Part shown: positions 1 to 64,000 of the stretch, piece by piece | Layout: the number at the start of each line of letters is the position of its first letter | How positions within the stretch are numbered: position 1 is the first letter of the stretch | Source of the DNA: Ignavibacteriota bacterium | Lineage (GTDB): Bacteria; Bacteroidota; Ignavibacteria; Ignavibacteriales; Melioribacteraceae | Assembly: GCA_013112585.1 (NCBI GenBank) | Contig: JABFGH010000008.1 | Location: 1-64,000, forward strand | Length of the DNA: 64,000 bases | Direction: 5' to 3' | Notes under the pieces: model-generated | Database searches by the model: none | What the model saw: only the letters and a program-made list of their open reading frames with translations | Told to the model about the DNA's origin: nothing | Program-made: the position numbers and the translations under genes

Positions 1-111
1 TCCTTGTCCTATGCGGTTTCTTACAACCAGGTTATTCCACGCTATTTGCCTGACGAAAAGAAGAAACTCCGGGTCGGTCTCGTAGACCAAGGGGTATTCC
101 TCCTTTTCCAT
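1..111 (-). CDS. Partial hypothetical protein (N-terminus only)
   Basis: An open frame reads leftward from an ATG at 111 off the window edge, giving 37 codons that start MEKEEYPLVYETDPEFLLF. An A-rich stretch lies upstream and no good Shine-Dalgarno sequence is seen. The residues look protein-like (acidic start, then a hydrophobic and aromatic stretch), but I recognise no family. The start is inferred and the rest of the gene is outside the window. Confidence 0.4.
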   Translation of the reverse strand, partial: MEKEEYPLVYETDPEFLLFVRQIAWNNLVVRNRIGQG

Positions 112-177
112 ACTTAACTATTTTTTTACTATTTTTCCATTATTAACTTTCAACATACAAGGGGTTAAAGTTTAATA

Positions 178-198
178 ACCACGGATATAATCCGTGGT
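178..198. repeat. Perfect intergenic palindrome
   Basis: ACCACGGAT, three bases, then ATCCGTGGT forms a perfect 9-bp inverted repeat. It resembles the short hairpins found in the other intergenic regions of this window. It has no T-run and lies between the partial gene and the toxin relic, so it is more likely a dispersed repeat hairpin than a terminator. Confidence 0.5.
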
Positions 199-240
199 AA
201 AACATAACGATGCAAGTATGAACTACGAAGTAGTTCAATT

Positions 241-438
241 AAAAATTTACACCGGTCAGATAAGGTAACTATAGAAGAGTATTTGTTGTTCGTGAAAAAG
301 AATAAACTAAACGGCATGGGAATAGGATTTGTTGATATTCATCTACTGGCATCTTCCAAGTTGGCTGGATACCCTTTGTTTACATACGATAAAAAATTAT
401 CCGCTGCCGCAGAGGAACTTAGGCTGGCTTATTTATAA
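241..438 (+). pseudogene. 5'-truncated PIN-domain (VapC-like) toxin relic
   Basis: The frame ending at the TAA at 436-438 encodes a C-terminal PIN segment: NGMGIGFVDIHLLASSKLAG, then PLFTYDKKLSAAAEELRLAYL. This matches the usual VapC C-terminal half, with GIG-(F/Y)VD-hLLAS and then a D-(K/R)-(K/R)-L motif. The frame is closed by a stop at 205, and no N-terminal half with the first catalytic Asp and no antitoxin are visible upstream. I read it as the decayed 3' end of a VapC gene. An intact VapBC-type pair lies at 7.0-7.6 kb but belongs to another PIN subgroup, so the two are not obvious duplicates. Confidence 0.6.
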
Positions 439-482
439 TTTCTTTTCCAAAGATCCTATCTTCAAAAAACGAAGATATGATC

Positions 483-2228
483 TTATGTTTGCTGCTTAAA
501 CACAACAGTAAAAACCGAACCTTTTCCCTTTTCACTTTTAACTTTTATATCGGCATTATTCAACTCGCAATATTTTTTTGAAAGAGCTAATCCCAAACCG
601 TTGCCTTCGTACCTTCGTGAAAAGCCGGTTTCTTCCTGCGAAAACGGTTTAAATAATTTACTAATATATTCACTGCCAATTCCAATGCCGGTATCTTTTA
701 TATCAACACAAATTTTCTTTTTTTCATTTTTATAGATATTAACCTCTATGCTGCCGGTTAAGGTATACTTTACGGCATTATCTAAAATATTTCTGAATAT
801 TTGTGTTGTAGTGTATCTATCAACTTTCAATACTGCATTTTCGACTTCATCATTAAAATTTAGTTTAAGATTTTTGTCTTTTATTAATTGCCACATTTCA
901 TTAACCGCAGAGGCAACAATATCTTTTGATATATCGAATTCCCTAAAGTCGGGTTCATAAGTTCCGGTTTGTATCTGCGACATATTCAAAATCATATCAA
1001 TTGTTCTAAGTAATCTTTTCGAACCGATATCAATTGAACGAAAACTGTTTTCAACAATTGATGAACCGCTATTTTTAATATCATCTTTAATTAAAGATAT
1101 ATAGCTGAGAATTGTGTGCAGCGGAGTGCGAACTTCATGCGACATCTGCGAGAGGAATTCTGATTTAAGTTTATCCGATTCCTGCGCTTTAATTTTTGCT
1201 TCCATTAATTCAACTTCATGGGTCTTTCTATCAGTTATATCTCTTGCCGAAAAAACAACATTGTCAACAACACCTTCATTATTTTTTACCGGCGTTAAAA
1301 TATATTCATAGTCGCGCGGACCGGCTACTGTGTTAAAAGTAATTTCATCGGTAACAGAATCACCGGAAACCATAGTCAATTTTCTTTTTGCTTCCAGCGC
1401 ATTTATTTGTTCGGTAGGTAAATTTAATTCAATCCAATTTTTACCAATCATTTCAAATCTATCTAAATTTAAGCTTTGCGCCGCTTGAAAATTTACATAA
1501 GTAAAACGACCTTCATCATCCCACATAAATATCATATCGGGCGCTGCGAGTAAAATAATTTCGAGCAAGTTAGCTTGTTCTTCCATTTTTGATGTCAGCT
1601 TTTTCTTCTCCAACTCACTCTGCATGTTTGATGTAATATCAGCACCGGCACTTAAGGTTCCTTCAATTATTCCGTCAACGCTTAATACTACCGAGTGATG
1701 CCAAAATATTAATTTTTCATTACCTCCTTTTGTCATTAAGCTGCTCTCGTAGTAAAACCATTTTTCCGTTTCCCCTACCATCATTCGGTCAAATGACTTT
1801 TGCAGTTCAAATCTTAAACGCGAAGGCACGAAATTAGAGAACCAATTTTTGCCGATTATTTCTTCACGATCCATTCCGATAATTTCGCAGCCGCGATTAT
1901 TAATCGCATTTACAAATCCATCTTTGTCTAATCCCACAATTATTTCTTGAGTAAGATTTAACAAATTATCATAAGCATTTTTCCGCAGCTTGTTTTTATG
2001 TATAACCTCTTCAAGCGGAACAATATATTTTACCATGATAAGTGCAAATACCATAAACAGCAGCACAACAATAATTCTTGATAAATATTCTTCCGGGGGA
2101 ATTTTGAGTATGAGCAAATCGAAAAATGAACCGCGGTAAAAAAATATATAATCTATTAATGTGCTGAAGACCCAAGCAGCAAGCCCAAATAAAAATGATA
2201 ATAAAAGTATTCTGTTATAAGTTTTCAT
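483..2228 (-). CDS. PAS-domain sensor histidine kinase (membrane)
   Basis: 581 residues. Two N-terminal membrane helices (about 7-30 and 50-70) flank a short outside loop. Two PAS domains follow (about 85-200 and 222-335), then a HisKA domain whose H-box MSHEVRTPL puts the phospho-accepting His near residue 364, and a HATPase domain with N-box (FRNILDNAVKY), G1 (DTGIGIG), F-box (LFKPFSQEE) and G2 (GNGLGLALSKK). It should autophosphorylate and pass the phosphate to a response regulator, but none is adjacent, so it is an orphan kinase. It is similar in design to the second kinase at 39.2 kb. The ligand of the PAS domains cannot be read from sequence. The ATG at 2228 places the first helix at the very N-terminus. 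Confidence 0.93.
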   Translation of the reverse strand: MKTYNRILLLSFLFGLAAWVFSTLIDYIFFYRGSFFDLLILKIPPEEYLSRIIVVLLFMVFALIMVKYIVPLEEVIHKNKLRKNAYDNLLNLTQEIIVGLDKDGFVNAINNRGCEIIGMDREEIIGKNWFSNFVPSRLRFELQKSFDRMMVGETEKWFYYESSLMTKGGNEKLIFWHHSVVLSVDGIIEGTLSAGADITSNMQSELEKKKLTSKMEEQANLLEIILLAAPDMIFMWDDEGRFTYVNFQAAQSLNLDRFEMIGKNWIELNLPTEQINALEAKRKLTMVSGDSVTDEITFNTVAGPRDYEYILTPVKNNEGVVDNVVFSARDITDRKTHEVELMEAKIKAQESDKLKSEFLSQMSHEVRTPLHTILSYISLIKDDIKNSGSSIVENSFRSIDIGSKRLLRTIDMILNMSQIQTGTYEPDFREFDISKDIVASAVNEMWQLIKDKNLKLNFNDEVENAVLKVDRYTTTQIFRNILDNAVKYTLTGSIEVNIYKNEKKKICVDIKDTGIGIGSEYISKLFKPFSQEETGFSRRYEGNGLGLALSKKYCELNNADIKVKSEKGKGSVFTVVFKQQT

Positions 2229-2270
2229 AGATGTTTTCTAATCTAAACAGGCTAAGTATTATATATAATT

Positions 2271-2999
2271 TTATTGCTTATTCAATTTCCAATTGTACTT
2301 GTTAAAAACAATTTTGTAATCGTTAAAAATATTTTTGTTTTTTTGATTTGATAATTGAGCGGCAGCCTTGTTCAAAGTACCATACTCTTTTTCAAAGGCA
2401 GGTTTAAACCATCGAAATATTTCAGAAAGGTGAAGTACTTTATTTTCAGAATCTATTTGGTTTTTAGTTGTGTCGGAAAGAAATACTTTTGCATTTTTTT
2501 TCAACATCTCTCTCACAGTATCTGCGTGATAAACCTCCGATAATAATTTTGGACAGCTTACCGCAGCGCAGACTAATCCAAAATGCATAAGCACCAGTTC
2601 AATCTTTTCAATTCTTTGGTACTCAATTTCATCAAGCGATAACTGCTCACCAGCAACTTTAAATTTATAGTCCTTGAAAAATCTTTCAACATCCATCGGT
2701 GATTTTATTGGAGAGTGATTCAATACATTCTTAATAGCCAATGCATTATAGGCATTTATATAGAACGCTAATTTTTCATCTTCTGTAAATCCTTTAAGAT
2801 TTGCATCGCCTATTTCTGATAGATATTTTTCAAACTGTGCTGAGTTTTTAAATCCTTCGTAATTAACCAAACCATTTTCATCAACAAATTTGCTCAGCAG
2901 TTTATCAAAATCGGCATGATTAAAAATACCTTCGGCAAAGGTGTCTGCAAATAAAACAATTATTAATCCTAAAATTATATTTTTGTATTTCATTTTCAT
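2271..2999 (-). CDS. DUF547-domain secreted protein
   Basis: 242 residues with an N-terminal hydrophobic signal segment (about 5-22). The core matches DUF547: LAFYINAYNALAIKNVL followed by an HFGLVCAAVSCPKL segment, then LSEIFRWFKPAF. DUF547 proteins are widespread exported proteins of unclear biochemical role, and the conserved Asn, His and Cys hint at an enzyme, which is inference. The stop of the upstream beta-barrel gene is only three bases before this start, so the two are probably co-transcribed and may act together in the envelope. Confidence 0.85.
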   Translation of the reverse strand: MKMKYKNIILGLIIVLFADTFAEGIFNHADFDKLLSKFVDENGLVNYEGFKNSAQFEKYLSEIGDANLKGFTEDEKLAFYINAYNALAIKNVLNHSPIKSPMDVERFFKDYKFKVAGEQLSLDEIEYQRIEKIELVLMHFGLVCAAVSCPKLLSEVYHADTVREMLKKNAKVFLSDTTKNQIDSENKVLHLSEIFRWFKPAFEKEYGTLNKAAAQLSNQKNKNIFNDYKIVFNKYNWKLNKQ

Positions 3000-3001
3000 T
3001 T

Positions 3002-3835
3002 TTAATTTTTAAGAAAAACACCGAATGAAAAAGCCAATGCCGATGGCGCATTTTTAACCATTGCACCGCTTTCCACTCTTCCAATTATTCCAATATTTTT
3101 TGATAGTGAATAATGTACTTCAGGTCCATAAGCAATAAAACTTTGATTGTTTGCATAAAGCCCGGCAGCACCGCCTACATTGGCAAGTGATCCATTCTTA
3201 AGGGATGAAACTCCATTAACTTTTAGAATAACTAAAAGTTTATTCGGGATAACAAAATATCCTCCCTCAATACTAAATCTAACTTCATCCGAGAAACCGT
3301 TAACTCTGTTATTGTAACCAAGTAATGAACTAAAATAAATATCGAGCGGATAAAATGATCGTCCGAAATTGATCATCAAAATTTGATTCCATTCCTCGCT
3401 GCCTGTCCATAAACCCGTTGAATCGTTTCTTTCTCCCAATGGCACTCCAAGCAGTCCGGTAATACTAACAACATTTTGATTAAACTCTGCCAGCTTAATC
3501 TTAAGTCCTAAATGTGCATCTGATATTCCTGTTTTAGAAATATCATCGCTGCCGGGTATTTGTGCTTCCTGTTTAAGACTTCTGTAAAAAGGCAGATTTG
3601 CAATAGCGGTAACATTATTACTCAAACCGAATTCGCCGTAGAGGTTTACGGTTAAATCATTAAAGTTGGGAATTGCATACTTATCACCATTTTCATCGTA
3701 AGCCTTTTTGGCTGATAAAAATTGAGTTCCTAATTGAAAGTATCCGCTATACTTTTTCTGAGTCCAGGCGCCGGCAAAAGCTAAACTGTTTGTAAGAATA
3801 AGCAGCAAAGTTATTACAAGGGTTATTTTCTTCAT
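3002..3835 (-). CDS. Outer-membrane beta-barrel protein (MetA/phenol-degradation-like)
   Basis: 277 residues with a clear signal peptide (MKKITLVITLLLILTNSLAFA). Alternating hydrophobic and aromatic strands follow, e.g. GYFQLGTQFLSAKKAY and NLYGEFGLSNNVTAIANLPF, and the protein ends in the barrel-like FSFGVFLKN. The layout resembles the MetA-pathway-of-phenol-degradation porin-like family (PF13557), whose members are mostly uncharacterised. It is the first gene of a two-gene unit with the DUF547 gene. Transport of a small hydrophobic compound is a family guess only. Confidence 0.7.
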   Translation of the reverse strand: MKKITLVITLLLILTNSLAFAGAWTQKKYSGYFQLGTQFLSAKKAYDENGDKYAIPNFNDLTVNLYGEFGLSNNVTAIANLPFYRSLKQEAQIPGSDDISKTGISDAHLGLKIKLAEFNQNVVSITGLLGVPLGERNDSTGLWTGSEEWNQILMINFGRSFYPLDIYFSSLLGYNNRVNGFSDEVRFSIEGGYFVIPNKLLVILKVNGVSSLKNGSLANVGGAAGLYANNQSFIAYGPEVHYSLSKNIGIIGRVESGAMVKNAPSALAFSFGVFLKN

Positions 3836-4099
3836 TTACTCCTTAGGCGTTTAATTTTTTTTGATAATAATTATATAATAATAAAAGAATTATAGGACAT
3901 ACGGTATAATTTTTTTTATAATACATAATAAAAATTTAAACATCTAAAAATTAGGGTTTTTTGATAAGTCAGAATCATTCATAAAAGTTGTAAAATAATT
4001 TCAAAGAAAAATTTTGCTACTAAATAACTGACCTTTTTTGAACATGTAATATCTATAAATTGGACATTAAGTCCGATAACAAAAACCAGGAGAAAAATA

Positions 4100-4777
4100 A
4101 TGAAACAAAAATTACTTATTCCATTATTATTAATTGCATCCTTTGCAATTACACTTGTAGTTGGCAGCCATAGTTTTAGATTGAACAAAGTTCCAAACAG
4201 TTCAAAATTTTCCTGCAATACTTGCCATACTAATGGCGGCGGAACACCAAGGAACCCTTTTGGCTTAGATGTTGAGTCTTTAGTTACACCCGGCGGAAAT
4301 GAAACTTTTTGGGGACCCGAGCTTGCAGCTCTCGATTCCGATGGTGACGGGTTTACTAATGGAGAAGAATTGCAAGACCCGAACGGGGAATGGATGGAAG
4401 GAATGGCTCAGCCGGGCGATATAGCTTTAGTTACTGCACCCGGTGACTCAAACAGCAAACCTTCAGCAACTTCGGTAACAGACTTGTTCGGTAATCCGGC
4501 TATTTATGAGCTGCATGGGAATTATCCTAATCCGTTTAATCCAAGTACAAATATTCAATTTACAATTCCGCAGCCCGGTAATGTTAAAATTGATATCTAT
4601 AATATTAACGGTGAGTTAGTTTCCTCATTAACTAATAAAGATTTTGCTATTGGAACTCATTCAGTTACCTGGAATGGTAAAGATAATTCCGGCAGCAGTG
4701 TTAGCTCCGGTATTTATTTATACCGAATGACTTCAAATAATTTTGTTCAAAGTAATAGAATGCTACTGCTCAAATAG
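4100..4777 (+). CDS. Secreted T9SS-sorted protein with a CxxCH motif
   Basis: 225 residues. A signal peptide (about 1-22) is followed by a short domain with one CNTCH motif, the c-type haem attachment pattern, and a calcium-binding-like loop DSDGDGFTNGEEL. The last 90 residues are a type IX secretion sorting domain (YPNPFNPSTNIQF, then a beta-sandwich ending FVQSNRMLLLK). It is therefore probably exported by Sec and delivered to the surface by T9SS. Whether haem is really bound is unproven, as no distal ligand is obvious. The start has a good upstream GGAG 7 bases away. A hairpin terminator follows, so the gene is probably monocistronic. Confidence 0.8.
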   Translation: MKQKLLIPLLLIASFAITLVVGSHSFRLNKVPNSSKFSCNTCHTNGGGTPRNPFGLDVESLVTPGGNETFWGPELAALDSDGDGFTNGEELQDPNGEWMEGMAQPGDIALVTAPGDSNSKPSATSVTDLFGNPAIYELHGNYPNPFNPSTNIQFTIPQPGNVKIDIYNINGELVSSLTNKDFAIGTHSVTWNGKDNSGSSVSSGIYLYRMTSNNFVQSNRMLLLK

Positions 4778-4796
4778 ATTTATCAATTCTCAATTA

Positions 4797-4836
4797 AGCG
4801 GCGCAGTTTGTGTTACTACGCCGCTCAGCTTTTTCT
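4797..4836 (+). terminator. Rho-independent terminator
   Basis: AGCGGCG and CGCCGCT form a 7-bp GC-rich stem with a 15-base loop, followed by a short T-rich tract (CAGCTTTTTCTT). It lies 20 bases after the stop of the secreted CxxCH protein. Confidence 0.7.
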
Positions 4837-4952
4837 TACCTAATTCCTACAAGAACAATTTCACAATTAAGATGTTGTGTCTTTTATTCATAATAGCTAT
4901 TATAATTTATCTGCAAAAATAATTGTCTTCGTCAATAACAACGAGATAAAAA

Positions 4953-5759
4953 ATGAGCGAGAACAACAATCAAGTTTCAGATCAAGTGGCAATTGAAAAG
5001 GAGAAACAAAAAACCAAGCGTTATTTAATCTTTATCGGGGCTTTTGTTCTTGTGGCTGTGTTCGGAATTTATTTAGTGCTTAATAAAGCAGGAGCCGGAG
5101 GAAGCGGTTCAATAGATTTAGATTTTTCTAAAGGCAAAATTTCTCTCCAGCTTGAAAAACCGATTATTGAACAAACGAAACAGCCTACTGCGGAGTATAA
5201 AACCAATTCAGGCGGAGTCGCTTTTACAACGGGAAAAATTGATGGAAATATTATTAGAGATTTGGAAAAAGATAACAATCAAATTTCCGTTAATAGTTTT
5301 ACCGGCGAAAACTACATCAATACCGAACTTGGATTTTTACTAACAATTCTTAATCCCGATGCCTGGTCAGTCTCGTACAATCCTCAAGGAAAATTGGATC
5401 CGTTTTATCCTGTAAATACAATTATTACAAATGATGCGGTACAAAGTCATTTTAATGTTAATATTGATAACCTTGCCCCGGGTGAAGACTTTCAAACAAC
5501 AATAATGGTACAACTGCAAGAATTAGTTGATAACGGCATAATTACTCAATTGCCTGCAATTTCTTATGATGAAAATTCAGAGACAATTTTTCTATCATAC
5601 TATAACGAATCAACACAAGGTGCTACATATCAAAAAATTGTTCGGGATGGAAATCAATATTATGTTGCCACTGCAAATTTTAATGATGTATTAACCCCTC
5701 CTGCCCGTATAAATGATTTGATTGAAATGGTTGCCAGTTTCACATTAATTAGCTACTGA
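4953..5759 (+). CDS. Membrane-anchored hypothetical protein
   Basis: 268 residues. A short polar cytoplasmic N-terminus rich in Glu and Lys leads into a single membrane helix (about 25-44), a Gly/Ser linker and an extracytoplasmic domain of about 200 residues. The C-terminal part has alternating beta-strand character (e.g. EDFQTTIMVQLQELV and ETIFLSYYNESTQGATYQKI). I do not recognise a family. It lies between a terminator and the M29 peptidase gene (58-base gap), so it may form a two-gene unit with the peptidase. Confidence 0.6.
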   Translation: MSENNNQVSDQVAIEKEKQKTKRYLIFIGAFVLVAVFGIYLVLNKAGAGGSGSIDLDFSKGKISLQLEKPIIEQTKQPTAEYKTNSGGVAFTTGKIDGNIIRDLEKDNNQISVNSFTGENYINTELGFLLTILNPDAWSVSYNPQGKLDPFYPVNTIITNDAVQSHFNVNIDNLAPGEDFQTTIMVQLQELVDNGIITQLPAISYDENSETIFLSYYNESTQGATYQKIVRDGNQYYVATANFNDVLTPPARINDLIEMVASFTLISY

Positions 5760-5816
5760 AAATAAATTTTTCTAAGTTTTCAATTGTAATTTTTATTAAT
5801 TGAAACCGGAGAAATT

Positions 5817-6989
5817 ATGGGTGCGAATATTTCAAAAAAGGATTTAGAAACCTGGGCAGATTACTTAGTCAACTACTCGCTTGGCGGAATAACAAAAGAT
5901 GATGTTGTAATGATTAAGGGTGAACACATCTGCTGGGATTTAATGTCGGTAATTCAAGATAAAGTACTGCAAGCCGGCGGTATTGCAGATATGAATATTG
6001 TTCAGCCGGATAATGATAGAGGAAAAGTTTGGGGCGCAGCTTATGCAAGGCATGCATCATTAGAGCAAATAAGTAAAGTACCTGTTTGGCATACAAAGCG
6101 GTATGAAGCAATGACAAAGTATATCGAAATTCTCGGTGTCGAAAATCCGGAGTTATTTGGAAATGTTATTGAAGAGAAAGCACAGGCAATAATGAAGGCT
6201 GATGAACCAATTAAAAATATACGGCTTGCAAAACCGTGGGTGCTAACACTTTTTCCAACACAGGGTTTTGCCGATATAGAAAACATGACATTGGAGGAAT
6301 ACACAAAAGTAATTGTCGGCGCTTCAACAGTTGACCCGAGATTACTTGAAGAAGTTGAAGAAGATATCTATCAGCTAATGGAAAAAAGTGATTATATCAC
6401 AATCGAAACAGAGCACCCTAAAACTAAAAAAGCACTTACACTTAAGATGAACATTGCCGGAAGAAACACAGTTAAGTGTACAGGTAAACGCAATTTTCCC
6501 GATGGCGAAGTTTTTACAAGTCCCGATGCAAATACAGTTGAAGGTGAAATTTATGTTGATCTTCCGGTTTTCCAGGGCGGCACTGTCATTCAGGGTATTT
6601 ATCTAAAATTTGAAAAAGGCGTTATTGTTGATTACACTGCTGAGAAAGGATTTGAAGCGTTAAAGAAAATTATTGAAACTGATGAAGGCTCGCACAGGTT
6701 GGGTGAAGTAGCGCTCGGAATGAATAACGGAATGGAAAAAGTTTTAATGCATCCTTTGTTTGTTGAGAAGGTTGGCGGCACACTTCATATTGCTATAGGT
6801 GCAAGTTATCCCGAATGTTTCCAGGACGGCAGTAAAACTATTGAAGAATATTTGAGTGCGGGAATTATGAATAAATCTGCCCAGCATGTTGATATTGTAA
6901 CTGATTTTAGACCCGGCGGAACCGGACGTGCTGTTTATTTAGACGATCAAAAATTAGAACTTGAAAATAATATTTGGGTAGTTAAATAA
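5817..6989 (+). CDS. M29-family aminopeptidase (AmpS/aminopeptidase T type)
   Basis: 390 residues, the usual length of peptidase family M29. The N-terminal half (WADYLVNYSLGGITKDDVVMIKG, then PVWHTKRY) and the C-terminal metal-binding half (EGSHRLGEVALGMNNGM, HIAIGASYPECFQDG, then HVDIVTDF) follow the family pattern; the late HxD motif is the typical last pair of metal ligands. These are cytoplasmic dinuclear metallo-aminopeptidases that release N-terminal residues from peptides. No signal peptide is present. The ATG is preceded by GGAG at a normal distance. The exact ligand set would need an alignment. Confidence 0.85.
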   Translation: MGANISKKDLETWADYLVNYSLGGITKDDVVMIKGEHICWDLMSVIQDKVLQAGGIADMNIVQPDNDRGKVWGAAYARHASLEQISKVPVWHTKRYEAMTKYIEILGVENPELFGNVIEEKAQAIMKADEPIKNIRLAKPWVLTLFPTQGFADIENMTLEEYTKVIVGASTVDPRLLEEVEEDIYQLMEKSDYITIETEHPKTKKALTLKMNIAGRNTVKCTGKRNFPDGEVFTSPDANTVEGEIYVDLPVFQGGTVIQGIYLKFEKGVIVDYTAEKGFEALKKIIETDEGSHRLGEVALGMNNGMEKVLMHPLFVEKVGGTLHIAIGASYPECFQDGSKTIEEYLSAGIMNKSAQHVDIVTDFRPGGTGRAVYLDDQKLELENNIWVVK

Positions 6990-7019
6990 AATTTGATGTT
7001 CAATAATTTGAGGGGTTTC

Positions 7020-7415
7020 TTAAAATGAATTCAGAGGAATAGAAATTTTAGGAAACTCCTTAATTATTTTTTTATCGGAAGTAACAAGTTTAATCTTTAG
7101 ATCTTTGGCGAGTGCAACAAATTCGCAATCATAAGCAGAGCAGTTTGACTGAGTGATCAATTCCATCACATCATTATTTTTTACAATGAACTCACTGCCT
7201 TCAAATTGACGCTCTGCCTCATTTAATATGTAAATGGAATCTTCAAGAGTAATTATATTTTTCCGAATGTAGTTTGATAAAACGTTTCTAAATTCCGACC
7301 GCCACAAAAGCGGAGCAACCCAATTTGGATCATATCTTAAAACTTTCTCCGATGCCGCTGTAAAATCACCGGGAAGCCATAAATATGAAATTACATTGGT
7401 ATCAACTACAATCAC
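7020..7415 (-). CDS. vapC: PIN-domain toxin (VapC/FitB-like)
   Basis: 131 residues. The N-terminus MIVVDTNVISYLW carries the first catalytic Asp, LLWRSEFRNVL the conserved Glu, and SAYDCEFVALAKDLKIKLVT followed by SDKKI the late Asp residues of the PIN nuclease site. Such toxins cleave RNA and are held inactive by the co-translated antitoxin. The gene overlaps the antitoxin by four bases (ATGA), typical of translational coupling in type II modules. All expected acidic residues seem present, so it should be active. Confidence 0.88.
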   Translation of the reverse strand: MIVVDTNVISYLWLPGDFTAASEKVLRYDPNWVAPLLWRSEFRNVLSNYIRKNIITLEDSIYILNEAERQFEGSEFIVKNNDVMELITQSNCSAYDCEFVALAKDLKIKLVTSDKKIIKEFPKISIPLNSF

Positions 7416-7648
7416 CGCCTTCCCTCATTTTTAAACTTTGTGAGTTCTTTATCAGATAGACTATATTCAATTTTTTCTCTAATCGCTGCTGCCTTCTGAA
7501 GGATTTTATTTATATCAATTTTAGAACTATTCACTAAATCATCTAAGATTTGAATAATCTCACTGTTTAAACTTCTTCTATTTAACTTCGCCCGCCGTTT
7601 TAGTTTTCTCATCATTCCGTCGGATATATTTTTAATTGTAATACTAGG
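7412..7648 (-). CDS. Arc/RHH-type antitoxin (FitA/VapB-like)
   Basis: I chose the internal ATG at 7648, giving MPSITIKNISDGMMRKLKRRA (78 residues), because this is the normal ribbon-helix-helix start (beta strand, then two helices to about residue 45: RSLNSEIIQILDDLV). The open frame extends 14 codons further upstream to 7690 but adds only a basic tail. The C-terminal part (KAAAIREKIEYSLSDKELTKF) should wrap the toxin. It would bind its own promoter as a dimer and neutralise the PIN toxin encoded immediately downstream. Confidence 0.82.
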   Translation of the reverse strand, partial: PSITIKNISDGMMRKLKRRAKLNRRSLNSEIIQILDDLVNSSKIDINKILQKAAAIREKIEYSLSDKELTKFKNEGRR

Positions 7649-7812
7649 CATCTTTTTGGTTCTTTTTTGGTTGCATCTTAAAATAACCAAGATATATTAA
7701 ATTTGCAATACCGGTTAAGAAATAATGATTACTCATTTCAAGCAAGATTTTTCTTATATTTTGACAACAAATCTTTGTAAAAATTTTATTTTTTTTAACA
7801 ATATTATTCAAT

Positions 7813-9075
7813 ATGAAAACAAAAATCGAAGTAAACGTAACATCGGAAATAGGTGAATTAGAAAATGTGATTGTTCATTCTCCCGGTCCCGAAGTTGAAG
7901 ATATGACACCCCAAAATGCAGAGCGTGCTTTATACAGCGATATACTAAACTTATCTGTTGCCTCTCGTGAATATAAATCATTTAAAAGAGTTTTAAAGAA
8001 AGTTGCTGTTGTGCATGAAGTGGAAGATTTACTGAAAGAGGTAATAAAAAATGAGGATGCAAGAAAGCAGCTTGTTCAGGAACTATGTAAAAATGAATGC
8101 GTTGATGAGATATCGGAATATTTGGCATCCCTTGATTCAGCAGCTTTAGCAGGACAATTAATTAGAGGTGTTCCCTTAAACTTTGATAATCTTACAAATT
8201 ATTTAAGTAACGAAAAATATGCTTTGCGCCCGCTTCACAATTTCTTTTTCACTCGTGATTCAGCCGCAGCAATCAGAAAAAAAGTATTGATAGCAAAAAT
8301 GGCAAGTAAAGTACGTGAGAGAGAGGCAATTATTATGGAGTCTATTTTTCACAACCACCCTATGTTTGATCTTGAAATTGTAAATCCCGTAAAGTTTCCA
8401 AAATTTACCAATGATATAACAATTGAAGGCGGTGATATTACTGTTGTACGTGATGATGTTTTACTGGTTGGCATAAGCGACAGAACATCAAGCAGAGGAA
8501 TTGATTTTATGATTGACAGGCTTAAAGAAAAAGGTGAGAAGAGACATATTATTGCCCAGGTACTTCCCCGGGAACCTGAATCTTTTATTCATCTTGATAT
8601 GGTTTTTACATTGCTCGATGTTGATAAATGCGCAGTTTACCCTGATGTTATTTTTAATCCCCACGACTTTCAAACAATACATATAATTATTGATAATGGA
8701 AAAGTTTCAAAAATATTTGAGGAACCAAATATTGTTGAAGCACTAAATAAATTGGGCATCCATTTGGAGACTGTAACCTGCGGTGGAAATGCCGATAAAT
8801 GGACGCAAGAAAGAGAGCAGTGGCATAGCGGGGCTAATTTTTTTGCTTTTGCACCGGGTAAAATTTTAGGTTATGCACGCAATGTTCATACAATAGAGGA
8901 ACTTGATAAGCATGGATTTGAAGTTGTTAAAGCCAGCCAAATAATTAGCGGCAAACAAAATTTAAATGACTATAAAAAATGTGTCGTTACCATTGAGGGC
9001 GAGGAACTTTCACGAGGCGGAGGCGGGTGCCGATGTATGACTATGCCTATTAGACGTAAATCTGTTAGCTGGTAA
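7813..9075 (+). CDS. arcA: Arginine deiminase
   Basis: 420 residues, full length. Converts arginine to citrulline and ammonia in the cytoplasm. Signature segments: the N-terminal GELENVIVHSPGPE, FFTRDSAAAI, IEGGDITVV, FIHLDMVFTLLD with the catalytic His, and the C-terminal GGGG-CRCMTMP with the nucleophilic Cys at residue 408. The residue before R-C is Cys where most deiminases have Pro, an oddity near the active site. No ornithine carbamoyltransferase or carbamate kinase is adjacent, so this is not a classic arc operon. An ornithine aminotransferase lies 9 kb downstream and may handle ornithine from arginine elsewhere. Confidence 0.93.
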   Translation: MKTKIEVNVTSEIGELENVIVHSPGPEVEDMTPQNAERALYSDILNLSVASREYKSFKRVLKKVAVVHEVEDLLKEVIKNEDARKQLVQELCKNECVDEISEYLASLDSAALAGQLIRGVPLNFDNLTNYLSNEKYALRPLHNFFFTRDSAAAIRKKVLIAKMASKVREREAIIMESIFHNHPMFDLEIVNPVKFPKFTNDITIEGGDITVVRDDVLLVGISDRTSSRGIDFMIDRLKEKGEKRHIIAQVLPREPESFIHLDMVFTLLDVDKCAVYPDVIFNPHDFQTIHIIIDNGKVSKIFEEPNIVEALNKLGIHLETVTCGGNADKWTQEREQWHSGANFFAFAPGKILGYARNVHTIEELDKHGFEVVKASQIISGKQNLNDYKKCVVTIEGEELSRGGGGCRCMTMPIRRKSVSW

Positions 9076-9124
9076 ATTTATTTAATAAATTTTGTTTTGG
9101 TTTAATCTTAAGGGATGAAAAAAA

Positions 9125-9169
9125 TAGGCAATCTCAAAAATTCAATTAAAGATTTTTTAAGATTGCCTA
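9125..9169 (-). terminator. Terminator of the FKBP gene between convergent genes
   Basis: TAGGCAATCT and AGATTGCCTA form a 10-bp stem. Read on the minus strand, the stem is followed directly by a run of seven T, so it should stop transcription of the FKBP gene. The plus-strand side has no T-run, so it is less effective for arcA. Confidence 0.75.
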
Positions 9170-9174
9170 AAAAA

Positions 9175-9873
9175 TTACTTACTTACTTCCAATAATTCTA
9201 CTTCAAAAATTAAAACTTCATTAGGACCAATTGCACCGCCTGCGCCTCTTGCTCCGTAAGCAATTTCAGATGGAATATATAATTCCCACTTAGCACCGGC
9301 TTTCATTAATTGAAGTGCTTCTGTCCAGCCCGGTATTACTCCGTTAACGGGAAAAGTTGCCGGCTGATTTCTTTTATATGAACTATCAAATTCTTCACCG
9401 TTGATCAATGTTCCGCGGTAATGAACTGTAACAGTATCTTCGGGACCCGGTTTTGCGCCATTGCCTTCTTCAATAACCTTATACTGCAGACCGCTTTCAG
9501 TTGTAACAACGCCATCTTTTTCTTTATTAGCAGCTAAAAATTCTTCGCCAGCTTTTTTATTCTTTTCGCCTTCTACTTTATTGGTTTCCGACATTTTTTC
9601 CTGCTGCTGCTTCTGGAATTCCATTATTATTGACGTTAATTCTTCCTCAGTGTAGAGCGAGGAATCTTTGTTAGCATCCTTCAAACCAGCTAAAAATATT
9701 TCCGGATCAACTTCAATCTTCTGTCTTTTTAAGTTTTTCCCAAAATCGTTTCCAATGGCGTAACTAACTTTTTCTTCTTGTGTTTGTAAATCGTCTTTTG
9801 TCAATGTTTTTTCTCCGCATGATATTAGTAACATGATTGATATTATTGAAATTAAAATCTTAATCTTTAACAT
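9175..9873 (-). CDS. FKBP-type peptidyl-prolyl isomerase lipoprotein
   Basis: 232 residues. The signal peptide ends in LLISC, a lipobox, so the mature protein is probably lipid-anchored facing the periplasm. An FKBP_N dimerisation region (about 30-120, KVSYAIGNDFGKNLKRQ, then a long Gln/Glu/Lys-rich helix) is followed by a complete FKBP domain (VTVHYRGTLINGEEFDSSY, GVIPGWTEALQLMKAG, YGARGAGGAIGPNEVLIFEVELL). This is the Mip/FkpA architecture: a proline isomerase and chaperone for exported proteins. A single gene facing arcA, ended by the hairpin at 9125-9169. Confidence 0.93.
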   Translation of the reverse strand: MLKIKILISIISIMLLISCGEKTLTKDDLQTQEEKVSYAIGNDFGKNLKRQKIEVDPEIFLAGLKDANKDSSLYTEEELTSIIMEFQKQQQEKMSETNKVEGEKNKKAGEEFLAANKEKDGVVTTESGLQYKVIEEGNGAKPGPEDTVTVHYRGTLINGEEFDSSYKRNQPATFPVNGVIPGWTEALQLMKAGAKWELYIPSEIAYGARGAGGAIGPNEVLIFEVELLEVSK

Positions 9874-10030
9874 TTATTCTCCATTTATTTTTTTTGCGAA
9901 TGCAAAGTTATCCTTAATTAAAAAGAGAATCAAATTTTTAATAAATTATCTCCTCTATGTTTCAGTTTAAAATTTTTACTATTATAAATCCGATATACGA
10001 TCAATAAATATTCTAAAAAGGTATCATCAA

Positions 10031-10840
10031 ATGGTTAAGGATTTTAATAAATTTTTTGAAGCTAATAAGAAAATATGGAATCAGAAAACTCCTTTTCACG
10101 TTAAATCTGAATTTTATAATGTAGAGAAATTTAAAGAAGGCGCAGCCAGTTTAATGCCCACAGAATTAGAAGAACTAAGCGATGTTAAGGGAAAATCTAT
10201 CCTCCATCTGCAGTGCCACTTTGGTCAAGATTCCATTTCACTTTCAAGAATGGGGGCAAATGTTACGGGTGTTGATTTTTCGGATGAGGCAATAAATTAT
10301 GCAAAAAATTTAGCTGATGAACTTGATACAAATACAAAATTTTTATGCACTAATATTTACGATTTACCGGATATTTTAGATGAACAGTTTGATATCGTTT
10401 TCACTTCATACGGTACAATTGGCTGGCTGCCCGATATTAAAAAGTGGGCGGAAATTGCAGCAAAGTTTTTAAGACCCGGTGGAATGTTTTACATTGTAGA
10501 CTTTCATCCATATATAATGATGCTTGATAATGAATTTGAGTTTATTCATTACTCCTATTTTTACAATGCAAACCCCATTGTTGATGAATATGAAGGGAGT
10601 TACGCTGATCAAAATGCGCCAATTAAAAATATATCTTACGGATGGAATCACCCCATTTCGGAAGTGATAAATTCTTTATTGAGCCAAAATCTGATAATAA
10701 AACAATTTAACGAATACCCTTATTCTCACTACAATTGCTTTCCGAATATGAAAGCGGTTGGTGATAAAAAATATGTTTTCAAAAATTTTGAGGATAAAAT
10801 ACCGTATATGTACTCAATTAAAGCGGTTAAAGAAAGTTAG
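10031..10840 (+). CDS. Class I SAM-dependent methyltransferase
   Basis: 269 residues. Motif I is ILHLQCHFGQDSISLSRMGA, motif II VTGVDFSDEAI, and the post-motif DIVFTSYGTIGWLPDIKKWA and RPGGMFYIVDFHPY complete a Rossmann methyltransferase fold. Proteins of this type (WNQKTPFHVKSEFYNVEKF at the N-terminus) are common in environmental bacteria, with substrate unknown. Monocistronic, with repeat-filled DNA downstream. Confidence 0.85.
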   Translation: MVKDFNKFFEANKKIWNQKTPFHVKSEFYNVEKFKEGAASLMPTELEELSDVKGKSILHLQCHFGQDSISLSRMGANVTGVDFSDEAINYAKNLADELDTNTKFLCTNIYDLPDILDEQFDIVFTSYGTIGWLPDIKKWAEIAAKFLRPGGMFYIVDFHPYIMMLDNEFEFIHYSYFYNANPIVDEYEGSYADQNAPIKNISYGWNHPISEVINSLLSQNLIIKQFNEYPYSHYNCFPNMKAVGDKKYVFKNFEDKIPYMYSIKAVKES

Positions 10841-10910
10841 CCGGCAAAATGCAGGTTGAATGATTGCATGGATGCATGGAAATCCTCATTTATATTATCC
10901 ATTTTCGATT

Positions 10911-10931
10911 CCTGCCTGCCTACTAGACAGG
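10911..10931. repeat. 21-nt GC-rich palindromic insertion
   Basis: A 21-base unit beginning CCTGCCTGCCTACTAGACAG interrupts AT-rich DNA between GATT and ATTACCG. It has the same length and form (CCTGCC...GGCAGG type) as the insertions at 57.8-58.0 kb and 23113-23133. The flanks resemble the TCGATTACCGATTTTC-type simple repeat seen, inverted, near 19.27 kb. Confidence 0.6.
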
Positions 10932-10960
10932 ATTACCGATTTTTGATTTACGTTTATCCT

Positions 10961-11140
10961 GAATTATGCATTAGAAATAATTTATAAAGTCTAAATAAAG
11001 ATTGTCTTTTTAATTGCACCGTCATTTATGACGGTGATTGATATTAAAATTATGTAAGGGGCTTTAGCCCAAAACCATTTGGGTTAAAACCCAATATTTA
11101 TGTTTGTTCAATATTCACGGCGCTGAAGCACCGTGCTATT
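10961..11140. repeat. Dispersed intergenic repeat, copy A (uninterrupted)
   Basis: 180 bases matching, in inverted orientation, the segment 57777-58039. It contains hairpins such as CACCGTCATTTATGACGGTG and CACGGCGCTGAAGCACCGTG. Apart from about ten scattered differences, the two copies differ by four 21-base insertions present only in the other copy. No coding potential is evident. With the simple-repeat stretch to about 11230 it fills the gap between the methyltransferase and the GT2 gene. Confidence 0.8.
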
Positions 11141-11163
11141 ATTTCTATTGCATAATTCGGGTT

Positions 11164-11228
11164 TATACGTCTTCCCGTCTCTACATCTATACGTCTTTAC
11201 TTCTATACTCCTACACTTCTAAATTCCC
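11164..11228. repeat. Simple TACGTCT/TACTTCT repeat stretch
   Basis: Low-complexity repeats of about 8 bases (TATACGTC, TCTACATC, TATACTCC, ACACTTCT). A related stretch in the opposite orientation lies at 19203-19257. Neither is coding. Short degenerate tandem repeats of this type recur in the intergenic regions of this window. Confidence 0.55.
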
Positions 11229-11236
11229 AATCTCTT

Positions 11237-11872
11237 TCAAATGCTATTCGTAATGCTCCCTTCCGTATCCCGATGATATATATATTTTGCAAAATCTATT
11301 TTTTTAATAACAAATTTTGTTTTTGCCCTCTCATAAAAATCTGAATCCTCACTGTAATCAAGATCATTAAACCCGCCGAGTTCAAAAAATATTTCCCTCC
11401 TGCCGAAAAATGTTCCTCCTATAACACACTTGCTTAAATGTATTCTCTTTGTTGGATCGTTCTTATCCGGTACGAATGGATCACCTATAATCCGCACCCC
11501 GCCATAAATTAAATCAATTCCACTATTCTTCTCTAAGTATTCTATTCTTTCAAAAAGATAATTTTTGTCATATTCATCATCACTGTCTAAAAATGCAATA
11601 TACTTTCCGGCGGAAGCAGTAATGCCGGTATTTAGGGATAATGGTAACTTCCTATTTGAATGTTTCATATATCTGATATTTTGATACTCTGCAATATATA
11701 TGTTAACAAGCTCAAAAGTAGAGTCATCACTTCCGTCATCAACAATAACCAACTCCCAATTCTTAAAACTTTGAGCCGTAACTGAGTTAATTGCCCTGCT
11801 AAGTAATTTTGCCCGATTAAAAGTGGGCAGAATAATTGAAACTACAGGAGTAAAACTTTTGTATAATTGCAT
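11237..11872 (-). CDS. Family 2 glycosyltransferase (GT-A)
   Basis: 211 residues. Starts PVVSIILPTFNRAKLLSRAI, with VIVDDGSDDSTFEL as nucleotide-binding region and IAFLDSDDEYDKNYL as the DxD-like metal site, followed by GGTFFGRREIFFELGGFNDLDYSEDSDFYER, the usual acceptor-side motif with the catalytic ED. Complete but short, with no membrane segment, so cytoplasmic or peripheral. It probably adds a sugar to a cell-envelope glycan; donor and acceptor are unknown. It stands alone on the minus strand next to the plus-strand DUF2723 gene. Confidence 0.88.
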   Translation of the reverse strand: MQLYKSFTPVVSIILPTFNRAKLLSRAINSVTAQSFKNWELVIVDDGSDDSTFELVNIYIAEYQNIRYMKHSNRKLPLSLNTGITASAGKYIAFLDSDDEYDKNYLFERIEYLEKNSGIDLIYGGVRIIGDPFVPDKNDPTKRIHLSKCVIGGTFFGRREIFFELGGFNDLDYSEDSDFYERAKTKFVIKKIDFAKYIYHRDTEGSITNSI

Positions 11873-11982
11873 TGCAAAAAAATCCGGTTTTGTGTTAAAA
11901 GAAAGAAATTAAAAACATTATGAATTTTTCATATATTGAAGTTTCTATTATTAAAAATTTCAAGATAATTTATTAAAATTAA

Positions 11983-12210
11983 ATGAGTTATAGTCAGCAA
12001 AAAAAATTATTCGAAACAGTAAAACGTTATCAATCAAAATTTGAACCGAAAGAACTTTCAGACTTTAAAATGCTTTTCAAAAGACATATAGATGATGAAG
12101 ATTTAGACAAATTATCTTTCGAGCGTCTCGTCAAACTCCATGAAAAATATCACTTAAACAGACCAAAGAAAAATTACGATCATTTTTTTAAGAAAAGTGA
12201 TGATGAATAA
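11983..12210 (+). CDS. Small charged hypothetical protein
   Basis: 75 residues, rich in Lys, Asp, Glu and aromatic residues (SFERLVKLHEKYHLNRPKKN), predicted all-helical and soluble. No family recognised. It lies 50 bases upstream of the DUF2723 gene on the same strand and may be co-transcribed. Its composition and position support a real gene, but no function can be assigned. Confidence 0.6.
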   Translation: MSYSQQKKLFETVKRYQSKFEPKELSDFKMLFKRHIDDEDLDKLSFERLVKLHEKYHLNRPKKNYDHFFKKSDDE

Positions 12211-12260
12211 TAGCAAATAAAATTAAAAAAAATTAAAACTAGATTTTATTAGAGGAAATA

Positions 12261-15161
12261 ATGGATCAAAAAAAGTTAAATAAAATAATGGGATTAGCCG
12301 TATTCCTTATTGCTTCAATTGTCTATTTTTTTACGGTGCAATCATCGGTTTCGTTTTGGGACTGCGGCGAGTTTATTGCTTCAGCGGTACTGCTGCAAGT
12401 ACCCCACCCGCCCGGAACACCACTCTTTTTAATTTTGGGCAGGTTCTTTGCAATGATTCCCTTTGCCGAAAACTTAGCATACCGTGTTAATCTAATTTCG
12501 GTCTTCTCGAGTATTGCAACGGTTACATTCCTTTATTTTATAATTGTTAAAGCAATTAAAAATTATAAAACTAACGGACACGATTCATTATTTGATGCTT
12601 TTGGAACTTATGCAGCAGCAGCGATCGGTGCATTATCATTGGCATTTGCCGATACCTTCTGGTTTAACGCCGTTGAAGCTGAAGTTTATGCACTATCAAC
12701 TTTTTTTATTGCTATTGTTACCTGGCTAATAATGGTTTGGAACGAAAGAGCCGATGAACCGGATAATGAAAAATATTTAATAATGATCGCTTACCTCCTT
12801 GGTCTTTCAGTCGGTGTGCACCTTATGGCGGTGCTTGCCATTGTTCCAATAACAATGGTTATCATGTTCAGAAAATATACCGATGATGAAGAAACATTGA
12901 AAAAAACCGGGCTTATTTTTGTCTCCCATGCCGCAATAATTTTACTAATTGCAATTGCAATGTGGTTTGGTTTAACAGAGAGCCAGCCGCCGGGAATGGA
13001 AAAATATCAAGAAGTTGATCAGCGGTTCTTATTAATTTTCGGCGCTGTCAGTGTTTTGATCATGGGAATTTTCTGGAAAAAAGTTTTCAGAAGAAATTCA
13101 TTTTACCTGCCGGTTATGATTGGCGGCGTTGCACTAGTTGCACTTTATCCCGGCATTGTTAAATATTTCCCTAAACTGGTTTCATCAATAGGGCAGAATA
13201 ATATTGTAGTTGATATACTCGTAATATTGATTGTGTTTGGAATTGTAGGATACATGATCTATTGGGCAGCACGTGAAAAGAAACACACTACCCACCTTGT
13301 ATTCAACTTTATTCTTTTTGCGATGCTCGGCTTTACAACTTATGCAATGATAATTATCCGCTCAAATCAGGATACACCGATAAACCTTAATAGCCCTAAA
13401 ACTTTCCCGGAATTAGTCAGCTATCTAAATCGTGAGCAGTATGGTGATTTCCCTACATGGAAAAGAAGATTTTCGCAGGAACCTCACCAGCAAGGCATCT
13501 ATACGAACTATTCATCAGATATGGATTTCTTTTATACATACCAGATGAACCACATGTTCAACAGATACTTGCTATGGAATTATGCAGGAAGAGAATCAAC
13601 AGAACAGGATTCAGGAGTAGATCCGAGTCAGTTATTTTACATTCCGTTTATACTTGGGTTATTCGGTATTTACTATCAGTTTAGGCGCGATTGGAAAATG
13701 GGGGCTGTGTTCCTCATGATGTTCATTTTCCTCGGCTGGCTTACGGCATTCTACCAAAATCAGCAGCAGCCGCAGCCCAGGGAGCGCGACTATTTTTATG
13801 TCGGGGCTTTCTTTGTGTACTCCCTTTGGATAGGGCTTGGTGCGCGCGGAATTATTGATCTTATCAAAAAACAATTTGCAGAATCAAATTTGGTTAAACC
13901 GCTTATTGTTGGTGCTATTCTTTTAGCAACTATTTTAGTTCCGTTCAATATGCTCTACTCAAATTATTTTACTCACGATAGATCGCGCAACTTTGTTCCA
14001 TGGGATTATTCATACAACTTACTGCAAAGTGTTGAACCGAATGCGATCTTATTTACAAACGGCGATAATGATACTTTCCCCCTTTGGTATTTGCAGGATG
14101 TTGAAGGTGTAAGGCAGGATGTTAGAATTGCTAACCTAAGTCTGCTTAATACACCTTGGTATATAAAACAGTTAAAAAATACGGAACCCCACGGCGCGGA
14201 TAAAGTTCCGATAGGTATTAGTAACGCTGATATAGATAGAATTGGACCGATGAGATGGGAGCCGAGAAATATCACAATTCCTGTTTCGGAAGAAGTTTAT
14301 AAATCTTATGGCGTAACTGATCCTAAAATTATTGAAAATGGTAAACTTACCTGGACAATGAAAAATACAGCACAGTTCGGTGCTACAAAAGCTGTTAGAG
14401 TGCAGGACTTAATTGTGCTTGATATTATGCGGACAAATAATTGGCAAAGACCCGTTTATTTTGCCGTAACCTGTTCAGAGGATTCGAGAATTGGATTGAA
14501 TGATTATTTAACTATGGAAGGTTTGGCTTTCAAAATCACCCCGGTAAAATCGAATTTAGTTTACCAGCGTGTTGATGAACCAATTATGCGGAAACAGCTG
14601 TTTGAGGAACCGGAAGGATTCAGCTATGATTACGCACCGGGATTCAAATTCCGCGGACTTGATGACCCTACAATTTTCTTCGACGAGAACCATAGCCGGT
14701 TAGCGCAGAACTACCGTAACTCCTATATGCGTTTAGCTCTGCATTATTTATCCGTTGAAAAAAACAATGAAAAAGTTGTTGAAACTTTGGATATGATGGA
14801 AGAGAAACTTCCGCGCAGTGTAATTCCAATTGATTACAGACTGCTTCACGATATAGGAAATATTTATCTTAGTTCCGGTGGGGTTCAACAGTATCAAGAA
14901 ATTGCAGATGAGATAGAAGTAATTGCTCTCGCTCAGTTAGAAAATAATCCTATGGATTTTAATAGCAGGTACAGTCCATATTTTATCTTGAAGGATATTT
15001 ATGAAAATGCCGAAGAATGGGATAAATTAGTTTCACTCTTCAGTCAATTGCAGCAATATGTTCCGCAGGATCCAAATGTTAGGCAGTTATTAGAAGAATA
15101 TAGACGACAGGCTGCCGATGATACTTTGGAAGTAACAAAAGAACAAATAAATATTGAATAG
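12261..15161 (+). CDS. DUF2723 membrane protein, probable GT-C glycosyltransferase
   Basis: 966 residues. The N-terminal motif SVSFWDCGEFIASAVLLQVP followed by HPPGTPLF is the DUF2723 signature, with the Asp-Glu pair typical of GT-C fold catalytic loops. About ten or more membrane helices occupy residues 10-570, and a soluble C-terminal part follows (FTNGDNDTFPLWYLQDVEGV, then a TPR-like helical end). DUF2723 is related to TMEM260-type protein O-mannosyltransferases. In T9SS bacteria it may glycosylate exported proteins, which is inference. RBS GAGG precedes the ATG. A terminator follows. Confidence 0.88.
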   Translation: MDQKKLNKIMGLAVFLIASIVYFFTVQSSVSFWDCGEFIASAVLLQVPHPPGTPLFLILGRFFAMIPFAENLAYRVNLISVFSSIATVTFLYFIIVKAIKNYKTNGHDSLFDAFGTYAAAAIGALSLAFADTFWFNAVEAEVYALSTFFIAIVTWLIMVWNERADEPDNEKYLIMIAYLLGLSVGVHLMAVLAIVPITMVIMFRKYTDDEETLKKTGLIFVSHAAIILLIAIAMWFGLTESQPPGMEKYQEVDQRFLLIFGAVSVLIMGIFWKKVFRRNSFYLPVMIGGVALVALYPGIVKYFPKLVSSIGQNNIVVDILVILIVFGIVGYMIYWAAREKKHTTHLVFNFILFAMLGFTTYAMIIIRSNQDTPINLNSPKTFPELVSYLNREQYGDFPTWKRRFSQEPHQQGIYTNYSSDMDFFYTYQMNHMFNRYLLWNYAGRESTEQDSGVDPSQLFYIPFILGLFGIYYQFRRDWKMGAVFLMMFIFLGWLTAFYQNQQQPQPRERDYFYVGAFFVYSLWIGLGARGIIDLIKKQFAESNLVKPLIVGAILLATILVPFNMLYSNYFTHDRSRNFVPWDYSYNLLQSVEPNAILFTNGDNDTFPLWYLQDVEGVRQDVRIANLSLLNTPWYIKQLKNTEPHGADKVPIGISNADIDRIGPMRWEPRNITIPVSEEVYKSYGVTDPKIIENGKLTWTMKNTAQFGATKAVRVQDLIVLDIMRTNNWQRPVYFAVTCSEDSRIGLNDYLTMEGLAFKITPVKSNLVYQRVDEPIMRKQLFEEPEGFSYDYAPGFKFRGLDDPTIFFDENHSRLAQNYRNSYMRLALHYLSVEKNNEKVVETLDMMEEKLPRSVIPIDYRLLHDIGNIYLSSGGVQQYQEIADEIEVIALAQLENNPMDFNSRYSPYFILKDIYENAEEWDKLVSLFSQLQQYVPQDPNVRQLLEEYRRQAADDTLEVTKEQINIE

Positions 15162-15169
15162 ATTTACCG

Positions 15170-15193
15170 GGCATTCCTAACGGGATGCCTTTT
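15170..15193 (+). terminator. Rho-independent terminator after the DUF2723 gene
   Basis: GGCATTCC, TAAC, GGGATGCC forms an 8-bp stem (one G-T pair) with a 4-base loop, then TTTT. It begins 8 bases after the stop codon. Confidence 0.75.
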
Positions 15194-15240
15194 AATCAAA
15201 TTTCTTTAAAGATTATTTGGTTTTCAGGAATTAAAAATTA

Positions 15241-15395
15241 CTGTCATTGCGAGGAATCCGTCGGCGGACGGATGACGAAGCAATCTCCCGAAAAGAGTTG
15301 CAAATTAAAAGATCGCCTCCCCGCAAAATACTAAAGCGGGACAGGCGAAAACAACCCTCCAAACAAAACGGCGGGCAGGCTTCTCGGAATGACAG
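15241..15395. repeat. REP/MITE-like element with terminal inverted repeats and nested palindromes
   Basis: The ends CTGTCATTGCGAG and CTCGGAATGACAG are imperfect inverted repeats. The start continues as the GCGAGG...GACGAAGCAATCTC type of repeat that is widespread in bacteria. Inside are palindromes ATCCGTCGGCGGACGGAT (15257-15273 region) and CCCCGC...GCGGG (about 15319-15340), which look like later insertions. The open frames crossing it on both strands are composed of repeat sequence. It fills most of the gap before the GT9 gene. Confidence 0.7.
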
Positions 15396-15428
15396 ACATA
15401 TTCTGAATATAATTCCGAAAACCACTTT

Positions 15429-16523
15429 GTGTTCAGAATATTTAGCAATAAACTTTCTTCTATTTTGAAAATATTATTAATAGCACTTTCCGGTATTGGT
15501 GATGCTTTAATGTTCACCCCCGCTCTCCAAAAATTAAAAGAGCATTATCCTGATTCAAATATTGATGCTCTCGTAATGTTCAATGGTGTGAAAGATATTT
15601 ACGAACGCTTGCCCGAAATAAATAATATTCATCATTTTGATTTTTTAAATTCCTCTCCGATTGCTGCATTGAAGTATATAATCAGCCTCCGTAAAAAATA
15701 TGATGTCAGCATTAATGTTTATCCATCCAATCGCAAAGAATATAATATCATTAGTTTTTTAATCGGCGCAGATAAAAGAGCGGCGGTAAAATATTTGCGC
15801 AGCGGTTTTTCAAACCTTAGTTTTTTAAACAATATTTTATTTGTTGAAAATGACGAACTGCATAATGTTGAAGAAAATATAAAGTTAGTTGAAAAACTAA
15901 CCGGTAATGAAATTAAAGAAATTCCCCCATACTCTTTTCCTTTAACCGGTGAGGATGAAAACATTGCAGCTGCTTTTTTAAGTGATTTAGGAATTAACGA
16001 AGATGAAAAAATAATCGGGTTCCATGCAGGCTGCTCGACATTAAAAAATCATATTCACAGAAGATGGGCTCCTGCAAATTTTGCCGAGCTTGCTAAAAAG
16101 CTGATTGATAAAAATTATAAAGTTTTGATCTTCGGCGGACCCGAAGAAGCGGAACTTAAAACTGAAATTTCAAACAAAGTAAACTCAGAAAATTTTATAA
16201 AAGTTGATACAAAAAGTCTCGCACACTCTGCCGCAGTAATGCAGCACTGTCAAGCATTTGTTACTAATGATTCCAGTTTAATGCATGTTGCCTCGGCACT
16301 GCAGTTAAATGTTGCTGCCATAATTGGTCCCACCAACACAAACTATATTCGCCCATGGAAAACTAATCATAAAGTTGTATCGCTAAATTTAGATTGCTCG
16401 CCCTGCTTTTTTTATTCACCTAAACCATTAACATGCAGCCGCACAGATGTTAAATTTAAGTGTGTAAAAGAAATTTCAGTTGAGATGGTTTTGAATACCG
16501 TAGAAGAATTATTAAAAAAGTAG
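15429..16523 (+). CDS. Family 9 glycosyltransferase (heptosyltransferase-like)
   Basis: The core matches ADP-heptose:LPS heptosyltransferases: KILLIALSGIGDALMFTPAL at the N-terminus, IIGFHAGCSTLKNHIHRRW, VLIFGGPEEAELK, and FVTNDSSLMHVASALQLNVAAIIGPTN in the donor-binding half. The conserved D-S-(S/G)-xMH site is intact. A cytoplasmic enzyme, probably in lipopolysaccharide core assembly. The start is uncertain: GTG at 15429 gives 364 residues, while TTG at 15465 begins directly at KILLIALSG as most homologues do; neither has a strong RBS. The REP-like element ends 34 bases upstream and may supply or displace the leader. Confidence 0.87.
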   Translation: MFRIFSNKLSSILKILLIALSGIGDALMFTPALQKLKEHYPDSNIDALVMFNGVKDIYERLPEINNIHHFDFLNSSPIAALKYIISLRKKYDVSINVYPSNRKEYNIISFLIGADKRAAVKYLRSGFSNLSFLNNILFVENDELHNVEENIKLVEKLTGNEIKEIPPYSFPLTGEDENIAAAFLSDLGINEDEKIIGFHAGCSTLKNHIHRRWAPANFAELAKKLIDKNYKVLIFGGPEEAELKTEISNKVNSENFIKVDTKSLAHSAAVMQHCQAFVTNDSSLMHVASALQLNVAAIIGPTNTNYIRPWKTNHKVVSLNLDCSPCFFYSPKPLTCSRTDVKFKCVKEISVEMVLNTVEELLKK

Positions 16524-16609
16524 AGTAGATTGCTCGTCTCGAAGAGATCACTTTGCGGCAATCTGCTCATAAGTTGAATCGACATTTGAAAATTTCTAAT
16601 ATTCAAATT

Positions 16610-17146
16610 TTATTTTGAATTTAGCTCTCCAATTATATAATCAGCACAAAGTTCAACATCTGCAAAATTTTTAATAAGTCCCGTTGCCCTGCCCTCATCA
16701 AAAATTCTTTTTTCCATTACAGTAATTATCTCATTCCACATATTACCAACACAGGCAAAGGGTTTACGGGGATTGAGATTTTTATTAAAATATTCCCAAA
16801 CGATAGAAAGTTCAACAAGAGTTCCTGTTCCTCCGTCTAAAACAATGTAGGCATCACCTAAGGAGATCAGTTTGTCAATCCGCTCACACAATGTTCTGCA
16901 TTCAATTTCCTTAGTTAAATGTTTACTTGGAACTGCGTTAAAAATATCAACAGTAACCCCAATTGCCTCTGCGCCTCTCTCCGCTGCACCTTTAGAAACT
17001 GCATCCATTATTCCTTGATAACCGCCCGAGCAGACAGATAAGTTTTTTTCAGCTAATAATTTACCGAGTAAATATGCAGCTTCATATTCAGGCTCGCCTG
17101 CAACAGGTTTTGAACTGCCGAATATTGTAACAGTTTTATTTTTCAA
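16610..17146 (-). CDS. LOG-family (TIGR00730-type) protein
   Basis: 178 residues. TVTIFGSSKPVAGEPEYEAA at the N-terminus, CSGGYQGIMDAVSKGAAERG and the catalytic-type loop LDGGTGTLVELSIVWEY define the lysine-decarboxylase-like/LOG family, whose members act as cytokinin riboside 5'-monophosphate phosphoribohydrolases. The usual PGGxGTxxE reads DGGTGTLVE here, a conservative variant. Cytoplasmic. It lies five bases downstream of the YjbQ gene stop, so the two are co-transcribed. The physiological substrate in bacteria is uncertain, probably nucleoside monophosphate salvage. Confidence 0.88.
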   Translation of the reverse strand: MKNKTVTIFGSSKPVAGEPEYEAAYLLGKLLAEKNLSVCSGGYQGIMDAVSKGAAERGAEAIGVTVDIFNAVPSKHLTKEIECRTLCERIDKLISLGDAYIVLDGGTGTLVELSIVWEYFNKNLNPRKPFACVGNMWNEIITVMEKRIFDEGRATGLIKNFADVELCADYIIGELNSK

Positions 17147-17151
17147 AAATA

Positions 17152-17571
17152 TTATTTCCCAATTAACTGAACCACAATTTTTCTTTTTCGCGGACGGTTA
17201 TCAAAATCTATTAATATTATTTGCTGCCAGGTTCCTAAAACCAAATGTCCTTCCAAAAACGGAACAGTAAAAGATGCGCCTTGTAATGCAGCCCTCACAT
17301 GTGAATGACCGTTTCCATCATGCCAGGCTTCATCATGATGATACTCACTATTTGACGGTATAATTCTTTCCCAAAATGCCGGATAGTCTATAAGCAATCC
17401 TGCTTCGTATTCTATTGTTGTTACTCCCGCTGTTGAACCCGGTACAAAAACCAGAGCATTGCCTTCTTTAAATTGCGATTCATTTAATATCGATTGTACC
17501 CGCGACGTAATATCAATAATTTCTGTTTTGCCGTTCGTATCAATGCCAAAACTTAAAGTTTTAATTTGCAT
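17152..17571 (-). CDS. YjbQ/UPF0047 family protein
   Basis: 139 residues, full family length. The region HHDEAWHDGNGHSHVRAALQG and the end LGTWQQIILIDFDNRPRKR are the UPF0047 signature, with conserved Asp/His likely to bind metal. E. coli YjbQ has been reported to have secondary thiamine-phosphate synthase activity; the real role is unclear. First gene of a two-gene unit with the LOG protein. Confidence 0.9.
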   Translation of the reverse strand: MQIKTLSFGIDTNGKTEIIDITSRVQSILNESQFKEGNALVFVPGSTAGVTTIEYEAGLLIDYPAFWERIIPSNSEYHHDEAWHDGNGHSHVRAALQGASFTVPFLEGHLVLGTWQQIILIDFDNRPRKRKIVVQLIGK

Positions 17572-17899
17572 AACTACCTCAATAAATAATCAAACAAAAA
17601 ATAACTAAAGGGAATTCTAATAACAAATAAGAGATGTTATCTTTGATACCTTTCTTTGCGAACTTAGCGTGTTTCCACTCCGCTGACTTTGCGTGAACGA
17701 TTTTTTCTTTTTTCGCACCAAAAATATTGTTAGTTCACAAAAAATTTTTAGATGAAAAAATGCCCCTATCTCAATTAAACACACAAAATAAAAGGCTCTT
17801 CCTTTTCCCATACGAATTAATTTGGAGCGATGGTTTAAATTTCTAAATTTCATAATGAAATATTTTTTATTAACGTAAAATTTAATAAGAGGTTATGAA
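17572..17899. other. Intergenic region with a degenerate simple repeat
   Basis: Divergent promoter region between the YjbQ gene and rocD. The stretch near 17650-17703 (CTTTGCGAACTTAGCGT, then GACTTTGCGTGAACG) is a near-repeat of the CTTTGCGxACTTxGCGT type. A 78-codon frame on the minus strand crosses it but is repeat-derived. No promoter could be placed with confidence. Confidence 0.4.
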
Positions 17900-19135
17900 A
17901 TGATTGGAACAGAATTAACAAAAACGCAAGAATTAATCTCAATGGAAGATAAATTCGGGGCACACAATTATCATCCCTTACCTGTAGTTTTAGAAAAAGG
18001 CGAAGGCATTTATTTATGGGATGTTGAAGGTGAAAAATATTTTGATTTTCTATCCGCTTACTCAGCAGTTAACCAGGGGCACTGTCACCCAAAAATTATT
18101 AATGCTTTAATTGAACAAGCAAAAACTTTAACACTAACTTCACGTGCATTTTACAATGATGCATTAGGTCCCTATGAAAAATACATAACTGAATATTTCG
18201 GCTATGACAAAGTTCTGCCGATGAACTCAGGTGCCGAAGCTGATGAAACTGCATTAAAGCTATGCCGCAGATGGGCTTATGACAAAAAAGGTATTGAAGA
18301 TAATAAAGCAAAAATTATTGTATGCGAAGGTAACTTTCACGGTAGAACAATTACAATAATTTCAATGTCAACCGATCCCGATTCATTTAAGGGATTTGGT
18401 CCATACACACCCGGATTTGAAGTAGTGCCGTACAATGATTTAGCAGCTTTAGAAAAAGCGCTTGAGGATCCTAACGTTGCCGGATTTTTAGTTGAACCTA
18501 TTCAAGGCGAAGCAGGCGTTTATGTACCTGAAGACGGTTACTTGAAAAAAGCTTATGAGCTATGTAAGGCTAAAAATGTTTTATTCATTGCTGACGAAGT
18601 TCAAACAGGTATTGCAAGAACAGGAAAACTATTAGCTTGTGATCATGAAGATGTTAGACCTGATGTTTTGATTCTTGGAAAAGCATTATCAGGCGGAGTT
18701 TTTCCTGTAAGTGCTGTTTTAGCCGATGACGATATTATGCTTGTAATTAAACCCGGCGAGCATGGTTCAACATTTGGCGGAAACCCTGTTGCATGTAAAG
18801 TTGCTATGGCAGCTTTAGAAGTTGTTAAAGAAGAGAAACTTGCCGAACGTGCAGAAAAACTTGGTCAAATTTTTAGAGATGAATTGAGAAAAATTGACAA
18901 TGAAATGATATCACTCGTACGAGGTAAAGGTTTACTTAACGCAATTGTAATTAAACCTAAAGATGGAAAAGAAGCATGGGATGTTTGTGTTAGAATGAAA
19001 GAGAATGGTTTGCTTGCAAAACCAACTCACCAGCACATAATCCGTTTTGCTCCGCCATTGGTAATTACCGAAGAGCAAATTCACGAAGCAGTTGCAATAA
19101 TCAAAAAATCAATTGACGAAATAAGCAACGCATAA
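17900..19135 (+). CDS. rocD: Ornithine--oxo-acid aminotransferase
   Basis: 411 residues. A class III PLP aminotransferase close to ornithine delta-aminotransferase: [20 protein letters not shown], the [18 protein letters not shown] segment, [12 protein letters not shown] for phosphate binding, [13 protein letters not shown] with the PLP-contacting Asp232 and ILGKALSGG with the Schiff-base Lys261. The YSAVNQGH segment is characteristic of OAT rather than acetylornithine aminotransferase. It moves the delta-amino group of ornithine to 2-oxoglutarate, giving glutamate semialdehyde, and so links arginine breakdown to proline and glutamate. RBS AAGAGG precedes the ATG. Monocistronic, with a strong terminator. 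Confidence 0.93.
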
Positions 19136-19163
19136 TTATTATTTACAAATATATTTAGAAACG

Positions 19164-19194
19164 AGCCCTTCAGTTTTTGAGGGGCTTTTTTTTT
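19164..19194 (+). terminator. Rho-independent terminator after rocD
   Basis: AGCCCTTCA, GTTTT, TGAGGGGCT forms a stem closely followed by nine T. It lies about 30 bases after the rocD stop. Confidence 0.9.
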
Positions 19195-19202
19195 GAAAAT
19201 CA

Positions 19203-19480
19203 GAAGATAGAATATAGAAGTATAGGAGTTTAGGAGTAGAGACGTAGAAATGTAAAATGGCAAAAGTATTTACGAAAATCGGTAATCGAATAATCGAATA
19301 ATCGAAAATCTAACAATATAAATGCGGGTTTCCATACAGTCATACAACCATTCAATCATTCAATCATGCAATCTTTGAATCTTTCAATCTTGTAATCTTG
19401 ATAATCCTACCTCCGGTAGGCAGGCTTTCAACCTTTCAACCTGCCAACCTGAAACTTGCAACCAATCATTCAACCATGCA
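19203..19480. repeat. Simple-repeat region R1, related to R2 at 23151-23505
   Basis: From 19203 a stretch of TATAGAAG/TAGAGACG-type units (inverted relative to 11164-11228). From 19282 a segment that matches 23151-23505 in direct orientation: TAATCGAA units, the shared AATATAAATGCGGGTTTCCAT, a few CATTCAAT units, CAATCTTTGAATCTTTC, a 19-base palindrome (19406-19424, CCTACCTCCGGTAGGCAGG) and the CCTGCCAACCTGAAAC end. R1 has about five CATTCAAY units where R2 has about twenty. No gene is seen here or up to 19636. Confidence 0.75.
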
Positions 19481-19636
19481 TTTATTCCGTACCCTCCTCT
19501 TTCCATTTGAAATTTAGCTTTTCTTCACTTATCTTAAAAATGATAAAATCATACTATTAGAGAACAATTGGCAAAGCGTAGGAAAATGATTTTAAAAATG
19601 GGAAATAAAATTCATAGGTTTTTATAAAGGTTACAA

Positions 19637-20485
19637 ATGAAAAATTTCATATTTGTAATTTTGTTTTGGGCATCTGTAAGTTCTCTTCATTCACAAACTT
19701 TATTCCCGCTAAATGTAGGCGATAAATGGCGGTATTGGGAATATCCAACATATTTCAGAATAGTTGAAAACTTGGAAAACACAGTTCTCAGCAACAACAA
19801 AATGTATTATCATTTTTCCTCCGGCGCACATTATCGGCAACAAGGTGACTCCGTTTTTATTTTCGATTTTTCCCTTAACGATGAATATTTGATCTTCGAT
19901 TTTTCCGCTGAGGTTGGTGATACTATAACGAATATTCAATATCCTTATTCAGATACTTTGAGAATAATATTAGCAAATAAATATGTTGGAGAATATTGGG
20001 GTAGACATTTAGAAACGTGGACTTTCTTCATAGATGAAATTGGTTTTATTGATGATGAAGCTGCATTCTCAATCGCAGATTCATTAGGTATTGTTGAAAT
20101 TTGGTCAACCTGGGTAGATGAACGGATATCAGGTGCCTTAATAAATGGCGTTACGTACGGCAATATTACAGATGTTAAAAATGAATACGAATTACCGACA
20201 AAATATTCACTCGAACAAAACTACCCAAACCCATTTAATCCGGTCACAACTATAAAATATTCCATTCCCCGGCAGGCAAATGTAGGGGCAAGTCGCGACT
20301 TGCCAGTACAATTAAAAATTTATGATGTGTTGGGAAATGAAATTGCAACCCTTGTTAATGAACAAAAATCTCCGGGAACATACGAGGTAAGTTTTGACGG
20401 GATAAATCTCTCAAGCGGAATATACTTTTACATTTTGCGGGCTGGTCATTATTCAGAAACCAAAAAATTTGTTTTGATTAAATAA
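19637..20485 (+). CDS. Secreted T9SS-sorted protein carrying an in-frame palindromic insertion
   Basis: 282 residues. Signal peptide (about 1-20, ending SLHSQ), a beta-rich domain starting LFPLNVGDKWRYWEY as in many Ignavibacteria secreted proteins, and a C-terminal T9SS sorting domain (YPNPFNPVTTIKYSIP, then LKIYDVLGNEIATLVNEQ, ending KKFVLIK). Codons 217-223 (GASRDLP) come from a 21-base palindromic unit lying between the first and second strands of the sorting domain; related domains normally continue directly. The frame is kept, so the protein should still be made. No enzymatic motif recognised. Confidence 0.8.
   Translation: MKNFIFVILFWASVSSLHSQTLFPLNVGDKWRYWEYPTYFRIVENLENTVLSNNKMYYHFSSGAHYRQQGDSVFIFDFSLNDEYLIFDFSAEVGDTITNIQYPYSDTLRIILANKYVGEYWGRHLETWTFFIDEIGFIDDEAAFSIADSLGIVEIWSTWVDERISGALINGVTYGNITDVKNEYELPTKYSLEQNYPNPFNPVTTIKYSIPRQANVGASRDLPVQLKIYDVLGNEIATLVNEQKSPGTYEVSFDGINLSSGIYFYILRAGHYSETKKFVLIK
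20285..20305 (+). repeat. 21-nt palindromic element inside a coding sequence
   Basis: Core GGCAAGTCGCGACTTGCC is a perfect 18-base palindrome within a 21-base unit flanked on both sides by GTA. Exactly seven codons, inserted at a codon boundary in the sorting domain of the T9SS protein. The equal length to the intergenic 21-base insertions suggests the same kind of element, with a different sequence. Confidence 0.6.
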
Positions 20486-20496
20486 AAGGATTAAAA

Positions 20497-21012
20497 ATGA
20501 ATTTCTTAAAAATATTATTCACCGCTCTTTTTCTCTTTTTCTGCTCAGAAAATATTGTTGAACAAAATATTGAACAACAATTTGAGCGAATGGATGCAGA
20601 GCAGGAAATCAAAATATTATTTAAATATGGTTTCAAAAATGAGATTGACACATTCCAAAAAACTGTAACTAAAGATTTAGTGCTGGATGGTACAGCAACA
20701 ATGGATTTTTGGTTTCAGCCGATTGAGCAGTTACAGATAATTGAGAAATTAGAAGAAATAAATTTTTGGAGTTTACCCGACACGCTTCAGGCACACCCTG
20801 ATTCAGTTCATTTCTTAGTATCTCCCGATCCCGGTCTTCAATCCATTAGAATAAATTATAACAATCTTGATAAAACAGTTTACTGGTTTTTAATAAATGA
20901 TTACCCGGATAAGTTCGAGAGATTAATAAAACTAAAACAAACAATTTTGGAAATCGTTTATAATGATCCCGAGTATCTGAATTTGCCTCCAATTAGAGGA
21001 GGATATATTTAA
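20497..21012 (+). CDS. Hypothetical exported protein (possible lipoprotein)
   Basis: 171 residues. The N-terminus MNFLKILFTALFLFFCSEN is a signal sequence with Cys at 16, an imperfect lipobox. The rest is soluble alpha/beta (MDAEQEIKILFKYGFKNEID, then repeated WF and L-P motifs). No family recognised. It starts 11 bases after the T9SS protein stop, so it is in the same operon. Confidence 0.6.
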   Translation: MNFLKILFTALFLFFCSENIVEQNIEQQFERMDAEQEIKILFKYGFKNEIDTFQKTVTKDLVLDGTATMDFWFQPIEQLQIIEKLEEINFWSLPDTLQAHPDSVHFLVSPDPGLQSIRINYNNLDKTVYWFLINDYPDKFERLIKLKQTILEIVYNDPEYLNLPPIRGGYI

Positions 21013-21072
21013 GATTTATAAATGATGTGAATTTTAACAAGTATTTTTTTACTACCGAATAGAGGAAACATA

Positions 21073-21324
21073 ATGACACCTGAAGAATTACAGATAGCAA
21101 TAGAAAAAGCAAGTAACGACATTCATAATTTAACATTAAAACTATCAAGACTAGAATATGAGGTAGTGTATAAATACAGTTTGAAACCCAGAATGAATTT
21201 ATTGAGAGACAGTTATTTAACAAGATCATTTATTGTATTGGGTCATAGTATTCTTGTAAACCTATTTATAGTGCTGCCTATTTATATAACTCTATTTTTA
21301 ATGGTGGTCTTTGCAAATATTTAG
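21073..21324 (+). CDS. Small membrane protein, unknown
   Basis: 83 residues. A heptad-like amphipathic helix (EELQIAIEKASNDIHNLTLKL) is followed by a basic stretch and a C-terminal membrane helix (about 54-81, VLGHSILVNLFIVLPIYITL). Good GAGG RBS. It lies between two secreted-protein genes on the same strand with short gaps, which supports it being real. No family recognised. Confidence 0.55.
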   Translation: MTPEELQIAIEKASNDIHNLTLKLSRLEYEVVYKYSLKPRMNLLRDSYLTRSFIVLGHSILVNLFIVLPIYITLFLMVVFANI

Positions 21325-21336
21325 CGGGAGTTTATT

Positions 21337-22881
21337 GTGAACAAATTATTTTTTAAACTTTTGATAATTGCTTTTGCATTAAGCGCATGTGAACAATCAA
21401 CTGAACCGGGTAAAATTACACCGCCGGATGTTTCACACATTGAGCCGATATTGGTTCATTCTAATGATAGATACACACGATTTGATATAGTTCAAATTGA
21501 TGGTAAACTTCCAGGTTTCGATTCGGTCAATTGTTTTGGAGGCAAAGAATTTATTTCAAAGGCAATTGAGGATAGTATTTTCAATCTCTCCATAAGATTA
21601 AAACATAATGAAAAAAACATTCTTTCAATATTTGGAAGAAATAGATTTTACAAAAGTAGTGATACATCCAGATACACAATAATTCATGATATAATTCCGC
21701 CGGTACTAATAAGTTCTTCAGTCACTCCACCGAATCCTTTAACTTTTGAATTTGATTCCCCGGTTGTGAGTCCAAAGATAAAATCGGGAAACACAAACTT
21801 AAGTAATTTAACTGCCACACTTTCAAAGGATAATCATGTAGTTACATTTAACTGGCCAAACTTTGTCTATTATATTGGTGATGAATTCCCTATCAGTATT
21901 GCCTTTTCTGATTCTGCAAATAATTATGTTAGTTTTGAAGACACAATTAAAACCAAGATCTCACAAATTAACCCTCCTGGTTTAATAGGAAAAGTTTTTC
22001 TTTCCCCCGATGAGACCAAACTATTTATGCTAAGGCAGAATTTCCAGGATATTCAAATTTACAGCATTCCAATGGGGGAATTAATTAAAACTATTTCGTT
22101 GGATTTTTCACCCCGCAGTGCTGCATATAACCAATATAACGACTTAATTTATTGCTCCGATTACTATAATGGAAAAGTAAAAGTTGTTGATCCAAATACT
22201 GGAAACTTAATTAAAGAATTTAATTTAATAAAGGCAGGTAACCCAACATATCCCACAGATGATCCTGGATCAATCGGCTTTGGGAATAACGGTATTGGTA
22301 TTGTTAGCTCTTCAGCCCGAGAATCAGCTTGCGGACAATGTATACCTCAAATTATTGACAGTAGGAATAATGATGAACTTTCAATCCCGGATGGATTTGA
22401 TGATGATTATTATCATGGATTAGCAACAACACCATTTGACAATGGTAATTACATTGCATTAACTGATATGTGTACTTCCGCCGGTACAGTGTTCATTTTT
22501 GATTGTACAACAAAAACTATTTCAGAAGGAGACGGCGGAGGTTACATTCATCGAGTAATGCCGGATAAAATATCGCCCCGGTTTATGTATAGTGCAAATT
22601 CTGGCCAATTTCTTTTAAACAAAGATGGACAAAAAACTAAATTTTCTACCAATGGCAGAAACTTGGTGAATTTCACTAATAAAATTGGGGAAGAAAATAT
22701 AGCCTACTTTATTTCCGATTTTGAAAACAGAATTGGTGTTATAGATTTGATTTCAGGTCAAGTAACCTTTATGGGATATGCCGGTGCCGGTAACGGATTT
22801 ATTGTTACAAAGGATGGAAATTATATATTAAATATTTTTGATTCGGTAATTAATATATTTTCACCTTCAATTTTTAGATAG
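21337..22881 (+). CDS. Lipoprotein with a beta-propeller-like C-terminal domain
   Basis: 514 residues from a GTG at 21337, chosen for the GGGAG seven bases upstream and because the signal peptide starts there (MNKLFFKLLIIAFALSAC, a clear lipobox). Residues 30-200 look like Ig-type beta domains (TIIHDIIPPVLISSSVTPPN, then IAFSDSANNYVSFED). From about 215 there are repeated blade-like units (VFLSPDETKLFMLRQ, IYCSDYYNGKVKVVDPNTGN, YFISDFENRIGVIDLISGQV), as in YncE/40-residue beta-propellers. A surface or periplasmic anchored protein, function unknown. Last gene of the block between the two simple-repeat regions. Confidence 0.7.
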   Translation: MNKLFFKLLIIAFALSACEQSTEPGKITPPDVSHIEPILVHSNDRYTRFDIVQIDGKLPGFDSVNCFGGKEFISKAIEDSIFNLSIRLKHNEKNILSIFGRNRFYKSSDTSRYTIIHDIIPPVLISSSVTPPNPLTFEFDSPVVSPKIKSGNTNLSNLTATLSKDNHVVTFNWPNFVYYIGDEFPISIAFSDSANNYVSFEDTIKTKISQINPPGLIGKVFLSPDETKLFMLRQNFQDIQIYSIPMGELIKTISLDFSPRSAAYNQYNDLIYCSDYYNGKVKVVDPNTGNLIKEFNLIKAGNPTYPTDDPGSIGFGNNGIGIVSSSARESACGQCIPQIIDSRNNDELSIPDGFDDDYYHGLATTPFDNGNYIALTDMCTSAGTVFIFDCTTKTISEGDGGGYIHRVMPDKISPRFMYSANSGQFLLNKDGQKTKFSTNGRNLVNFTNKIGEENIAYFISDFENRIGVIDLISGQVTFMGYAGAGNGFIVTKDGNYILNIFDSVINIFSPSIFR

Positions 22882-23150
22882 GATTTCAAATTTAACCGGG
22901 TGTCATACACCATTCTGTGACACGAACACTTTTAATAATGGTGATTTATGACATTGCTTTCCAAAATATCAATTAAAAATACTTTTAGAGTCCTACTCAT
23001 CCAAATTTGTATTCCACTTCTGACGGAGTTAAAGGAATATATTTAAGCTCTGGAATTTTTTGATAACATACCTCAATCAGCCATGCAGCCATGCAGTCAG
23101 TCAGTCGATGATCCTACCTACCGGCAGGCATGCGTTAATCGTGTAATCGT
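22882..23150. other. Intergenic region with hairpin and palindrome
   Basis: GTGTCA (around 22910) and TGACAC form an inverted repeat with a 12-base spacer shortly after the lipoprotein stop, without a T-run. Further on, 23113-23133 holds a 21-base unit beginning CCTACCTACCGGCAGGCATG, with the same form as the other 21-base palindromes. No gene is visible. Confidence 0.45.
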
Positions 23151-23505
23151 ATAATCGAATAATCGAATAATCGAAAATCTAATAATATAAATGCGGGTTT
23201 CCATTCAATCATTCAACCATTCAACCATTCAACCATTCAACCATTCAACCATTCAATCATTCAACCATGCAACCATTCAACCATTCAATCATTCAACCAT
23301 TCAACCATTCAATCATTCAACCATGCAACCATTCAACCATTCAACCATTCAACCATTCAACCATGCAATCTTTGAATCTTTCAATCTTGCAATCTTGATA
23401 ATCTTAATAATCTTGATAATCCTACCTCCGGTAGGCTGGCTTTCAATCTTTTCAACCTTTAACCTGCCAACTTGAAACCTGCAACCTATCCTTCAATCTT
23501 TACTC
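23151..23505. repeat. Simple-repeat region R2 with an 8-nt tandem array
   Basis: Direct relative of R1 (19282-19480). Between 23201 and 23370 there are about twenty copies of the 8-base unit CATTCAAC with variants CATTCAAT and CATGCAAC. Because 8 is not a multiple of 3, three units encode a repeated octapeptide and the frame stays open, producing a spurious ORF. A 19-base palindrome (23421-23439) and the CCTGCCAACTTGAAACC end are shared with R1. Unit identity is too high and spacing too short for a CRISPR. Confidence 0.85.
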
Positions 23506-23601
23506 CTTCAAAAATAATTTAGTAAATTGCATACTCAACTTTTTTTAAAAAATGAAATATTAAAATATCCTTTAATAATAGAATTATGTGGAGAATTATT
23601 T

Positions 23602-24507
23602 ATGGTATCAACATGCCCGCTATGTGAAAAAGAAAATTATGATATTATCGGAGGAGCTAAATCGAACCCGCAGGCTGAAAAATTTATTGATAAAAACTAC
23701 AAAGTAGCACAATGCAGAGAATGTGAAGGGTATTATGTTGTACCGAGAATATCATTTACGGATGATCAATGGGCGGAACTATATAGCAATGAATATTTTG
23801 CAATGCAGTCAAATTGGCTCTTAAAAAAACGTGCGTTAGAATTATCAAATCGGTTTGATACAGCATTAAAGTTTTTGCCTCAAAAAGAAATTACTTTTTT
23901 AGATATAGGAGCAGGTGAAGGGAAAACTTTGATTGAAGGAGCTAAAAGAGGCTGGGATGTTACCGGTATTGATATTGTTGACAGCAGAATTGATTCGGCA
24001 AAGTCTAAGGGAATAAAATTCATTGAAGCAAAATTTATGGAATATGATTTTCCGGAAAATCATTTTGATTTTATTTATCTCGATTCAGTGCTCGAGCATG
24101 TTATAAATCCAAAGCAGTATCTTCAGAAAATTAATCAAATACTTAAACCCGGCGGAATTCTTTATGTTGCGGTTCCAAATGAGGATTGTCTGTTTAATGA
24201 TGTGAGAAGATTTGTATTTATTTTATTAGGTAGAAAAAATATTTCTGTAAAAATAAAACCCTTCGATACTCCGTATCATATAATCGGGTACAACAAAAAC
24301 TCATTATCATTTATTTTTAATGAAACAAATTTTAAAATTAAACTAATGCAAAATACAGGTCGCATGTTTAATTTTTTAGGACATAAACCAACAGGCAGAG
24401 GGTTCTGGATTAATTTATTCTTTTTATTTCCGGTGGAGATAATTGGTAAGTTGATTAAAAAAGATGTTTATTATGAATCATACGTTCAAAAGAAAATTGA
24501 TATTTGA
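23602..24507 (+). CDS. SAM-dependent methyltransferase with N-terminal zinc-ribbon motif
   Basis: 301 residues from the ATG at 23602, preferred over the TTG at 23527 because GGAG lies 8 bases upstream and homologues begin near STCPLCEK. Two CxxC pairs (CPLC near residue 5 and CREC near 40) form a likely zinc knuckle, followed by a methyltransferase fold (FLDIGAGEGKTLIEGAKRG, VTGIDIVDSRIDSAK, FIYLDSVLEHVINPKQYL, KPGGILYVAVPNED). This layout is common among methyltransferases of surface polysaccharide or lipid clusters. Substrate unknown. Confidence 0.82.
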   Translation: MVSTCPLCEKENYDIIGGAKSNPQAEKFIDKNYKVAQCRECEGYYVVPRISFTDDQWAELYSNEYFAMQSNWLLKKRALELSNRFDTALKFLPQKEITFLDIGAGEGKTLIEGAKRGWDVTGIDIVDSRIDSAKSKGIKFIEAKFMEYDFPENHFDFIYLDSVLEHVINPKQYLQKINQILKPGGILYVAVPNEDCLFNDVRRFVFILLGRKNISVKIKPFDTPYHIIGYNKNSLSFIFNETNFKIKLMQNTGRMFNFLGHKPTGRGFWINLFFLFPVEIIGKLIKKDVYYESYVQKKIDI

Positions 24508-24510
24508 CAA

Positions 24511-24641
24511 ATGGGAAAGCGTATAAAAACTCTGATTGAATTGATTAAAACACAGAACTTAGAAAAACAAACACTATAAATTTTGCGTTAAAACTATTTG
24601 ATAACACTGTTGATGAGTTGAGTACTTTGATTGATGAATAA
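24511..24641 (+). pseudogene. Possible small gene broken by a -1 frameshift
   Basis: An ATG four bases after the methyltransferase stop opens MGKRIKTLIELIKTQNLEK. The frame then meets a stop, while the -1 frame continues protein-like (TINFALKLFDNTVDELSTL, then IDE and stop). Joined, they would give a helical protein of about 43 residues. This may be a decayed gene, a sequencing error or chance. Low confidence. Confidence 0.25.
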
Positions 24642-24662
24642 ATTGTATTTTATAAATGCTAT

Positions 24663-25196
24663 ATGAGAAAATTAGTACACATAGTATGTTTTGTTTTGTT
24701 AATAGGCTCCACTGCTTTAGCGGAGGAGCCTTTAACAATTAATCCTTTTTGGTTAAATATTGGTTTAGGCGGTTCACCGCATCATATTAATCTCAACACT
24801 TCTTATAATAAATCACTTGATAATCTTTCATATCAAATTTCATTTAATTTTAGTAAAGAATATTTTCTGCGGATAGATGCAATAACAACCGGTAACATCG
24901 GTCTGGGAATTTCTGATTATAAATCATGGTATATCAGCTCAGTTTATTTGGGACCATCATTATCATATGGTGAGGCAAGAAATAATTTAGACCGATATGT
25001 TAATTTTTGGGGAGGGGGAATTGCACTAAATGCACAAATGTATTTTATGCCTCTTAACAAATTATTCCCCGGCGTTGGATTAGGTATAGAATTCTTTTAT
25101 AATTTTAATATTATGCAGACAGAAGATGTAAATTATAGACATGTTTATTCTTTTCGCCTTAGTGTTTGTTTAACGGACTTGCATGATAAATTGTAG
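24663..25196 (+). CDS. Hypothetical outer-membrane or secreted beta-rich protein
   Basis: 177 residues with a signal peptide ending STALAEE. The mature part is made of alternating strands rich in Gly, Ser, Tyr and Phe (PFWLNIGLGGSPHHINLNTS, YISSVYLGPSLSYGEARNN, GVGLGIEFFYNFNIM), as in small 8-stranded barrels. No family recognised. Monocistronic, upstream of the Crp/Fnr gene. Confidence 0.6.
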   Translation: MRKLVHIVCFVLLIGSTALAEEPLTINPFWLNIGLGGSPHHINLNTSYNKSLDNLSYQISFNFSKEYFLRIDAITTGNIGLGISDYKSWYISSVYLGPSLSYGEARNNLDRYVNFWGGGIALNAQMYFMPLNKLFPGVGLGIEFFYNFNIMQTEDVNYRHVYSFRLSVCLTDLHDKL

Positions 25197-25263
25197 ATGA
25201 TTTGATGAGCCAGTTGAATATTATTTTCAGAAAATAAAGTAAATGTGAAGATTAAAATTAATA

Positions 25264-26013
25264 ATGAATAAGCGCAGAAAAACACCTTTAGAAATTGAAA
25301 ATATTGAAGTTAATTCATGCACTATCGATTTGCGAATGAAAATTATTCATGGACTTCCATTTTTTCAAAATCTTTCAGATAAAGAAATTTCACAAATAAA
25401 TAAATCCTTTAGTGATACTCATTATAATACCGATGATATAATTTACTTAGATGGCGAAAAGGCAGCACGATTATGTGTTATTGCTTCGGGCAGTGTAAAA
25501 TTAGTTAAGCAGAATAGAAACGGAAATGAAATTTTAATTGATATATTGAAACCGGGAGAATTTTTTGGAAACCTTGATCCGTTCGAAGGATCAATATACC
25601 AGGAAACCGCCGTCGTACAAACCCAAGCCTGTATTATGAAAATTGATACCGGGAATTTTCGGAACATATTGAATACTTACCCTTCTGCTGCACTAACTGT
25701 TTTAGATATTACATTAAAACGTCTGCGCGAATCACAAGAGATAGTTAAACAATTAAGTTCCTATTCAGTTGAGAGCCGGGTTGCTTACACACTTTTAAAG
25801 CTAAGTGAAAAATTGGGTGAAGAAAAAGATATCGGTTTGCTTATACAAATTCCCCTTTCGAGAAATGATATTGCCGGAATGACCGGTACTACACCGGAAA
25901 CTGCCAGCAGAATTTTAAGCAGAATGCAGAAAGAAAATATTATTCAAACAGGAAGAAAGTGGCTGGCAATTAAAAATATTGATCTATTAAATAAAATGAT
26001 CGATCTGAAATAA
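25264..26013 (+). CDS. Crp/Fnr-family transcriptional regulator
   Basis: 249 residues. N-terminal cyclic-nucleotide-binding fold (about 30-150: LPFFQNLSDKEISQI, then GSVKLVKQNRNGNEILID and PGEFFGNLDPF), long dimer helix and a Crp-type winged HTH (IPLSRNDIAGMTGTTPETAS, then RILSRMQKENII). There is only one Cys near the N-terminus (SCTIDL), so the four-Cys Fe-S cluster of true Fnr is absent. The cAMP phosphate-binding signature is not obvious. The neighbourhood (DoxX-like protein, flavin reductase, DUF6448, cupin) suggests a stress or redox regulator; the ligand is unknown. A nearby perfect palindrome at 28975 is a candidate target. Confidence 0.88.
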   Translation: MNKRRKTPLEIENIEVNSCTIDLRMKIIHGLPFFQNLSDKEISQINKSFSDTHYNTDDIIYLDGEKAARLCVIASGSVKLVKQNRNGNEILIDILKPGEFFGNLDPFEGSIYQETAVVQTQACIMKIDTGNFRNILNTYPSAALTVLDITLKRLRESQEIVKQLSSYSVESRVAYTLLKLSEKLGEEKDIGLLIQIPLSRNDIAGMTGTTPETASRILSRMQKENIIQTGRKWLAIKNIDLLNKMIDLK

Positions 26014-26149
26014 TCTCCCCTATTTCTGCAAGCGGTTTCTTAAGAATATTTTTTATTAATGTAATTAACTAAGCTGAATCATTTTAGAACATACCTTCCC
26101 TCATTATATTTCTTTTGAATTTTAAAACCATTATAAAGGAGATATAAAA

Positions 26150-26743
26150 ATGAAACAAGTATTATTTTCAATCTTATTAGCAACATTAGTATTAATTACC
26201 CCGCAAAATACTTTTGCCCATTGCGATAGTGTTGAAGGTCCTGTTGTAGTAGCAGCAAAAAAATCTTTACAGACCGGTAACTTAAATCATGTATTAATTT
26301 GGGTAGGCGAAGATGATGAAGCAGAAATTAGAAACATGTTTAACAAAGTCAATAATGTACGCAACATAAATGAAGATGTTAGAAACTTAGCAGACATGTA
26401 CTTCTATGAAACAGTTGTAAGAGTTCACAGAATGGGTGAAGGTGTTGGCTATACGGGAATAAAAAATGAAAGCTTTAAACCTGAAGAAGGAATTGAAGCC
26501 GCAGATATTGCAATTGAGAAGAATTCAGTTAAGGATATTCTTGCACATCTTGATGAAGCGGAACACGAAAAAGTAAAACACTATTTTCATGAACTTCAGA
26601 CTAAAAGAAACTTCGATCTTAATAACATCGAAGCAGGTAGAAAATATGTTGAATCGTATGTTCACTTTATTCATTATGTAGAAGGATTATTCAGCGGAAG
26701 TAACGAACATGAACATCATTCAAAAGAGATGCATTCACATTAA
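26150..26743 (+). CDS. DUF6448 family exported protein
   Basis: 197 residues. The signal peptide ends NTFAHC, then the mature start HCDSVEGPVVVAAKKSLQTG and the ADMYFYETVVRVHRMGEGVG segment fit DUF6448. The C-terminus is His-rich (NEHEHHSKEMHSH), which suggests metal binding. It follows the Crp/Fnr gene by 136 bases and has a strong AAGGAG RBS. Function unknown; its position next to the regulator and cupin suggests co-regulation. Confidence 0.8.
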   Translation: MKQVLFSILLATLVLITPQNTFAHCDSVEGPVVVAAKKSLQTGNLNHVLIWVGEDDEAEIRNMFNKVNNVRNINEDVRNLADMYFYETVVRVHRMGEGVGYTGIKNESFKPEEGIEAADIAIEKNSVKDILAHLDEAEHEKVKHYFHELQTKRNFDLNNIEAGRKYVESYVHFIHYVEGLFSGSNEHEHHSKEMHSH

Positions 26744-26763
26744 GTTAAAAAGTAGAGTAAAAA

Positions 26764-27099
26764 ATGAATCAGCAATTAAATGAAATTATAGATAAACATG
26801 CAGCAAAAAATTTATCGAGTGAAATTGATTATCAAGCAGGCGGTATTGTAAGCAAGCAGATACTCAAAAAGCCGAACGGCAACATTACCCTATTCGCTTT
26901 CGATAAAGGTGAATCTTTAACAGAGCATACCTCCCCTTTTGAAGCAGTAGTTTTTATTGCCGAGGGAGAAATGGAAATTACAATCGGCGGAGAACCCCAT
27001 ATTGTTAAAGCTGGAGAAATACTAGTAATGCCGCCGAATATTTCTCATGGATTAGCAGCATCTCAAAAGGCAAAAATGCTTTTAACTATGATAAAATAG
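26764..27099 (+). CDS. Small single-domain cupin protein
   Basis: 111 residues. Cupin motif 1 is represented by EHTSPFEAVVFIAEGEMEI and motif 2 by AGEILVMPPNISHGL, so two His and a Glu could bind a metal. No signal peptide: cytoplasmic. It starts 20 bases after the DUF6448 stop, so both form one transcript. Small cupins of this kind have been linked to sensing or dioxygenase roles; no substrate can be named. Confidence 0.82.
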   Translation: MNQQLNEIIDKHAAKNLSSEIDYQAGGIVSKQILKKPNGNITLFAFDKGESLTEHTSPFEAVVFIAEGEMEITIGGEPHIVKAGEILVMPPNISHGLAASQKAKMLLTMIK

Positions 27100-27111
27100 A
27101 TTGTAATTATA

Positions 27112-27133
27112 GGGGCTGCTAAATAGCAGCCCC
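27112..27133. terminator. Perfect hairpin between convergent genes
   Basis: GGGGCTGCT, AAAT, AGCAGCCCC is a perfect 9-bp GC-rich stem with a 4-base loop between the cupin gene and the facing folE. There is no T-run on either side, so it is a strong hairpin of likely bidirectional use rather than a canonical intrinsic terminator. Confidence 0.6.
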
Positions 27134-27168
27134 AGTAATAATAAATTGTAATGGCTATAAAACTATCC

Positions 27169-27798
27169 TTACTTGGAATTTAAAAACTCCAACTTATATT
27201 CCTGCTCGGCAAACTTTCCTGAAAATGAGCTTGTTATTGTTAAGCTTTCCGTGTCTTTAATTCCTCTTGCCGAAACACACATATGACGTGCTTCAATATA
27301 TACTGCAACATCTTCGGTATTTAATAATCTTTTTAGTTCATTAGAAATTTCAACAGTTAAGTTTTCCTGCACTTGCGGCTTGCTCGAAAAATATTGAACT
27401 AAACGATTTATTTTCGAAAGCCCGATTATTTTTTCTTTTGGAAAATATGCAGCCTTAGCTTTTCCGATGATTGGAACGAAATGATGTTCGCAAAAGGAAT
27501 GAACTGTAATATCCTTTTCCATCAACATTCCGTTATACCCAAGTTTATTATCGAACAAAGTTATTTCCGGATAATTTACCGGGTCTAATCCTTTGAAGAT
27601 TTCCTTCACATACATTTTAGCAACCCTATCCGGGGTTTCCCTCAAACTATCATCATTTAAATCCAGTCCTAATGATTCCATTATTTTAGAAAAATGAAAT
27701 TTGATACTATTTATTTTTTCCTCTGCAGATAAAGTATTTTTTTGATGAAGCGGGGTTATTGCTGCGTCTCTTTTTTGTACTGCACTATAGTTACTCAT
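27169..27798 (-). CDS. folE: GTP cyclohydrolase I
   Basis: 209 residues. Matches FolE: LRETPDRVAKMYVKEIFKGL, HSFCEHHFVPIIGKAKAAYF with Zn ligands Cys and His, GLSKINRLVQYFSSKPQVQE and EARHMCVSARGIKDTES with the third Zn ligand. Converts GTP to dihydroneopterin triphosphate for folate or tetrahydropterin. The usual HMCMxMRG reads HMCVSARG. It is the last gene of a minus-strand operon after a DoxX-like protein and a flavin reductase, an unusual context for a folate gene and perhaps a pterin-dependent stress role. Confidence 0.93.
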   Translation of the reverse strand: MSNYSAVQKRDAAITPLHQKNTLSAEEKINSIKFHFSKIMESLGLDLNDDSLRETPDRVAKMYVKEIFKGLDPVNYPEITLFDNKLGYNGMLMEKDITVHSFCEHHFVPIIGKAKAAYFPKEKIIGLSKINRLVQYFSSKPQVQENLTVEISNELKRLLNTEDVAVYIEARHMCVSARGIKDTESLTITSSFSGKFAEQEYKLEFLNSK

Positions 27799-27815
27799 CT
27801 TTGGCTCCTTAATTT

Positions 27816-28493
27816 TCAGTATCCTGTATTGATTAAAGTTTTATCTGCACCCAGTTCAAAAAGCATTTTCCGAAGTTGCTCACCAAAGTGCTTCGGACCG
27901 CAGATATAGAACGGCTGATTGAAATTGGAAATTCGACTCTTTAAATAATATTTATTTATTCTGCCGTGATCATGCGGAATCTTATTTTCTCTACTTAAAA
28001 TATTATGATATCGACTGTTAAGTAAATCGGTTAATTCATTTTTCAGAAAGACATCATTCCAGGTTTTATTCGCCCAGATTAAACTATACTCTGAAATATC
28101 TTTACGTATGCACTTCAGATTTCTTAATATCGAAATAAAAGGCGTAATACCTGATCCCCCGGCAATAAAAACACCCGGACCCTTAAGCTGGTATGAGTCC
28201 CATGGTTCACTAATCTGCAGCTTATCACCTTTATTTAATTCTGATACAGCTAATGTTAAACCTTTATTTTCTTTATAGATTTTTATCATTAATTCCAGGT
28301 AATTAGTATCCATTAAACCTGTAAAAGTAAAAGGTGCAGTCAAGCCTTCAAAGGCTTTCCTATCAATTGTTATCTCTGCAGCTTGACCGGCATTAAAATG
28401 ATAATTTGCCGGTCTTTCAAGTATTAATTGTATAACGTCCGGAGCCAGCCAAATTTTTTCTATAATTTCAACCTCATAATCTAATTTGCTCAT
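27816..28493 (-). CDS. Ferredoxin reductase-like FAD/NAD(P)-binding oxidoreductase
   Basis: 225 residues. An FAD-binding beta-barrel (YHFNAGQAAEITIDRKAFEG, then the APFTFTGL site) precedes a NAD(P)-binding half (GPGVFIAGGSGITPFISILR, then FYICGPKHFGEQLRKML). There is no 2Fe-2S domain, so it must pass electrons to a separate partner. It overlaps the DoxX-like gene by four bases (ATGA), so the pair is translationally coupled. Cytoplasmic or membrane-peripheral. Confidence 0.88.
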   Translation of the reverse strand: MSKLDYEVEIIEKIWLAPDVIQLILERPANYHFNAGQAAEITIDRKAFEGLTAPFTFTGLMDTNYLELMIKIYKENKGLTLAVSELNKGDKLQISEPWDSYQLKGPGVFIAGGSGITPFISILRNLKCIRKDISEYSLIWANKTWNDVFLKNELTDLLNSRYHNILSRENKIPHDHGRINKYYLKSRISNFNQPFYICGPKHFGEQLRKMLFELGADKTLINTGY

Positions 28494-28894
28494 TGCGCTG
28501 CCTCTTCAAAGGATTCTGTTAGAATTGTAAGTCTAAAAAATAGATAGGCGGTTATTGACATAACAATATCCCTTACAGCAACATCTAAATGCGAGCCTGT
28601 AAATAGCAAACTAAGTGCGATAATTAATAACCAAGCCGAAACAATTGCAGCGCCAAGTTTAGTTTTTACAAGTACAATAATACCGGCGGCTATTTCTATA
28701 ACTCCAACAATCATCATAAAAGCCGAAGGACTAATTGGAAGCATATCGGCTACCATAGGGTGCACGTAGCTATCCCACTGTGTTAATAAATTCAAAAACT
28801 TATCTGCGCCGGCAGCAATTGGAACTAAGCCGAATACATATTTGAGAATCTGCTGAATCTTATTTGTTTCTGATTTGATAGCTGAACTATTCAT
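28490..28894 (-). CDS. DoxX-like four-helix membrane protein
   Basis: 134 residues with four membrane helices (about 14-32, 55-76, 82-103, 106-125). LKYVFGLVPIAAGADKFLNL followed by ADMLPISPSAFMMIVGVIEI is typical of DoxX/DoxD-like proteins. First gene of the DoxX-like/reductase/folE operon, which suggests membrane electron transfer or redox stress defence. Upstream lies a perfect 21-base operator-like palindrome (28975-28995) shared with the divergent sigma factor gene. Confidence 0.82.
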   Translation of the reverse strand: MNSSAIKSETNKIQQILKYVFGLVPIAAGADKFLNLLTQWDSYVHPMVADMLPISPSAFMMIVGVIEIAAGIIVLVKTKLGAAIVSAWLLIIALSLLFTGSHLDVAVRDIVMSITAYLFFRLTILTESFEEAAQ

Positions 28895-28974
28895 AACTTT
28901 TCTCCTTATAATTTATATCAGATTTTGTTTAAGCAATTACTGCTTTCAATTATTTGATGAAGTTTAAAGTTGCC

Positions 28975-28995
28975 GGTTACAAAAAAATTGTAACC
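28975..28995. promoter_or_regulatory. Operator-like palindrome in a divergent promoter region
   Basis: GGTTACAA and TTGTAACC, separated by five A, form a perfect inverted repeat in the 148-base gap between the DoxX-like operon and the ECF sigma gene. Size and symmetry suit a dimeric Crp/Fnr-type regulator such as the one encoded at 25264-26013, but the match is inferred. I found no second copy upstream of the regulator or the DUF6448 gene. Confidence 0.5.
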
Positions 28996-29051
28996 AAGGT
29001 GCAGTTTTGTTATCTAATAGTTTTAAGAGTTAAAAAAGGAGATTGATACGA

Positions 29052-29726
29052 ATGGAAGTTTCAAAGAATATAAACCCAAAGACATCTAAAATGCCCGATA
29101 GTGTGGTAATTAAGAGGGTACTCGGCGGCGAGAAAGAACTCTTCGAGATTCTTCTACGAAGATATAATCAAACATTGTTTCGTGCATTAAGAAGTTATAT
29201 TAAAAGGGATACTGATGTTGAGGATATTATGCAGGATACATACTTAAAATGTTATGAGAAACTTAATACATTTAAAGGAAAGTCGGCATTTTCAACATGG
29301 CTTATTCGAATAGGAATTAATGAAGCGCTTCAGCGGATAAGGAAAACTAAAAAGATACCTCAGATTGATAACAATGAAGCAGAGGAAGAATTGGTTAATT
29401 TACTGCCGTCAGAAGATCAGGTATTTATTAATCCCGACAATGATATAAATAATAGCGAGATGCGTATGCATATAGAAAAAGCAATAGATAAACTGCCGGA
29501 AAAATATAGAGTAGTTTTTATATTAAGAGAAGTTGAAGGCTTAAGTAATTCTGAAGTTGCTGACTGCCTTGATATAACAGGGAATAATGTAAAAATACGC
29601 CTCCATAGAGCAAAAAATCTTTTAAAGGAAACTTTATATAAGATGACGCCTAGAGAGAAAATATTAGAATTCGGCAATAGTAGATGTGATAAAGTTGTTG
29701 ATTACGTAATGAAGAGAATTAAGTAA
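29052..29726 (+). CDS. RNA polymerase sigma-70 factor, ECF type
   Basis: 224 residues from the ATG at 29052, where AAAGGAG is 10 bases upstream; the TTG at 29043 is too close to that site. Region 2 (FRALRSYIKRDTDVEDIMQD, then TYLKCYEKLNTFKGKSAFST) and region 4 (LPEKYRVVFILREVEGLSNS, then EVADCLDITGNNVKIRLHRA) are complete. The C-terminal Cys (residue 213 region, NSRCDKVVDYVMKRI) recalls anti-sigma or thiol-sensing tails, but no anti-sigma gene is adjacent. Directs RNA polymerase to a stress regulon. Followed by a strong terminator. Confidence 0.92.
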   Translation: MEVSKNINPKTSKMPDSVVIKRVLGGEKELFEILLRRYNQTLFRALRSYIKRDTDVEDIMQDTYLKCYEKLNTFKGKSAFSTWLIRIGINEALQRIRKTKKIPQIDNNEAEEELVNLLPSEDQVFINPDNDINNSEMRMHIEKAIDKLPEKYRVVFILREVEGLSNSEVADCLDITGNNVKIRLHRAKNLLKETLYKMTPREKILEFGNSRCDKVVDYVMKRIK

Positions 29727-29760
29727 ACATTAATTCACCGTAATCAGCCTTTTGAATATA

Positions 29761-29794
29761 GGTGCAGGTATAAATAATGCCTGCACTTTTTTTT
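29761..29794 (+). terminator. Rho-independent terminator after the ECF sigma gene
   Basis: GTGCAGG and CCTGCAC form a 7-bp stem followed by eight T, 35 bases after the stop codon. Confidence 0.9.
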
Positions 29795-29850
29795 GCCCCC
29801 TCCTTAAATAATTAACCGTTAATTAGTGAATAAACATTATGGCTAAGTTC

Positions 29851-29980
29851 TAATTGTAACAGCAATTATTCTTCACCTCACCTGGGAATGCGGTTATATT
29901 TTTTCTTTACTGCATAGGATTCTCCAATGTTTATTTACATTAGAGTGCTTCGTAGTCTTACGAAATTACCTCCAAGTGGA
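29851..29980. repeat. Degenerate copy of the CAGCAATTATTC intergenic repeat
   Basis: The order of blocks (ACAGCAATTATTCTTCA, GCGGTTATATT, TGCATAGGATTCTC, ATTAGAGTGCTTCGTAG, TCTTACGAAATTACC) matches the 305-base units at 32106-32715 and the partial copy after them. The identity is visibly low. It fills part of the 500-base gap before the peroxidase-like gene. Confidence 0.55.
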
Positions 29981-30157
29981 CAAAAGTTTACTAACTATGA
30001 ATAAATAATGTGGTAAAGGATAACTACGCGAAAATTAACTAAGCAGCAGTTCAAGTATAAATTTATTTTTGCTGTAACAAATTAAACTTTGCCGGCATTA
30101 TTCAATATTCTGATTCGTACTGTAAATTTTCGGTTAGCAATAAATATTAAGGTATGA

Positions 30158-30206
30158 ATAAAAATTGTCTGGGGAGACATTATTTGCATTGGTCTCCCAA
30201 GACAAT
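30158..30206 (-). terminator. Terminator of the peroxidase-like gene
   Basis: ATTGTCT plus GGGGAGAC (30164-30178) pairs with GTCTCCC plus AAGACAAT (30192-30206). Read on the minus strand the stem is followed by TTTTTATTC. It lies just after the stop of the leftward gene at 30228. Confidence 0.85.
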
Positions 30207-30227
30207 TCAGAGGTATATATGCAAAAA

Positions 30228-31877
30228 TTATTTTAGAACAATCATCTTCTTAGAATCGGAAAAGTTTTCCGCCTCAATTTTGTATATATAAACTCCGCTG
30301 GATATTCCATTAGTATTGAACTCAACTTCATAAGTTCCGCTTCGTTTATATTCATCAACAATAGTTTTAACCTCTTGCCCTAAGATGTCGAACACTTTTA
30401 ATTTTAATCTGCCATCCCTGGGTACACTATATTTTATAGTAGTGGCGGGATTAAAAGGATTTGGGTAATTCTGAAAAAGTTCAAATTCTTTTGGAATATT
30501 TTCCTTATCTGATTCATTATCAAAAACACCAACTACAACGTCCTGGTCACCAAGAGATTTAAGGAATTCAGTAAGATTAAATTTTTCATTTTCCGTAAGA
30601 CCAAGATTAAAATGGTTGTTATAATGGTTAATAACATCACCATACGTTTCAAATCGACCATCATGATAAAACCCGCCGTTTTCTCTTGTCCACAATCCCT
30701 TAAGAGGTGTAGTTCTATACATTCCTGTCGGCGATCTTTCTGATTGAAAATTATCAATTCCAATTTCCTCCGGAGTGTGCATATTATAACCGGGTTCAGT
30801 GTATATAGGGGGTACATGGCAAGTTGCGCATTGCGCCTTACCGTTAAAAATTATTTCGCCCATTTCGGCGGCTGCAGCATTAAAGTGATCTACGGGCGGC
30901 TTAGGAGCCTGAATAGATAATTGATAAAATTGCAAGGCAGCTAATTTAGAGGTCACTAAATCAGGATCATTACGCACATTGCCAAAATTATTAGCCGCTG
31001 CAACAGGAAAGCGTGCGGCATCGTTTAAGCGGGGATCGAAAAATGTACCCTGCCCATGCATTTCTAAATTCCCTACAAATGCGTTCCAATGAGTAATTGA
31101 ACCCCAGCCAGTATAGGTTGTCATGTTTACGCCTGCCAATCCGAATGCCGAAGGAAGTAGTGTGGAAGCGGATTTGCCGTCCGGACGAAAAGCCTTGCCA
31201 TCCATAAATAATATGGCATCAAACTTTCCGGGTCCCCAGCTTCGTGCAACTGTTCTAACTGTTTCTTCATCTACACCCAATAAGTTCGATACAACACTTA
31301 AGTCGGGTGCGAAGGCTATTATCTCACCAACATTAAGATCTCTATTCGCCCAGCCGTCTAATCTTTTACCAATACCATTGGAAAAAGAATCATCTACAGT
31401 TGAATGACACAACGCGCAAGTTATACCCACAGATGATAAATTACCCGGCGAATTAATTATTCCTTTTATTCCAACCACTGCATCCAGTTCTAATAAAGCA
31501 AGTGTAGTTGCGGGATCTTCTAAATCAATTGAGCCATCTAGTATGCCGTCACGAACTTCTTGCGGCAGAGCATCGACATCGACTTTTAGCCCCAGTGCCA
31601 ATGCCTGCACGGGAGATAAACCTGGACCAACACCGCCGAGAGAATCTCCTGCGATAGTTGTATGAAGTTTTAATGCGTCTCCCCAAAATGATTCAGACCC
31701 GAATGAATCATGACGAAATATTTCCTGCCCCTCATCTAGCATATTATTTGCATTTTCTCTTATGTCGTATTCATAACTGCTAAGTCTGCCTATACTGGCT
31801 ATTGAAAAAAACGCCATTAAGAGGAAAGGTGTGGAAATTAATAATACATAATACGTTAACTTTAATTTTTTCGACAT
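30228..31877 (-). CDS. Di-haem cytochrome c peroxidase-like protein with T9SS sorting domain
   Basis: 549 residues. An N-terminal membrane or signal segment (about 8-28), then two c-haem sites: CALCH in GITCALCHSTVDD (about 154) and CATCH in GKAQCATCHVPPIYTEPGYN (about 351). The second half resembles the MauG/cytochrome c peroxidase core (TPLKGLWTRENGGFYHDGRF, then FLKSLGDQD). The last 85 residues form a T9SS sorting domain (YPNPFNPATTIKYSVP, ending KKMIVLK), so it should be surface-exposed or released. A peroxidase or related electron-transfer role at the cell surface is inferred. Confidence 0.85.
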   Translation of the reverse strand: MSKKLKLTYYVLLISTPFLLMAFFSIASIGRLSSYEYDIRENANNMLDEGQEIFRHDSFGSESFWGDALKLHTTIAGDSLGGVGPGLSPVQALALGLKVDVDALPQEVRDGILDGSIDLEDPATTLALLELDAVVGIKGIINSPGNLSSVGITCALCHSTVDDSFSNGIGKRLDGWANRDLNVGEIIAFAPDLSVVSNLLGVDEETVRTVARSWGPGKFDAILFMDGKAFRPDGKSASTLLPSAFGLAGVNMTTYTGWGSITHWNAFVGNLEMHGQGTFFDPRLNDAARFPVAAANNFGNVRNDPDLVTSKLAALQFYQLSIQAPKPPVDHFNAAAAEMGEIIFNGKAQCATCHVPPIYTEPGYNMHTPEEIGIDNFQSERSPTGMYRTTPLKGLWTRENGGFYHDGRFETYGDVINHYNNHFNLGLTENEKFNLTEFLKSLGDQDVVVGVFDNESDKENIPKEFELFQNYPNPFNPATTIKYSVPRDGRLKLKVFDILGQEVKTIVDEYKRSGTYEVEFNTNGISSGVYIYKIEAENFSDSKKMIVLK

Positions 31878-32105
31878 ATTTTACTCCAAATTTAGTTTTA
31901 GAATAAAGGGAGTTTTTGGATATCAAATGAAAAGTGTCGGGAAATCCTCACCCACCTTTTTATTAACCTGCTGAGCCCCCCTATACAGGTGTTAGCAAAA
32001 TTTCTCTCTAATATCTGTTGTGTTTAATTATTAGATGGGATTTGTAATTTGCAGTTACAAAATATTTTTATTTTTTACTTTTTGATTTTTATAAGCAAGG
32101 GCTAA
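31878..32105. other. Intergenic, nothing recognised
   Basis: Upstream region of the leftward peroxidase-like gene. AT-rich, with a short CCCGACACTTTTC stretch and CCCCCTATACAGGTG. No coding frame or clear promoter could be assigned. Confidence 0.4.
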
Positions 32106-32850
32106 TTTTAATTATCACAGCAAATATTTAATAATCCGGCAGGGTTGCGGTGATATGCTTATACCTTTATTCCATAGGTTTCTCTTAGTGGTATTTTTAT
32201 TAGTCTGCTTCGTAGCCTGGAAATTCCTAAAACAGGTTCAGGGTAAGAGTTTAACTTATTGAAATTGATTTGAACCAAACAAATATTTGATATATTACCC
32301 AACACTGCAAAGTATATAACCCCGCTAGGGGTTAAATGTTTGTAGAACAAAGAAAGACGAAAAACATCGAACCGCAGGGCTGTTCAACCAAATTATTGTA
32401 ATGGGTAATATTTTAATTCTCACAGCAAATATTTAATAATCCGGCAGGGTTGCGGTGATATGCTTGTACCTTTATTCCATAGGTTTCTCTTAGTGGTATT
32501 TATATTAGTCTGCTTCGTTGCAGGGAATTTCCTAAAACAGGTTCAGGGTAAGAGTTTAACTTATTAAAATTGATTTGAGCCAAACAAATATTTGATATAT
32601 TACCCAACACTGCAAAGTATATAACCCCGCTAGGGGTTAAATGTTTGTAGAACAAAGAAAGAAGAACAACATCGAACCGCAGAGCGGTTCAACCAAATTA
32701 TTATAAAGGGTAATATTTTAATTATCACAGCAATTATTCTTCAACCCTGCTGGCGCTGTATTTATATGCCGGTTACCTTATTCCATAGAAATCTTCTACA
32801 GTTATTTGTATTAGAATATCGGCTCATCCTACAAAATTTCCGTGAATAGA
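32106..32850. repeat. 305-nt tandem duplication plus a partial third copy
   Basis: Unit 1 is 32106-32410, unit 2 is 32411-32715, and a diverged partial third copy runs from 32716 to about 32850. All begin TTTTAATT(A/C)TCACAGCA. Each full unit carries the hairpin AACCCCGCTAGGGGTT followed by AAATGTTTGTAGAACAAAG, and a second hairpin that is perfect in unit 2 (GAACCGC-AGA-GCGGTTC) but mismatched in unit 1. Units 1 and 2 differ at only a limited number of sites. Non-coding; it lies just upstream of the TetR promoter. Confidence 0.88.
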
Positions 32851-32894
32851 AATTGTTTAATTGCAAAAAAGTTGACACAAAAAATATTTTTTTC

Positions 32895-32939
32895 TTGACA
32901 ATTAAAAAAAACAGTGTATTTTTGTTAGTGAGCGTTAAC
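32895..32939 (+). promoter_or_regulatory. Bacteroidota-type promoter overlapped by a TetR operator
   Basis: TTGACA at 32895-32900 is followed after 16 bases by TATTTTTG (32917-32924), which fits the Bacteroidota -7 consensus TAnnTTTG. The operator-like GTTAGTGAGCGTTAAC (32924-32939) overlaps the last promoter base and the predicted transcription start, a position that suits repression. The same motif occurs before the second TetR gene and before the RND gene. Confidence 0.65.
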
Positions 32940-32962
32940 AAACATTTAGAAGAATAAAAATT

Positions 32963-33547
32963 ATGGCACGTGTAACTACAGAAGAACGACAGAAAGTAAT
33001 AATTGACGAAGCAATTAATATTATTCACGAAGGAGGATTTGAATCTTTATCAATTCGTGAATTAGCTTCAAAAGTTAAAATAAGTGAGCCGGCTATTTAC
33101 AGGCACTTTCTTAATAAGGAAGATATTATTCTCGGTATCTTATCGCGCATCAGCGAATTTGATTTCCTATTGGAGAAAAATTTGGAAGGCAATTCCACTT
33201 CAAGTGAAAAGCTGAAAGCCTTTATCCAGTTTCATTTTAACTTTCTGCAGAAAAATAAGGAGATGACTTCCATTCTTTTTTCTGAAGATATTTTTAATCA
33301 AAGTGAAATTTTAAAAAATAAATTAATGAGAATTATTGACTACCGCAGAAAATTACTTATGGGAATAATCGACTTAGGAAAAACTGAAAAACAAATTAAG
33401 GAAATCGAAACAATTGATCTTGTAACAATGATTCTCGGTTTTATAAGATTAACAGTTTTAGAATGGCGATTAAGTGAATTCAGCTTTGATCTATCTAAAA
33501 GAGGCGGAACGGTTATTAAAGCAATAAATCAAATGATAGCAAAATAA
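32963..33547 (+). CDS. TetR/AcrR-family regulator (first of two)
   Basis: 194 residues. The N-terminal HTH (EAINIIHEGGFESLSIRELA, then SKVKISEPAIYRHFLNKEDI) is typical TetR, followed by an all-helical ligand/dimer domain. It has an operator-like sequence across its own promoter, suggesting autoregulation. Together with the second TetR gene and the RND exporter it forms one transcriptional neighbourhood; the effector is probably a hydrophobic compound or lipid handled by the exporter (inference). Confidence 0.9.
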   Translation: MARVTTEERQKVIIDEAINIIHEGGFESLSIRELASKVKISEPAIYRHFLNKEDIILGILSRISEFDFLLEKNLEGNSTSSEKLKAFIQFHFNFLQKNKEMTSILFSEDIFNQSEILKNKLMRIIDYRRKLLMGIIDLGKTEKQIKEIETIDLVTMILGFIRLTVLEWRLSEFSFDLSKRGGTVIKAINQMIAK

Positions 33548-33563
33548 TTTTTTTATTAATTAT

Positions 33564-33579
33564 GTTAGTTAGCGTTAAC
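33564..33579 (+). promoter_or_regulatory. Second copy of the TetR operator-like motif
   Basis: GTTAGTTAGCGTTAAC lies 12 bases upstream of the second TetR start, in the 44-base gap after the first TetR gene. It differs from the first copy at one base (GTTAGTG versus GTTAGTT). Confidence 0.6.
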
Positions 33580-33591
33580 TTATAAAATATT

Positions 33592-34176
33592 ATGCAAAAT
33601 GATATACAAAAATATTTAACTGAAAAATTTCAAAAAGAAGGAGTACAAACCTTCACTTTAACTAAAATTGCAAATGAAATGCATATAAGTAAAAAAACTA
33701 TTTACAAAGATTTTGAAAGTAAAGAGGCTCTAATTGATAAGACTATAATGGATATGCTTAATAATGCCTACACAAAAGTGATAAATATTATTGCTGAAAA
33801 ATCCCCTTTCATTGTAAAGTTTTATTCAATTTTTGATATTGTTAAAGACAACTTAAAAGCATTTGATGATAGCTCATTATCCGAATTAAAAAGGCATTAC
33901 CCCGCAACCTGGATTAAAGCAGCCCGATTCCGAAAGTATAATATTATTCCGCTGCTCCGGCTTCTAATAAGAGCCGGTGTAAAAAAAGGAGTATTAAATG
34001 ACTATCCGGAAGAACTTTATCTAAAATTAATTTACGGTGCTGTTTCTGAGTTAACTAAAGGAAACAATAAAAATTTTCAAGAGGAAATAGACATCCTATT
34101 ACAAATTGTTTTGAATGGCGCTTTAACAAAAAAGGGAAAGAAATTTTTAAATTATAGGTTAGTTAATGTTAACTAA
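33592..34176 (+). CDS. TetR/AcrR-family regulator (second of two)
   Basis: 194 residues. HTH region: GVQTFTLTKIANEMHISKKT followed by IYKDFESKEALIDKT. The rest is helical with a basic stretch (LKRHYPATWIKAARFRKYNI). Same length as the first regulator but clearly different in sequence, so not a recent duplication. It lies between two operator-like motifs, the second of which overlaps its last codons. It ends 12 bases before the RND gene. Confidence 0.88.
   Translation: MQNDIQKYLTEKFQKEGVQTFTLTKIANEMHISKKTIYKDFESKEALIDKTIMDMLNNAYTKVINIIAEKSPFIVKFYSIFDIVKDNLKAFDDSSLSELKRHYPATWIKAARFRKYNIIPLLRLLIRAGVKKGVLNDYPEELYLKLIYGAVSELTKGNNKNFQEEIDILLQIVLNGALTKKGKKFLNYRLVNVN
34158..34173 (+). promoter_or_regulatory. 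Third operator-like motif, before the RND exporter gene
   Basis: GTTAGTTAATGTTAAC lies within the last codons of the second TetR gene. With flanking bases it is nearly perfectly symmetric: TTAGTTAA, TG, TTAACTAA. It is the most palindromic copy and is 15 bases upstream of the exporter start. Confidence 0.55.
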
Positions 34177-34188
34177 AAAGAGAAGTCT

Positions 34189-36480
34189 ATGAAATGTCCA
34201 AAACACAAAAATGTAATATTATCAGTTATTACATTAGTAATTATTGCAGCCGCAACGGCGGTGTTTTTTGATAAAATGGTTGAAAACTCAAGAATGGAAA
34301 CAGACCTTGATGAATATATGCCTAACGATCACCCTGCTTTTATATTCAGCGATCAAGCGGAAGAGATATTCGATATAAAAGATGGGATACTTATTGCCGT
34401 TGAAAATAAAGGCGGTATTTATAATTCGCGCACTCTTCAAAAAATTAAGGACCTTACAAAAGATCTTGAACGAATGAAGGAAATTAATAAAGATGAAGTT
34501 ACTTCACTTTATTCGGCGGAAAACATAATTGGTACCGAAGAAGGGCTTGATGTAAAAGATTTTTACAGAAGCGTGCCCACATCTGAAACCGCTCTGCAGA
34601 ACTTGCGGGATGATGTTCGGAATAACGACATGGTTTACAAAAGAATAGTCTCTGAAAATGAAGAGATAGCCTTAATTATTGCAGAAATCGGAGATGATGT
34701 TTTTTCGATAGAATTTTATCATAGAATTCTTGATTTGGCAAAGTCTTACGAGGGACCCGAAAAACTTTATGTTGCAGGCGTTCCGATTGTTGAAGGAACA
34801 CTCGCCTATCTCGGTCCGAAAGATATGCAGATAATGGTTCCTATTGTTATTCTCGTTATCATATTTGTGCTATACTTTGTACTGCGGAGTATAAGAAATA
34901 CAATTTTTGCTTTATTTGTAGTATTGCTTAGCACTATTTGGGCATTCGGATTGATGGCAATGTTCGGCATTCCTATCTATTCAGTTTCAACAATGATTCC
35001 TGTTATGCTTATTGCTATTGGGGTTGCAGATAGTATACACCTCTATAATCATCTCGATCTCTTTCTATTTGAGAATCCGGATGCGAGTAAAACAGATGCC
35101 GTAAAGGATATGTTAAAAATAATGTGGAAACCGGTAGCAATGACTTCAATAACTACTGCCGTAGGCTTTGTTTCTCTCCTTACATCCGAAGTTTACCCTA
35201 TAAAGTACTTCGGTATCTTTACGGCGTTTGGTGTAATGATGGCAATGGTTTTTTCACTTGTTATTATCCCTGCCGCTATTTTTGTTTTTGGTTTACCGAA
35301 AAGGAAAGCACATGATAATATGTCAAAAGAAGATACCGGTAAATCAGCTTACAGGTTTGCCGATTGGACAGTAAAGTTCAAAGGTTTAGTAATATCCATT
35401 ACAGGTGTTATCGTTATCGGGTCAATAATTGGGATTAGCGAAGTCTGGATAAATTCGAGCTTTTTAGAAAAATTTGAAAAAAATAGCGAAATTGTTCTAA
35501 CCGATGCTTATATAAATCAGCATTTCGGCGGGACCAATACAATCAATGTAATTCTTGATTCACCAAACAAAGACGTATTTAAGGAACCGGAAGTACAGCG
35601 GATAATTGATAAAATGCAGAATGACGTTGAATCAATTGATGTTGTAGGAAATTCATTTTCACTTGCTGATTATTTAAGAAGAATGAATAAGGTAATGCAC
35701 GCAGATGATCCCGCTTATGATATCATCCCCGACTCTAAAAATCTTATTGCCCAATATTTGCTGCTCTATGAAATGTCCGGCGATCCTGATAATTTATGGA
35801 AAGTTGTTGATTACGATTACAAGCAGGCAAATGTAAACGTTCAGCTCCGGAGTGATAATTCAAAAGAGGTTGACCGTGCTATTGAAATTTTAGAAAAATA
35901 CCGGGATGAATTTTCGGAGGTTGGTGTTAATCTTAATTATGCCGGCTCAGCTTATAAGGCAATAGTTTTTAATGACCTGATACTTGAAGGACAAATTTTA
36001 AGTCTGCTTCTATCTGTGCTCATAATAATCGTTTTACTTTCAATAATGTTCAAAAAAATATCCATCGGTTTCATCGGTTCAATTCCAATAATAATTACTG
36101 CATTAATTAGCTTTGGATTGATGGGATTACTTGATATTCCGCTCAATACTACAACAGCTTTAATCTCAAGTATAGCAGTTGGAATTGGAATCGATTATGC
36201 GGTACATTTTATTGAAAGTTATAAAATCCATGCATTGGAAAGCAGAGATAAAGCAATCACAATTAGAGAAACGATGCACCATACCGGCAGAGCGATACTC
36301 TTTAATGCTTTTGTAGTGATTGCCGGATTCTTAGTTCTTCTGTTTTCTGTTTTTCCGCCAAACAGATCTCTCGGAGCACTTGTATCATTGAATATGTTTA
36401 CAAGTTTTTTGGGCACAGTAACTATTATGTTCCTCGTCCTATATAAATCAAATGTCTATTTCAAAAAGAAAAATAAATGA
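34189..36480 (+). CDS. RND-superfamily (MMPL/HAE3-like) exporter
   Basis: 763 residues with two halves of about six membrane helices each. Both halves carry RND-type TM4 segments: IAIGVADSIHLYNHLDLF in the first and SIAVGIGIDYAVHFIESYK in the second, with the acidic residues used for proton relay. Large periplasmic loops follow TM1 and TM7. This COG1033 type is linked to export of hydrophobic compounds or lipids (hopanoid and mycolate transporters belong to the wider group). It heads an operon with a YtfJ-like protein, a LolA-like protein and a DUF1302-like barrel, a frequent grouping suggesting transport of a lipid to the outer membrane. Confidence 0.88.
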   Translation: MKCPKHKNVILSVITLVIIAAATAVFFDKMVENSRMETDLDEYMPNDHPAFIFSDQAEEIFDIKDGILIAVENKGGIYNSRTLQKIKDLTKDLERMKEINKDEVTSLYSAENIIGTEEGLDVKDFYRSVPTSETALQNLRDDVRNNDMVYKRIVSENEEIALIIAEIGDDVFSIEFYHRILDLAKSYEGPEKLYVAGVPIVEGTLAYLGPKDMQIMVPIVILVIIFVLYFVLRSIRNTIFALFVVLLSTIWAFGLMAMFGIPIYSVSTMIPVMLIAIGVADSIHLYNHLDLFLFENPDASKTDAVKDMLKIMWKPVAMTSITTAVGFVSLLTSEVYPIKYFGIFTAFGVMMAMVFSLVIIPAAIFVFGLPKRKAHDNMSKEDTGKSAYRFADWTVKFKGLVISITGVIVIGSIIGISEVWINSSFLEKFEKNSEIVLTDAYINQHFGGTNTINVILDSPNKDVFKEPEVQRIIDKMQNDVESIDVVGNSFSLADYLRRMNKVMHADDPAYDIIPDSKNLIAQYLLLYEMSGDPDNLWKVVDYDYKQANVNVQLRSDNSKEVDRAIEILEKYRDEFSEVGVNLNYAGSAYKAIVFNDLILEGQILSLLLSVLIIIVLLSIMFKKISIGFIGSIPIIITALISFGLMGLLDIPLNTTTALISSIAVGIGIDYAVHFIESYKIHALESRDKAITIRETMHHTGRAILFNAFVVIAGFLVLLFSVFPPNRSLGALVSLNMFTSFLGTVTIMFLVLYKSNVYFKKKNK

Positions 36481-36491
36481 GAGGAAAAAGT

Positions 36492-37073
36492 ATGAACGCA
36501 TTATCGAAAATAAATGGATTAAATCTTTTACTGCTGGTTTTTATGATAGTATCGTTAACTGTAATAAAATCACAAACTCTAGTTGAGTTAGATAAAACTC
36601 CTACACCGGTAATATTAAAGGATGATTTAGGAAGCAGAATAAACGGTGAAGCTTGGGACAGCAATATTTTGAAAGATAAAATTAATCTTATTCTATATGT
36701 CGCTCCAAGTCAGCAGGATGTTATTGAACCGCTATTAGAAAAAGTGAATGAACAAAACTACCCGAAAGAGTTATTTGAAACGACGCTCATCTTAAATACT
36801 TCTGCAACGTGGATTCCAAATTCTATTATCGAAGGAAAAGTGGAAAGCAAAGCCGAAGAAGACTCATCCATAACCTACGTGCTTGATAAAGAAGAGGTTC
36901 TCTTAGAGCAATGGAATTTATCAGAGGACTATCCAAACATAATTCTCGTTGATGATAACGGAAAAGTATCCTTTATATCTAAAGAGGAATTTAATGAAAA
37001 AATAGAGGGTGAATTGTTACACCAAATAGAATTAGAAATTGAAATGAATGATAATAAAGGAGTAAGAAAATGA
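36492..37073 (+). CDS. YtfJ-like thioredoxin-fold periplasmic protein
   Basis: 193 residues from the ATG at 36492; GAGGAAAA lies 7 bases upstream, while the ATG at 36477 overlaps the exporter stop and has no RBS. Signal segment about 9-26 (LNLLLLVFMIVSLTVIKSQ). The order of motifs, an early GSRINGEAW, NLILYVAPSQQDVIEPLLEK, FETTLILNTSATW and then YVLDKEEVLLEQWNL and NIILVDDNGKVSFI, fits the YtfJ family. The thioredoxin CxxC is absent. Probably an exported accessory factor of the lipid-transport operon. Confidence 0.7.
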   Translation: MNALSKINGLNLLLLVFMIVSLTVIKSQTLVELDKTPTPVILKDDLGSRINGEAWDSNILKDKINLILYVAPSQQDVIEPLLEKVNEQNYPKELFETTLILNTSATWIPNSIIEGKVESKAEEDSSITYVLDKEEVLLEQWNLSEDYPNIILVDDNGKVSFISKEEFNEKIEGELLHQIELEIEMNDNKGVRK

Positions 37074-37852
37074 AACTAACAAAAGTAGTAATGTATGCAG
37101 TAATGTTCGTTTCAATTGTAGCTGCATTAAACGCACAAGAAAAAATAACCGGACAAAAAATTATTGAAAATGTTTATTACAGAGATTCCGGCGAGGATAT
37201 AACATCGGACTTAACAATGACATTGATTAACAGGCGGGGCGATACAAGAATCCGAGAGATCCAACAATTCGGTAAAGACTACGACAAAGAAGAAAAAAGC
37301 ATTATGTTTTTCCTCTCCCCTGCCGATGTACGCAACACTTCATTTATGAACTGGAGTTACGATGCGGAAGGAAGAGATGATGACCAATGGATTTATCTGC
37401 CTGCTCTTAAAAAAGTAAAACGAATATCCAGCGATAGTAAAAGTGATTATTTCATGGGTTCAGATTTTACATACGATGATCTCGGTGACCGTCACCCCTC
37501 GGAAGATACGCATAAACTTTTGCGCGAGGAAAATTTGGATGGTGAAGACTGCTATGTAGTTGAAAGCATACCGAAAGAAGAAGATTATATGTATTCAAAA
37601 ACTGTTACATGGGTTAGTAAAGATAAATGGATTGGACTTAAAAAGGATTTTTATGATGAAGATGGAGAACACTTAAAAACTTTATCGGTTGGTAAGTTCG
37701 AAAAGATAGATGGTTATTGGACTATCCTAAACTCTAATATGCACAACATTCAAAAGGATCATAAGACACTGATGGAATTGAAGGATGTAAAAATAAATAC
37801 CGGTATTCAAGACAGACAATTTACAGAAAGAATAATGAGAAGAGGATTGTAA
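37070..37852 (+). CDS. LolA-like outer-membrane lipoprotein-sorting protein
   Basis: 260 residues. A signal peptide (about 1-22, ALNAQE) is followed by a LolA-like beta-sheet domain: TSDLTMTLINRRGDTRIREI, KSIMFFLSPADVRNTSFMNW, DDDQWIYLPALKKVKRISSD followed by SKSDYFMGSDFTYDD. This is the PF17131-type family often found next to RND (MMPL) exporters and DUF1302-like proteins. It overlaps the YtfJ-like gene by four bases and the barrel gene by one. Likely ferries a hydrophobic molecule through the periplasm. Confidence 0.87.
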   Translation: MKLTKVVMYAVMFVSIVAALNAQEKITGQKIIENVYYRDSGEDITSDLTMTLINRRGDTRIREIQQFGKDYDKEEKSIMFFLSPADVRNTSFMNWSYDAEGRDDDQWIYLPALKKVKRISSDSKSDYFMGSDFTYDDLGDRHPSEDTHKLLREENLDGEDCYVVESIPKEEDYMYSKTVTWVSKDKWIGLKKDFYDEDGEHLKTLSVGKFEKIDGYWTILNSNMHNIQKDHKTLMELKDVKINTGIQDRQFTERIMRRGL

Positions 37853-39087
37853 TGTTTAAGAGAATTTTAATTACAACATCCATGCTGCTGTTTTTTTTAA
37901 CAGCTAGTAAAGCTCAAGATTTATTTTTAAGCGGTTATGCGAGAACCTACATCGGTGCTTTAACAACCGGCGAAAGCGACTACTCAATATTGCAGAATAC
38001 TTTCAGTCTTAATTTTGAGCATAGCAGGGATAATGTTTACTTCAAAGTAAATCCCTTTCTCTATCATTATTCCGATGATGAACTTGAGCTTGGACTTAGA
38101 CAGGCTTATATGGATTTATACTTCGATTCATTTGATATAAGATTTGGTAAGCAGCAGATAATTTGGGGTAAAGCCGACGGCGTTTTTATAACTGATATTG
38201 TTTCTCCTAAAGATATGAGAGAATTTCTGCTGCCCGATTTTAATGAAATCCGTGTTGGAGTAACCTCCCTTAAATTTAATTATTATTACGGTAACAACAC
38301 ATTTGAACTTGTTTGGATTCCGGTTTTTACACCAACCCAAATGCCGGATAACAGTTCTATATGGAGCGTTTCACCCGATTACCCTCTCCCCTATAGTTTT
38401 AATAATTCCAATGCCGATGTGCAGGACAGACTTAGCAATAGTGAATTATTTGTTAAATATTCCCTGCTTTCCTCAGCTATAGATTTCGAATTAATGGCAG
38501 GATATTCATGGGATGATGACCCGACATTTCATTCAGAAAAAATATTTAACCCTGCATTGGGGCAGGTTGATTCTGTTGTATTAAAACTTGAGCATCACAG
38601 ATTAACTACATTCGGCGGCAGTTTCAGCACTACACTGGGACCAATTGTTTTACGCGGTGAAGGCGCAGGCTACTCAGGTAAATATTTTCAATCAGTAAAT
38701 CCGCAAATACCCGATGGTACCGAAAAGAAAGATTATCTTCATTATTTATTCGGTATTGATTACAGTATCGGTGATCTAAAACTTAGCAGTCAATTTATTC
38801 AGCAGGCAATTTTAAATTACAATGATTACCTGCAAAATGATGAATACGAAAATACACTCACTTTTTTAGCAACAATAGATTTTTTACGAGAAACATTAAA
38901 CGTGGAACTCTTCTCATACATCGGTTTAAATGAAAGTGATGCTCTAGTTCGCCCAAAAATTACCTACGATTTTGCTGACGGTTTTGAAATGCAATTCGGA
39001 GCCAATTTATTTTTCGGCGATAAAGGTCAGTTCGGAAGATTTGATAAAAATGATATGATTTATACAAAACTGAAATACAGTTTTTGA
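37852..39087 (+). CDS. DUF1302-like outer-membrane beta-barrel
   Basis: 411 residues with a signal peptide (ending ASKAQD) and a porin-like barrel. The segment FDIRFGKQQIIWGKADGVFI, then DIVSPKDMREFLLPDFNEIR and NTFELVWIPVFTPTQMPD, is the hallmark of the DUF1302 group. The C-terminus ends in Phe (YTKLKYSF), as expected for BAM-inserted proteins. Last gene of the RND operon and probably the outer-membrane partner of that export route. Confidence 0.85.
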   Translation: MFKRILITTSMLLFFLTASKAQDLFLSGYARTYIGALTTGESDYSILQNTFSLNFEHSRDNVYFKVNPFLYHYSDDELELGLRQAYMDLYFDSFDIRFGKQQIIWGKADGVFITDIVSPKDMREFLLPDFNEIRVGVTSLKFNYYYGNNTFELVWIPVFTPTQMPDNSSIWSVSPDYPLPYSFNNSNADVQDRLSNSELFVKYSLLSSAIDFELMAGYSWDDDPTFHSEKIFNPALGQVDSVVLKLEHHRLTTFGGSFSTTLGPIVLRGEGAGYSGKYFQSVNPQIPDGTEKKDYLHYLFGIDYSIGDLKLSSQFIQQAILNYNDYLQNDEYENTLTFLATIDFLRETLNVELFSYIGLNESDALVRPKITYDFADGFEMQFGANLFFGDKGQFGRFDKNDMIYTKLKYSF

Positions 39088-39161
39088 AATTGTGAGTTAC
39101 TTAGCAATAATATTTAATAAAGTAGATAGTAGTAATAAAAGTATTTAATAGGACAAGTTTA

Positions 39162-40370
39162 ATGTTTAATAATAATAAAGTGCAATCTAGAAAAATTTGT
39201 AGAATACTAAATTCCTTTTCAAGATTAAACAATATAATCCAGGACTGTTCAAATTATAAATCAAATATTTATGATGTACAGTATAAAAACCTTATCGAAA
39301 TTTCACCGGAACCGATATTTATTTTACAACGGGATAAAATTATTTATATGAATAATTCAGCACAAAATTTGCTGAATGCTGAAAACATCGAAAGCGTCAG
39401 AGGGAAATCGATTATAGATTTTGTGGAACGTGAATATAAAAGTAAAGCAGTAGCAAGCATTCGTAATCTCTTTAATAAAAATAGCGATACAATAATTGAA
39501 GAAGTAAAAATAAAAAAACTGACGGGCGAGGTCTGTTTTGTACAAGGACTGGCTATTGAAACAATTTATAACAATAACGCTGCTGTTTTAACAATGCTTA
39601 GAGATATTACAGATATAAAAGAAAAAGAAAATCTTCTTAAAGAAGCAAAAGAAGAAGCGGAAAAAGCTGAAGAATTGAAATCACAGTTTTTAGCTCAAAT
39701 GTCGCATGAAATCAGGTCTCCGCTAAATACAATTATTACAAGTGTGCAAATGTTTAAAGAAGAATTAATGAGTGAGGTGAACGATGAGCAGAACGAATAT
39801 TTCAAAGTTATTAAATCTGCATCTCATAGAATTATTAGAACTGTTGATTTGATATTAACTTCATCTACATTACAGAAAGATCTTTATCAACCGATCTACC
39901 AAGACGTTGATCTGTATTTAATAATCAATGAACTCATAAACGAATATAGATATTTAGCACATAGTAAAAATATTTCATTAAAATTTAAATGCAGCACTGA
40001 AAACCAAGTTATCACCGCAGACCAATACAGTGTAACACAAATATTATCTAACCTAATTGATAATTCTATAAAATACACTCATGAGGGACAAGTAGAAATA
40101 ATTTTAAGAAAGTCCCATGAGCAGAACTTTGTTATAGATATAGTGGATACGGGGATTGGTATCTCTAAAAATTTTTTACCCAAAATATTTGACGAATTTT
40201 CTCAAGAAACTACAGGTTACACGCGATGTTTTGAAGGTACTGGATTAGGCATGTCTGTTGTAAAAAAATTTGCGGGATTAAATAATATTGAAATAAAAAT
40301 TAGTAGTAAGGTTGGGATAGGCACAAAGTACAGTTTACATTTTACACCCTACTTAAATTCGAGAAAATAG
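39162..40370 (+). CDS. PAS-domain sensor histidine kinase (soluble)
   Basis: 402 residues, no membrane helix. One PAS domain (about 45-155: ISPEPIFILQRDKIIYMNNS, then LTMLRDITDIKEKE), HisKA with H-box MSHEIRSPLNT (His182) and HATPase motifs QILSNLIDNSIKY, DIVDTGIGIS, IFDEFSQETTGY and GTGLGMSVVKK. Similar in architecture and motif wording to the kinase at 0.5-2.2 kb, so a paralogue. No response regulator nearby. It lies between the lipid-transport operon and the BamA-like gene, suggesting envelope sensing, an inference from position only. Confidence 0.92.
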   Translation: MFNNNKVQSRKICRILNSFSRLNNIIQDCSNYKSNIYDVQYKNLIEISPEPIFILQRDKIIYMNNSAQNLLNAENIESVRGKSIIDFVEREYKSKAVASIRNLFNKNSDTIIEEVKIKKLTGEVCFVQGLAIETIYNNNAAVLTMLRDITDIKEKENLLKEAKEEAEKAEELKSQFLAQMSHEIRSPLNTIITSVQMFKEELMSEVNDEQNEYFKVIKSASHRIIRTVDLILTSSTLQKDLYQPIYQDVDLYLIINELINEYRYLAHSKNISLKFKCSTENQVITADQYSVTQILSNLIDNSIKYTHEGQVEIILRKSHEQNFVIDIVDTGIGISKNFLPKIFDEFSQETTGYTRCFEGTGLGMSVVKKFAGLNNIEIKISSKVGIGTKYSLHFTPYLNSRK

Positions 40371-40403
40371 TTGAATAATGTCATAGAAAAAATATTTCTT
40401 AAA

Positions 40404-41540
40404 ATGAATCGAATAATTAAAAATTATAAATGGTCCTGCATAGCAGAATTTAAATTTACTTTTCCTATAGGATTTATTTTTTTCTTATTTGCGGAAATAA
40501 CTTTATTCAGTCAATCACAAAATAAAAATGTAACCGTTAGTAAGGATGGCTTCTATCCGGTACCTGTTCTCTTCTATTTGCCGAATACCGGTTATGCATT
40601 TGGTGCAGCGTTCCTTTATTATAATAATCCCGATATCGATAATCCTAATCGTTTCCCAGATATAATTGGAGGATTTGGTACTTACTCTACAAAAAAGCAA
40701 GTGCAAGCAAGTATCCGTGTAAATAGATTTTTTGGCAATAATGATTATCGTTTCGACCTCGAAATTTCATACTTCCGTACACCCGATGAATTTTGGGGCG
40801 TTGGACCCGACCCCGGTACTAAAGTAAAGGAAGAAGTAACGTACGATCAGTATCGAATCAAAATCGATTTTTTAACTGCCGTTGTAAAACATTTCTACAT
40901 TGGACCATTTTACTGGTTCGAAAAATTTGATCTTTCTGATTACAAACCCGATGGTGTTATTGTAAAAGGAGGACTGCTCGGCGCATTAGGCGTAACAACC
41001 TCGGGCGCAGGTATTGAAATGATTTTGGATTATCGCGACAGTTTATTCTTCCCTACAAAAGGGACCTTCACCGATTTAAAAGCACTCTTTTATTCAAAAG
41101 CATTTGGCGGGGATGTAAATTTTTTCCGGCTTGATTTAGATGCGCGATATTATATCGAACTAACAAAAGGGCATGTTCTTGCTCTCAATACACTGTTCAA
41201 CAGCACAGCCGGTAATGTGCCGATACAAATGCTTCCGAAACTTGGTAACCACCAAATGATGCGTGGATACCCAATGGGAAAATATCTCGATAAAAATTTA
41301 TGGGCTGTACAGGCAGAATATAGACGCCCGCTTTTCTGGAGAATCGGAGCTTCAGCATTTCTTGGTGTTGGACAAGTGTTTCCTGAATTTTCAAAATTTA
41401 GTGTTGGCGATTTAAAAATAGCCGGAGGATTAGGTCTAAGATATATGCTGGATAAAGAACAACACCTTAATGTGCGCTTAGATGTTGCTCAATCACGCGA
41501 AGGAACATACGTTTACTTTACAATACAAGAAGCATTTTAA
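40404..41540 (+). CDS. BamA/Omp85-like outer-membrane barrel without POTRA domains
   Basis: 378 residues from the ATG at 40404; the longer frame starts with a TTG at 40371 and lacks an RBS. A long signal-like N-terminus (GFIFFLFAEITLFSQSQ) precedes a surface-antigen (D15, PF01103-type) barrel: TGYAFGAAFLYYN, TSGAGIEMILDYRDSLFFPT and KGTFTDLKALFYSKAFGG, a classic motif, LGNHQMMRGYPMGKY, and a C-terminal TYVYFTIQEAF ending in Phe. No POTRA repeats. Such short Omp85 relatives may move lipids or proteins across the outer membrane. It resembles the barrel at 50.5 kb. Confidence 0.82.
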   Translation: MNRIIKNYKWSCIAEFKFTFPIGFIFFLFAEITLFSQSQNKNVTVSKDGFYPVPVLFYLPNTGYAFGAAFLYYNNPDIDNPNRFPDIIGGFGTYSTKKQVQASIRVNRFFGNNDYRFDLEISYFRTPDEFWGVGPDPGTKVKEEVTYDQYRIKIDFLTAVVKHFYIGPFYWFEKFDLSDYKPDGVIVKGGLLGALGVTTSGAGIEMILDYRDSLFFPTKGTFTDLKALFYSKAFGGDVNFFRLDLDARYYIELTKGHVLALNTLFNSTAGNVPIQMLPKLGNHQMMRGYPMGKYLDKNLWAVQAEYRRPLFWRIGASAFLGVGQVFPEFSKFSVGDLKIAGGLGLRYMLDKEQHLNVRLDVAQSREGTYVYFTIQEAF

Positions 41541-41562
41541 GTAAAACAAATTTAATGATAAA

Positions 41563-42108
41563 ATGAAAACAATTTCTATAACCATACTTACGATTATTAT
41601 GATTTATTTCTTGAACATAACCATGTTATCCGAAAGCTTTGCACAGCAAGTACAGTATGGTATACGAACAGGAATAAATGATACCCATCAAGAAAACTTG
41701 GATTTATCTGTGTATGAAATCTATTTACATACCGTTCCACCAATACATTCAATAGCGGATAATATTTTCGGTGCGTCAAATATCTCTTTCGAAATGGCGC
41801 TTGGTGTTGTAAGTGATAAAACGAATAGTTCATTCTTGTTTTCAATGGGACCAATACTAAGATTAATTAATTATGAAAATATTTTTTCTGTTTCAACCGG
41901 GCTCAAACCTAGTTTTATGACTAATCATATATTTAGTGATTTTGACATTGGCGGGGCTATAAATTTTATAAGCCATATTGCACTAACTATTTCACCAGCC
42001 GAGCAAATAAATTTAGGCTATAGGTTTGAACACAAATCGAATGCCGGTTTATATGAAAAAAACCCCGGAGTAAATTTTCATTACGTTGAAATTTTATACG
42101 TTCTATAA
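41563..42108 (+). CDS. pagL: PagL-like lipid A 3-O-deacylase
   Basis: 181 residues with a signal peptide (ending ESFAQQ). The C-terminal half is an 8-strand-type barrel. The motif YRFEHKSNAGLYEKNPGVNF contains the His-x-Ser-Asn of the PagL catalytic site, in the expected position near the end. PagL removes an acyl chain from lipid A at the outer membrane. It directly follows the BamA-like gene (22-base gap) and precedes the inositol operon by 36 bases, so it may be part of the same envelope-remodelling transcript. Confidence 0.75.
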   Translation: MKTISITILTIIMIYFLNITMLSESFAQQVQYGIRTGINDTHQENLDLSVYEIYLHTVPPIHSIADNIFGASNISFEMALGVVSDKTNSSFLFSMGPILRLINYENIFSVSTGLKPSFMTNHIFSDFDIGGAINFISHIALTISPAEQINLGYRFEHKSNAGLYEKNPGVNFHYVEILYVL

Positions 42109-42143
42109 ATAGTGATATAATTTTATTAAAAGAGAAAAATAAT

Positions 42144-42845
42144 ATGGATTTAGCAATTATAGCTGCAGGTGAAGGACTTAGATTAAAAAAAGAAGGAGTT
42201 AGTATTCCTAAACCCCTTGTTGAAATTAATGGTGTCCCTTTGATAAAGAGAATAATTGATATAGCTCTTAAAAACAGATTTGATTCAATAGCATGTATTA
42301 TTAACGAAGAATCGGAAGAACTTGAAAAATTCTTACAAGATAATTATACCAAACAACCGGTAAATCTAATAGTGAAGTCAACACCGGGTTCTTTTCACAG
42401 TTTATATCAGTTAAACAGATTTATAACCGCGCCTTTTCTTTTAACTACAACCGATTCCGTTTTTAAAGAAGATGAATTTTCGGCTTTTCTTAGATACGCT
42501 ACAAATAAAAATGATGCAGAAGCAGTTTTAGCTGTTACCGATTTTATTGATGATGAAAAACCTCTTTATGCCGAAGTTCAAGAAGACTCTAGAATTGTAA
42601 GTCTTATTGATAAAAATAATGATTATGAATTTGTAACCGGCGGTTTATACCTGTTCAATATAGATATTAAAAAATACGTTGATGAAGCAGCAGAACAAGG
42701 CGTTAATCGATTGAGAAATTTTTTGAGGTATTTATTGCAGAAAGAATTGAGAATGTATGCTTATCCGTTCTCAAAAATTATTGATGTTGATCATCTGTCG
42801 GATATTAAAGAAGCTGAAGGTTTTTCTTCAGAAAATAAAATTTGA
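42144..42845 (+). CDS. Sugar/polyol-phosphate nucleotidyltransferase
   Basis: 233 residues. The N-terminus MDLAIIAAGEGLRLKKEGVS followed by IPKPLVEINGVPLI is the GxGxR...PKxL nucleotide-binding signature of the NTP_transferase family; LLTTTDSVF holds the metal-binding Asp and IIDVDHLSDI lies near the end. Length suits a single-domain enzyme. Given the CDP-alcohol transferase and inositol phosphate synthase in the same operon, CTP:inositol-phosphate or another head-group cytidylyltransferase is likely (inference). First gene of the inositol operon, with RBS AGAG. The small broken gene follows 25 bases later. Confidence 0.85.
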   Translation: MDLAIIAAGEGLRLKKEGVSIPKPLVEINGVPLIKRIIDIALKNRFDSIACIINEESEELEKFLQDNYTKQPVNLIVKSTPGSFHSLYQLNRFITAPFLLTTTDSVFKEDEFSAFLRYATNKNDAEAVLAVTDFIDDEKPLYAEVQEDSRIVSLIDKNNDYEFVTGGLYLFNIDIKKYVDEAAEQGVNRLRNFLRYLLQKELRMYAYPFSKIIDVDHLSDIKEAEGFSSENKI

Positions 42846-42870
42846 TTTGCTAAAACAGGAGAGGAAAAGA

Positions 42871-43088
42871 TTGAAAGCTATTGTTAGAAGATCCGTTGAA
42901 TTACGATTTCAACAATCTAGCAAATTATTCTGTTTACATACTGGCAAGATTTAAAACTTTATCACAGTTCATTGTGCACAATAGAAGATGAGAATATGTC
43001 TGATGAATTTAACAGACTGATTAACGAAATAAATATAAAAAATGAAAAGAAAATTCCGGACAGGTATATAAAACTTAATGAGATTTAG
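42871..43088 (+). pseudogene. Small operon gene interrupted by a -1 frameshift
   Basis: A TTG at 42871 with AGGAGAGG just upstream opens KAIVRRSVELRFQQSSK. After that, frame 1 runs into a stop at 42952, but the -1 frame continues as QIILFTYWQDLKLYHSSL, CTIEDENMSDEFNRLINEI and NIKNEKKIPDRYIKLNEI, ending in TAG at 43086. Joined at about 42923 they give a plausible basic protein of about 73 residues. The operon spacing is otherwise intact. It could be a true pseudogene, a sequencing or assembly error, or a programmed frameshift, although no classic slippery heptamer is at the junction. No family recognised. Confidence 0.55.
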
Positions 43089-43118
43089 ATAACATAAACG
43101 AGTTTAAAAGAGGAAAAA

Positions 43119-43967
43119 ATGAGATTACAATTCGCAGGAATCAGAAGGAGTTCAAATTATTCACCCAATCATTTTACAAACGATGGATTGATCTTGCTAA
43201 AAACAGCGCAGGAATTAATGAAACTCGGTGCAAACTTTAAAATTTATGATGAAACGGAAATTGACACAGCAAAAATTTCCGAAGACTTTATTTTCTCTAT
43301 GGCTCAAGGAAAAAGGGCACTTAAAAAATTAATTGAATTAGAAGCAGAAGGTAAGTTTATTATTAACTCACCGCGCTCTAGTTTGAGCTGCTACCGGGCT
43401 AATATGGCAATGCAACTTATAAATGCAGGTATAAAATTCCCTGCGAGCAAAATTGTGAAAACTGACTCGTTTGGATATCACAAAATTGCAGATGTAGGTA
43501 AGGAAATGATTTGGTTAAAAAGAGGTGATGTGCATGCCGTTCACAGAGAGGATGTTTCTCTTGTATATAGTGACGAAGAATTAAACATTGTGCTTAAAGA
43601 ATTTGCGCACCGCGGAATTGAAGAGGCAGTTCTTCAAGAGCATATCTGTGGAGATGTCATAAAATTCTATTCAGTAAGAGATACTGAGTTTTTCTATTGG
43701 TATTACTTAGATAAGAAAAACGATTATCACTTTGATTTAGAACAGCTAAAAAAACTAGCCCAACATTCAGCAAACGTATTAGGTCTTTTAATATACGGTG
43801 GTGATGCAGTTGTTTCCGAGGGTGGTGTAATAACAATAATTGATATTAACGATTGGCCGAGTTTTGCGCCTATTAAAAATGAAGCAAGTAAGTACATCGC
43901 CGAATCTATATATACAGAAGCCATGAAATTTTGTGAACCAGCAAATAAAATGGAAGTAAAATTATGA
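43119..43967 (+). CDS. ATP-grasp enzyme (ligase or kinase)
   Basis: 282 residues. INSPRSSLSCYRANMAMQL, MIWLKRGDVHAVHREDVSLV, AVLQEHICGDVIKFYSV and the C-terminal GLLIYGGDAVVSEGGVITII followed by DINDWPSF make an ATP-grasp fold with the Mg-binding Asp and Asp-x-Asn. The DIN-x-x-PSF ending recalls inositol tris-phosphate 5/6-kinases (DIN-x-FPGY) more than the ExN of RimK ligases; this is a visual impression. So either phosphorylation of an inositol phosphate or ligation of an amino acid to an amine is possible. It overlaps the aminotransferase gene by four bases. Confidence 0.8.
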   Translation: MRLQFAGIRRSSNYSPNHFTNDGLILLKTAQELMKLGANFKIYDETEIDTAKISEDFIFSMAQGKRALKKLIELEAEGKFIINSPRSSLSCYRANMAMQLINAGIKFPASKIVKTDSFGYHKIADVGKEMIWLKRGDVHAVHREDVSLVYSDEELNIVLKEFAHRGIEEAVLQEHICGDVIKFYSVRDTEFFYWYYLDKKNDYHFDLEQLKKLAQHSANVLGLLIYGGDAVVSEGGVITIIDINDWPSFAPIKNEASKYIAESIYTEAMKFCEPANKMEVKL

Positions 43968-45319
43968 ATTACAGAGAAACCGAAAATATGGAATCGTTCC
44001 CGGCTAATATCCAAAGAGAAAAATCAACAACACTATTCGAAGAAGAAAAAGGTTTTATAGCCCCGGGTTTGCAAACAATTTCAACTCTCTCAAAAATTGC
44101 AATTGAAAAAGGAGAAGGAGCGATTATTGAAGATGTTGACGGTAACAAATACATCGATTTCTTTGCCGGGGTGGGTGTAGCAAGCCTAGGATATAACCAT
44201 CCGCAGTATGTTAAATATATGACAGAGCAATTATCAAAAATTCATGTTGGAAGTTTTGTTTCGCGTAACCGTGTTAATTTAACAAAATTATTGGCTGAAA
44301 ATGCATTAGGCAATTTAACCCGAACTCAATTTTACAGCAGCGGTGCCGAAGCTGTTGAAGCAGCATTAAGATTGGCAAAATCTTATACAAAGAAAACAGA
44401 ATTCCTCGGTTTTTGGGGCGGATTCCACGGCAAAACAATGGGTGTATTGGGATTATTAGGCGGGCCTTTTAAAAATAATTTAGGACCCTTACCTGTAGGA
44501 ACATTCTCTACACCTTATGCAGATTGTATGCATTGTCCATTCAAGATGGATTTTCCTTCTTGTGATTTTCATTGTGTAAAGTTTATTAAAGATAAAATTA
44601 GATACGAAACAACTAATAATATTGCTGCGATAGTAGTTGAGCCGATTCAAGGAACAAACGGTAATCTTATTCCTCCGGATGGATTTCTAAGAGAATTAAA
44701 AAAATTAGCGAAAGAAATTGGTGCATTACTGATTGCCGATGAAATGATTACAGGCTTCGGAAGAACAGGAAAAATGTTTGGATGTCAGCATGATAATGTA
44801 GTGCCCGATATTATCACAATTGGAAAAGGATTCGGCGGCGGTTACCCTATTACAGGACTAATGTCGAACGATGAAATTATAAATGCTAAGCCATTTGCAA
44901 ATCCAAGTGGAAGTTCTTCCAGTTATGGCGGAAATCCCTTAGCATCAACTGCGGCATATATTACATTAAAATCTATTATCGATGAAGGATTAGTTGAAAA
45001 CTCTGCTAATGTAGGAGCGTTTATGCTTGAAAAATTTTTAGCCTTCAAAGATAAGTTTAGTTTTGTGGGTGATGTAAGAGGCAAAGGATTAATGGTTGGG
45101 CTTGAACTAATAAAAAATAAAAATAGTAAAGAGAAACTTGATAAAAAATATACCCAGTTGATTTTTCAGGAATGTTTAAAAAAGGGTTTGATAGTAATGG
45201 GGTATAACCCTGACATAAGAATTAATCCGCCGCTTATTATTACAAAAGAACAAGCAGAAGAAGGAATTAAAATTATGGAGGAGGTCTTTGATTATGTTGA
45301 AAATACAATCACTGGTTAA
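43964..45319 (+). CDS. Class III PLP-dependent aminotransferase
   Basis: 451 residues. YIDFFAGVGVASLGYNHPQY, SSGAEAVEAALRLAKSYTKK, IADEMITGFGRTGK (Asp259) and TIGKGFGGGYPITG with the PLP Lys288 identify the family of GABA, ornithine and diaminobutyrate aminotransferases. Residues 188-204 hold a four-Cys insertion (CMHC, eight residues, CDFHC) as in some GabT-like enzymes, possibly a metal site. In this operon it probably aminates a keto group made by the Gfo/Idh enzyme or supplies an amino acid side chain. It overlaps both neighbours, so expression is tightly coupled. Confidence 0.9.
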   Translation: MNYRETENMESFPANIQREKSTTLFEEEKGFIAPGLQTISTLSKIAIEKGEGAIIEDVDGNKYIDFFAGVGVASLGYNHPQYVKYMTEQLSKIHVGSFVSRNRVNLTKLLAENALGNLTRTQFYSSGAEAVEAALRLAKSYTKKTEFLGFWGGFHGKTMGVLGLLGGPFKNNLGPLPVGTFSTPYADCMHCPFKMDFPSCDFHCVKFIKDKIRYETTNNIAAIVVEPIQGTNGNLIPPDGFLRELKKLAKEIGALLIADEMITGFGRTGKMFGCQHDNVVPDIITIGKGFGGGYPITGLMSNDEIINAKPFANPSGSSSSYGGNPLASTAAYITLKSIIDEGLVENSANVGAFMLEKFLAFKDKFSFVGDVRGKGLMVGLELIKNKNSKEKLDKKYTQLIFQECLKKGLIVMGYNPDIRINPPLIITKEQAEEGIKIMEEVFDYVENTITG

Positions 45320-46217
45320 TTCAACTTATAAGTCTTCGGATACCGAAGAATTTCTGGATAAAATATTTTATCGTCCAATTGGTTATCTGATGGCAGTTGC
45401 ATCTAAATATCTAGGGTTAACTCCAAATGTTATTACTATAATAAGCATCTTTGTTGGAGTCGCAGCGGGACATTTCTTTTATTATACAGATTTATCGCTC
45501 AACATTTATGGAATGTTATTACTTATTATAGCCGAGGCACTAGACAGTGCAGACGGACAACTTGCGCGTATTACGGATTCAAAAAGTAAAATTGGCAGAA
45601 TATTAGACGGGTTCGGAGGCAATCTTTGGTTCATAAGTATTTATATTCATCTGTGCTTCAGATATATAGACGGGGGCGGTACATACTGGATATTTCTATT
45701 AGCTATTGTCGCAGGAATAAGCCATTCGGCGCAAAGCGCAATGGCAGACTATTTCAGAAATTTTTATGTCTACTTTGCTATTGGTAAAACTCAAAGCGAA
45801 ATAGATGAATCTTCTTTACTCCAGAAGGACTATAAAAAACTTGCTTGGAGTAAAAATCTGTTCAGCAAGTTTTTGATGCGGGTTTATATCAATTATACAA
45901 TTGAACAGGAACTATTAGCCGGTAAACTCAAAACGTTATATGCAATTTCAAAAGATAAATTTGGAGAAAATCTTCCTGCCTGGCTGAAGCAAGAATATAA
46001 AATTCTAAACAAATCCCTCATCAAGTATTTTAATATTCTTACAACAAACACACGAATGATATTTTTATTTATTGTCTTAATTATTGGCATGCCTGTTCTT
46101 TATTGGGTGTTCGAAATAACGATTTTAAATATCCTGCTCATATATGTAATCTTTAAGCAAAATCATAATAGTAAATATTTAATATCCGCCATGATTGAAA
46201 ATCAGGAGGATAAATAA
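45294..46217 (+). CDS. CDP-alcohol phosphatidyltransferase family protein
   Basis: 307 residues from the ATG at 45294, which has GGAGGAGG 8 bases upstream inside the aminotransferase gene; the TTG at 45288 is too close. Several membrane helices. The signature reads D84-SA-D87G-QL-AR-(8)-G101-RIL-D105, but the final Asp of D(x)2DG(x)2AR(x)8G(x)3D(x)3D is Gly109, followed by Gly-Asn up to 110. A long loop (about 150-235) precedes two more helices. Should join a CDP-activated group to an alcohol, e.g. CDP-diacylglycerol with inositol phosphate. The missing last Asp questions or alters activity. Confidence 0.87.
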   Translation: MLKIQSLVNSTYKSSDTEEFLDKIFYRPIGYLMAVASKYLGLTPNVITIISIFVGVAAGHFFYYTDLSLNIYGMLLLIIAEALDSADGQLARITDSKSKIGRILDGFGGNLWFISIYIHLCFRYIDGGGTYWIFLLAIVAGISHSAQSAMADYFRNFYVYFAIGKTQSEIDESSLLQKDYKKLAWSKNLFSKFLMRVYINYTIEQELLAGKLKTLYAISKDKFGENLPAWLKQEYKILNKSLIKYFNILTTNTRMIFLFIVLIIGMPVLYWVFEITILNILLIYVIFKQNHNSKYLISAMIENQEDK

Positions 46218-46218
46218 A

Positions 46219-47241
46219 ATGTTAAAAGGGGCTTTAATTGGTTTTGGTAAAATAGCAGCCACTACCCATATCAAAGTTTTTGATGAAACAGTAATTAAAA
46301 ATAGAGGAACAATTGTTTCCATAGTAGAACCGCATGAAATGAATCGAAGAAAATGTAATGAAGAATATCCAGGAATAAAATTTTACAAATCTTCCAAAGA
46401 ATTATTTGAAAATGAAACTCTTGATTTTATCGTTATAACAGCTCCGCCGAAATACCACGCAGAATTAATAGAAGAAGGAATAGAACAAAACGTTCACATT
46501 TTATGTGAGAAACCGTTTGCTGTATCTGCCGATGAAGCCAATTTATTAAAAGATAAAATCGAAAATTCAGGTTTGGTTTTTATGCCATGTCATCAATACA
46601 AATATTCTTCTTTATGGAAAACTTTTAAGAATACCATTGATAACCTGAGAAGCGGTACAAAAGTACTGCTTCATTTTAATGTTCTCAGAAAAGAAGCTGA
46701 TCCCGGACTCTCTATTTTTAATAATCCATGGCGGACAGACCTACAGCAAACCAGCGGCGGAATATTGGCTGATACTGGAGTGCACTATTTCTATTTAGCG
46801 GCTTGGATGCTTGGGGAACCGATAAATGTAACTGCAAAATTAGCGTCACTTTATCATAAAAACTATTCTGTTGAAGATACATCCGTTATCATTTTAAAGT
46901 TTGAAAATGGTATTGCCGAATTGACTCTTACTTGGGCAGCACATAATAGAAGAAACGAAGCACGCCTCTATTGTAAAGACCTCCATCTTATATATAATGG
47001 CGGCACCGATTTAATTAAACAAGAAAACGGAAATGAAGAAAAAACGAAAGTAGAAGATATTTCGAACAAAAAATATTTTAAAGCCTCCTACTCAAATCTA
47101 TATTCTGATTTTTTCGATGCAATTAATACTAATAAAAATACCAGACTAAATTTAAATGAAGCTGTCACTTCAATACGGTTGCTGAATAAATGTTATCAGT
47201 CGGCAGAGTTGAACAGAACTATACGGTTTAGCGATGAATAA
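46219..47241 (+). CDS. Gfo/Idh/MocA-family oxidoreductase
   Basis: 340 residues from the ATG at 46219 (AGGAGG 10 bases upstream); the longer frame from 46195 runs into the previous gene. NAD(P)-binding GALIGFGKIAATTH, the family motif CEKPFAVSADEANL with the catalytic-type Lys, and SGGILADTGVHYFYLAAWML with the Asp-x-x-x-His site. The family includes inositol 2-dehydrogenases and sugar dehydrogenases. In the operon with inositol phosphate synthase and an aminotransferase, oxidation of an inositol moiety to a keto form is a reasonable guess. Cytoplasmic. Confidence 0.9.
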   Translation: MLKGALIGFGKIAATTHIKVFDETVIKNRGTIVSIVEPHEMNRRKCNEEYPGIKFYKSSKELFENETLDFIVITAPPKYHAELIEEGIEQNVHILCEKPFAVSADEANLLKDKIENSGLVFMPCHQYKYSSLWKTFKNTIDNLRSGTKVLLHFNVLRKEADPGLSIFNNPWRTDLQQTSGGILADTGVHYFYLAAWMLGEPINVTAKLASLYHKNYSVEDTSVIILKFENGIAELTLTWAAHNRRNEARLYCKDLHLIYNGGTDLIKQENGNEEKTKVEDISNKKYFKASYSNLYSDFFDAINTNKNTRLNLNEAVTSIRLLNKCYQSAELNRTIRFSDE

Positions 47242-48247
47242 AAAAGTGAAAACCATATTCTTCATTATCGGGCTTGTGATTTTTGTTTTTTTAACCAATG
47301 AATTTGGAATTGAAAACATTGTCATAAATATTCAGAAAACAGGTTGGTGGCTGCTGCCAATTATAGGTGTGTGGTTTATAGTTTATTTAATGAATGCGCT
47401 TGCGTGGTGGTTTGTATTAAAATCACAGAGAAAGAAGGTGTCGTTTCTTGAGATATTCTCAATTTCGTTAAGCGGATTTGCAATTAACTACATAACACCT
47501 GTTGTAAATTTAGGAGGCGAACCTTATAAAATAATTGCATTAAAGGAAAAACTAGGAATTCATAAAGCCGTTTCTTCCGTGCTTCTTTATTCAATGCTCC
47601 ATTTTCTTTCATCCTTCGTTTTCTGGATTATGGTGATTCTGCTTATGTTTTTAACGATACCCTTATCATTCGATTTACAAATAATATTAGGCGCCGGATT
47701 TATCGCTGCAGTTTTAGGTGTATTGTTTTTCTATTCGCGTCACAAAAATGGAATTATCAATAGTTTGATAAAAATTATTTCTAAGCTTCCTTTTACAACA
47801 AAACTTATAACAAAAATAAAATTAGAGGAAGATTCATTAATAACTATCGATAACCAAATAGTTGATTTCTATGGTAATAATAAATTCGATTTCTACATTT
47901 CGCTGATGTTTGAGGTAGCGGCAAGATTTGTTGCATCAATAGAATTTATATTTATTCTGCGTGCTATCGGAATAAATATATCATTTCAGGAAGCGCTGTA
48001 TATTAATGCATTTTCTTCTTTTGTTATGAACATTTTCTTTTTTGTACCGTTAGAATTAGGCGTACGCGAGGGAAGTCTTTATTTCATAATGAATATTTTA
48101 AAATTTTCGTCAGGAATCGGAATTTATATCGGCTTGGTAAACAGAATCAGAGAATTCTTTTGGATTTTTATCGGACTGCTCTTGATTCAATTAAGAAAAA
48201 CAAATCTTCCAAACAAAGAAGTAATTAATTACGCGGATATAAAATGA
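47234..48247 (+). CDS. LPG-synthase-TM-type flippase-like membrane protein
   Basis: 337 residues with about eight membrane helices. NYITPVVNLGGEPYKIIALK and VPLELGVREGSLYFIM are the signature regions of the UPF0104/lysylphosphatidylglycerol-synthase transmembrane family (as in the MprF flippase domain), without any aminoacyltransferase domain. It overlaps the oxidoreductase gene by eight bases and the HAD gene by four. The obvious role is moving the lipid or polyprenyl-linked product across the inner membrane (inference). Confidence 0.85.
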   Translation: MNKKVKTIFFIIGLVIFVFLTNEFGIENIVINIQKTGWWLLPIIGVWFIVYLMNALAWWFVLKSQRKKVSFLEIFSISLSGFAINYITPVVNLGGEPYKIIALKEKLGIHKAVSSVLLYSMLHFLSSFVFWIMVILLMFLTIPLSFDLQIILGAGFIAAVLGVLFFYSRHKNGIINSLIKIISKLPFTTKLITKIKLEEDSLITIDNQIVDFYGNNKFDFYISLMFEVAARFVASIEFIFILRAIGINISFQEALYINAFSSFVMNIFFFVPLELGVREGSLYFIMNILKFSSGIGIYIGLVNRIREFFWIFIGLLLIQLRKTNLPNKEVINYADIK

Positions 48248-48945
48248 ACAGTGAAATAAAAAATATAATATTCGATTACGGCGGTACTCTCGATACTCAC
48301 GGGATTCATTGGAGTGAAAAGTTTTGGGAAGTTTATAAGCATTATCATATTCCAATTTCGAAACATGATTTTAAGAAAGCGTTTGTTGATGCCGAAAAAA
48401 GTATTCCGCGTGTAATAAATACCAACTTTGGTTTACAACAAACCTACAATACTCAATTAACCTACCAGTTTAACTACCTAGAAAAAAATAGTATGCTGTC
48501 TAGTTTTTATTTCGTACTGGTAGAACAGCTTAAAAATTATTGTTATAAAAAAATTCTGCAAAATATAGAAGTTTCAAAATTAATTTTATCATTATTAGAG
48601 CATGATTATCAACTCGGCTTAGTCTCCAATTATTATGGAAATGTTAAAACAGTTCTTGAAGAAATCGCATTAAAAAAATATTTCAATGCAATAATCGATT
48701 CAACTGTTGTGGGCTTCAGAAAACCTGATATTAAAATTTTTGAATTGGCATTAAATGAATTAAGTGCGAAACCTGAAGAAACTATAGTGGTTGGCGATTC
48801 TTATGAAAACGATATAGCTCCGGCTAAAAAAATAGGTTGTTATACAATTTGGCTAAACGGAAAAAGCTGGAAAACACCAACTGAAGTAAGCAGCGCTGAT
48901 GTGATTATTAATTCGATGAAACAATTGCCTGATGTTCTGAAATGA
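48244..48945 (+). CDS. HAD-superfamily hydrolase
   Basis: 233 residues. Motif I is IIFDYGGTLDTHG (Asp11; the second Asp position is Gly13, as in a subset of HADs), motif II GLVSNYYGN, motif III GFRKPDIKIFELAL and motif IV VVGDSYENDIAPAKKIGCYT. A predicted phosphatase, which in this operon could remove the phosphate from an inositol phosphate lipid or from inositol phosphate itself. It overlaps the flippase-like gene by four bases and is followed after 74 bases by the inositol phosphate synthase gene. Confidence 0.88.
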   Translation: MNSEIKNIIFDYGGTLDTHGIHWSEKFWEVYKHYHIPISKHDFKKAFVDAEKSIPRVINTNFGLQQTYNTQLTYQFNYLEKNSMLSSFYFVLVEQLKNYCYKKILQNIEVSKLILSLLEHDYQLGLVSNYYGNVKTVLEEIALKKYFNAIIDSTVVGFRKPDIKIFELALNELSAKPEETIVVGDSYENDIAPAKKIGCYTIWLNGKSWKTPTEVSSADVIINSMKQLPDVLK

Positions 48946-49019
48946 ATAAATAATTTCTTAACAAATATTTTTAATACTTAGAAACAAATAATTATCTCAC
49001 TCAATAGGAGGATAGACTA

Positions 49020-50363
49020 ATGGAAAATCAAGAAATAAGAAAACCAGAAGGGAAACTTGGAGTATTGATCGTCGGATTGAATGGATCAGTATCAACAACA
49101 TTTTTAGCGGGGATTCTTTCAATAAGAAAGAAACTTGCGAATCCAATAGGCAGTTTGACACAAATGGGAACAATTAGAGTAGGCAAAAGATCCGATAATA
49201 ATTTTCCCTTTATTAAAGATTTTGTTCCGTTAACATCGATTGATGATCTTGTATTCGGTGGATGGGATATAAGAGATGAAAATTGTTTTGATGCGGCAAA
49301 GTATGCGAAAGTGTTAAATGATAGTGATTTGAAAAATGTTGCCGATGATTTAAAAACAATCAAACCTATGAAAGCTGTATTTGATCAAAATTATGTGAAA
49401 CGTTTAACAGGTAAATATATTAAAGAAGGCAGAAGCCATTATGATTTGATGACTCAATTGCGAAAAGATATACGGCTTTTTAAAGAAATGAATTCGCTCG
49501 ATCGGGTTGTTGTAATTTGGGCAGGCAGTACAGAAATATTCATCGAAGAAAAGGACGTCCATAAATCAAATGATGCATTTGTCGATGGAATGATGAAAAA
49601 TGATCCGGACATTTCGCCAAGTATGCTTTATGCTTATGCTGCGATTGCCGAAGGTGCTCCATATATAAACGGCTCACCAAACTTAAGTGTTGATGTACCA
49701 GCTATTATAGAATTTGCAAATGATATGAACGTTCCTATCTCAGGAAAAGATTTTAAGACCGGACAAACATTAATCAAAACAGTTATAGCACCAATGTTAA
49801 AGATGAGATTATTGGGTTTAAATGGCTGGTTCTCAAACAACATTCTCGGCAATAGAGACGGTGAAGTTTTAGATGATCCTGGTTCTTTCAAAACAAAAGA
49901 AGAGAGTAAACTTTCCGTACTCGATTCAATTTTACAACCGGAATTATATAAAGAACTATATTCAGATTATTATCATAAAGTGAGGATAAGCTACTACCCT
50001 CCCCGCGGCGATAATAAAGAAGGCTGGGATAATATTGATATCTTCGGATGGCTGGGTTACCCGATGGAATTAAAAATTAATTTCCTCTGCCGTGATTCTA
50101 TACTTGCTGCGCCAATTATGCTCGACCTTATCCTTTTTGCCGATCTCGCACAAAGAAGTAATATGAAGGGAATACAAGAGTGGATGTCCTTGTTCTTTAA
50201 GAGTCCGATGCATTCGGAAAATGTTGTCCCTGAACATGATTTGTCTATCCAGTCAATGAAATTGAAAAATACTTTAAGAAAATTAATGAACGAAATGCCG
50301 ATAACTCATCTTGACACAAACGGTGTGGAACATACTGTTGAAGAATATGAATGCTATGATTGA
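49020..50363 (+). CDS. ino1: myo-Inositol-1-phosphate synthase
   Basis: 447 residues, the usual bacterial/eukaryal MIPS length. GVLIVGLNGSVSTTFLAGIL is the NAD-binding start; AIAEGAPYINGSPNLSVDVP, SGKDFKTGQTLIKTVIAPML, NNILGNRDGEVLDDPGSFKT and VRISYYPPRGDNKEGWDNID complete the signature. It isomerises glucose 6-phosphate to inositol 1(3)-phosphate and so provides the inositol unit for the operon. RBS AGGAGG precedes the ATG. A hairpin terminator follows, marking the end of the core operon. Confidence 0.95.
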   Translation: MENQEIRKPEGKLGVLIVGLNGSVSTTFLAGILSIRKKLANPIGSLTQMGTIRVGKRSDNNFPFIKDFVPLTSIDDLVFGGWDIRDENCFDAAKYAKVLNDSDLKNVADDLKTIKPMKAVFDQNYVKRLTGKYIKEGRSHYDLMTQLRKDIRLFKEMNSLDRVVVIWAGSTEIFIEEKDVHKSNDAFVDGMMKNDPDISPSMLYAYAAIAEGAPYINGSPNLSVDVPAIIEFANDMNVPISGKDFKTGQTLIKTVIAPMLKMRLLGLNGWFSNNILGNRDGEVLDDPGSFKTKEESKLSVLDSILQPELYKELYSDYYHKVRISYYPPRGDNKEGWDNIDIFGWLGYPMELKINFLCRDSILAAPIMLDLILFADLAQRSNMKGIQEWMSLFFKSPMHSENVVPEHDLSIQSMKLKNTLRKLMNEMPITHLDTNGVEHTVEEYECYD

Positions 50364-50379
50364 GTAACTAATACTATTA

Positions 50380-50410
50380 ATTCCTGCAATCTCAAAGATT
50401 GTGGGAATTT
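50380..50410 (+). terminator. Hairpin terminator after the inositol phosphate synthase gene
   Basis: AATTCC-T-GCAATCT, CAA, AGATTGTGGGAATT forms a long stem with one or two mismatches, followed by TTTC. It starts 17 bases after the stop codon. Confidence 0.7.
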
Positions 50411-50476
50411 TCAAATAAATAAATATTTTGATTTACACAAGGTTTACTAAACGGTTAATATAGGTATAAAGAAAAC

Positions 50477-51814
50477 ATGATTTACTTACTGCTGATATTT
50501 AGCATATTTTTCTCTTCGGAAATAAGCGGTCAAACTTTAGACAGCAGTTCGTCATCTATTTCTTTTGCTTATAAAAATATCGAAGAAGATTCAACAAAAC
50601 AAGCGGAACAAGAGATTGTATTCTCCGCTCTCCCGTTTGCTCTTTACAGTGAAATATTCGGATGGGCTGCCGGTGGTTTTGTCGGCATTCAAGGTTTGTC
50701 GCAAAAAAATATGTCGCTTTACGCAGGCGGGCTTATAAGTACCAACGGTACTAAGTATGGATTTATTCAATTCAGAGAATTTTATTTACCGTTCTACCCG
50801 AGAATATATATAGCTCCGGATATTTTGGGCGGATACTTCGGCGTTCTAAATGTTTACAAAAATTCACCGGATTCTCCTCCTCCGGCAACATCAAAAGAAC
50901 GCGCCGGGAGCAATGATTCCGATGAAAATGATTATATAGAAGTTAGCGGTTCGGATCAATGGTACGAAATGAAAATAAGATTTCTACTTCCAATTGGTCA
51001 CGGTAAAGATGAAGTTTATTTTTCACCTGAATTAGAAAATGGAATTCTGGTTGCCGGGGAATTGGGCGGAACACATTGGAATCCGTTACAAAGCGGTAGA
51101 ACTTTTATAGATATAAAACCTTTTTACAGAAAAAGAGTTTCATTTGCAACTAATGGAATTGAATTTGCACTAACAAGAGAAAATACAGATTTCTATGTTA
51201 ATCCTACTCGTGGAAGTCTGCAAAAATTTGCTTTTAGAAGAGACTTCGGCTGGTTCGATACGATGGCTCCTTGGAGTGTTATTGAAACTGATCTTCGATG
51301 GTATTTTCCTCTGCACGAAATGCTTGGCAGTAAAAATTCTCTGCCAAAAGTATTTGCATTCAATTTTTGGACTATAAATACATTGACTTGGGACAGTTAC
51401 GATGTTGAAGGCGTTGATCCGGAAGGGAATTTAATTAAAAAATATCATCGTCCGCCGCCATATACCGGTGCATATCTCGGCGGAAGATATAGATTGCGCG
51501 CTTATTACGAAGGAAGGTTTAACGATAGAGCGGCAATTTACTATGGAATGGAATACCGACAAATTATTCCTTGGAATCCGTTTAACGAATGGTCATTAAC
51601 AAGAAAGTTAAATATACATTGGCTGCAAATTGCTTTCTTCGCTGAACTTGGAAGAGTTGCACCCGAATGGACTCTCGAAACTCTTCATACCAATATGAAA
51701 TGGAGCGCTGGGGGTGGACTTAGAATATTTATGAACAATTTAATTTTAAGAATTGATGGAGCTTTTAGCGAAGAGGGATTTTTTACTCAGATGTATGTTG
51801 ATCATGCATTTTGA
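50477..51814 (+). CDS. BamA/Omp85-like outer-membrane barrel
   Basis: 445 residues. Signal peptide (about 1-19, EISGQ), then a Glu/Ser/Lys-rich linker and a barrel with surface-antigen-type motifs: RVSFATNGIEFALTRENTDF followed by YVNPTRGSLQKFAFRRDFGW, YTGAYLGGRYRLRAYYEGRF and the end FFTQMYVDHAF with terminal Phe. No POTRA domains. Like the barrel at 40.4 kb it flanks the inositol operon, and it may help place the product in the outer membrane. The terminator before it suggests a separate or read-through transcript. Confidence 0.8.
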   Translation: MIYLLLIFSIFFSSEISGQTLDSSSSSISFAYKNIEEDSTKQAEQEIVFSALPFALYSEIFGWAAGGFVGIQGLSQKNMSLYAGGLISTNGTKYGFIQFREFYLPFYPRIYIAPDILGGYFGVLNVYKNSPDSPPPATSKERAGSNDSDENDYIEVSGSDQWYEMKIRFLLPIGHGKDEVYFSPELENGILVAGELGGTHWNPLQSGRTFIDIKPFYRKRVSFATNGIEFALTRENTDFYVNPTRGSLQKFAFRRDFGWFDTMAPWSVIETDLRWYFPLHEMLGSKNSLPKVFAFNFWTINTLTWDSYDVEGVDPEGNLIKKYHRPPPYTGAYLGGRYRLRAYYEGRFNDRAAIYYGMEYRQIIPWNPFNEWSLTRKLNIHWLQIAFFAELGRVAPEWTLETLHTNMKWSAGGGLRIFMNNLILRIDGAFSEEGFFTQMYVDHAF

Positions 51815-51972
51815 TTGAGATATTGAGAATTGTGCTTTCTGATGATCATTTATGCTTATATAATCTTTTGTACTATAAAAATAAATCTTAAAATATATTA
51901 GAAAATGTTCTTGGAAAATTTCTAAGTGATATAGCTTAATATCAAATTGAATAATTAAAAATAGGAATTAAA

Positions 51973-52374
51973 ATGAAAATAGTACTTAAAATAACGGCTG
52001 TACTTGCCGCAGCCATTGGCATAATGGCAATTGTTACAGGTTCAAGAGTGTTGTTTGGTTTCTTCGACCCGGGCTACCCGTATTTTACATCACTAATAAT
52101 CTATAATATTATTATGGGGAGTGTTTCTGTTTTTGCGGGCATCTATATTTGGCGACAACACAGCAGAGCACTGCTATATGCTTGTATAATCGGCGGGCTG
52201 CATATTCTTGTCCTGCTATCTTTACTTACTATTTTTAATGATGTAATATCTAACCACAGCATAGGTTCTATGACTTTTCGTTCCGCTGCGTGGATAATAT
52301 TTTCACTCGTTGTTTGGAAAGGATATTCAAGAATTGAAAAAGCAAATAGTGTTCAGCAAAAAAATGATTTATAA
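51973..52374 (+). CDS. Small four-helix membrane protein
   Basis: 133 residues with four membrane helices (about 5-30, 38-60, 66-88, 100-118). Starts VLKITAVLAAAIGIMAIVTG. The helices and the polar C-terminus are all that can be said; DUF-type families of this shape exist but I cannot name one with certainty. The 150-base gap upstream contains no visible structure. Confidence 0.6.
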   Translation: MKIVLKITAVLAAAIGIMAIVTGSRVLFGFFDPGYPYFTSLIIYNIIMGSVSVFAGIYIWRQHSRALLYACIIGGLHILVLLSLLTIFNDVISNHSIGSMTFRSAAWIIFSLVVWKGYSRIEKANSVQQKNDL

Positions 52375-52713
52375 ATAAGAAGATGATAAAATGAGCAAAG
52401 CAAAAATCTATATCAATAATTGCAATTAACTATTTGCACGAATAAAAACTTAAATGTTTTATAGGACTTTTTGAATAACAAGTATAGAGTAGAGACAAGT
52501 GAAACATTATACAGAACAATTTAATACCGCTAAACTTTGTGACTGCATCTGCTGCAATTGTTCATCCGAACTTTCTAAAAAGTTTGTTGTACATTACGGA
52601 AAAGTTAGTCCGGTTAAGATTAAATTACATGAAAATACTTTTCTGCGGCGATTTAATTCTTGCTTATCGGTAGTTGAAGTCAAATATTAAAATAATTTCG
52701 GAGAAGGAGAATA
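52375..52713. other. Intergenic, possible Cys-rich small ORF
   Basis: A GTG-initiated 63-codon frame (52499-52690) contains AKLCDCICCNCSSELSKK, five Cys in seven residues, with a weak GAG upstream. An overlapping frame contains MKILFCGDLILAYR. Neither has clear coding character. This may be remnant DNA. I do not call a gene. Confidence 0.3.
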
Positions 52714-53400
52714 ATGAACCAGATAAGATTTGATCTAAAGAAAGCTGCGAATTATGATAATCTAGCACGTAAAGCCGTGTTTGGTTATGACCAGCTTTTC
52801 ACAATGGTATTATCTCTTTTAAATGAAATTCAAAACAAACCTGCGAACGTTTTAGTTGTGGGCTCCGGTACCGGTATGGAATTAATTACGTTCGGAAATT
52901 TGATGCCGAATTGGAATTTGACAGGCGTCGATCCGTCCGAAGAAATGATCAAAATTTCACAAGCAAAAATCGATTACCATAAATTGAATGATCGAGTGAA
53001 ACTAAAACATGGTTATATCGATAACCTGCCGGAATCAGAAAAATTTGATGCCGCTACATTAATTTTTGTACTGCGATTTTTTCCTGATAGGAAAAAGAAA
53101 CTATCACTGTTTCAGAATATTGGAAAACGTCTGCAACCGGGTGCGAAGCTGGTTATTATTGATCAGTATGGTGATCCAAGCATAGATCATTTTAAATATC
53201 TCTTAAAAGCATGGATAAATTTTATGAAACTTGAAGGTGTGCCTTTAGAACTAGCGAAGAGAATTGAAGCTCAAGCTATGGAGCAAAGTTTTTTTACCGA
53301 AGATGAGTTACTTAATTTATTATCGGAAGCGGGATTTGAAAAGCCAAATCATTTCTACAATTCTTTCATGCACGGTGGATGGGTTTTTCAAAAAAAATAA
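52714..53400 (+). CDS. Class I SAM-dependent methyltransferase
   Basis: 228 residues. Motif I NVLVVGSGTGMELITFGNLM, motif II LTGVDPSEEMIKISQAKI, and FDAATLIFVLRFFPDRKKKL followed by LQPGAKLVIIDQYGD are typical. RBS GGAGAAGGAG. Close in size to UbiE/tellurite-type methyltransferases; the substrate cannot be inferred. It precedes the DUF3943 gene by 27 bases, on the same strand. Confidence 0.88.
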   Translation: MNQIRFDLKKAANYDNLARKAVFGYDQLFTMVLSLLNEIQNKPANVLVVGSGTGMELITFGNLMPNWNLTGVDPSEEMIKISQAKIDYHKLNDRVKLKHGYIDNLPESEKFDAATLIFVLRFFPDRKKKLSLFQNIGKRLQPGAKLVIIDQYGDPSIDHFKYLLKAWINFMKLEGVPLELAKRIEAQAMEQSFFTEDELLNLLSEAGFEKPNHFYNSFMHGGWVFQKK

Positions 53401-53427
53401 TTAATAGAAGTTAGCCATGGAGGTGGT

Positions 53428-54855
53428 ATGAAAATTAATTTCACTGTATGTACTTATTTTATTCTTTCTCTGCCCATTTTTTTCTTGTTTGAATTTAGTA
53501 CACAAACTTTTGCCCAATCAAATTTTTATGAGCAATTACCAGCAGGCTTGGCAAAATACTCAAGCACAAAATTTACAGATACATTAAAAGTAGAAAGTAT
53601 TGTGGAAAAAAACTATTGGCTTCCCGCTGCTGAAGTTATAGGATTGAATCTTTCTCTTGGTGCAGTTAACACTTACATCTTCAATCAAGATTATGCAAAG
53701 ATCAGTTGGAGAACAATTGAAGATAATCTTAAGACAGGTTTTTTTTGGGATGAAGATCATTTTTTAATGAATCAGTTTCTTCATCCATATCATGGCGCTG
53801 CTTATTTTAATTCTGCACGTTCAAACGGACTGAACTTTTGGGAGTCCACACCATATACAATTGGTGGAAGTTTAATGTGGGAGCTTTTTATGGAAAACGA
53901 GCCTCCTGCTTATAACGATTTTGTTACAACATCATTCAGCGGAGTAACATTAGGTGAAATATCATTTCGTGTTTCAAACTTAATAATAGATGAAAGTTCA
54001 ATCGGGTTTGAAAGATTTCTGCGCGAGTTCACATCAACTGTAATTAATCCAATGCAGGGTTTTAATCGTATAATACGAGGGGAAATGTGGAGATCGGGCT
54101 CGCCAAACAAAAGACCCGATTTCAAACTTATTGTTTCCACCGGGCTTCATACTATGTTTTTCAGTAAAAATATTAATGACAGCAAAACATACTTAACTCT
54201 CAGAGGTAATCTTAATTATGGTGATCGGTTTGATGTTGATAAACACACTAAACCATTTGACTATTTCTCACTTCACACTGAAGTTAATATTGCCGAAGGT
54301 GATGATTTAGTGGCAATATTTGCCAGCGGGGTTCTCACAGACGGCAAACTAAAACTTTTTGAAGACACCGATAATATAATAGGTATATACAATGAATTCG
54401 ATTTTTTTATAAATGATGTATATAAATTAACTGCCGCAAGTCTTACGGGGCAATTAATCAACCGTGTTAAACTTTCAAACTCAATAAAGATGGAGAATAA
54501 TTTAAGCATTTCGGTAATTTTAATGGGCGGTAAAAATTCACAGTATGCAGCGGAAGAAGGGAAAGAATATAATCTTGGACCCGGCGCAAGCGGAAGTATC
54601 GGGATGAAATTTTTATTCAAGAATTTTGGGGAAGTTTTTTCAAACTATAAAAGATATTGGATTCATACTCTAAGCGGAGCAGAAGGAGAGGAATTTGTTG
54701 GTTTACTTAATATCGGAATTAACTATCAACTACTTGAAAATAGTAAGCTGGGGCTGGAGTTCTTATTGTATGAACGTTATGGAGATTATAAATATTACCC
54801 TGATACTAAAGACGCAAACTCAGCATTAAGAGTTTATTTCAGACAGATTATTTAA
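53428..54855 (+). CDS. DUF3943 family outer-membrane protein
   Basis: 475 residues. Signal peptide (ending QTFAQSN), then the DUF3943 core: WRTIEDNLKTGFFWDEDHFL, then NQFLHPYHGAAYFNSARSNG, WESTPYTIGGSLMWELFMEN and GEISFRVSNLIIDESSIGFE. The C-terminal half is strand-rich and ends in a barrel-like RVYFRQII. Strong RBS GGAGGTGG. DUF3943 proteins are outer-membrane associated and of unknown function. Confidence 0.88.
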   Translation: MKINFTVCTYFILSLPIFFLFEFSTQTFAQSNFYEQLPAGLAKYSSTKFTDTLKVESIVEKNYWLPAAEVIGLNLSLGAVNTYIFNQDYAKISWRTIEDNLKTGFFWDEDHFLMNQFLHPYHGAAYFNSARSNGLNFWESTPYTIGGSLMWELFMENEPPAYNDFVTTSFSGVTLGEISFRVSNLIIDESSIGFERFLREFTSTVINPMQGFNRIIRGEMWRSGSPNKRPDFKLIVSTGLHTMFFSKNINDSKTYLTLRGNLNYGDRFDVDKHTKPFDYFSLHTEVNIAEGDDLVAIFASGVLTDGKLKLFEDTDNIIGIYNEFDFFINDVYKLTAASLTGQLINRVKLSNSIKMENNLSISVILMGGKNSQYAAEEGKEYNLGPGASGSIGMKFLFKNFGEVFSNYKRYWIHTLSGAEGEEFVGLLNIGINYQLLENSKLGLEFLLYERYGDYKYYPDTKDANSALRVYFRQII

Positions 54856-54955
54856 TAGAAGAGATTGAAGATCAACTGAATGATCTGAGCAATACCCGGG
54901 GACGTCCATTTGCGTTTCGGTTGGTGGTGAGCAAAACTCATTGCTTCATCGGTAA

Positions 54956-55066
54956 ATAGGTACCCAAAATATTGCCGTAAATTCTTTTCACCATCAGGCA
55001 GTTAAAGGTGTGCCCCCGGGTTTAAAAGCAATGCAACATATGTGGACGGCGATGGAAGAAAAGTGA
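54956..55066 (+). pseudogene. Relic of a class I glutamine amidotransferase (C26-like)
   Basis: The frame ending at the TGA at 55064-55066 encodes IAVNSFHHQAVKGVPPGLKA and then MQHMWTAMEEK. VNS(F/Y)HHQAV is the catalytic-His signature of gamma-glutamyl-GABA hydrolase (PuuD, peptidase C26). A stop lies immediately upstream, and no N-terminal half with the nucleophile Cys is present. I read it as the remnant of a decayed gene. The DNA here, like the phosphorylase gene after it, seems more GC-rich than the rest. Confidence 0.55.
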
Positions 55067-55236
55067 TAGAACTTTATTTTTGATTTCAATTATCAAAACT
55101 ATTCCATTCTCCAATATTGCGGTTTGAAGCGAGGTTTAAGCAGTTTGGGTGTGTTGCAATTGTAGAATATTGTTTTTTAAAATCAGTTTGAACATTGAAA
55201 CGTAAATTAACCAATACAAGCAAACATGGAGGAAAA

Positions 55237-57765
55237 ATGGAATTTAGAAAACCTGTTTACAGCTTTTTGCCCTCGGAGCAAAAAGAAGTTAATGTACTTA
55301 TGGAACTCGCCCTCGATCTAAGATGGTCGTGGGATTACTCTGCCGATGAAATGTGGCGACAGTTCGATCCCGAGCTGTGGGATATTACCCGTAACCCTTG
55401 GGCAGTATTGCAAACAGTTAGCAAGGAACATTTTCAGGAATTGATCAGCGATCCCTTGTTTCGCAAAAAGATTGATTTTCTGGTAAATTCTCGGAAAGAA
55501 AGCAATGCAGCACCCGCATGGTTTCAAAAACACCATCCCAACTCTCCGCTCAAGGGAGTCGCTTATTTTTGCATGGAGTTTATGCTCACCGAAGGACTTC
55601 CAATCTATTCGGGGGGACTTGGAAACGTGGCAGGCGACCAAATGAAGACGGCGAGCGATTTGGGCGTGCCCGTGGTGGGCATCGGTCTGCTTTATCAACA
55701 GGGTTATTTTCGTCAAAAAATAGATTATAACGGCGATCAACAAGCCCTCTATCCGTTTAACGATCCGGGACAACTCCCCATATCACCCTTGCGCCAAGCC
55801 AACGGCGAATGGTTGCGCTTAAAGATAAGCCTGCCAGGATATCCTCAATGGCTCCGGGTATGGCAGGCTCAGGTAGGTCGTACAAAATTATATCTGTTAG
55901 ACAGCAACGATGTAGCAAATTTCCCCGTTCATCGAGGAACTACCAGTGAACTTTATGGTGGTGGAACCGAGCTTAGGTTTAAGCAGGAGATGATATTGGG
56001 AATTGGCGGATGGCGCTTATTAGAAGAGCTCGGCATTGAGCCGCAGGTATGTCATCTCAACGAAGGTCATGCCGCATTTGCCATCCTGGAGCGTGCACGC
56101 AGTTACATGGAAAAAACCGGGGTGTCTTTTGATGAAGCTTTAACGGTTACCAGAGCCGGTAATTTGTTTACCACCCATACCGCGGTACCTGCCGGATTTG
56201 ATTTGTTCCCGGCTTCCATAATTGAGCAGTACCTGGGCAATTATGCAGAAAAAATGCTGGGCATAACGCGAGAACAATTGTTGGCATTGGGCCGAAAAAA
56301 TCCTAACGACCATTCGGAACCATTCAATATGGCATATTTAGCCATTCGAGGTAGTGGTGCAGTAAATGGTGTGAGCCGTCTGCACGGCAAAGTTAGTCGC
56401 CGCATTTTTGGATCATTGTTTCAAAGATGGCCAGCAGATGAGGTACCCGTTGATTATGTTACCAATGGTGTGCATGTGCCTACCTGGGATAGCAAAGAAG
56501 CTGACGAAATTTGGACCGATGCCTGTGGTAAGGATAGGTGGCTGGGCACCAATAAAACGTTGGAAAAGGATATTCGCAAAGTTTCCGACGAACGCCTGTG
56601 GGAGATGCGTACCAATGCCAACCAGGCACTTATTCAATTTGCCCGTAAACATTTTGCAAGACAATTGCAGGGATCCGGACATCCGATCGATGCGGTTGAA
56701 AGGGCAAGGCAACTGTTCAGTCCCAATGTTTTAACCCTGGGCTTTGCCCGTCGTTTTGCCACTTATAAGCGACCTAATTTATTGTTGAGCCATCCGCAGC
56801 GTCTGCTCCGTCTGTTAACAAATCCTACCTATCCGGTTCAGCTGGTCATTGCAGGCAAAGCTCACCCTGCCGATGGACTCGGGCAGGCTTTAATTAAAGA
56901 GTGGATTCAGTTTATCCGACAGAACGGTATTCACACCCCCGTTATATTCCTAAGCGACTATGATATACATGTGGGCGAAAATTTGGTTCAGGGCGTGGAT
57001 GTTTGGATCAATACACCCCGCCGACCATGGGAAGCCAGCGGAACCAGCGGTATGAAAGTGCTGGTGAACGGCGGTATTAATCTTTCGGAGCTGGACGGCT
57101 GGTGGGCCGAAGCCTACACGCCCGAAGTGGGCTGGGCTATTGGCGACGGCAACGAACATGGCGACGACCCGGCTTGGGATGCAATTGAGGCAGAACAGCT
57201 TTTTAGTTTACTAGAAAACGAAATTGTGCCCGAATTCTACGAACGAAACAAAAAAGGGATTCCCACAGCTTGGGTTGCCCGGATGCGGGAGAGCATGGCA
57301 CAATTAACACCCAGATTTTCTGCTGACAGAACGGTGAGAGAATATACCGAGAAGCATTATATACCGGCTGCAAAGGCATATATGGAACGTGCAGCTCGTA
57401 AAGGTAAAAAAGGAATGGAAATAGTAAAAGTGCTAAAAACCCTCCAACAACATTGGGATGAATTGTATTTTGGTGAAATGAAGATTTCGTCCACCGAAAA
57501 ACACCATGATTTTGAAGTTGAGGTAACTCTCAATACCATTGATAGTGAAAATGTAAAGGTTGAGTTATATGCCAATGGAATAAACGGGGAGGAGGCAAGC
57601 ATCATTGCAATGACGCGTGGTAGTTTAAATAAAGGTAATAGATATACCTATAATGCAAAAGTAGCCTCCACGCGACCCGCATCGGATTATACGGCACGCA
57701 TCATTCCCAATGTAGAGGGTGTTTCCGTTCCGCTGGAAAGCAATCTTATTTTGTGGCAGCGTTAA
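55237..57765 (+). CDS. glgP: Alpha-glucan (glycogen) phosphorylase
   Basis: 842 residues from the ATG at 55237, which has GGAGG 7 bases upstream; the frame continues 14 codons further to 55195 without an RBS. An N-terminal DUF3417 domain (about 10-110, LALDLRWSWDYSADEMWRQF) is followed by the GT35 body: FMLTEGLPIYSGGLGNVAGD, NEGHAAFAILERAR, TNGVHVPTW, RFATYKRPNLLL and WEASGTSGMKVLVNGGINLS with the PLP Lys. Releases glucose 1-phosphate from glucan. Codons are clearly more GC-rich (e.g. GGC, GAC, CCC) than neighbours, which with the adjacent relic and repeat suggests horizontal acquisition. Confidence 0.93.
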   Translation: MEFRKPVYSFLPSEQKEVNVLMELALDLRWSWDYSADEMWRQFDPELWDITRNPWAVLQTVSKEHFQELISDPLFRKKIDFLVNSRKESNAAPAWFQKHHPNSPLKGVAYFCMEFMLTEGLPIYSGGLGNVAGDQMKTASDLGVPVVGIGLLYQQGYFRQKIDYNGDQQALYPFNDPGQLPISPLRQANGEWLRLKISLPGYPQWLRVWQAQVGRTKLYLLDSNDVANFPVHRGTTSELYGGGTELRFKQEMILGIGGWRLLEELGIEPQVCHLNEGHAAFAILERARSYMEKTGVSFDEALTVTRAGNLFTTHTAVPAGFDLFPASIIEQYLGNYAEKMLGITREQLLALGRKNPNDHSEPFNMAYLAIRGSGAVNGVSRLHGKVSRRIFGSLFQRWPADEVPVDYVTNGVHVPTWDSKEADEIWTDACGKDRWLGTNKTLEKDIRKVSDERLWEMRTNANQALIQFARKHFARQLQGSGHPIDAVERARQLFSPNVLTLGFARRFATYKRPNLLLSHPQRLLRLLTNPTYPVQLVIAGKAHPADGLGQALIKEWIQFIRQNGIHTPVIFLSDYDIHVGENLVQGVDVWINTPRRPWEASGTSGMKVLVNGGINLSELDGWWAEAYTPEVGWAIGDGNEHGDDPAWDAIEAEQLFSLLENEIVPEFYERNKKGIPTAWVARMRESMAQLTPRFSADRTVREYTEKHYIPAAKAYMERAARKGKKGMEIVKVLKTLQQHWDELYFGEMKISSTEKHHDFEVEVTLNTIDSENVKVELYANGINGEEASIIAMTRGSLNKGNRYTYNAKVASTRPASDYTARIIPNVEGVSVPLESNLILWQR

Positions 57766-57776
57766 GCAAAAGAGAT

Positions 57777-58039
57777 AATAGCACGGTGCTTCAGCGCCGT
57801 GAATCCTGCCTGTCCGGCAGGCGGGATTGAACAAACATATATACCGGGTTTTTCCAAAGGATTCCTGGGGATAACCCAAACGGTTTTGGCCTGCCCACCG
57901 GCAAAGGCAAGCTAAAGCCTCTTACATAATTTTAAAATCAATCACCGTCATACCCGCCTGCCGGACGGGCAGGAATGACGGTGCAATTAAAAAGACAATT
58001 TTTATTTAGACTTTATTAATTATTTCTAATGCATAATTC
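57777..58039. repeat. Dispersed intergenic repeat, copy B with four 21-nt insertions
   Basis: Inverted relative of 10961-11140. It is 83 bases longer, nearly all of it four 21-base blocks at 57805-57825, 57851-57871, 57890-57910 and 57953-57973; removing them restores continuous alignment. Blocks one and four are reverse complements but for one base (core CCGCCTGCCGGACAGGCAGG); block three is a variant (CCTGCCCACCGGCAAAGGCA); block two differs (TTTCCAAAGGATTCCTGGGG) but is also semi-palindromic. Confidence 0.85.
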
Positions 58040-58376
58040 GGGTTAAGTGGAGTATTTTTATCCCTTGGTTGAGGAATAAGCGCACGGTCAAATATCTCTT
58101 TAGGTTTTGTTTAAATTGATTTTGCTGCATGTGTTGATAAAGACATCGATCAAATCATTAGGGCTCATATCACAGCCCCATGCCGATGAAACCATCAACC
58201 TGCACTTGCGCTGGTAATAAAAGTGGGCACTGCAGCGAACGATATTAAAAATATGCCGTTTATTTTTCGTAAGGAAAAGATGCTGGACTTGAATTAATCC
58301 GACCACTTGTTAACTTAACTACACCTTCGTCTCTTCGCTCCGATAAACGGTCGGATTACTCCGGGAACTGTAGAAT
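58040..58376. other. Intergenic with possible relic and inverted repeat
   Basis: Near 58100-58290 the base composition is richer than the surroundings, and short protein-like frames exist (e.g. VDKDIDQIIRAHITAP), but no family is recognised, so it may be decayed coding DNA. AATCCGACC (about 58295) and GGTCGGATT (about 58348) form a perfect 9-bp inverted repeat 3' of the leftward RND gene and could act as its terminator hairpin. Confidence 0.35.
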
Positions 58377-61300
58377 TCAATGTTCAAATATTGAGGCGTC
58401 ATACTTGTAATCTTTGAAATTAACTTTAAAGAAAATACTATAGAGCACGGGTACAAAGAGTAGTATAATTACCGTCGCAAAAAACAAACCGAAAATAATT
58501 GCAAGAGCCAAGGGTTCCCACAATAATCCACCGCTAAATAAAAGCGGCAGCATACCTAATGAAGTTGTTAATGTGGTCAAAATGACCGGTCTAAATCTGC
58601 GGTTAGCCGCACGCATAACAGCATTTTGTTCAGATATAGATGAGTTTTCTTGTTTCTCAACATCAATTCTGTCGATCAATATAATTGCAGTATTTATAAG
58701 AATACCGGCAAGTGCAATTACGCCTAAGATTCCGAAAAAGCTGACAAATGAACCTCCGATATACCAGCCGATTACTACTCCAATTATACCGAGTGGAATA
58801 GTTATATAAACAATCATTGATTTTCTTATTGAGTTGAATTGCAAAACAAGCAGAAGAAGGATTAACGAAAAAGATAATGGGAGCCATTTGAAAATTGCAC
58901 CGAGATTTTCATTTGTATCTTCATCTTCCCCGCCGAACTCATAGGCGTAACCATCTTGCCAACCTGATTTTTGTTCATTAAGCCAGGGATTAATAGAATT
59001 AAAAATATCGGCGGCATTATAACCGGGGTCTAAATAAGCTCCAACCGTTATTGTTCTCTTTAAATCTTTGCGAATAACTTTTGCAAATTGCCAGTCAATA
59101 TTTATATCGGCAACTTGAGCTAACGGAACATTCCGTTTAGTAAGCGAGGAATAAATATTAAACCCTGCAAGCGTTTCAAAATTATGTCCTTCGTTATCAA
59201 CATCTTTTAAGATGATAGGAATACTTTTATCTTCGGTTCTAAAGTCATCAACTTTAAACCCGGATAGCCCGGCATTGAGAGCGTTTGCAATATCAAAATT
59301 AGTTAACCCGGCACGTTGAGCTCTGTTTTCATCTATCTTAACAACTATCTTTTTGATTTTGGGACCGTAGTCATCATCAATATTTTTAGCACCCGGAGTT
59401 TCAATTAATCTTTCTTTAACGCTCTTCGCAATCTTAGCAAGTTCATCCGGGTTTTCGCCGGAGATACGAATTTCTACAGGGGTTCCCGAGGCACCTGCGC
59501 CTGTCAATCTATTTACTCTAATATCGGCATCGGGAAAATTATTCGAGCAGTATTTATCTAATTTCTCGATAACATAATCATTATCTAAATCACCTGTAGT
59601 ATTCAACAGCATATGAGAATACTGTGAATTTGCCTCATCCTTAAAATAGCCCAAGTCATAAGGCTCCGGTCCTTCCCCAATAAAAGAAGAAAAATCTAAA
59701 ACGCCGCGTCCATCATCTTCTTCAACAAGCAGGGAATCCAGTATATATTGTTCAATTTTATTTACTGCTTTTTCCGTTATTTCAATTTGAGTACCCGAAG
59801 GGAGTTTAACATCAACTGTAACCAGATTACGGTCGCTGTCGGGCACTAATTTGAAGGGAAGAAAAGGTATAGATAACAATGATAAAACGAATATGCCGAT
59901 TATAATAATTATAAAAATCGGTTTTCTTTTTAGTACCCGAAGTAAAACTTTATTATACCATTTATTAAGAGACTTCATAAATCTATCAACAAAACCGGGC
60001 TTACTCTTTTCATTTTTCTTTTTTGCATTTATCATAATCGTAGCAAGAAGCGGTATAAAGGTAAAAGTTAAAAACCACGAGCTTAACAATGAAATTGTAA
60101 CAACGGAAAAGAGAGGCGCTGCCATTTCTCCCATAGGTGTTTCCGCCAATGCAAATGATAAAAATGCTGATGAAGTTGTAAGGGATGATATTAGAAGAGG
60201 AATTAACAAATTTTTTGACGAAGAGACGCTTGCATCGAATATGCTTTCTCCTCCTTCAACTCTAACCATAATAGATTCAGCCATAACAATTCCGTTATCG
60301 ACTAACAAACCGAGTGATATGATAAGTGCGGCAAGAGAAACCTTGTTCAACCCGAGATCGAATACTGTCATAAAGAAGAAAGAAAAAACAATAACCATCG
60401 GCAGAAGTCCGGCAACAAGTGAACCTGTTCTAAATCCTAAGAAGAACAGCATAACAGCAAGTACAATAATAACGCTTTGAATGAGACTAATTAAAAAATC
60501 ATTTACTTGTTGATTAACTATATGATCTTGCGAAGCAGCCCTTACAAGCTCAACTCCGAGCGGAAGAGATTTATTTATTTCCGGCAGTACTCTGTCAACA
60601 TCATCGCCAAGCCGAACAATATTTGCTCCTTCTTTGAGTGATATAAATAGAGAAATTGCCTCTTTGCCGTCAATTTTTACAATCTTTTCTTTTGGTGAAA
60701 TATAACCCGGATAAATATTTGTAATATCTTTCAGAAGAACAGTAGTACCTGTTTTTGTTGGAATTATGGTATTCCGTAAGTCACCAAGGGTTGTGTAGCT
60801 GCCGGTGGGCTCTAATATGATTTGTTTACTGCCGAGTTTAACTTCGCCTGCGGGAAAAAGAATATTTGTATTCGAAATTATGTTTTTTAGTATACCGGGG
60901 TTTAACCCATACCGCGCCAATTGTTGATCGTCGAATTCAATAAAAATTCTTTCATCCTGCACACCGCCGTATTTTACTTTAGCGGCATCGGGAAGCTTTA
61001 GAAGTTTATCTCTTATATCATCAGCATAGTCTTTCAAAGTATTATACGACACACCGTCACCTGTTACTCCTAAAATAATTCCGAAAACCGTGCCGATATC
61101 TCTATCTTTTACAATGGGTCCGCCTATATTTGAAGGAAGATGTGGTTTAACTTCACCTACTCTCACTCGAAGTTCATCCCAAACCGACTGCAGTTCATCT
61201 TGGCTGATTTTTTCTTTAAGTTCAACAGTAATAACCGAAAGTCCCGTTCGAGATTCACTTTCAATGGTTTTTATTTCTACCATTTCACGTATAGTTTCTT

Positions 61301-61502
61301 CCAAAACATCTGTTACTAAAGTTTCTACTCTTTGCGGGTTAGCGCCAGGGAATTGTGTTATAACCGATGCAATCCTTATTGTATAAGGCGGCATACTGTC
61401 TCTCGGTAAATTGAAATAACTTGTTATACCAATTAAAGCTATTATGAGTATTGCAATAATTGCTATCCGGTTTTTTATGAGTGTTGTTTTTGTAAGGTTC
61501 AT
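58377..61502 (-). CDS. RND efflux permease (AcrB/HAE1-like)
   Basis: 1041 residues, full length for a tripartite RND pump. MNLTKTTLIKNRIAIIAILI begins TM1; LGLLVDNGIVMAESIMVRVEGG is TM4, with the first proton-relay Asp kept and the second replaced by Asn relative to the Asp-Asp of AcrB. LPSGTQIEITEKAVNKIEQY, LRAANRRFRPVILTTLTTSL-like text (VMRAANRRFRPVILTTLT) and two large periplasmic regions are typical. Works with the adaptor and TolC-like proteins encoded just upstream on the same strand; substrates unknown. Confidence 0.92.
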   Translation of the reverse strand: MNLTKTTLIKNRIAIIAILIIALIGITSYFNLPRDSMPPYTIRIASVITQFPGANPQRVETLVTDVLEETIREMVEIKTIESESRTGLSVITVELKEKISQDELQSVWDELRVRVGEVKPHLPSNIGGPIVKDRDIGTVFGIILGVTGDGVSYNTLKDYADDIRDKLLKLPDAAKVKYGGVQDERIFIEFDDQQLARYGLNPGILKNIISNTNILFPAGEVKLGSKQIILEPTGSYTTLGDLRNTIIPTKTGTTVLLKDITNIYPGYISPKEKIVKIDGKEAISLFISLKEGANIVRLGDDVDRVLPEINKSLPLGVELVRAASQDHIVNQQVNDFLISLIQSVIIVLAVMLFFLGFRTGSLVAGLLPMVIVFSFFFMTVFDLGLNKVSLAALIISLGLLVDNGIVMAESIMVRVEGGESIFDASVSSSKNLLIPLLISSLTTSSAFLSFALAETPMGEMAAPLFSVVTISLLSSWFLTFTFIPLLATIMINAKKKNEKSKPGFVDRFMKSLNKWYNKVLLRVLKRKPIFIIIIIGIFVLSLLSIPFLPFKLVPDSDRNLVTVDVKLPSGTQIEITEKAVNKIEQYILDSLLVEEDDGRGVLDFSSFIGEGPEPYDLGYFKDEANSQYSHMLLNTTGDLDNDYVIEKLDKYCSNNFPDADIRVNRLTGAGASGTPVEIRISGENPDELAKIAKSVKERLIETPGAKNIDDDYGPKIKKIVVKIDENRAQRAGLTNFDIANALNAGLSGFKVDDFRTEDKSIPIILKDVDNEGHNFETLAGFNIYSSLTKRNVPLAQVADINIDWQFAKVIRKDLKRTITVGAYLDPGYNAADIFNSINPWLNEQKSGWQDGYAYEFGGEDEDTNENLGAIFKWLPLSFSLILLLLVLQFNSIRKSMIVYITIPLGIIGVVIGWYIGGSFVSFFGILGVIALAGILINTAIILIDRIDVEKQENSSISEQNAVMRAANRRFRPVILTTLTTSLGMLPLLFSGGLLWEPLALAIIFGLFFATVIILLFVPVLYSIFFKVNFKDYKYDASIFEH

Positions 61503-61525
61503 AATTTAATTTCCCCAGAAAATTT

Positions 61526-62617
61526 TTAGTTGGAACTTTCGAGCAGGTTCACAGGCCTGCCGTCATACATAAAACTAAGTCCTGCGGTTACTATTAATTC
61601 ATCCGGCTTCAGTCCCTTTTTTATTTCGTATCCTGCAGGCGAATATTCGCCGATAAGTACATCCCTTCGTTCTACTCTATAAACCCCTGCTTTTTCGGTA
61701 GAATTTATTACATAAACAAAATCACCTTCACTATCGTGTGCAACAGCATCAAAAGGGACTTCAATCAAACCTGCCAAATTAGTTCCCGAGGTAATCGGAA
61801 TTTGAACTGAACAGCTCATACCCGGAAGAACTTTTTTTGATTCGTCGGTTAAGGAAATTATTAAAGGGAAAGTTGATGCGGTTTGAGAACTAAGCCCAAC
61901 TTCAGAAATTTGACCTACAAAAACTTTATTAGGAATAGAAGAAAAAGTAATATTTACTTTCTGACCTTTTTTAATAAAACGAATTATGTTTTCAGGAACA
62001 GCGGTTTTGATTTCAACATTGGATTCGGTAGCAAAAAGAACAACCGGCATACCGGCTCCTGTCATTTCATTTTCTTCAGCCAAAATAGAGGAAACCGTAC
62101 CGTTAAATGGAGCTGTTAATTTTGTATAATCCAACTGATTTTTTGCAGCGCTCAATTGAGTCTGTGCCGTTTGTACCATCGATTTAGCTGATTCAAATTC
62201 AGCTTTTACTTTTTCATATTCGCTCAGCGAAACATTATTATTTGCGTATAATTTTTCTATGCGATTAAAATTTGATCTGGCAATAGTGAGCTGTACTTCT
62301 CCATTTTTTTGAGAACTAACTGCTTTCTCATAATTCAATTTATAATCAGTATCATCTAAAGCCGCAATTAATTCACCTTTTTGAACTGCTTCCCCCAACC
62401 TTACATAAATCTTGTCTAAGGTTCCGCCAACTTTGAAACTTAGCCGGACTTCCTTTTGAGCTTGTGAAACGCCTGCAAAATTTCTTGTTGAACCGGCAGA
62501 TATTTCAGTTACTTTTTTATAAAAAACCGGTCTTACGGTTTCGGATTTCTCATCATCGCCCCCGCAGGAAGCAAGGATAAAAAGAAGCAGAATTCCTATG
62601 TGATAAAGTTTCATCAT
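61526..62617 (-). CDS. RND periplasmic adaptor (membrane fusion protein)
   Basis: 363 residues. The signal peptide LLLFILASCGGDD is a lipobox, so a lipoprotein anchored in the inner membrane. Domains in order: barrel-sandwich hybrid half (VRLSFKVGGTLDKIYVRLGE, then AVQKGELIAALDDTDYKLNY), alpha-hairpin (about 95-150), second lipoyl half (LDYTKLTAPFNGTVSSILAE), beta-barrel (KTAVPENIIRFIKKGQKVNI) and membrane-proximal domain (AGVYRVERRDVLIGEY). It bridges pump and outer-membrane channel. The start codon overlaps the TolC-like stop by one base. Confidence 0.93.
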   Translation of the reverse strand: MMKLYHIGILLLFILASCGGDDEKSETVRPVFYKKVTEISAGSTRNFAGVSQAQKEVRLSFKVGGTLDKIYVRLGEAVQKGELIAALDDTDYKLNYEKAVSSQKNGEVQLTIARSNFNRIEKLYANNNVSLSEYEKVKAEFESAKSMVQTAQTQLSAAKNQLDYTKLTAPFNGTVSSILAEENEMTGAGMPVVLFATESNVEIKTAVPENIIRFIKKGQKVNITFSSIPNKVFVGQISEVGLSSQTASTFPLIISLTDESKKVLPGMSCSVQIPITSGTNLAGLIEVPFDAVAHDSEGDFVYVINSTEKAGVYRVERRDVLIGEYSPAGYEIKKGLKPDELIVTAGLSFMYDGRPVNLLESSN

Positions 62618-64000
62618 TATTCTCCGCTAACTAAAAAATTATTTAATCTATTTATATAAACTTTCTGTTCTTCCTCGCTGCTTAAAAACATAAACTTTCC
62701 CTGTAGTCTTTCTAATTGGATATAATCTAAAAGATACTGATGGAAAGCAATTGACGAAAGATGTTTTGTTTGAGTCATTACATTTTGTGCATCAACAAGC
62801 TGAACAAGACTGGCAACGCCTTGAGCGTAGGCATCCTGAACAATTTTATAATTATCTTCAGCGGCTAATGCTGCATATTTTGAAAGGTCAACCTCAAGAT
62901 AAGAAGCTATCAGTTTTTCTACCCCTGCCCTGATACCGGTTTCAAAATTATTTATAAGTTCGTTTTCCTGATAAGATAACTTTTTAATTTCTATCTCAGA
63001 TTTTTCAATTTCCGTAATTGTTTTACCTCCCTTAAAAAGAGGAAAACGTAAATTTATACCGGCGCTCCAGGTTGCATCATCCGGCGGCGGCGGTATGGGA
63101 AGCTGCGGATTAGCAATTGTACCGTTTCTTACAAAAACTTGATCAACACTTCCGAACAAAAATATTTCCGGTAAAAAGAGTTGACGGTTATGCATCGATC
63201 TCTGCCTATCTAAAATTTTTCCTGCCGTAAATAACTGTTTCAATTCAGGTGAATTGTTTTTCATCTCACTCATTATAAAACTTGCATATAAATCCGATAA
63301 CGCGGGGTTTTCAAATAATTTTGAAAACAAATTTTGATCAATAATTATTGAACGGTCTATTTTGTCTGAATCAGGCAGTTTAATACTCTTATCAATCTGT
63401 TTATTTAGAAGACTATTTAGATTAAACATACTTGATTTGAATGAAGCGTGTGCATCGTTTAGCTTTATTTTGTTAAGGCTAAGTTCACTTTTCCAACGGT
63501 TAACATCAGATAAACCGGTATGCCCGCTTGCTTCTTTTGCTTCGGCAATCTGAAGGTTTTGTATCGTCGCATTAACATTATTGTTTTGAATGTTGAGATT
63601 ACTTTGAGCAAAAAGAACCGATAAGTAAGCATTTGAAATATCGGTAATAATATCGAGAACGGCGGCATCGGCTATGTGTTTCTTGTTCTCGGCAACAAGT
63701 TTATTTATTGCGATATTCGCGAATACCGGTTCCGAAAATATAACTTGATTTAATGAAACAGTACCTGTTATGGTAAACTCGCCCCTTTGACCCATCGAAG
63801 ATTCGACAAGGTTTTCACTTAATTCAACACCTGTTCCGGAAATCTCCAATTGAGGAAAAATATTCGACTTAGCAATTCTTACATCTTTTTCTGCCGAAGA
63901 AAAATCTTCTTTTGTAATTTTCCCCGTCAAATTATTTTTAAGAGCTTCTGCAATAGCTCCTCGCAGTGTTATTTCGTCTCCGTCGGGAAAAGTATCTACA
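62617..64000 (-). CDS. TolC-family outer-membrane efflux protein (5' end beyond window)
   Basis: The frame stays open to the window edge. A TTG at 63930 is not the start, because the upstream codons read VDTFPDGDEITLRGAIAEAL, the normal TolC N-terminal repeat, so the true start and signal peptide lie outside. Long alpha-helical repeats (ILDIITDISNAYLSVLFAQS, INLRFPLFKGGKTITEIEKS, AQGVASLVQLVDAQNVM) are typical of OEP domains. First gene, in transcription order, of the tripartite efflux operon. Confidence 0.92.
   Translation of the reverse strand, partial: VDTFPDGDEITLRGAIAEALKNNLTGKITKEDFSSAEKDVRIAKSNIFPQLEISGTGVELSENLVESSMGQRGEFTITGTVSLNQVIFSEPVFANIAINKLVAENKKHIADAAVLDIITDISNAYLSVLFAQSNLNIQNNNVNATIQNLQIAEAKEASGHTGLSDVNRWKSELSLNKIKLNDAHASFKSSMFNLNSLLNKQIDKSIKLPDSDKIDRSIIIDQNLFSKLFENPALSDLYASFIMSEMKNNSPELKQLFTAGKILDRQRSMHNRQLFLPEIFLFGSVDQVFVRNGTIANPQLPIPPPPDDATWSAGINLRFPLFKGGKTITEIEKSEIEIKKLSYQENELINNFETGIRAGVEKLIASYLEVDLSKYAALAAEDNYKIVQDAYAQGVASLVQLVDAQNVMTQTKHLSSIAFHQYLLDYIQLERLQGKFMFLSSEEEQKVYINRLNNFLVSGE

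Follow-up and report, generated by a model that had tools for sequence, protein, structure and literature searches.

What are the four short palindromic blocks that interrupt one copy of a dispersed repeat in this 64,000-nt stretch of DNA (the window), and how did they come to be there? A first-pass annotation had described exactly 21 bases inserted at each of four sites and had read them as a mobile palindrome of constrained size that inserts precisely, and not as a product of random duplication. Aligning a copy whose sites are empty (10940-11170) with the reverse complement of 57760-58060 revealed four clean insertions, and at none of the joints was a flanking base lost or duplicated. The inserts are indeed seamless, but their uniform length did not hold, as the sizes are 21, 21, 20 and 21 nt. 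The alignment with the empty copy defines them as follows:

57805-57825, plus strand: palindromic insert CCTGCCTGTCCGGCAGGCGGG, 21 nt, at host site 3 (between GTGAAT and ATTGAAC), one mismatch to the 21-mer consensus.
57853-57872, minus strand: palindromic insert of different sequence (ATCCCCAGGAATCCTTTGGA), 20 nt, at host site 4, the tip of a TTGGGTT/AACCCAA hairpin; 20 nt in 9/9 occupied copies.
57890-57910, minus strand: variant insert TTGCCTTTGCCGGTGGGCAGG, 21 nt, at host site 2, where most other copies have 22 nt.
57953-57973, minus strand: palindromic insert CCTGCCCGTCCGGCAGGCGGG, 21 nt, an exact match to the consensus, at host site 1, the tip of a CACCGTCAT/ATGACGGTG hairpin.

As first described, one base separates the block at 57805 from the reverse complement of that at 57953, and the block at 57890-57910 is a variant. 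The palindrome at 57853 has a different sequence, as claimed, but not the same length. Two inserts had been placed at hairpin tips, and two sites do coincide exactly with a dyad, site 1 with that of 9-bp arms and site 4 with that of 7-bp arms. Site 3 has a dyad of AAT/ATT only, and site 2, judged by sequence, is at the foot between two hairpins. An existing inverted-repeat dyad therefore hosts three of the four inserts (sites 1, 4 and 3). Searching the window against Rfam returned no match.

The interrupted repeat is itself a dispersed element of ~205 bp, with 53 BLAST matches to the empty copy in the window's own genome (G000, 4.94 Mb). Full copies end in CCCGAATTATGCA and TGCATAATTCGGG. Because the same 5 nt often flank a copy on both sides (TTCAA, TTAAA, TTTAA or TTTAT), we consider the repeat MITE-like. 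Three further features of the window belong here:

57766-58044, minus strand: MITE-like host copy with all four inserts present; one terminal repeat (TGCATAATTCGGGTT) intact at 58030-58044, the other degraded.
10956-11163, plus strand: MITE-like host copy with all four sites empty; ends TCCTGAATTATGCA and TGCATAATTCGGG, TTTAT on both flanks.
10911-10931, plus strand: probable decayed solitary 21-nt copy CCTGCCTGCCTACTAGACAGG, outside the host repeat; CCTGCC-N5-GGCAGG with one mismatch at 10915-10931.

The 27 host copies compared in this genome show 10 of the 16 possible patterns of filled and empty sites. Removing the inserts leaves cores of 178-181 nt in all 27 copies, and of exactly 181 nt in 19. 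Identical cores occur in different states (L002, 0000; L005, 0110; L011, 1101), and a tree of the cores needs 8, 7, 4 and 9 changes at the four sites. Insert size follows the site: 21 nt at site 1, 22 nt (21-23) at site 2, 21 nt at site 3 and 20 nt at site 4. The GCCTTTGCCGG insert measures 22 nt in 16 of 20 copies and 21 nt in the window copy, and the ATCCC insert measures 20 nt in all nine copies that have it. The latter is another palindrome family, known here from the host repeat alone. Some copies depart from this architecture: L027, L029, L030 and L037 are ~90-nt versions that lack the inner hairpins and are joined at a GCACCGT repeat, and L028 looks like a product of recombination between two 21-mer inserts.

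Combinatorial occupancy could arise in a family whose inserts never moved. Each insertion may have occurred once in an old master copy and then been shuffled by recombination and gene conversion. Inserts at any given site are nearly identical from copy to copy, and identical cores in different insert states are also expected from short-tract conversion; gene conversion between host copies could be the source of some insert states. Alternatively, the full repeat is ancestral and its hairpins were cleanly lost; within the host family, changes of state do not fix the direction, gain or loss. The blocks are not flanked by direct repeats that might guide such a deletion. What separates these accounts from mobility of the palindromes themselves is the behaviour of the 21-mer elsewhere.

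Counting the CCTGCC...GGCAGG form genome-wide, as the first-pass annotation had proposed, yielded 47 CCTGCC-N5-GGCAGG sites in G000, compared with 0 for a reversed-pattern control. Allowing up to three mismatches to the 21-mer gave 53 copies, again with 0 for the reversed control, so these palindrome sites are not due to chance. Other repeats with a different hairpin carry the 21-mer between GCACCGACATT and TATGTCGGTG (L066, L071, L074 and L079), and further copies are found in unrelated intergenic DNA and inside genes. The in-frame copies include NNGT-RLPDGQA-GKSERR in what we take to be a DegT-like aminotransferase (L067), CAC-EPARLAGG-EDEKK in a presumed mercury-transport-like protein (L068) and LDA-RLPNRQG-SNLSSGVYFYRL in a presumable C-terminal sorting domain (L072). 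Near its 21-mer, L072 (G000:C10:70695-71715, ORF 2-631, plus strand) holds a second in-frame palindrome of the CCCTTCGCCAGGCTCAGGG type, read as NPSPGSGQV, which suggests that there are further families of small inserting palindromes. In the literature searched, no paper was found on a second palindrome, of the TTCGACAAGCTCAGG type.

We then scanned 84,980 species genomes for exact matches to the consensus 21-mer, CCTGCCYGTCCGGCAGGCRGG. It occurs in at least 118 stretches from at least 23 named phyla (NCBI lineage), against a chance expectation of 0.5 in 257 Gb at 50% G+C. Among the matches listed, 57 are from Bacteroidota; others are from Omnitrophota, many Patescibacteria lineages, Nitrospirota, Elusimicrobiota, Planctomycetota, Bacillota and Chloroflexota. 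Cultured isolates of Flavivirga, Muricauda, Mucilaginibacter, Salegentibacter, Aequorivita, Zunongwangia and Maribacter carry it, so the 21-mer is not just an artefact of metagenomes. The flanks of these copies are unrelated. With one mismatch allowed, copies number 124 in G508, 110 in G522 and 64 in G509 (G508 and G509 are Bacillota genomes, both MAGs), and the reversed pattern gave 0 matches in 18/18 genomes counted. A count of 65 in G405 was set aside, as it refers to a looser palindrome and not to the 21-mer. In G048, from the window genome's own order, nearly all of 20 sampled copies are 21 nt long and have other loops (CCTGCCTTGCCGGCAGGCAGG), and many lie in unrelated places. Copies also sit at hairpin tips (between CATTCCCGCGAAA and GCGGGAATCC in L142; between GGACG and CGTCC in L159), nested within another 21-mer copy (L116, L134 and L222) or in tandem (L109). 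Coupling of positions 7 and 19 (C-G 67, T-A 53, T-G 4, C-A 3) looked like structural covariation; we made no use of it, since it may reflect just two haplotypes copied as units.

Many copies lie within genes. Open reading frames of at least 200 codons contain 68 of 119 sites, and in termite-gut genomes 68 of 80 sites fall within open frames of at least 100 codons. None of the six reading frames of the 21 nt contains a stop codon, and an in-frame insertion adds seven residues. The first-pass annotation had called for comparing occupied with empty sites in relatives, and this produced clean pairs in alanyl-tRNA synthetase (AlaRS) and phage tail-sheath genes. The AlaRS gene of G129 has CCTGCCCGTCCGACAGGCGGG between GGCGAT and TATTTC (GD-PARPTGG-YF), whereas in five congeners GGCGAT runs directly into TATTT. 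In an alignment of 99 family members, the insert is present in 3, and 82 show a gap of exactly 21 nt; the best-matching solved AlaRS likewise has a gap in place of the seven residues. The same point is occupied by decayed copies in L305 and L322 and by exact copies in L186, L200 and L207. On a protein tree built without the insert, at least five changes of state at the same nucleotide are needed across Bacteroidota; lateral movement of this part of the gene could account for some of the recurrence.

The sheath genes come from termite-gut Bacillota phage-like contigs (IMG/VR 2820306284 and overlapping WRKG contigs). Blastn of the two related genes gave no match, and we compared them by MAFFT alignment, in which their 21-nt inserts are reciprocal, present or absent in both directions. 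One 20-nt copy (CCCGCCTGCCGGCGGGCAGG) shifts the frame and brings one of the genes to an early end. One ORF of 1054 residues has five inserts. On L360, L357 and L348 (IMG/VR 2820306284), the 21-mer occurs about once per kb, often several times per structural gene. In Muricauda sp. NBRC 101325, a 21-mer at 1015-1035 of L173 lies within a larger palindromic repeat, apparently itself inserted in frame in a gene that we assume to encode a probable leucyl-tRNA synthetase.

These occupied and empty sites bear on both accounts raised by the host repeat. Shuffling does not explain why one 21-mer recurs across unrelated loci, genes, phages and phyla, nor the AlaRS gain in a single species. As a full explanation it is contradicted, and we regard it as very improbable, although it may contribute inside the repeat family. 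Precise deletion is difficult to reconcile with the small number of occupied AlaRS genes and with the reciprocal sheath genes, and we give it scarcely any credence. We also looked for copies of random length, ragged borders and a lack of empty sites in relatives, and saw none of these. Mobility with precise insertion, as first proposed, gains support from combinatorial occupancy, the AlaRS and sheath pairs and dispersal across phyla; a strict size of 21 nt does not, as inserts range from 20 to 23 nt overall.

At 102 sites in termite-gut genomes, the loop is 5 nt in 93 and 4 nt in 8. Since one 20-nt copy breaks its frame and others are intergenic, insert size appears to be set mainly by the insertion process and not only by selection on frame. 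Strong central stems (score of at least 7) mark 10.6% of 113 sites (12/113) and 0.84% of control points (20 random points per contig), an enrichment of ~13-fold, although most 21-mer sites are not at hairpins. The base to the right of the element is T or C at 74 of 80 termite-gut sites and A at 3. The joint consensus in these genomes, read post hoc, is YYR/YRR, symmetric about the joint. It was discarded as a general target, because pooled sites from other phyla keep only the pyrimidine at +1 (89/108, with A in 2/108). We found no fixed tetranucleotide in the element's flanks.

Which enzyme might move such a sequence? The first-pass annotation had suggested a REP-associated tyrosine (Y1) transposase (RAYT) or another catalyst; with RAYT, the palindromes would be REP-like hairpins moved as single strands. 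Our Y1 search found eight Y1_Tnp matches in G000 and at least one match in 21 of 24 high-copy Bacteroidota genomes, compared with 68% of all 392. No match was present in G508 or G509, which carry 124 and 64 copies, and RAYT therefore appears not to be required, with the caveat that both genomes are MAGs. G513 and G523 also carry the element and had no Y1 match; the same negative result came from the Bacteroidota genomes G153, G178 and G273, which have the looser palindrome in abundance. The element itself has neither a GTAG/GGAG-type foot nor a fixed target tetranucleotide. We consider movement by RAYT unlikely.

The explanation we favour, and think very probably correct, is that each block is a copy of a very small mobile palindrome, in the main from one 20-22-nt family (consensus CCTGCCYGTCCGGCAGGCRGG), with proposed blunt joining by a trans-acting enzyme and carriage between hosts. 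Comparative evidence indicates that the element is real, precise and mobile, and it is apparently among the smallest known mobile DNA elements. Each insertion adds the element only, with no target duplication and no lost base, often on the symmetry axis of a hairpin already there. We propose that many bacteria share a recombinase or nuclease acting in trans, which would open target DNA without a stagger, at a hairpin or a flexible site, favouring hairpin or cruciform tips and a right-side pyrimidine. A copy of the palindrome would then be joined into the opened site, and phages and other carriers would move copies between hosts. Combinations within the host repeat would stem from palindromes being gained again and again, and perhaps also precisely lost, at a small number of preferred sites, with movement of the host MITE multiplying the outcome. 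A broader claim, to which we give about even chances, is that one 20-22-nt palindrome family is a bona fide mobile element shared by a large part of the Bacteria and their phages. A putative widespread enzyme acting in trans would insert it bluntly, and proteins in general would owe seven-residue insertions to it.

At 21 nt, the element is near the smallest DNA that could be called mobile. Unlike known small repeats, it crosses phyla almost unchanged and lies within essential genes without breaking their reading frame. For a very small mobile repeat, its host range is unexpectedly wide. Clean pairs of empty and occupied sites, along with genomes holding more than 100 copies, make the movement of very small palindromes directly testable. 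The element also accounts for recurrent, unexplained seven-residue inserts in predicted proteins (PARPAGG, LPAGQAG and ARLPDGQ), which can mislead alignments and structure prediction.

A search of a limited paper collection for the 21-mer and its peptides found nothing relevant. The closest known kind is the small dispersed repeats (SDR) of cyanobacteria, reportedly described by Elhai et al. in 2008. They are 21-27 nt long, dispersed and precisely inserted, including into repeats; our element, at 20-23 nt, shares these traits, a likeness at the level of description. SDR are known from cyanobacteria, whereas the 21-mer is found, almost invariant in sequence, in at least 23 phyla and is numerous in protein-coding genes and phages. 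Like the 21-mer, SDR are very short mobile repeats that insert precisely, by a mechanism still unsettled, and can lie within another repeat, as SDR5 does within HIP1 (PMC4390886).

Other systems share fewer features. MITEs differ in that the 21-mer's joints have no target-site duplication, in contrast to the 5-nt flanking duplications of the host repeat itself. Rickettsia palindromic elements (RPE) are palindromes that lie in frame inside coding genes, as the 21-mer does, but they are roughly 100-150 nt long and confined to Rickettsiales, whereas the 21-mer is 20-23 nt and pan-bacterial. A list of proteins with RPE is available (PMC2635572). REP and REPIN sequences with RAYT are short, palindromic, non-autonomous and present in many copies per genome (PMC3116915), as is the 21-mer. 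The 21-mer departs from them in that two of the most loaded genomes have no Y1 transposase, many copies are inside genes and not extragenic, and single seamless 21-nt insertions occur without a conserved tetranucleotide foot. The mobile GC clusters of yeast mitochondria are GC-rich palindromes that spread in AT-rich DNA, with turnover, horizontal transfer and an unsettled mechanism; GC42 is 42 nt long with a putative AG target duplication (PMC4478555). The 21-mer is likewise palindromic, GC-rich and mobile, but it is bacterial, 20-22 nt long and has neither AG nor any other duplication at its joints.

Two more features of the window were recorded. Arrays of 8-nt repeats (AACCATTC and variants) occupy 19275-19487 and 23136-23466, each with a CCTACC-TCC-GGTAGG palindrome nearby, and these palindromes may be relatives of the 21-mer. 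At 32105-32709, two 300-nt tandem copies, 95% identical, are spaced 305 nt apart.
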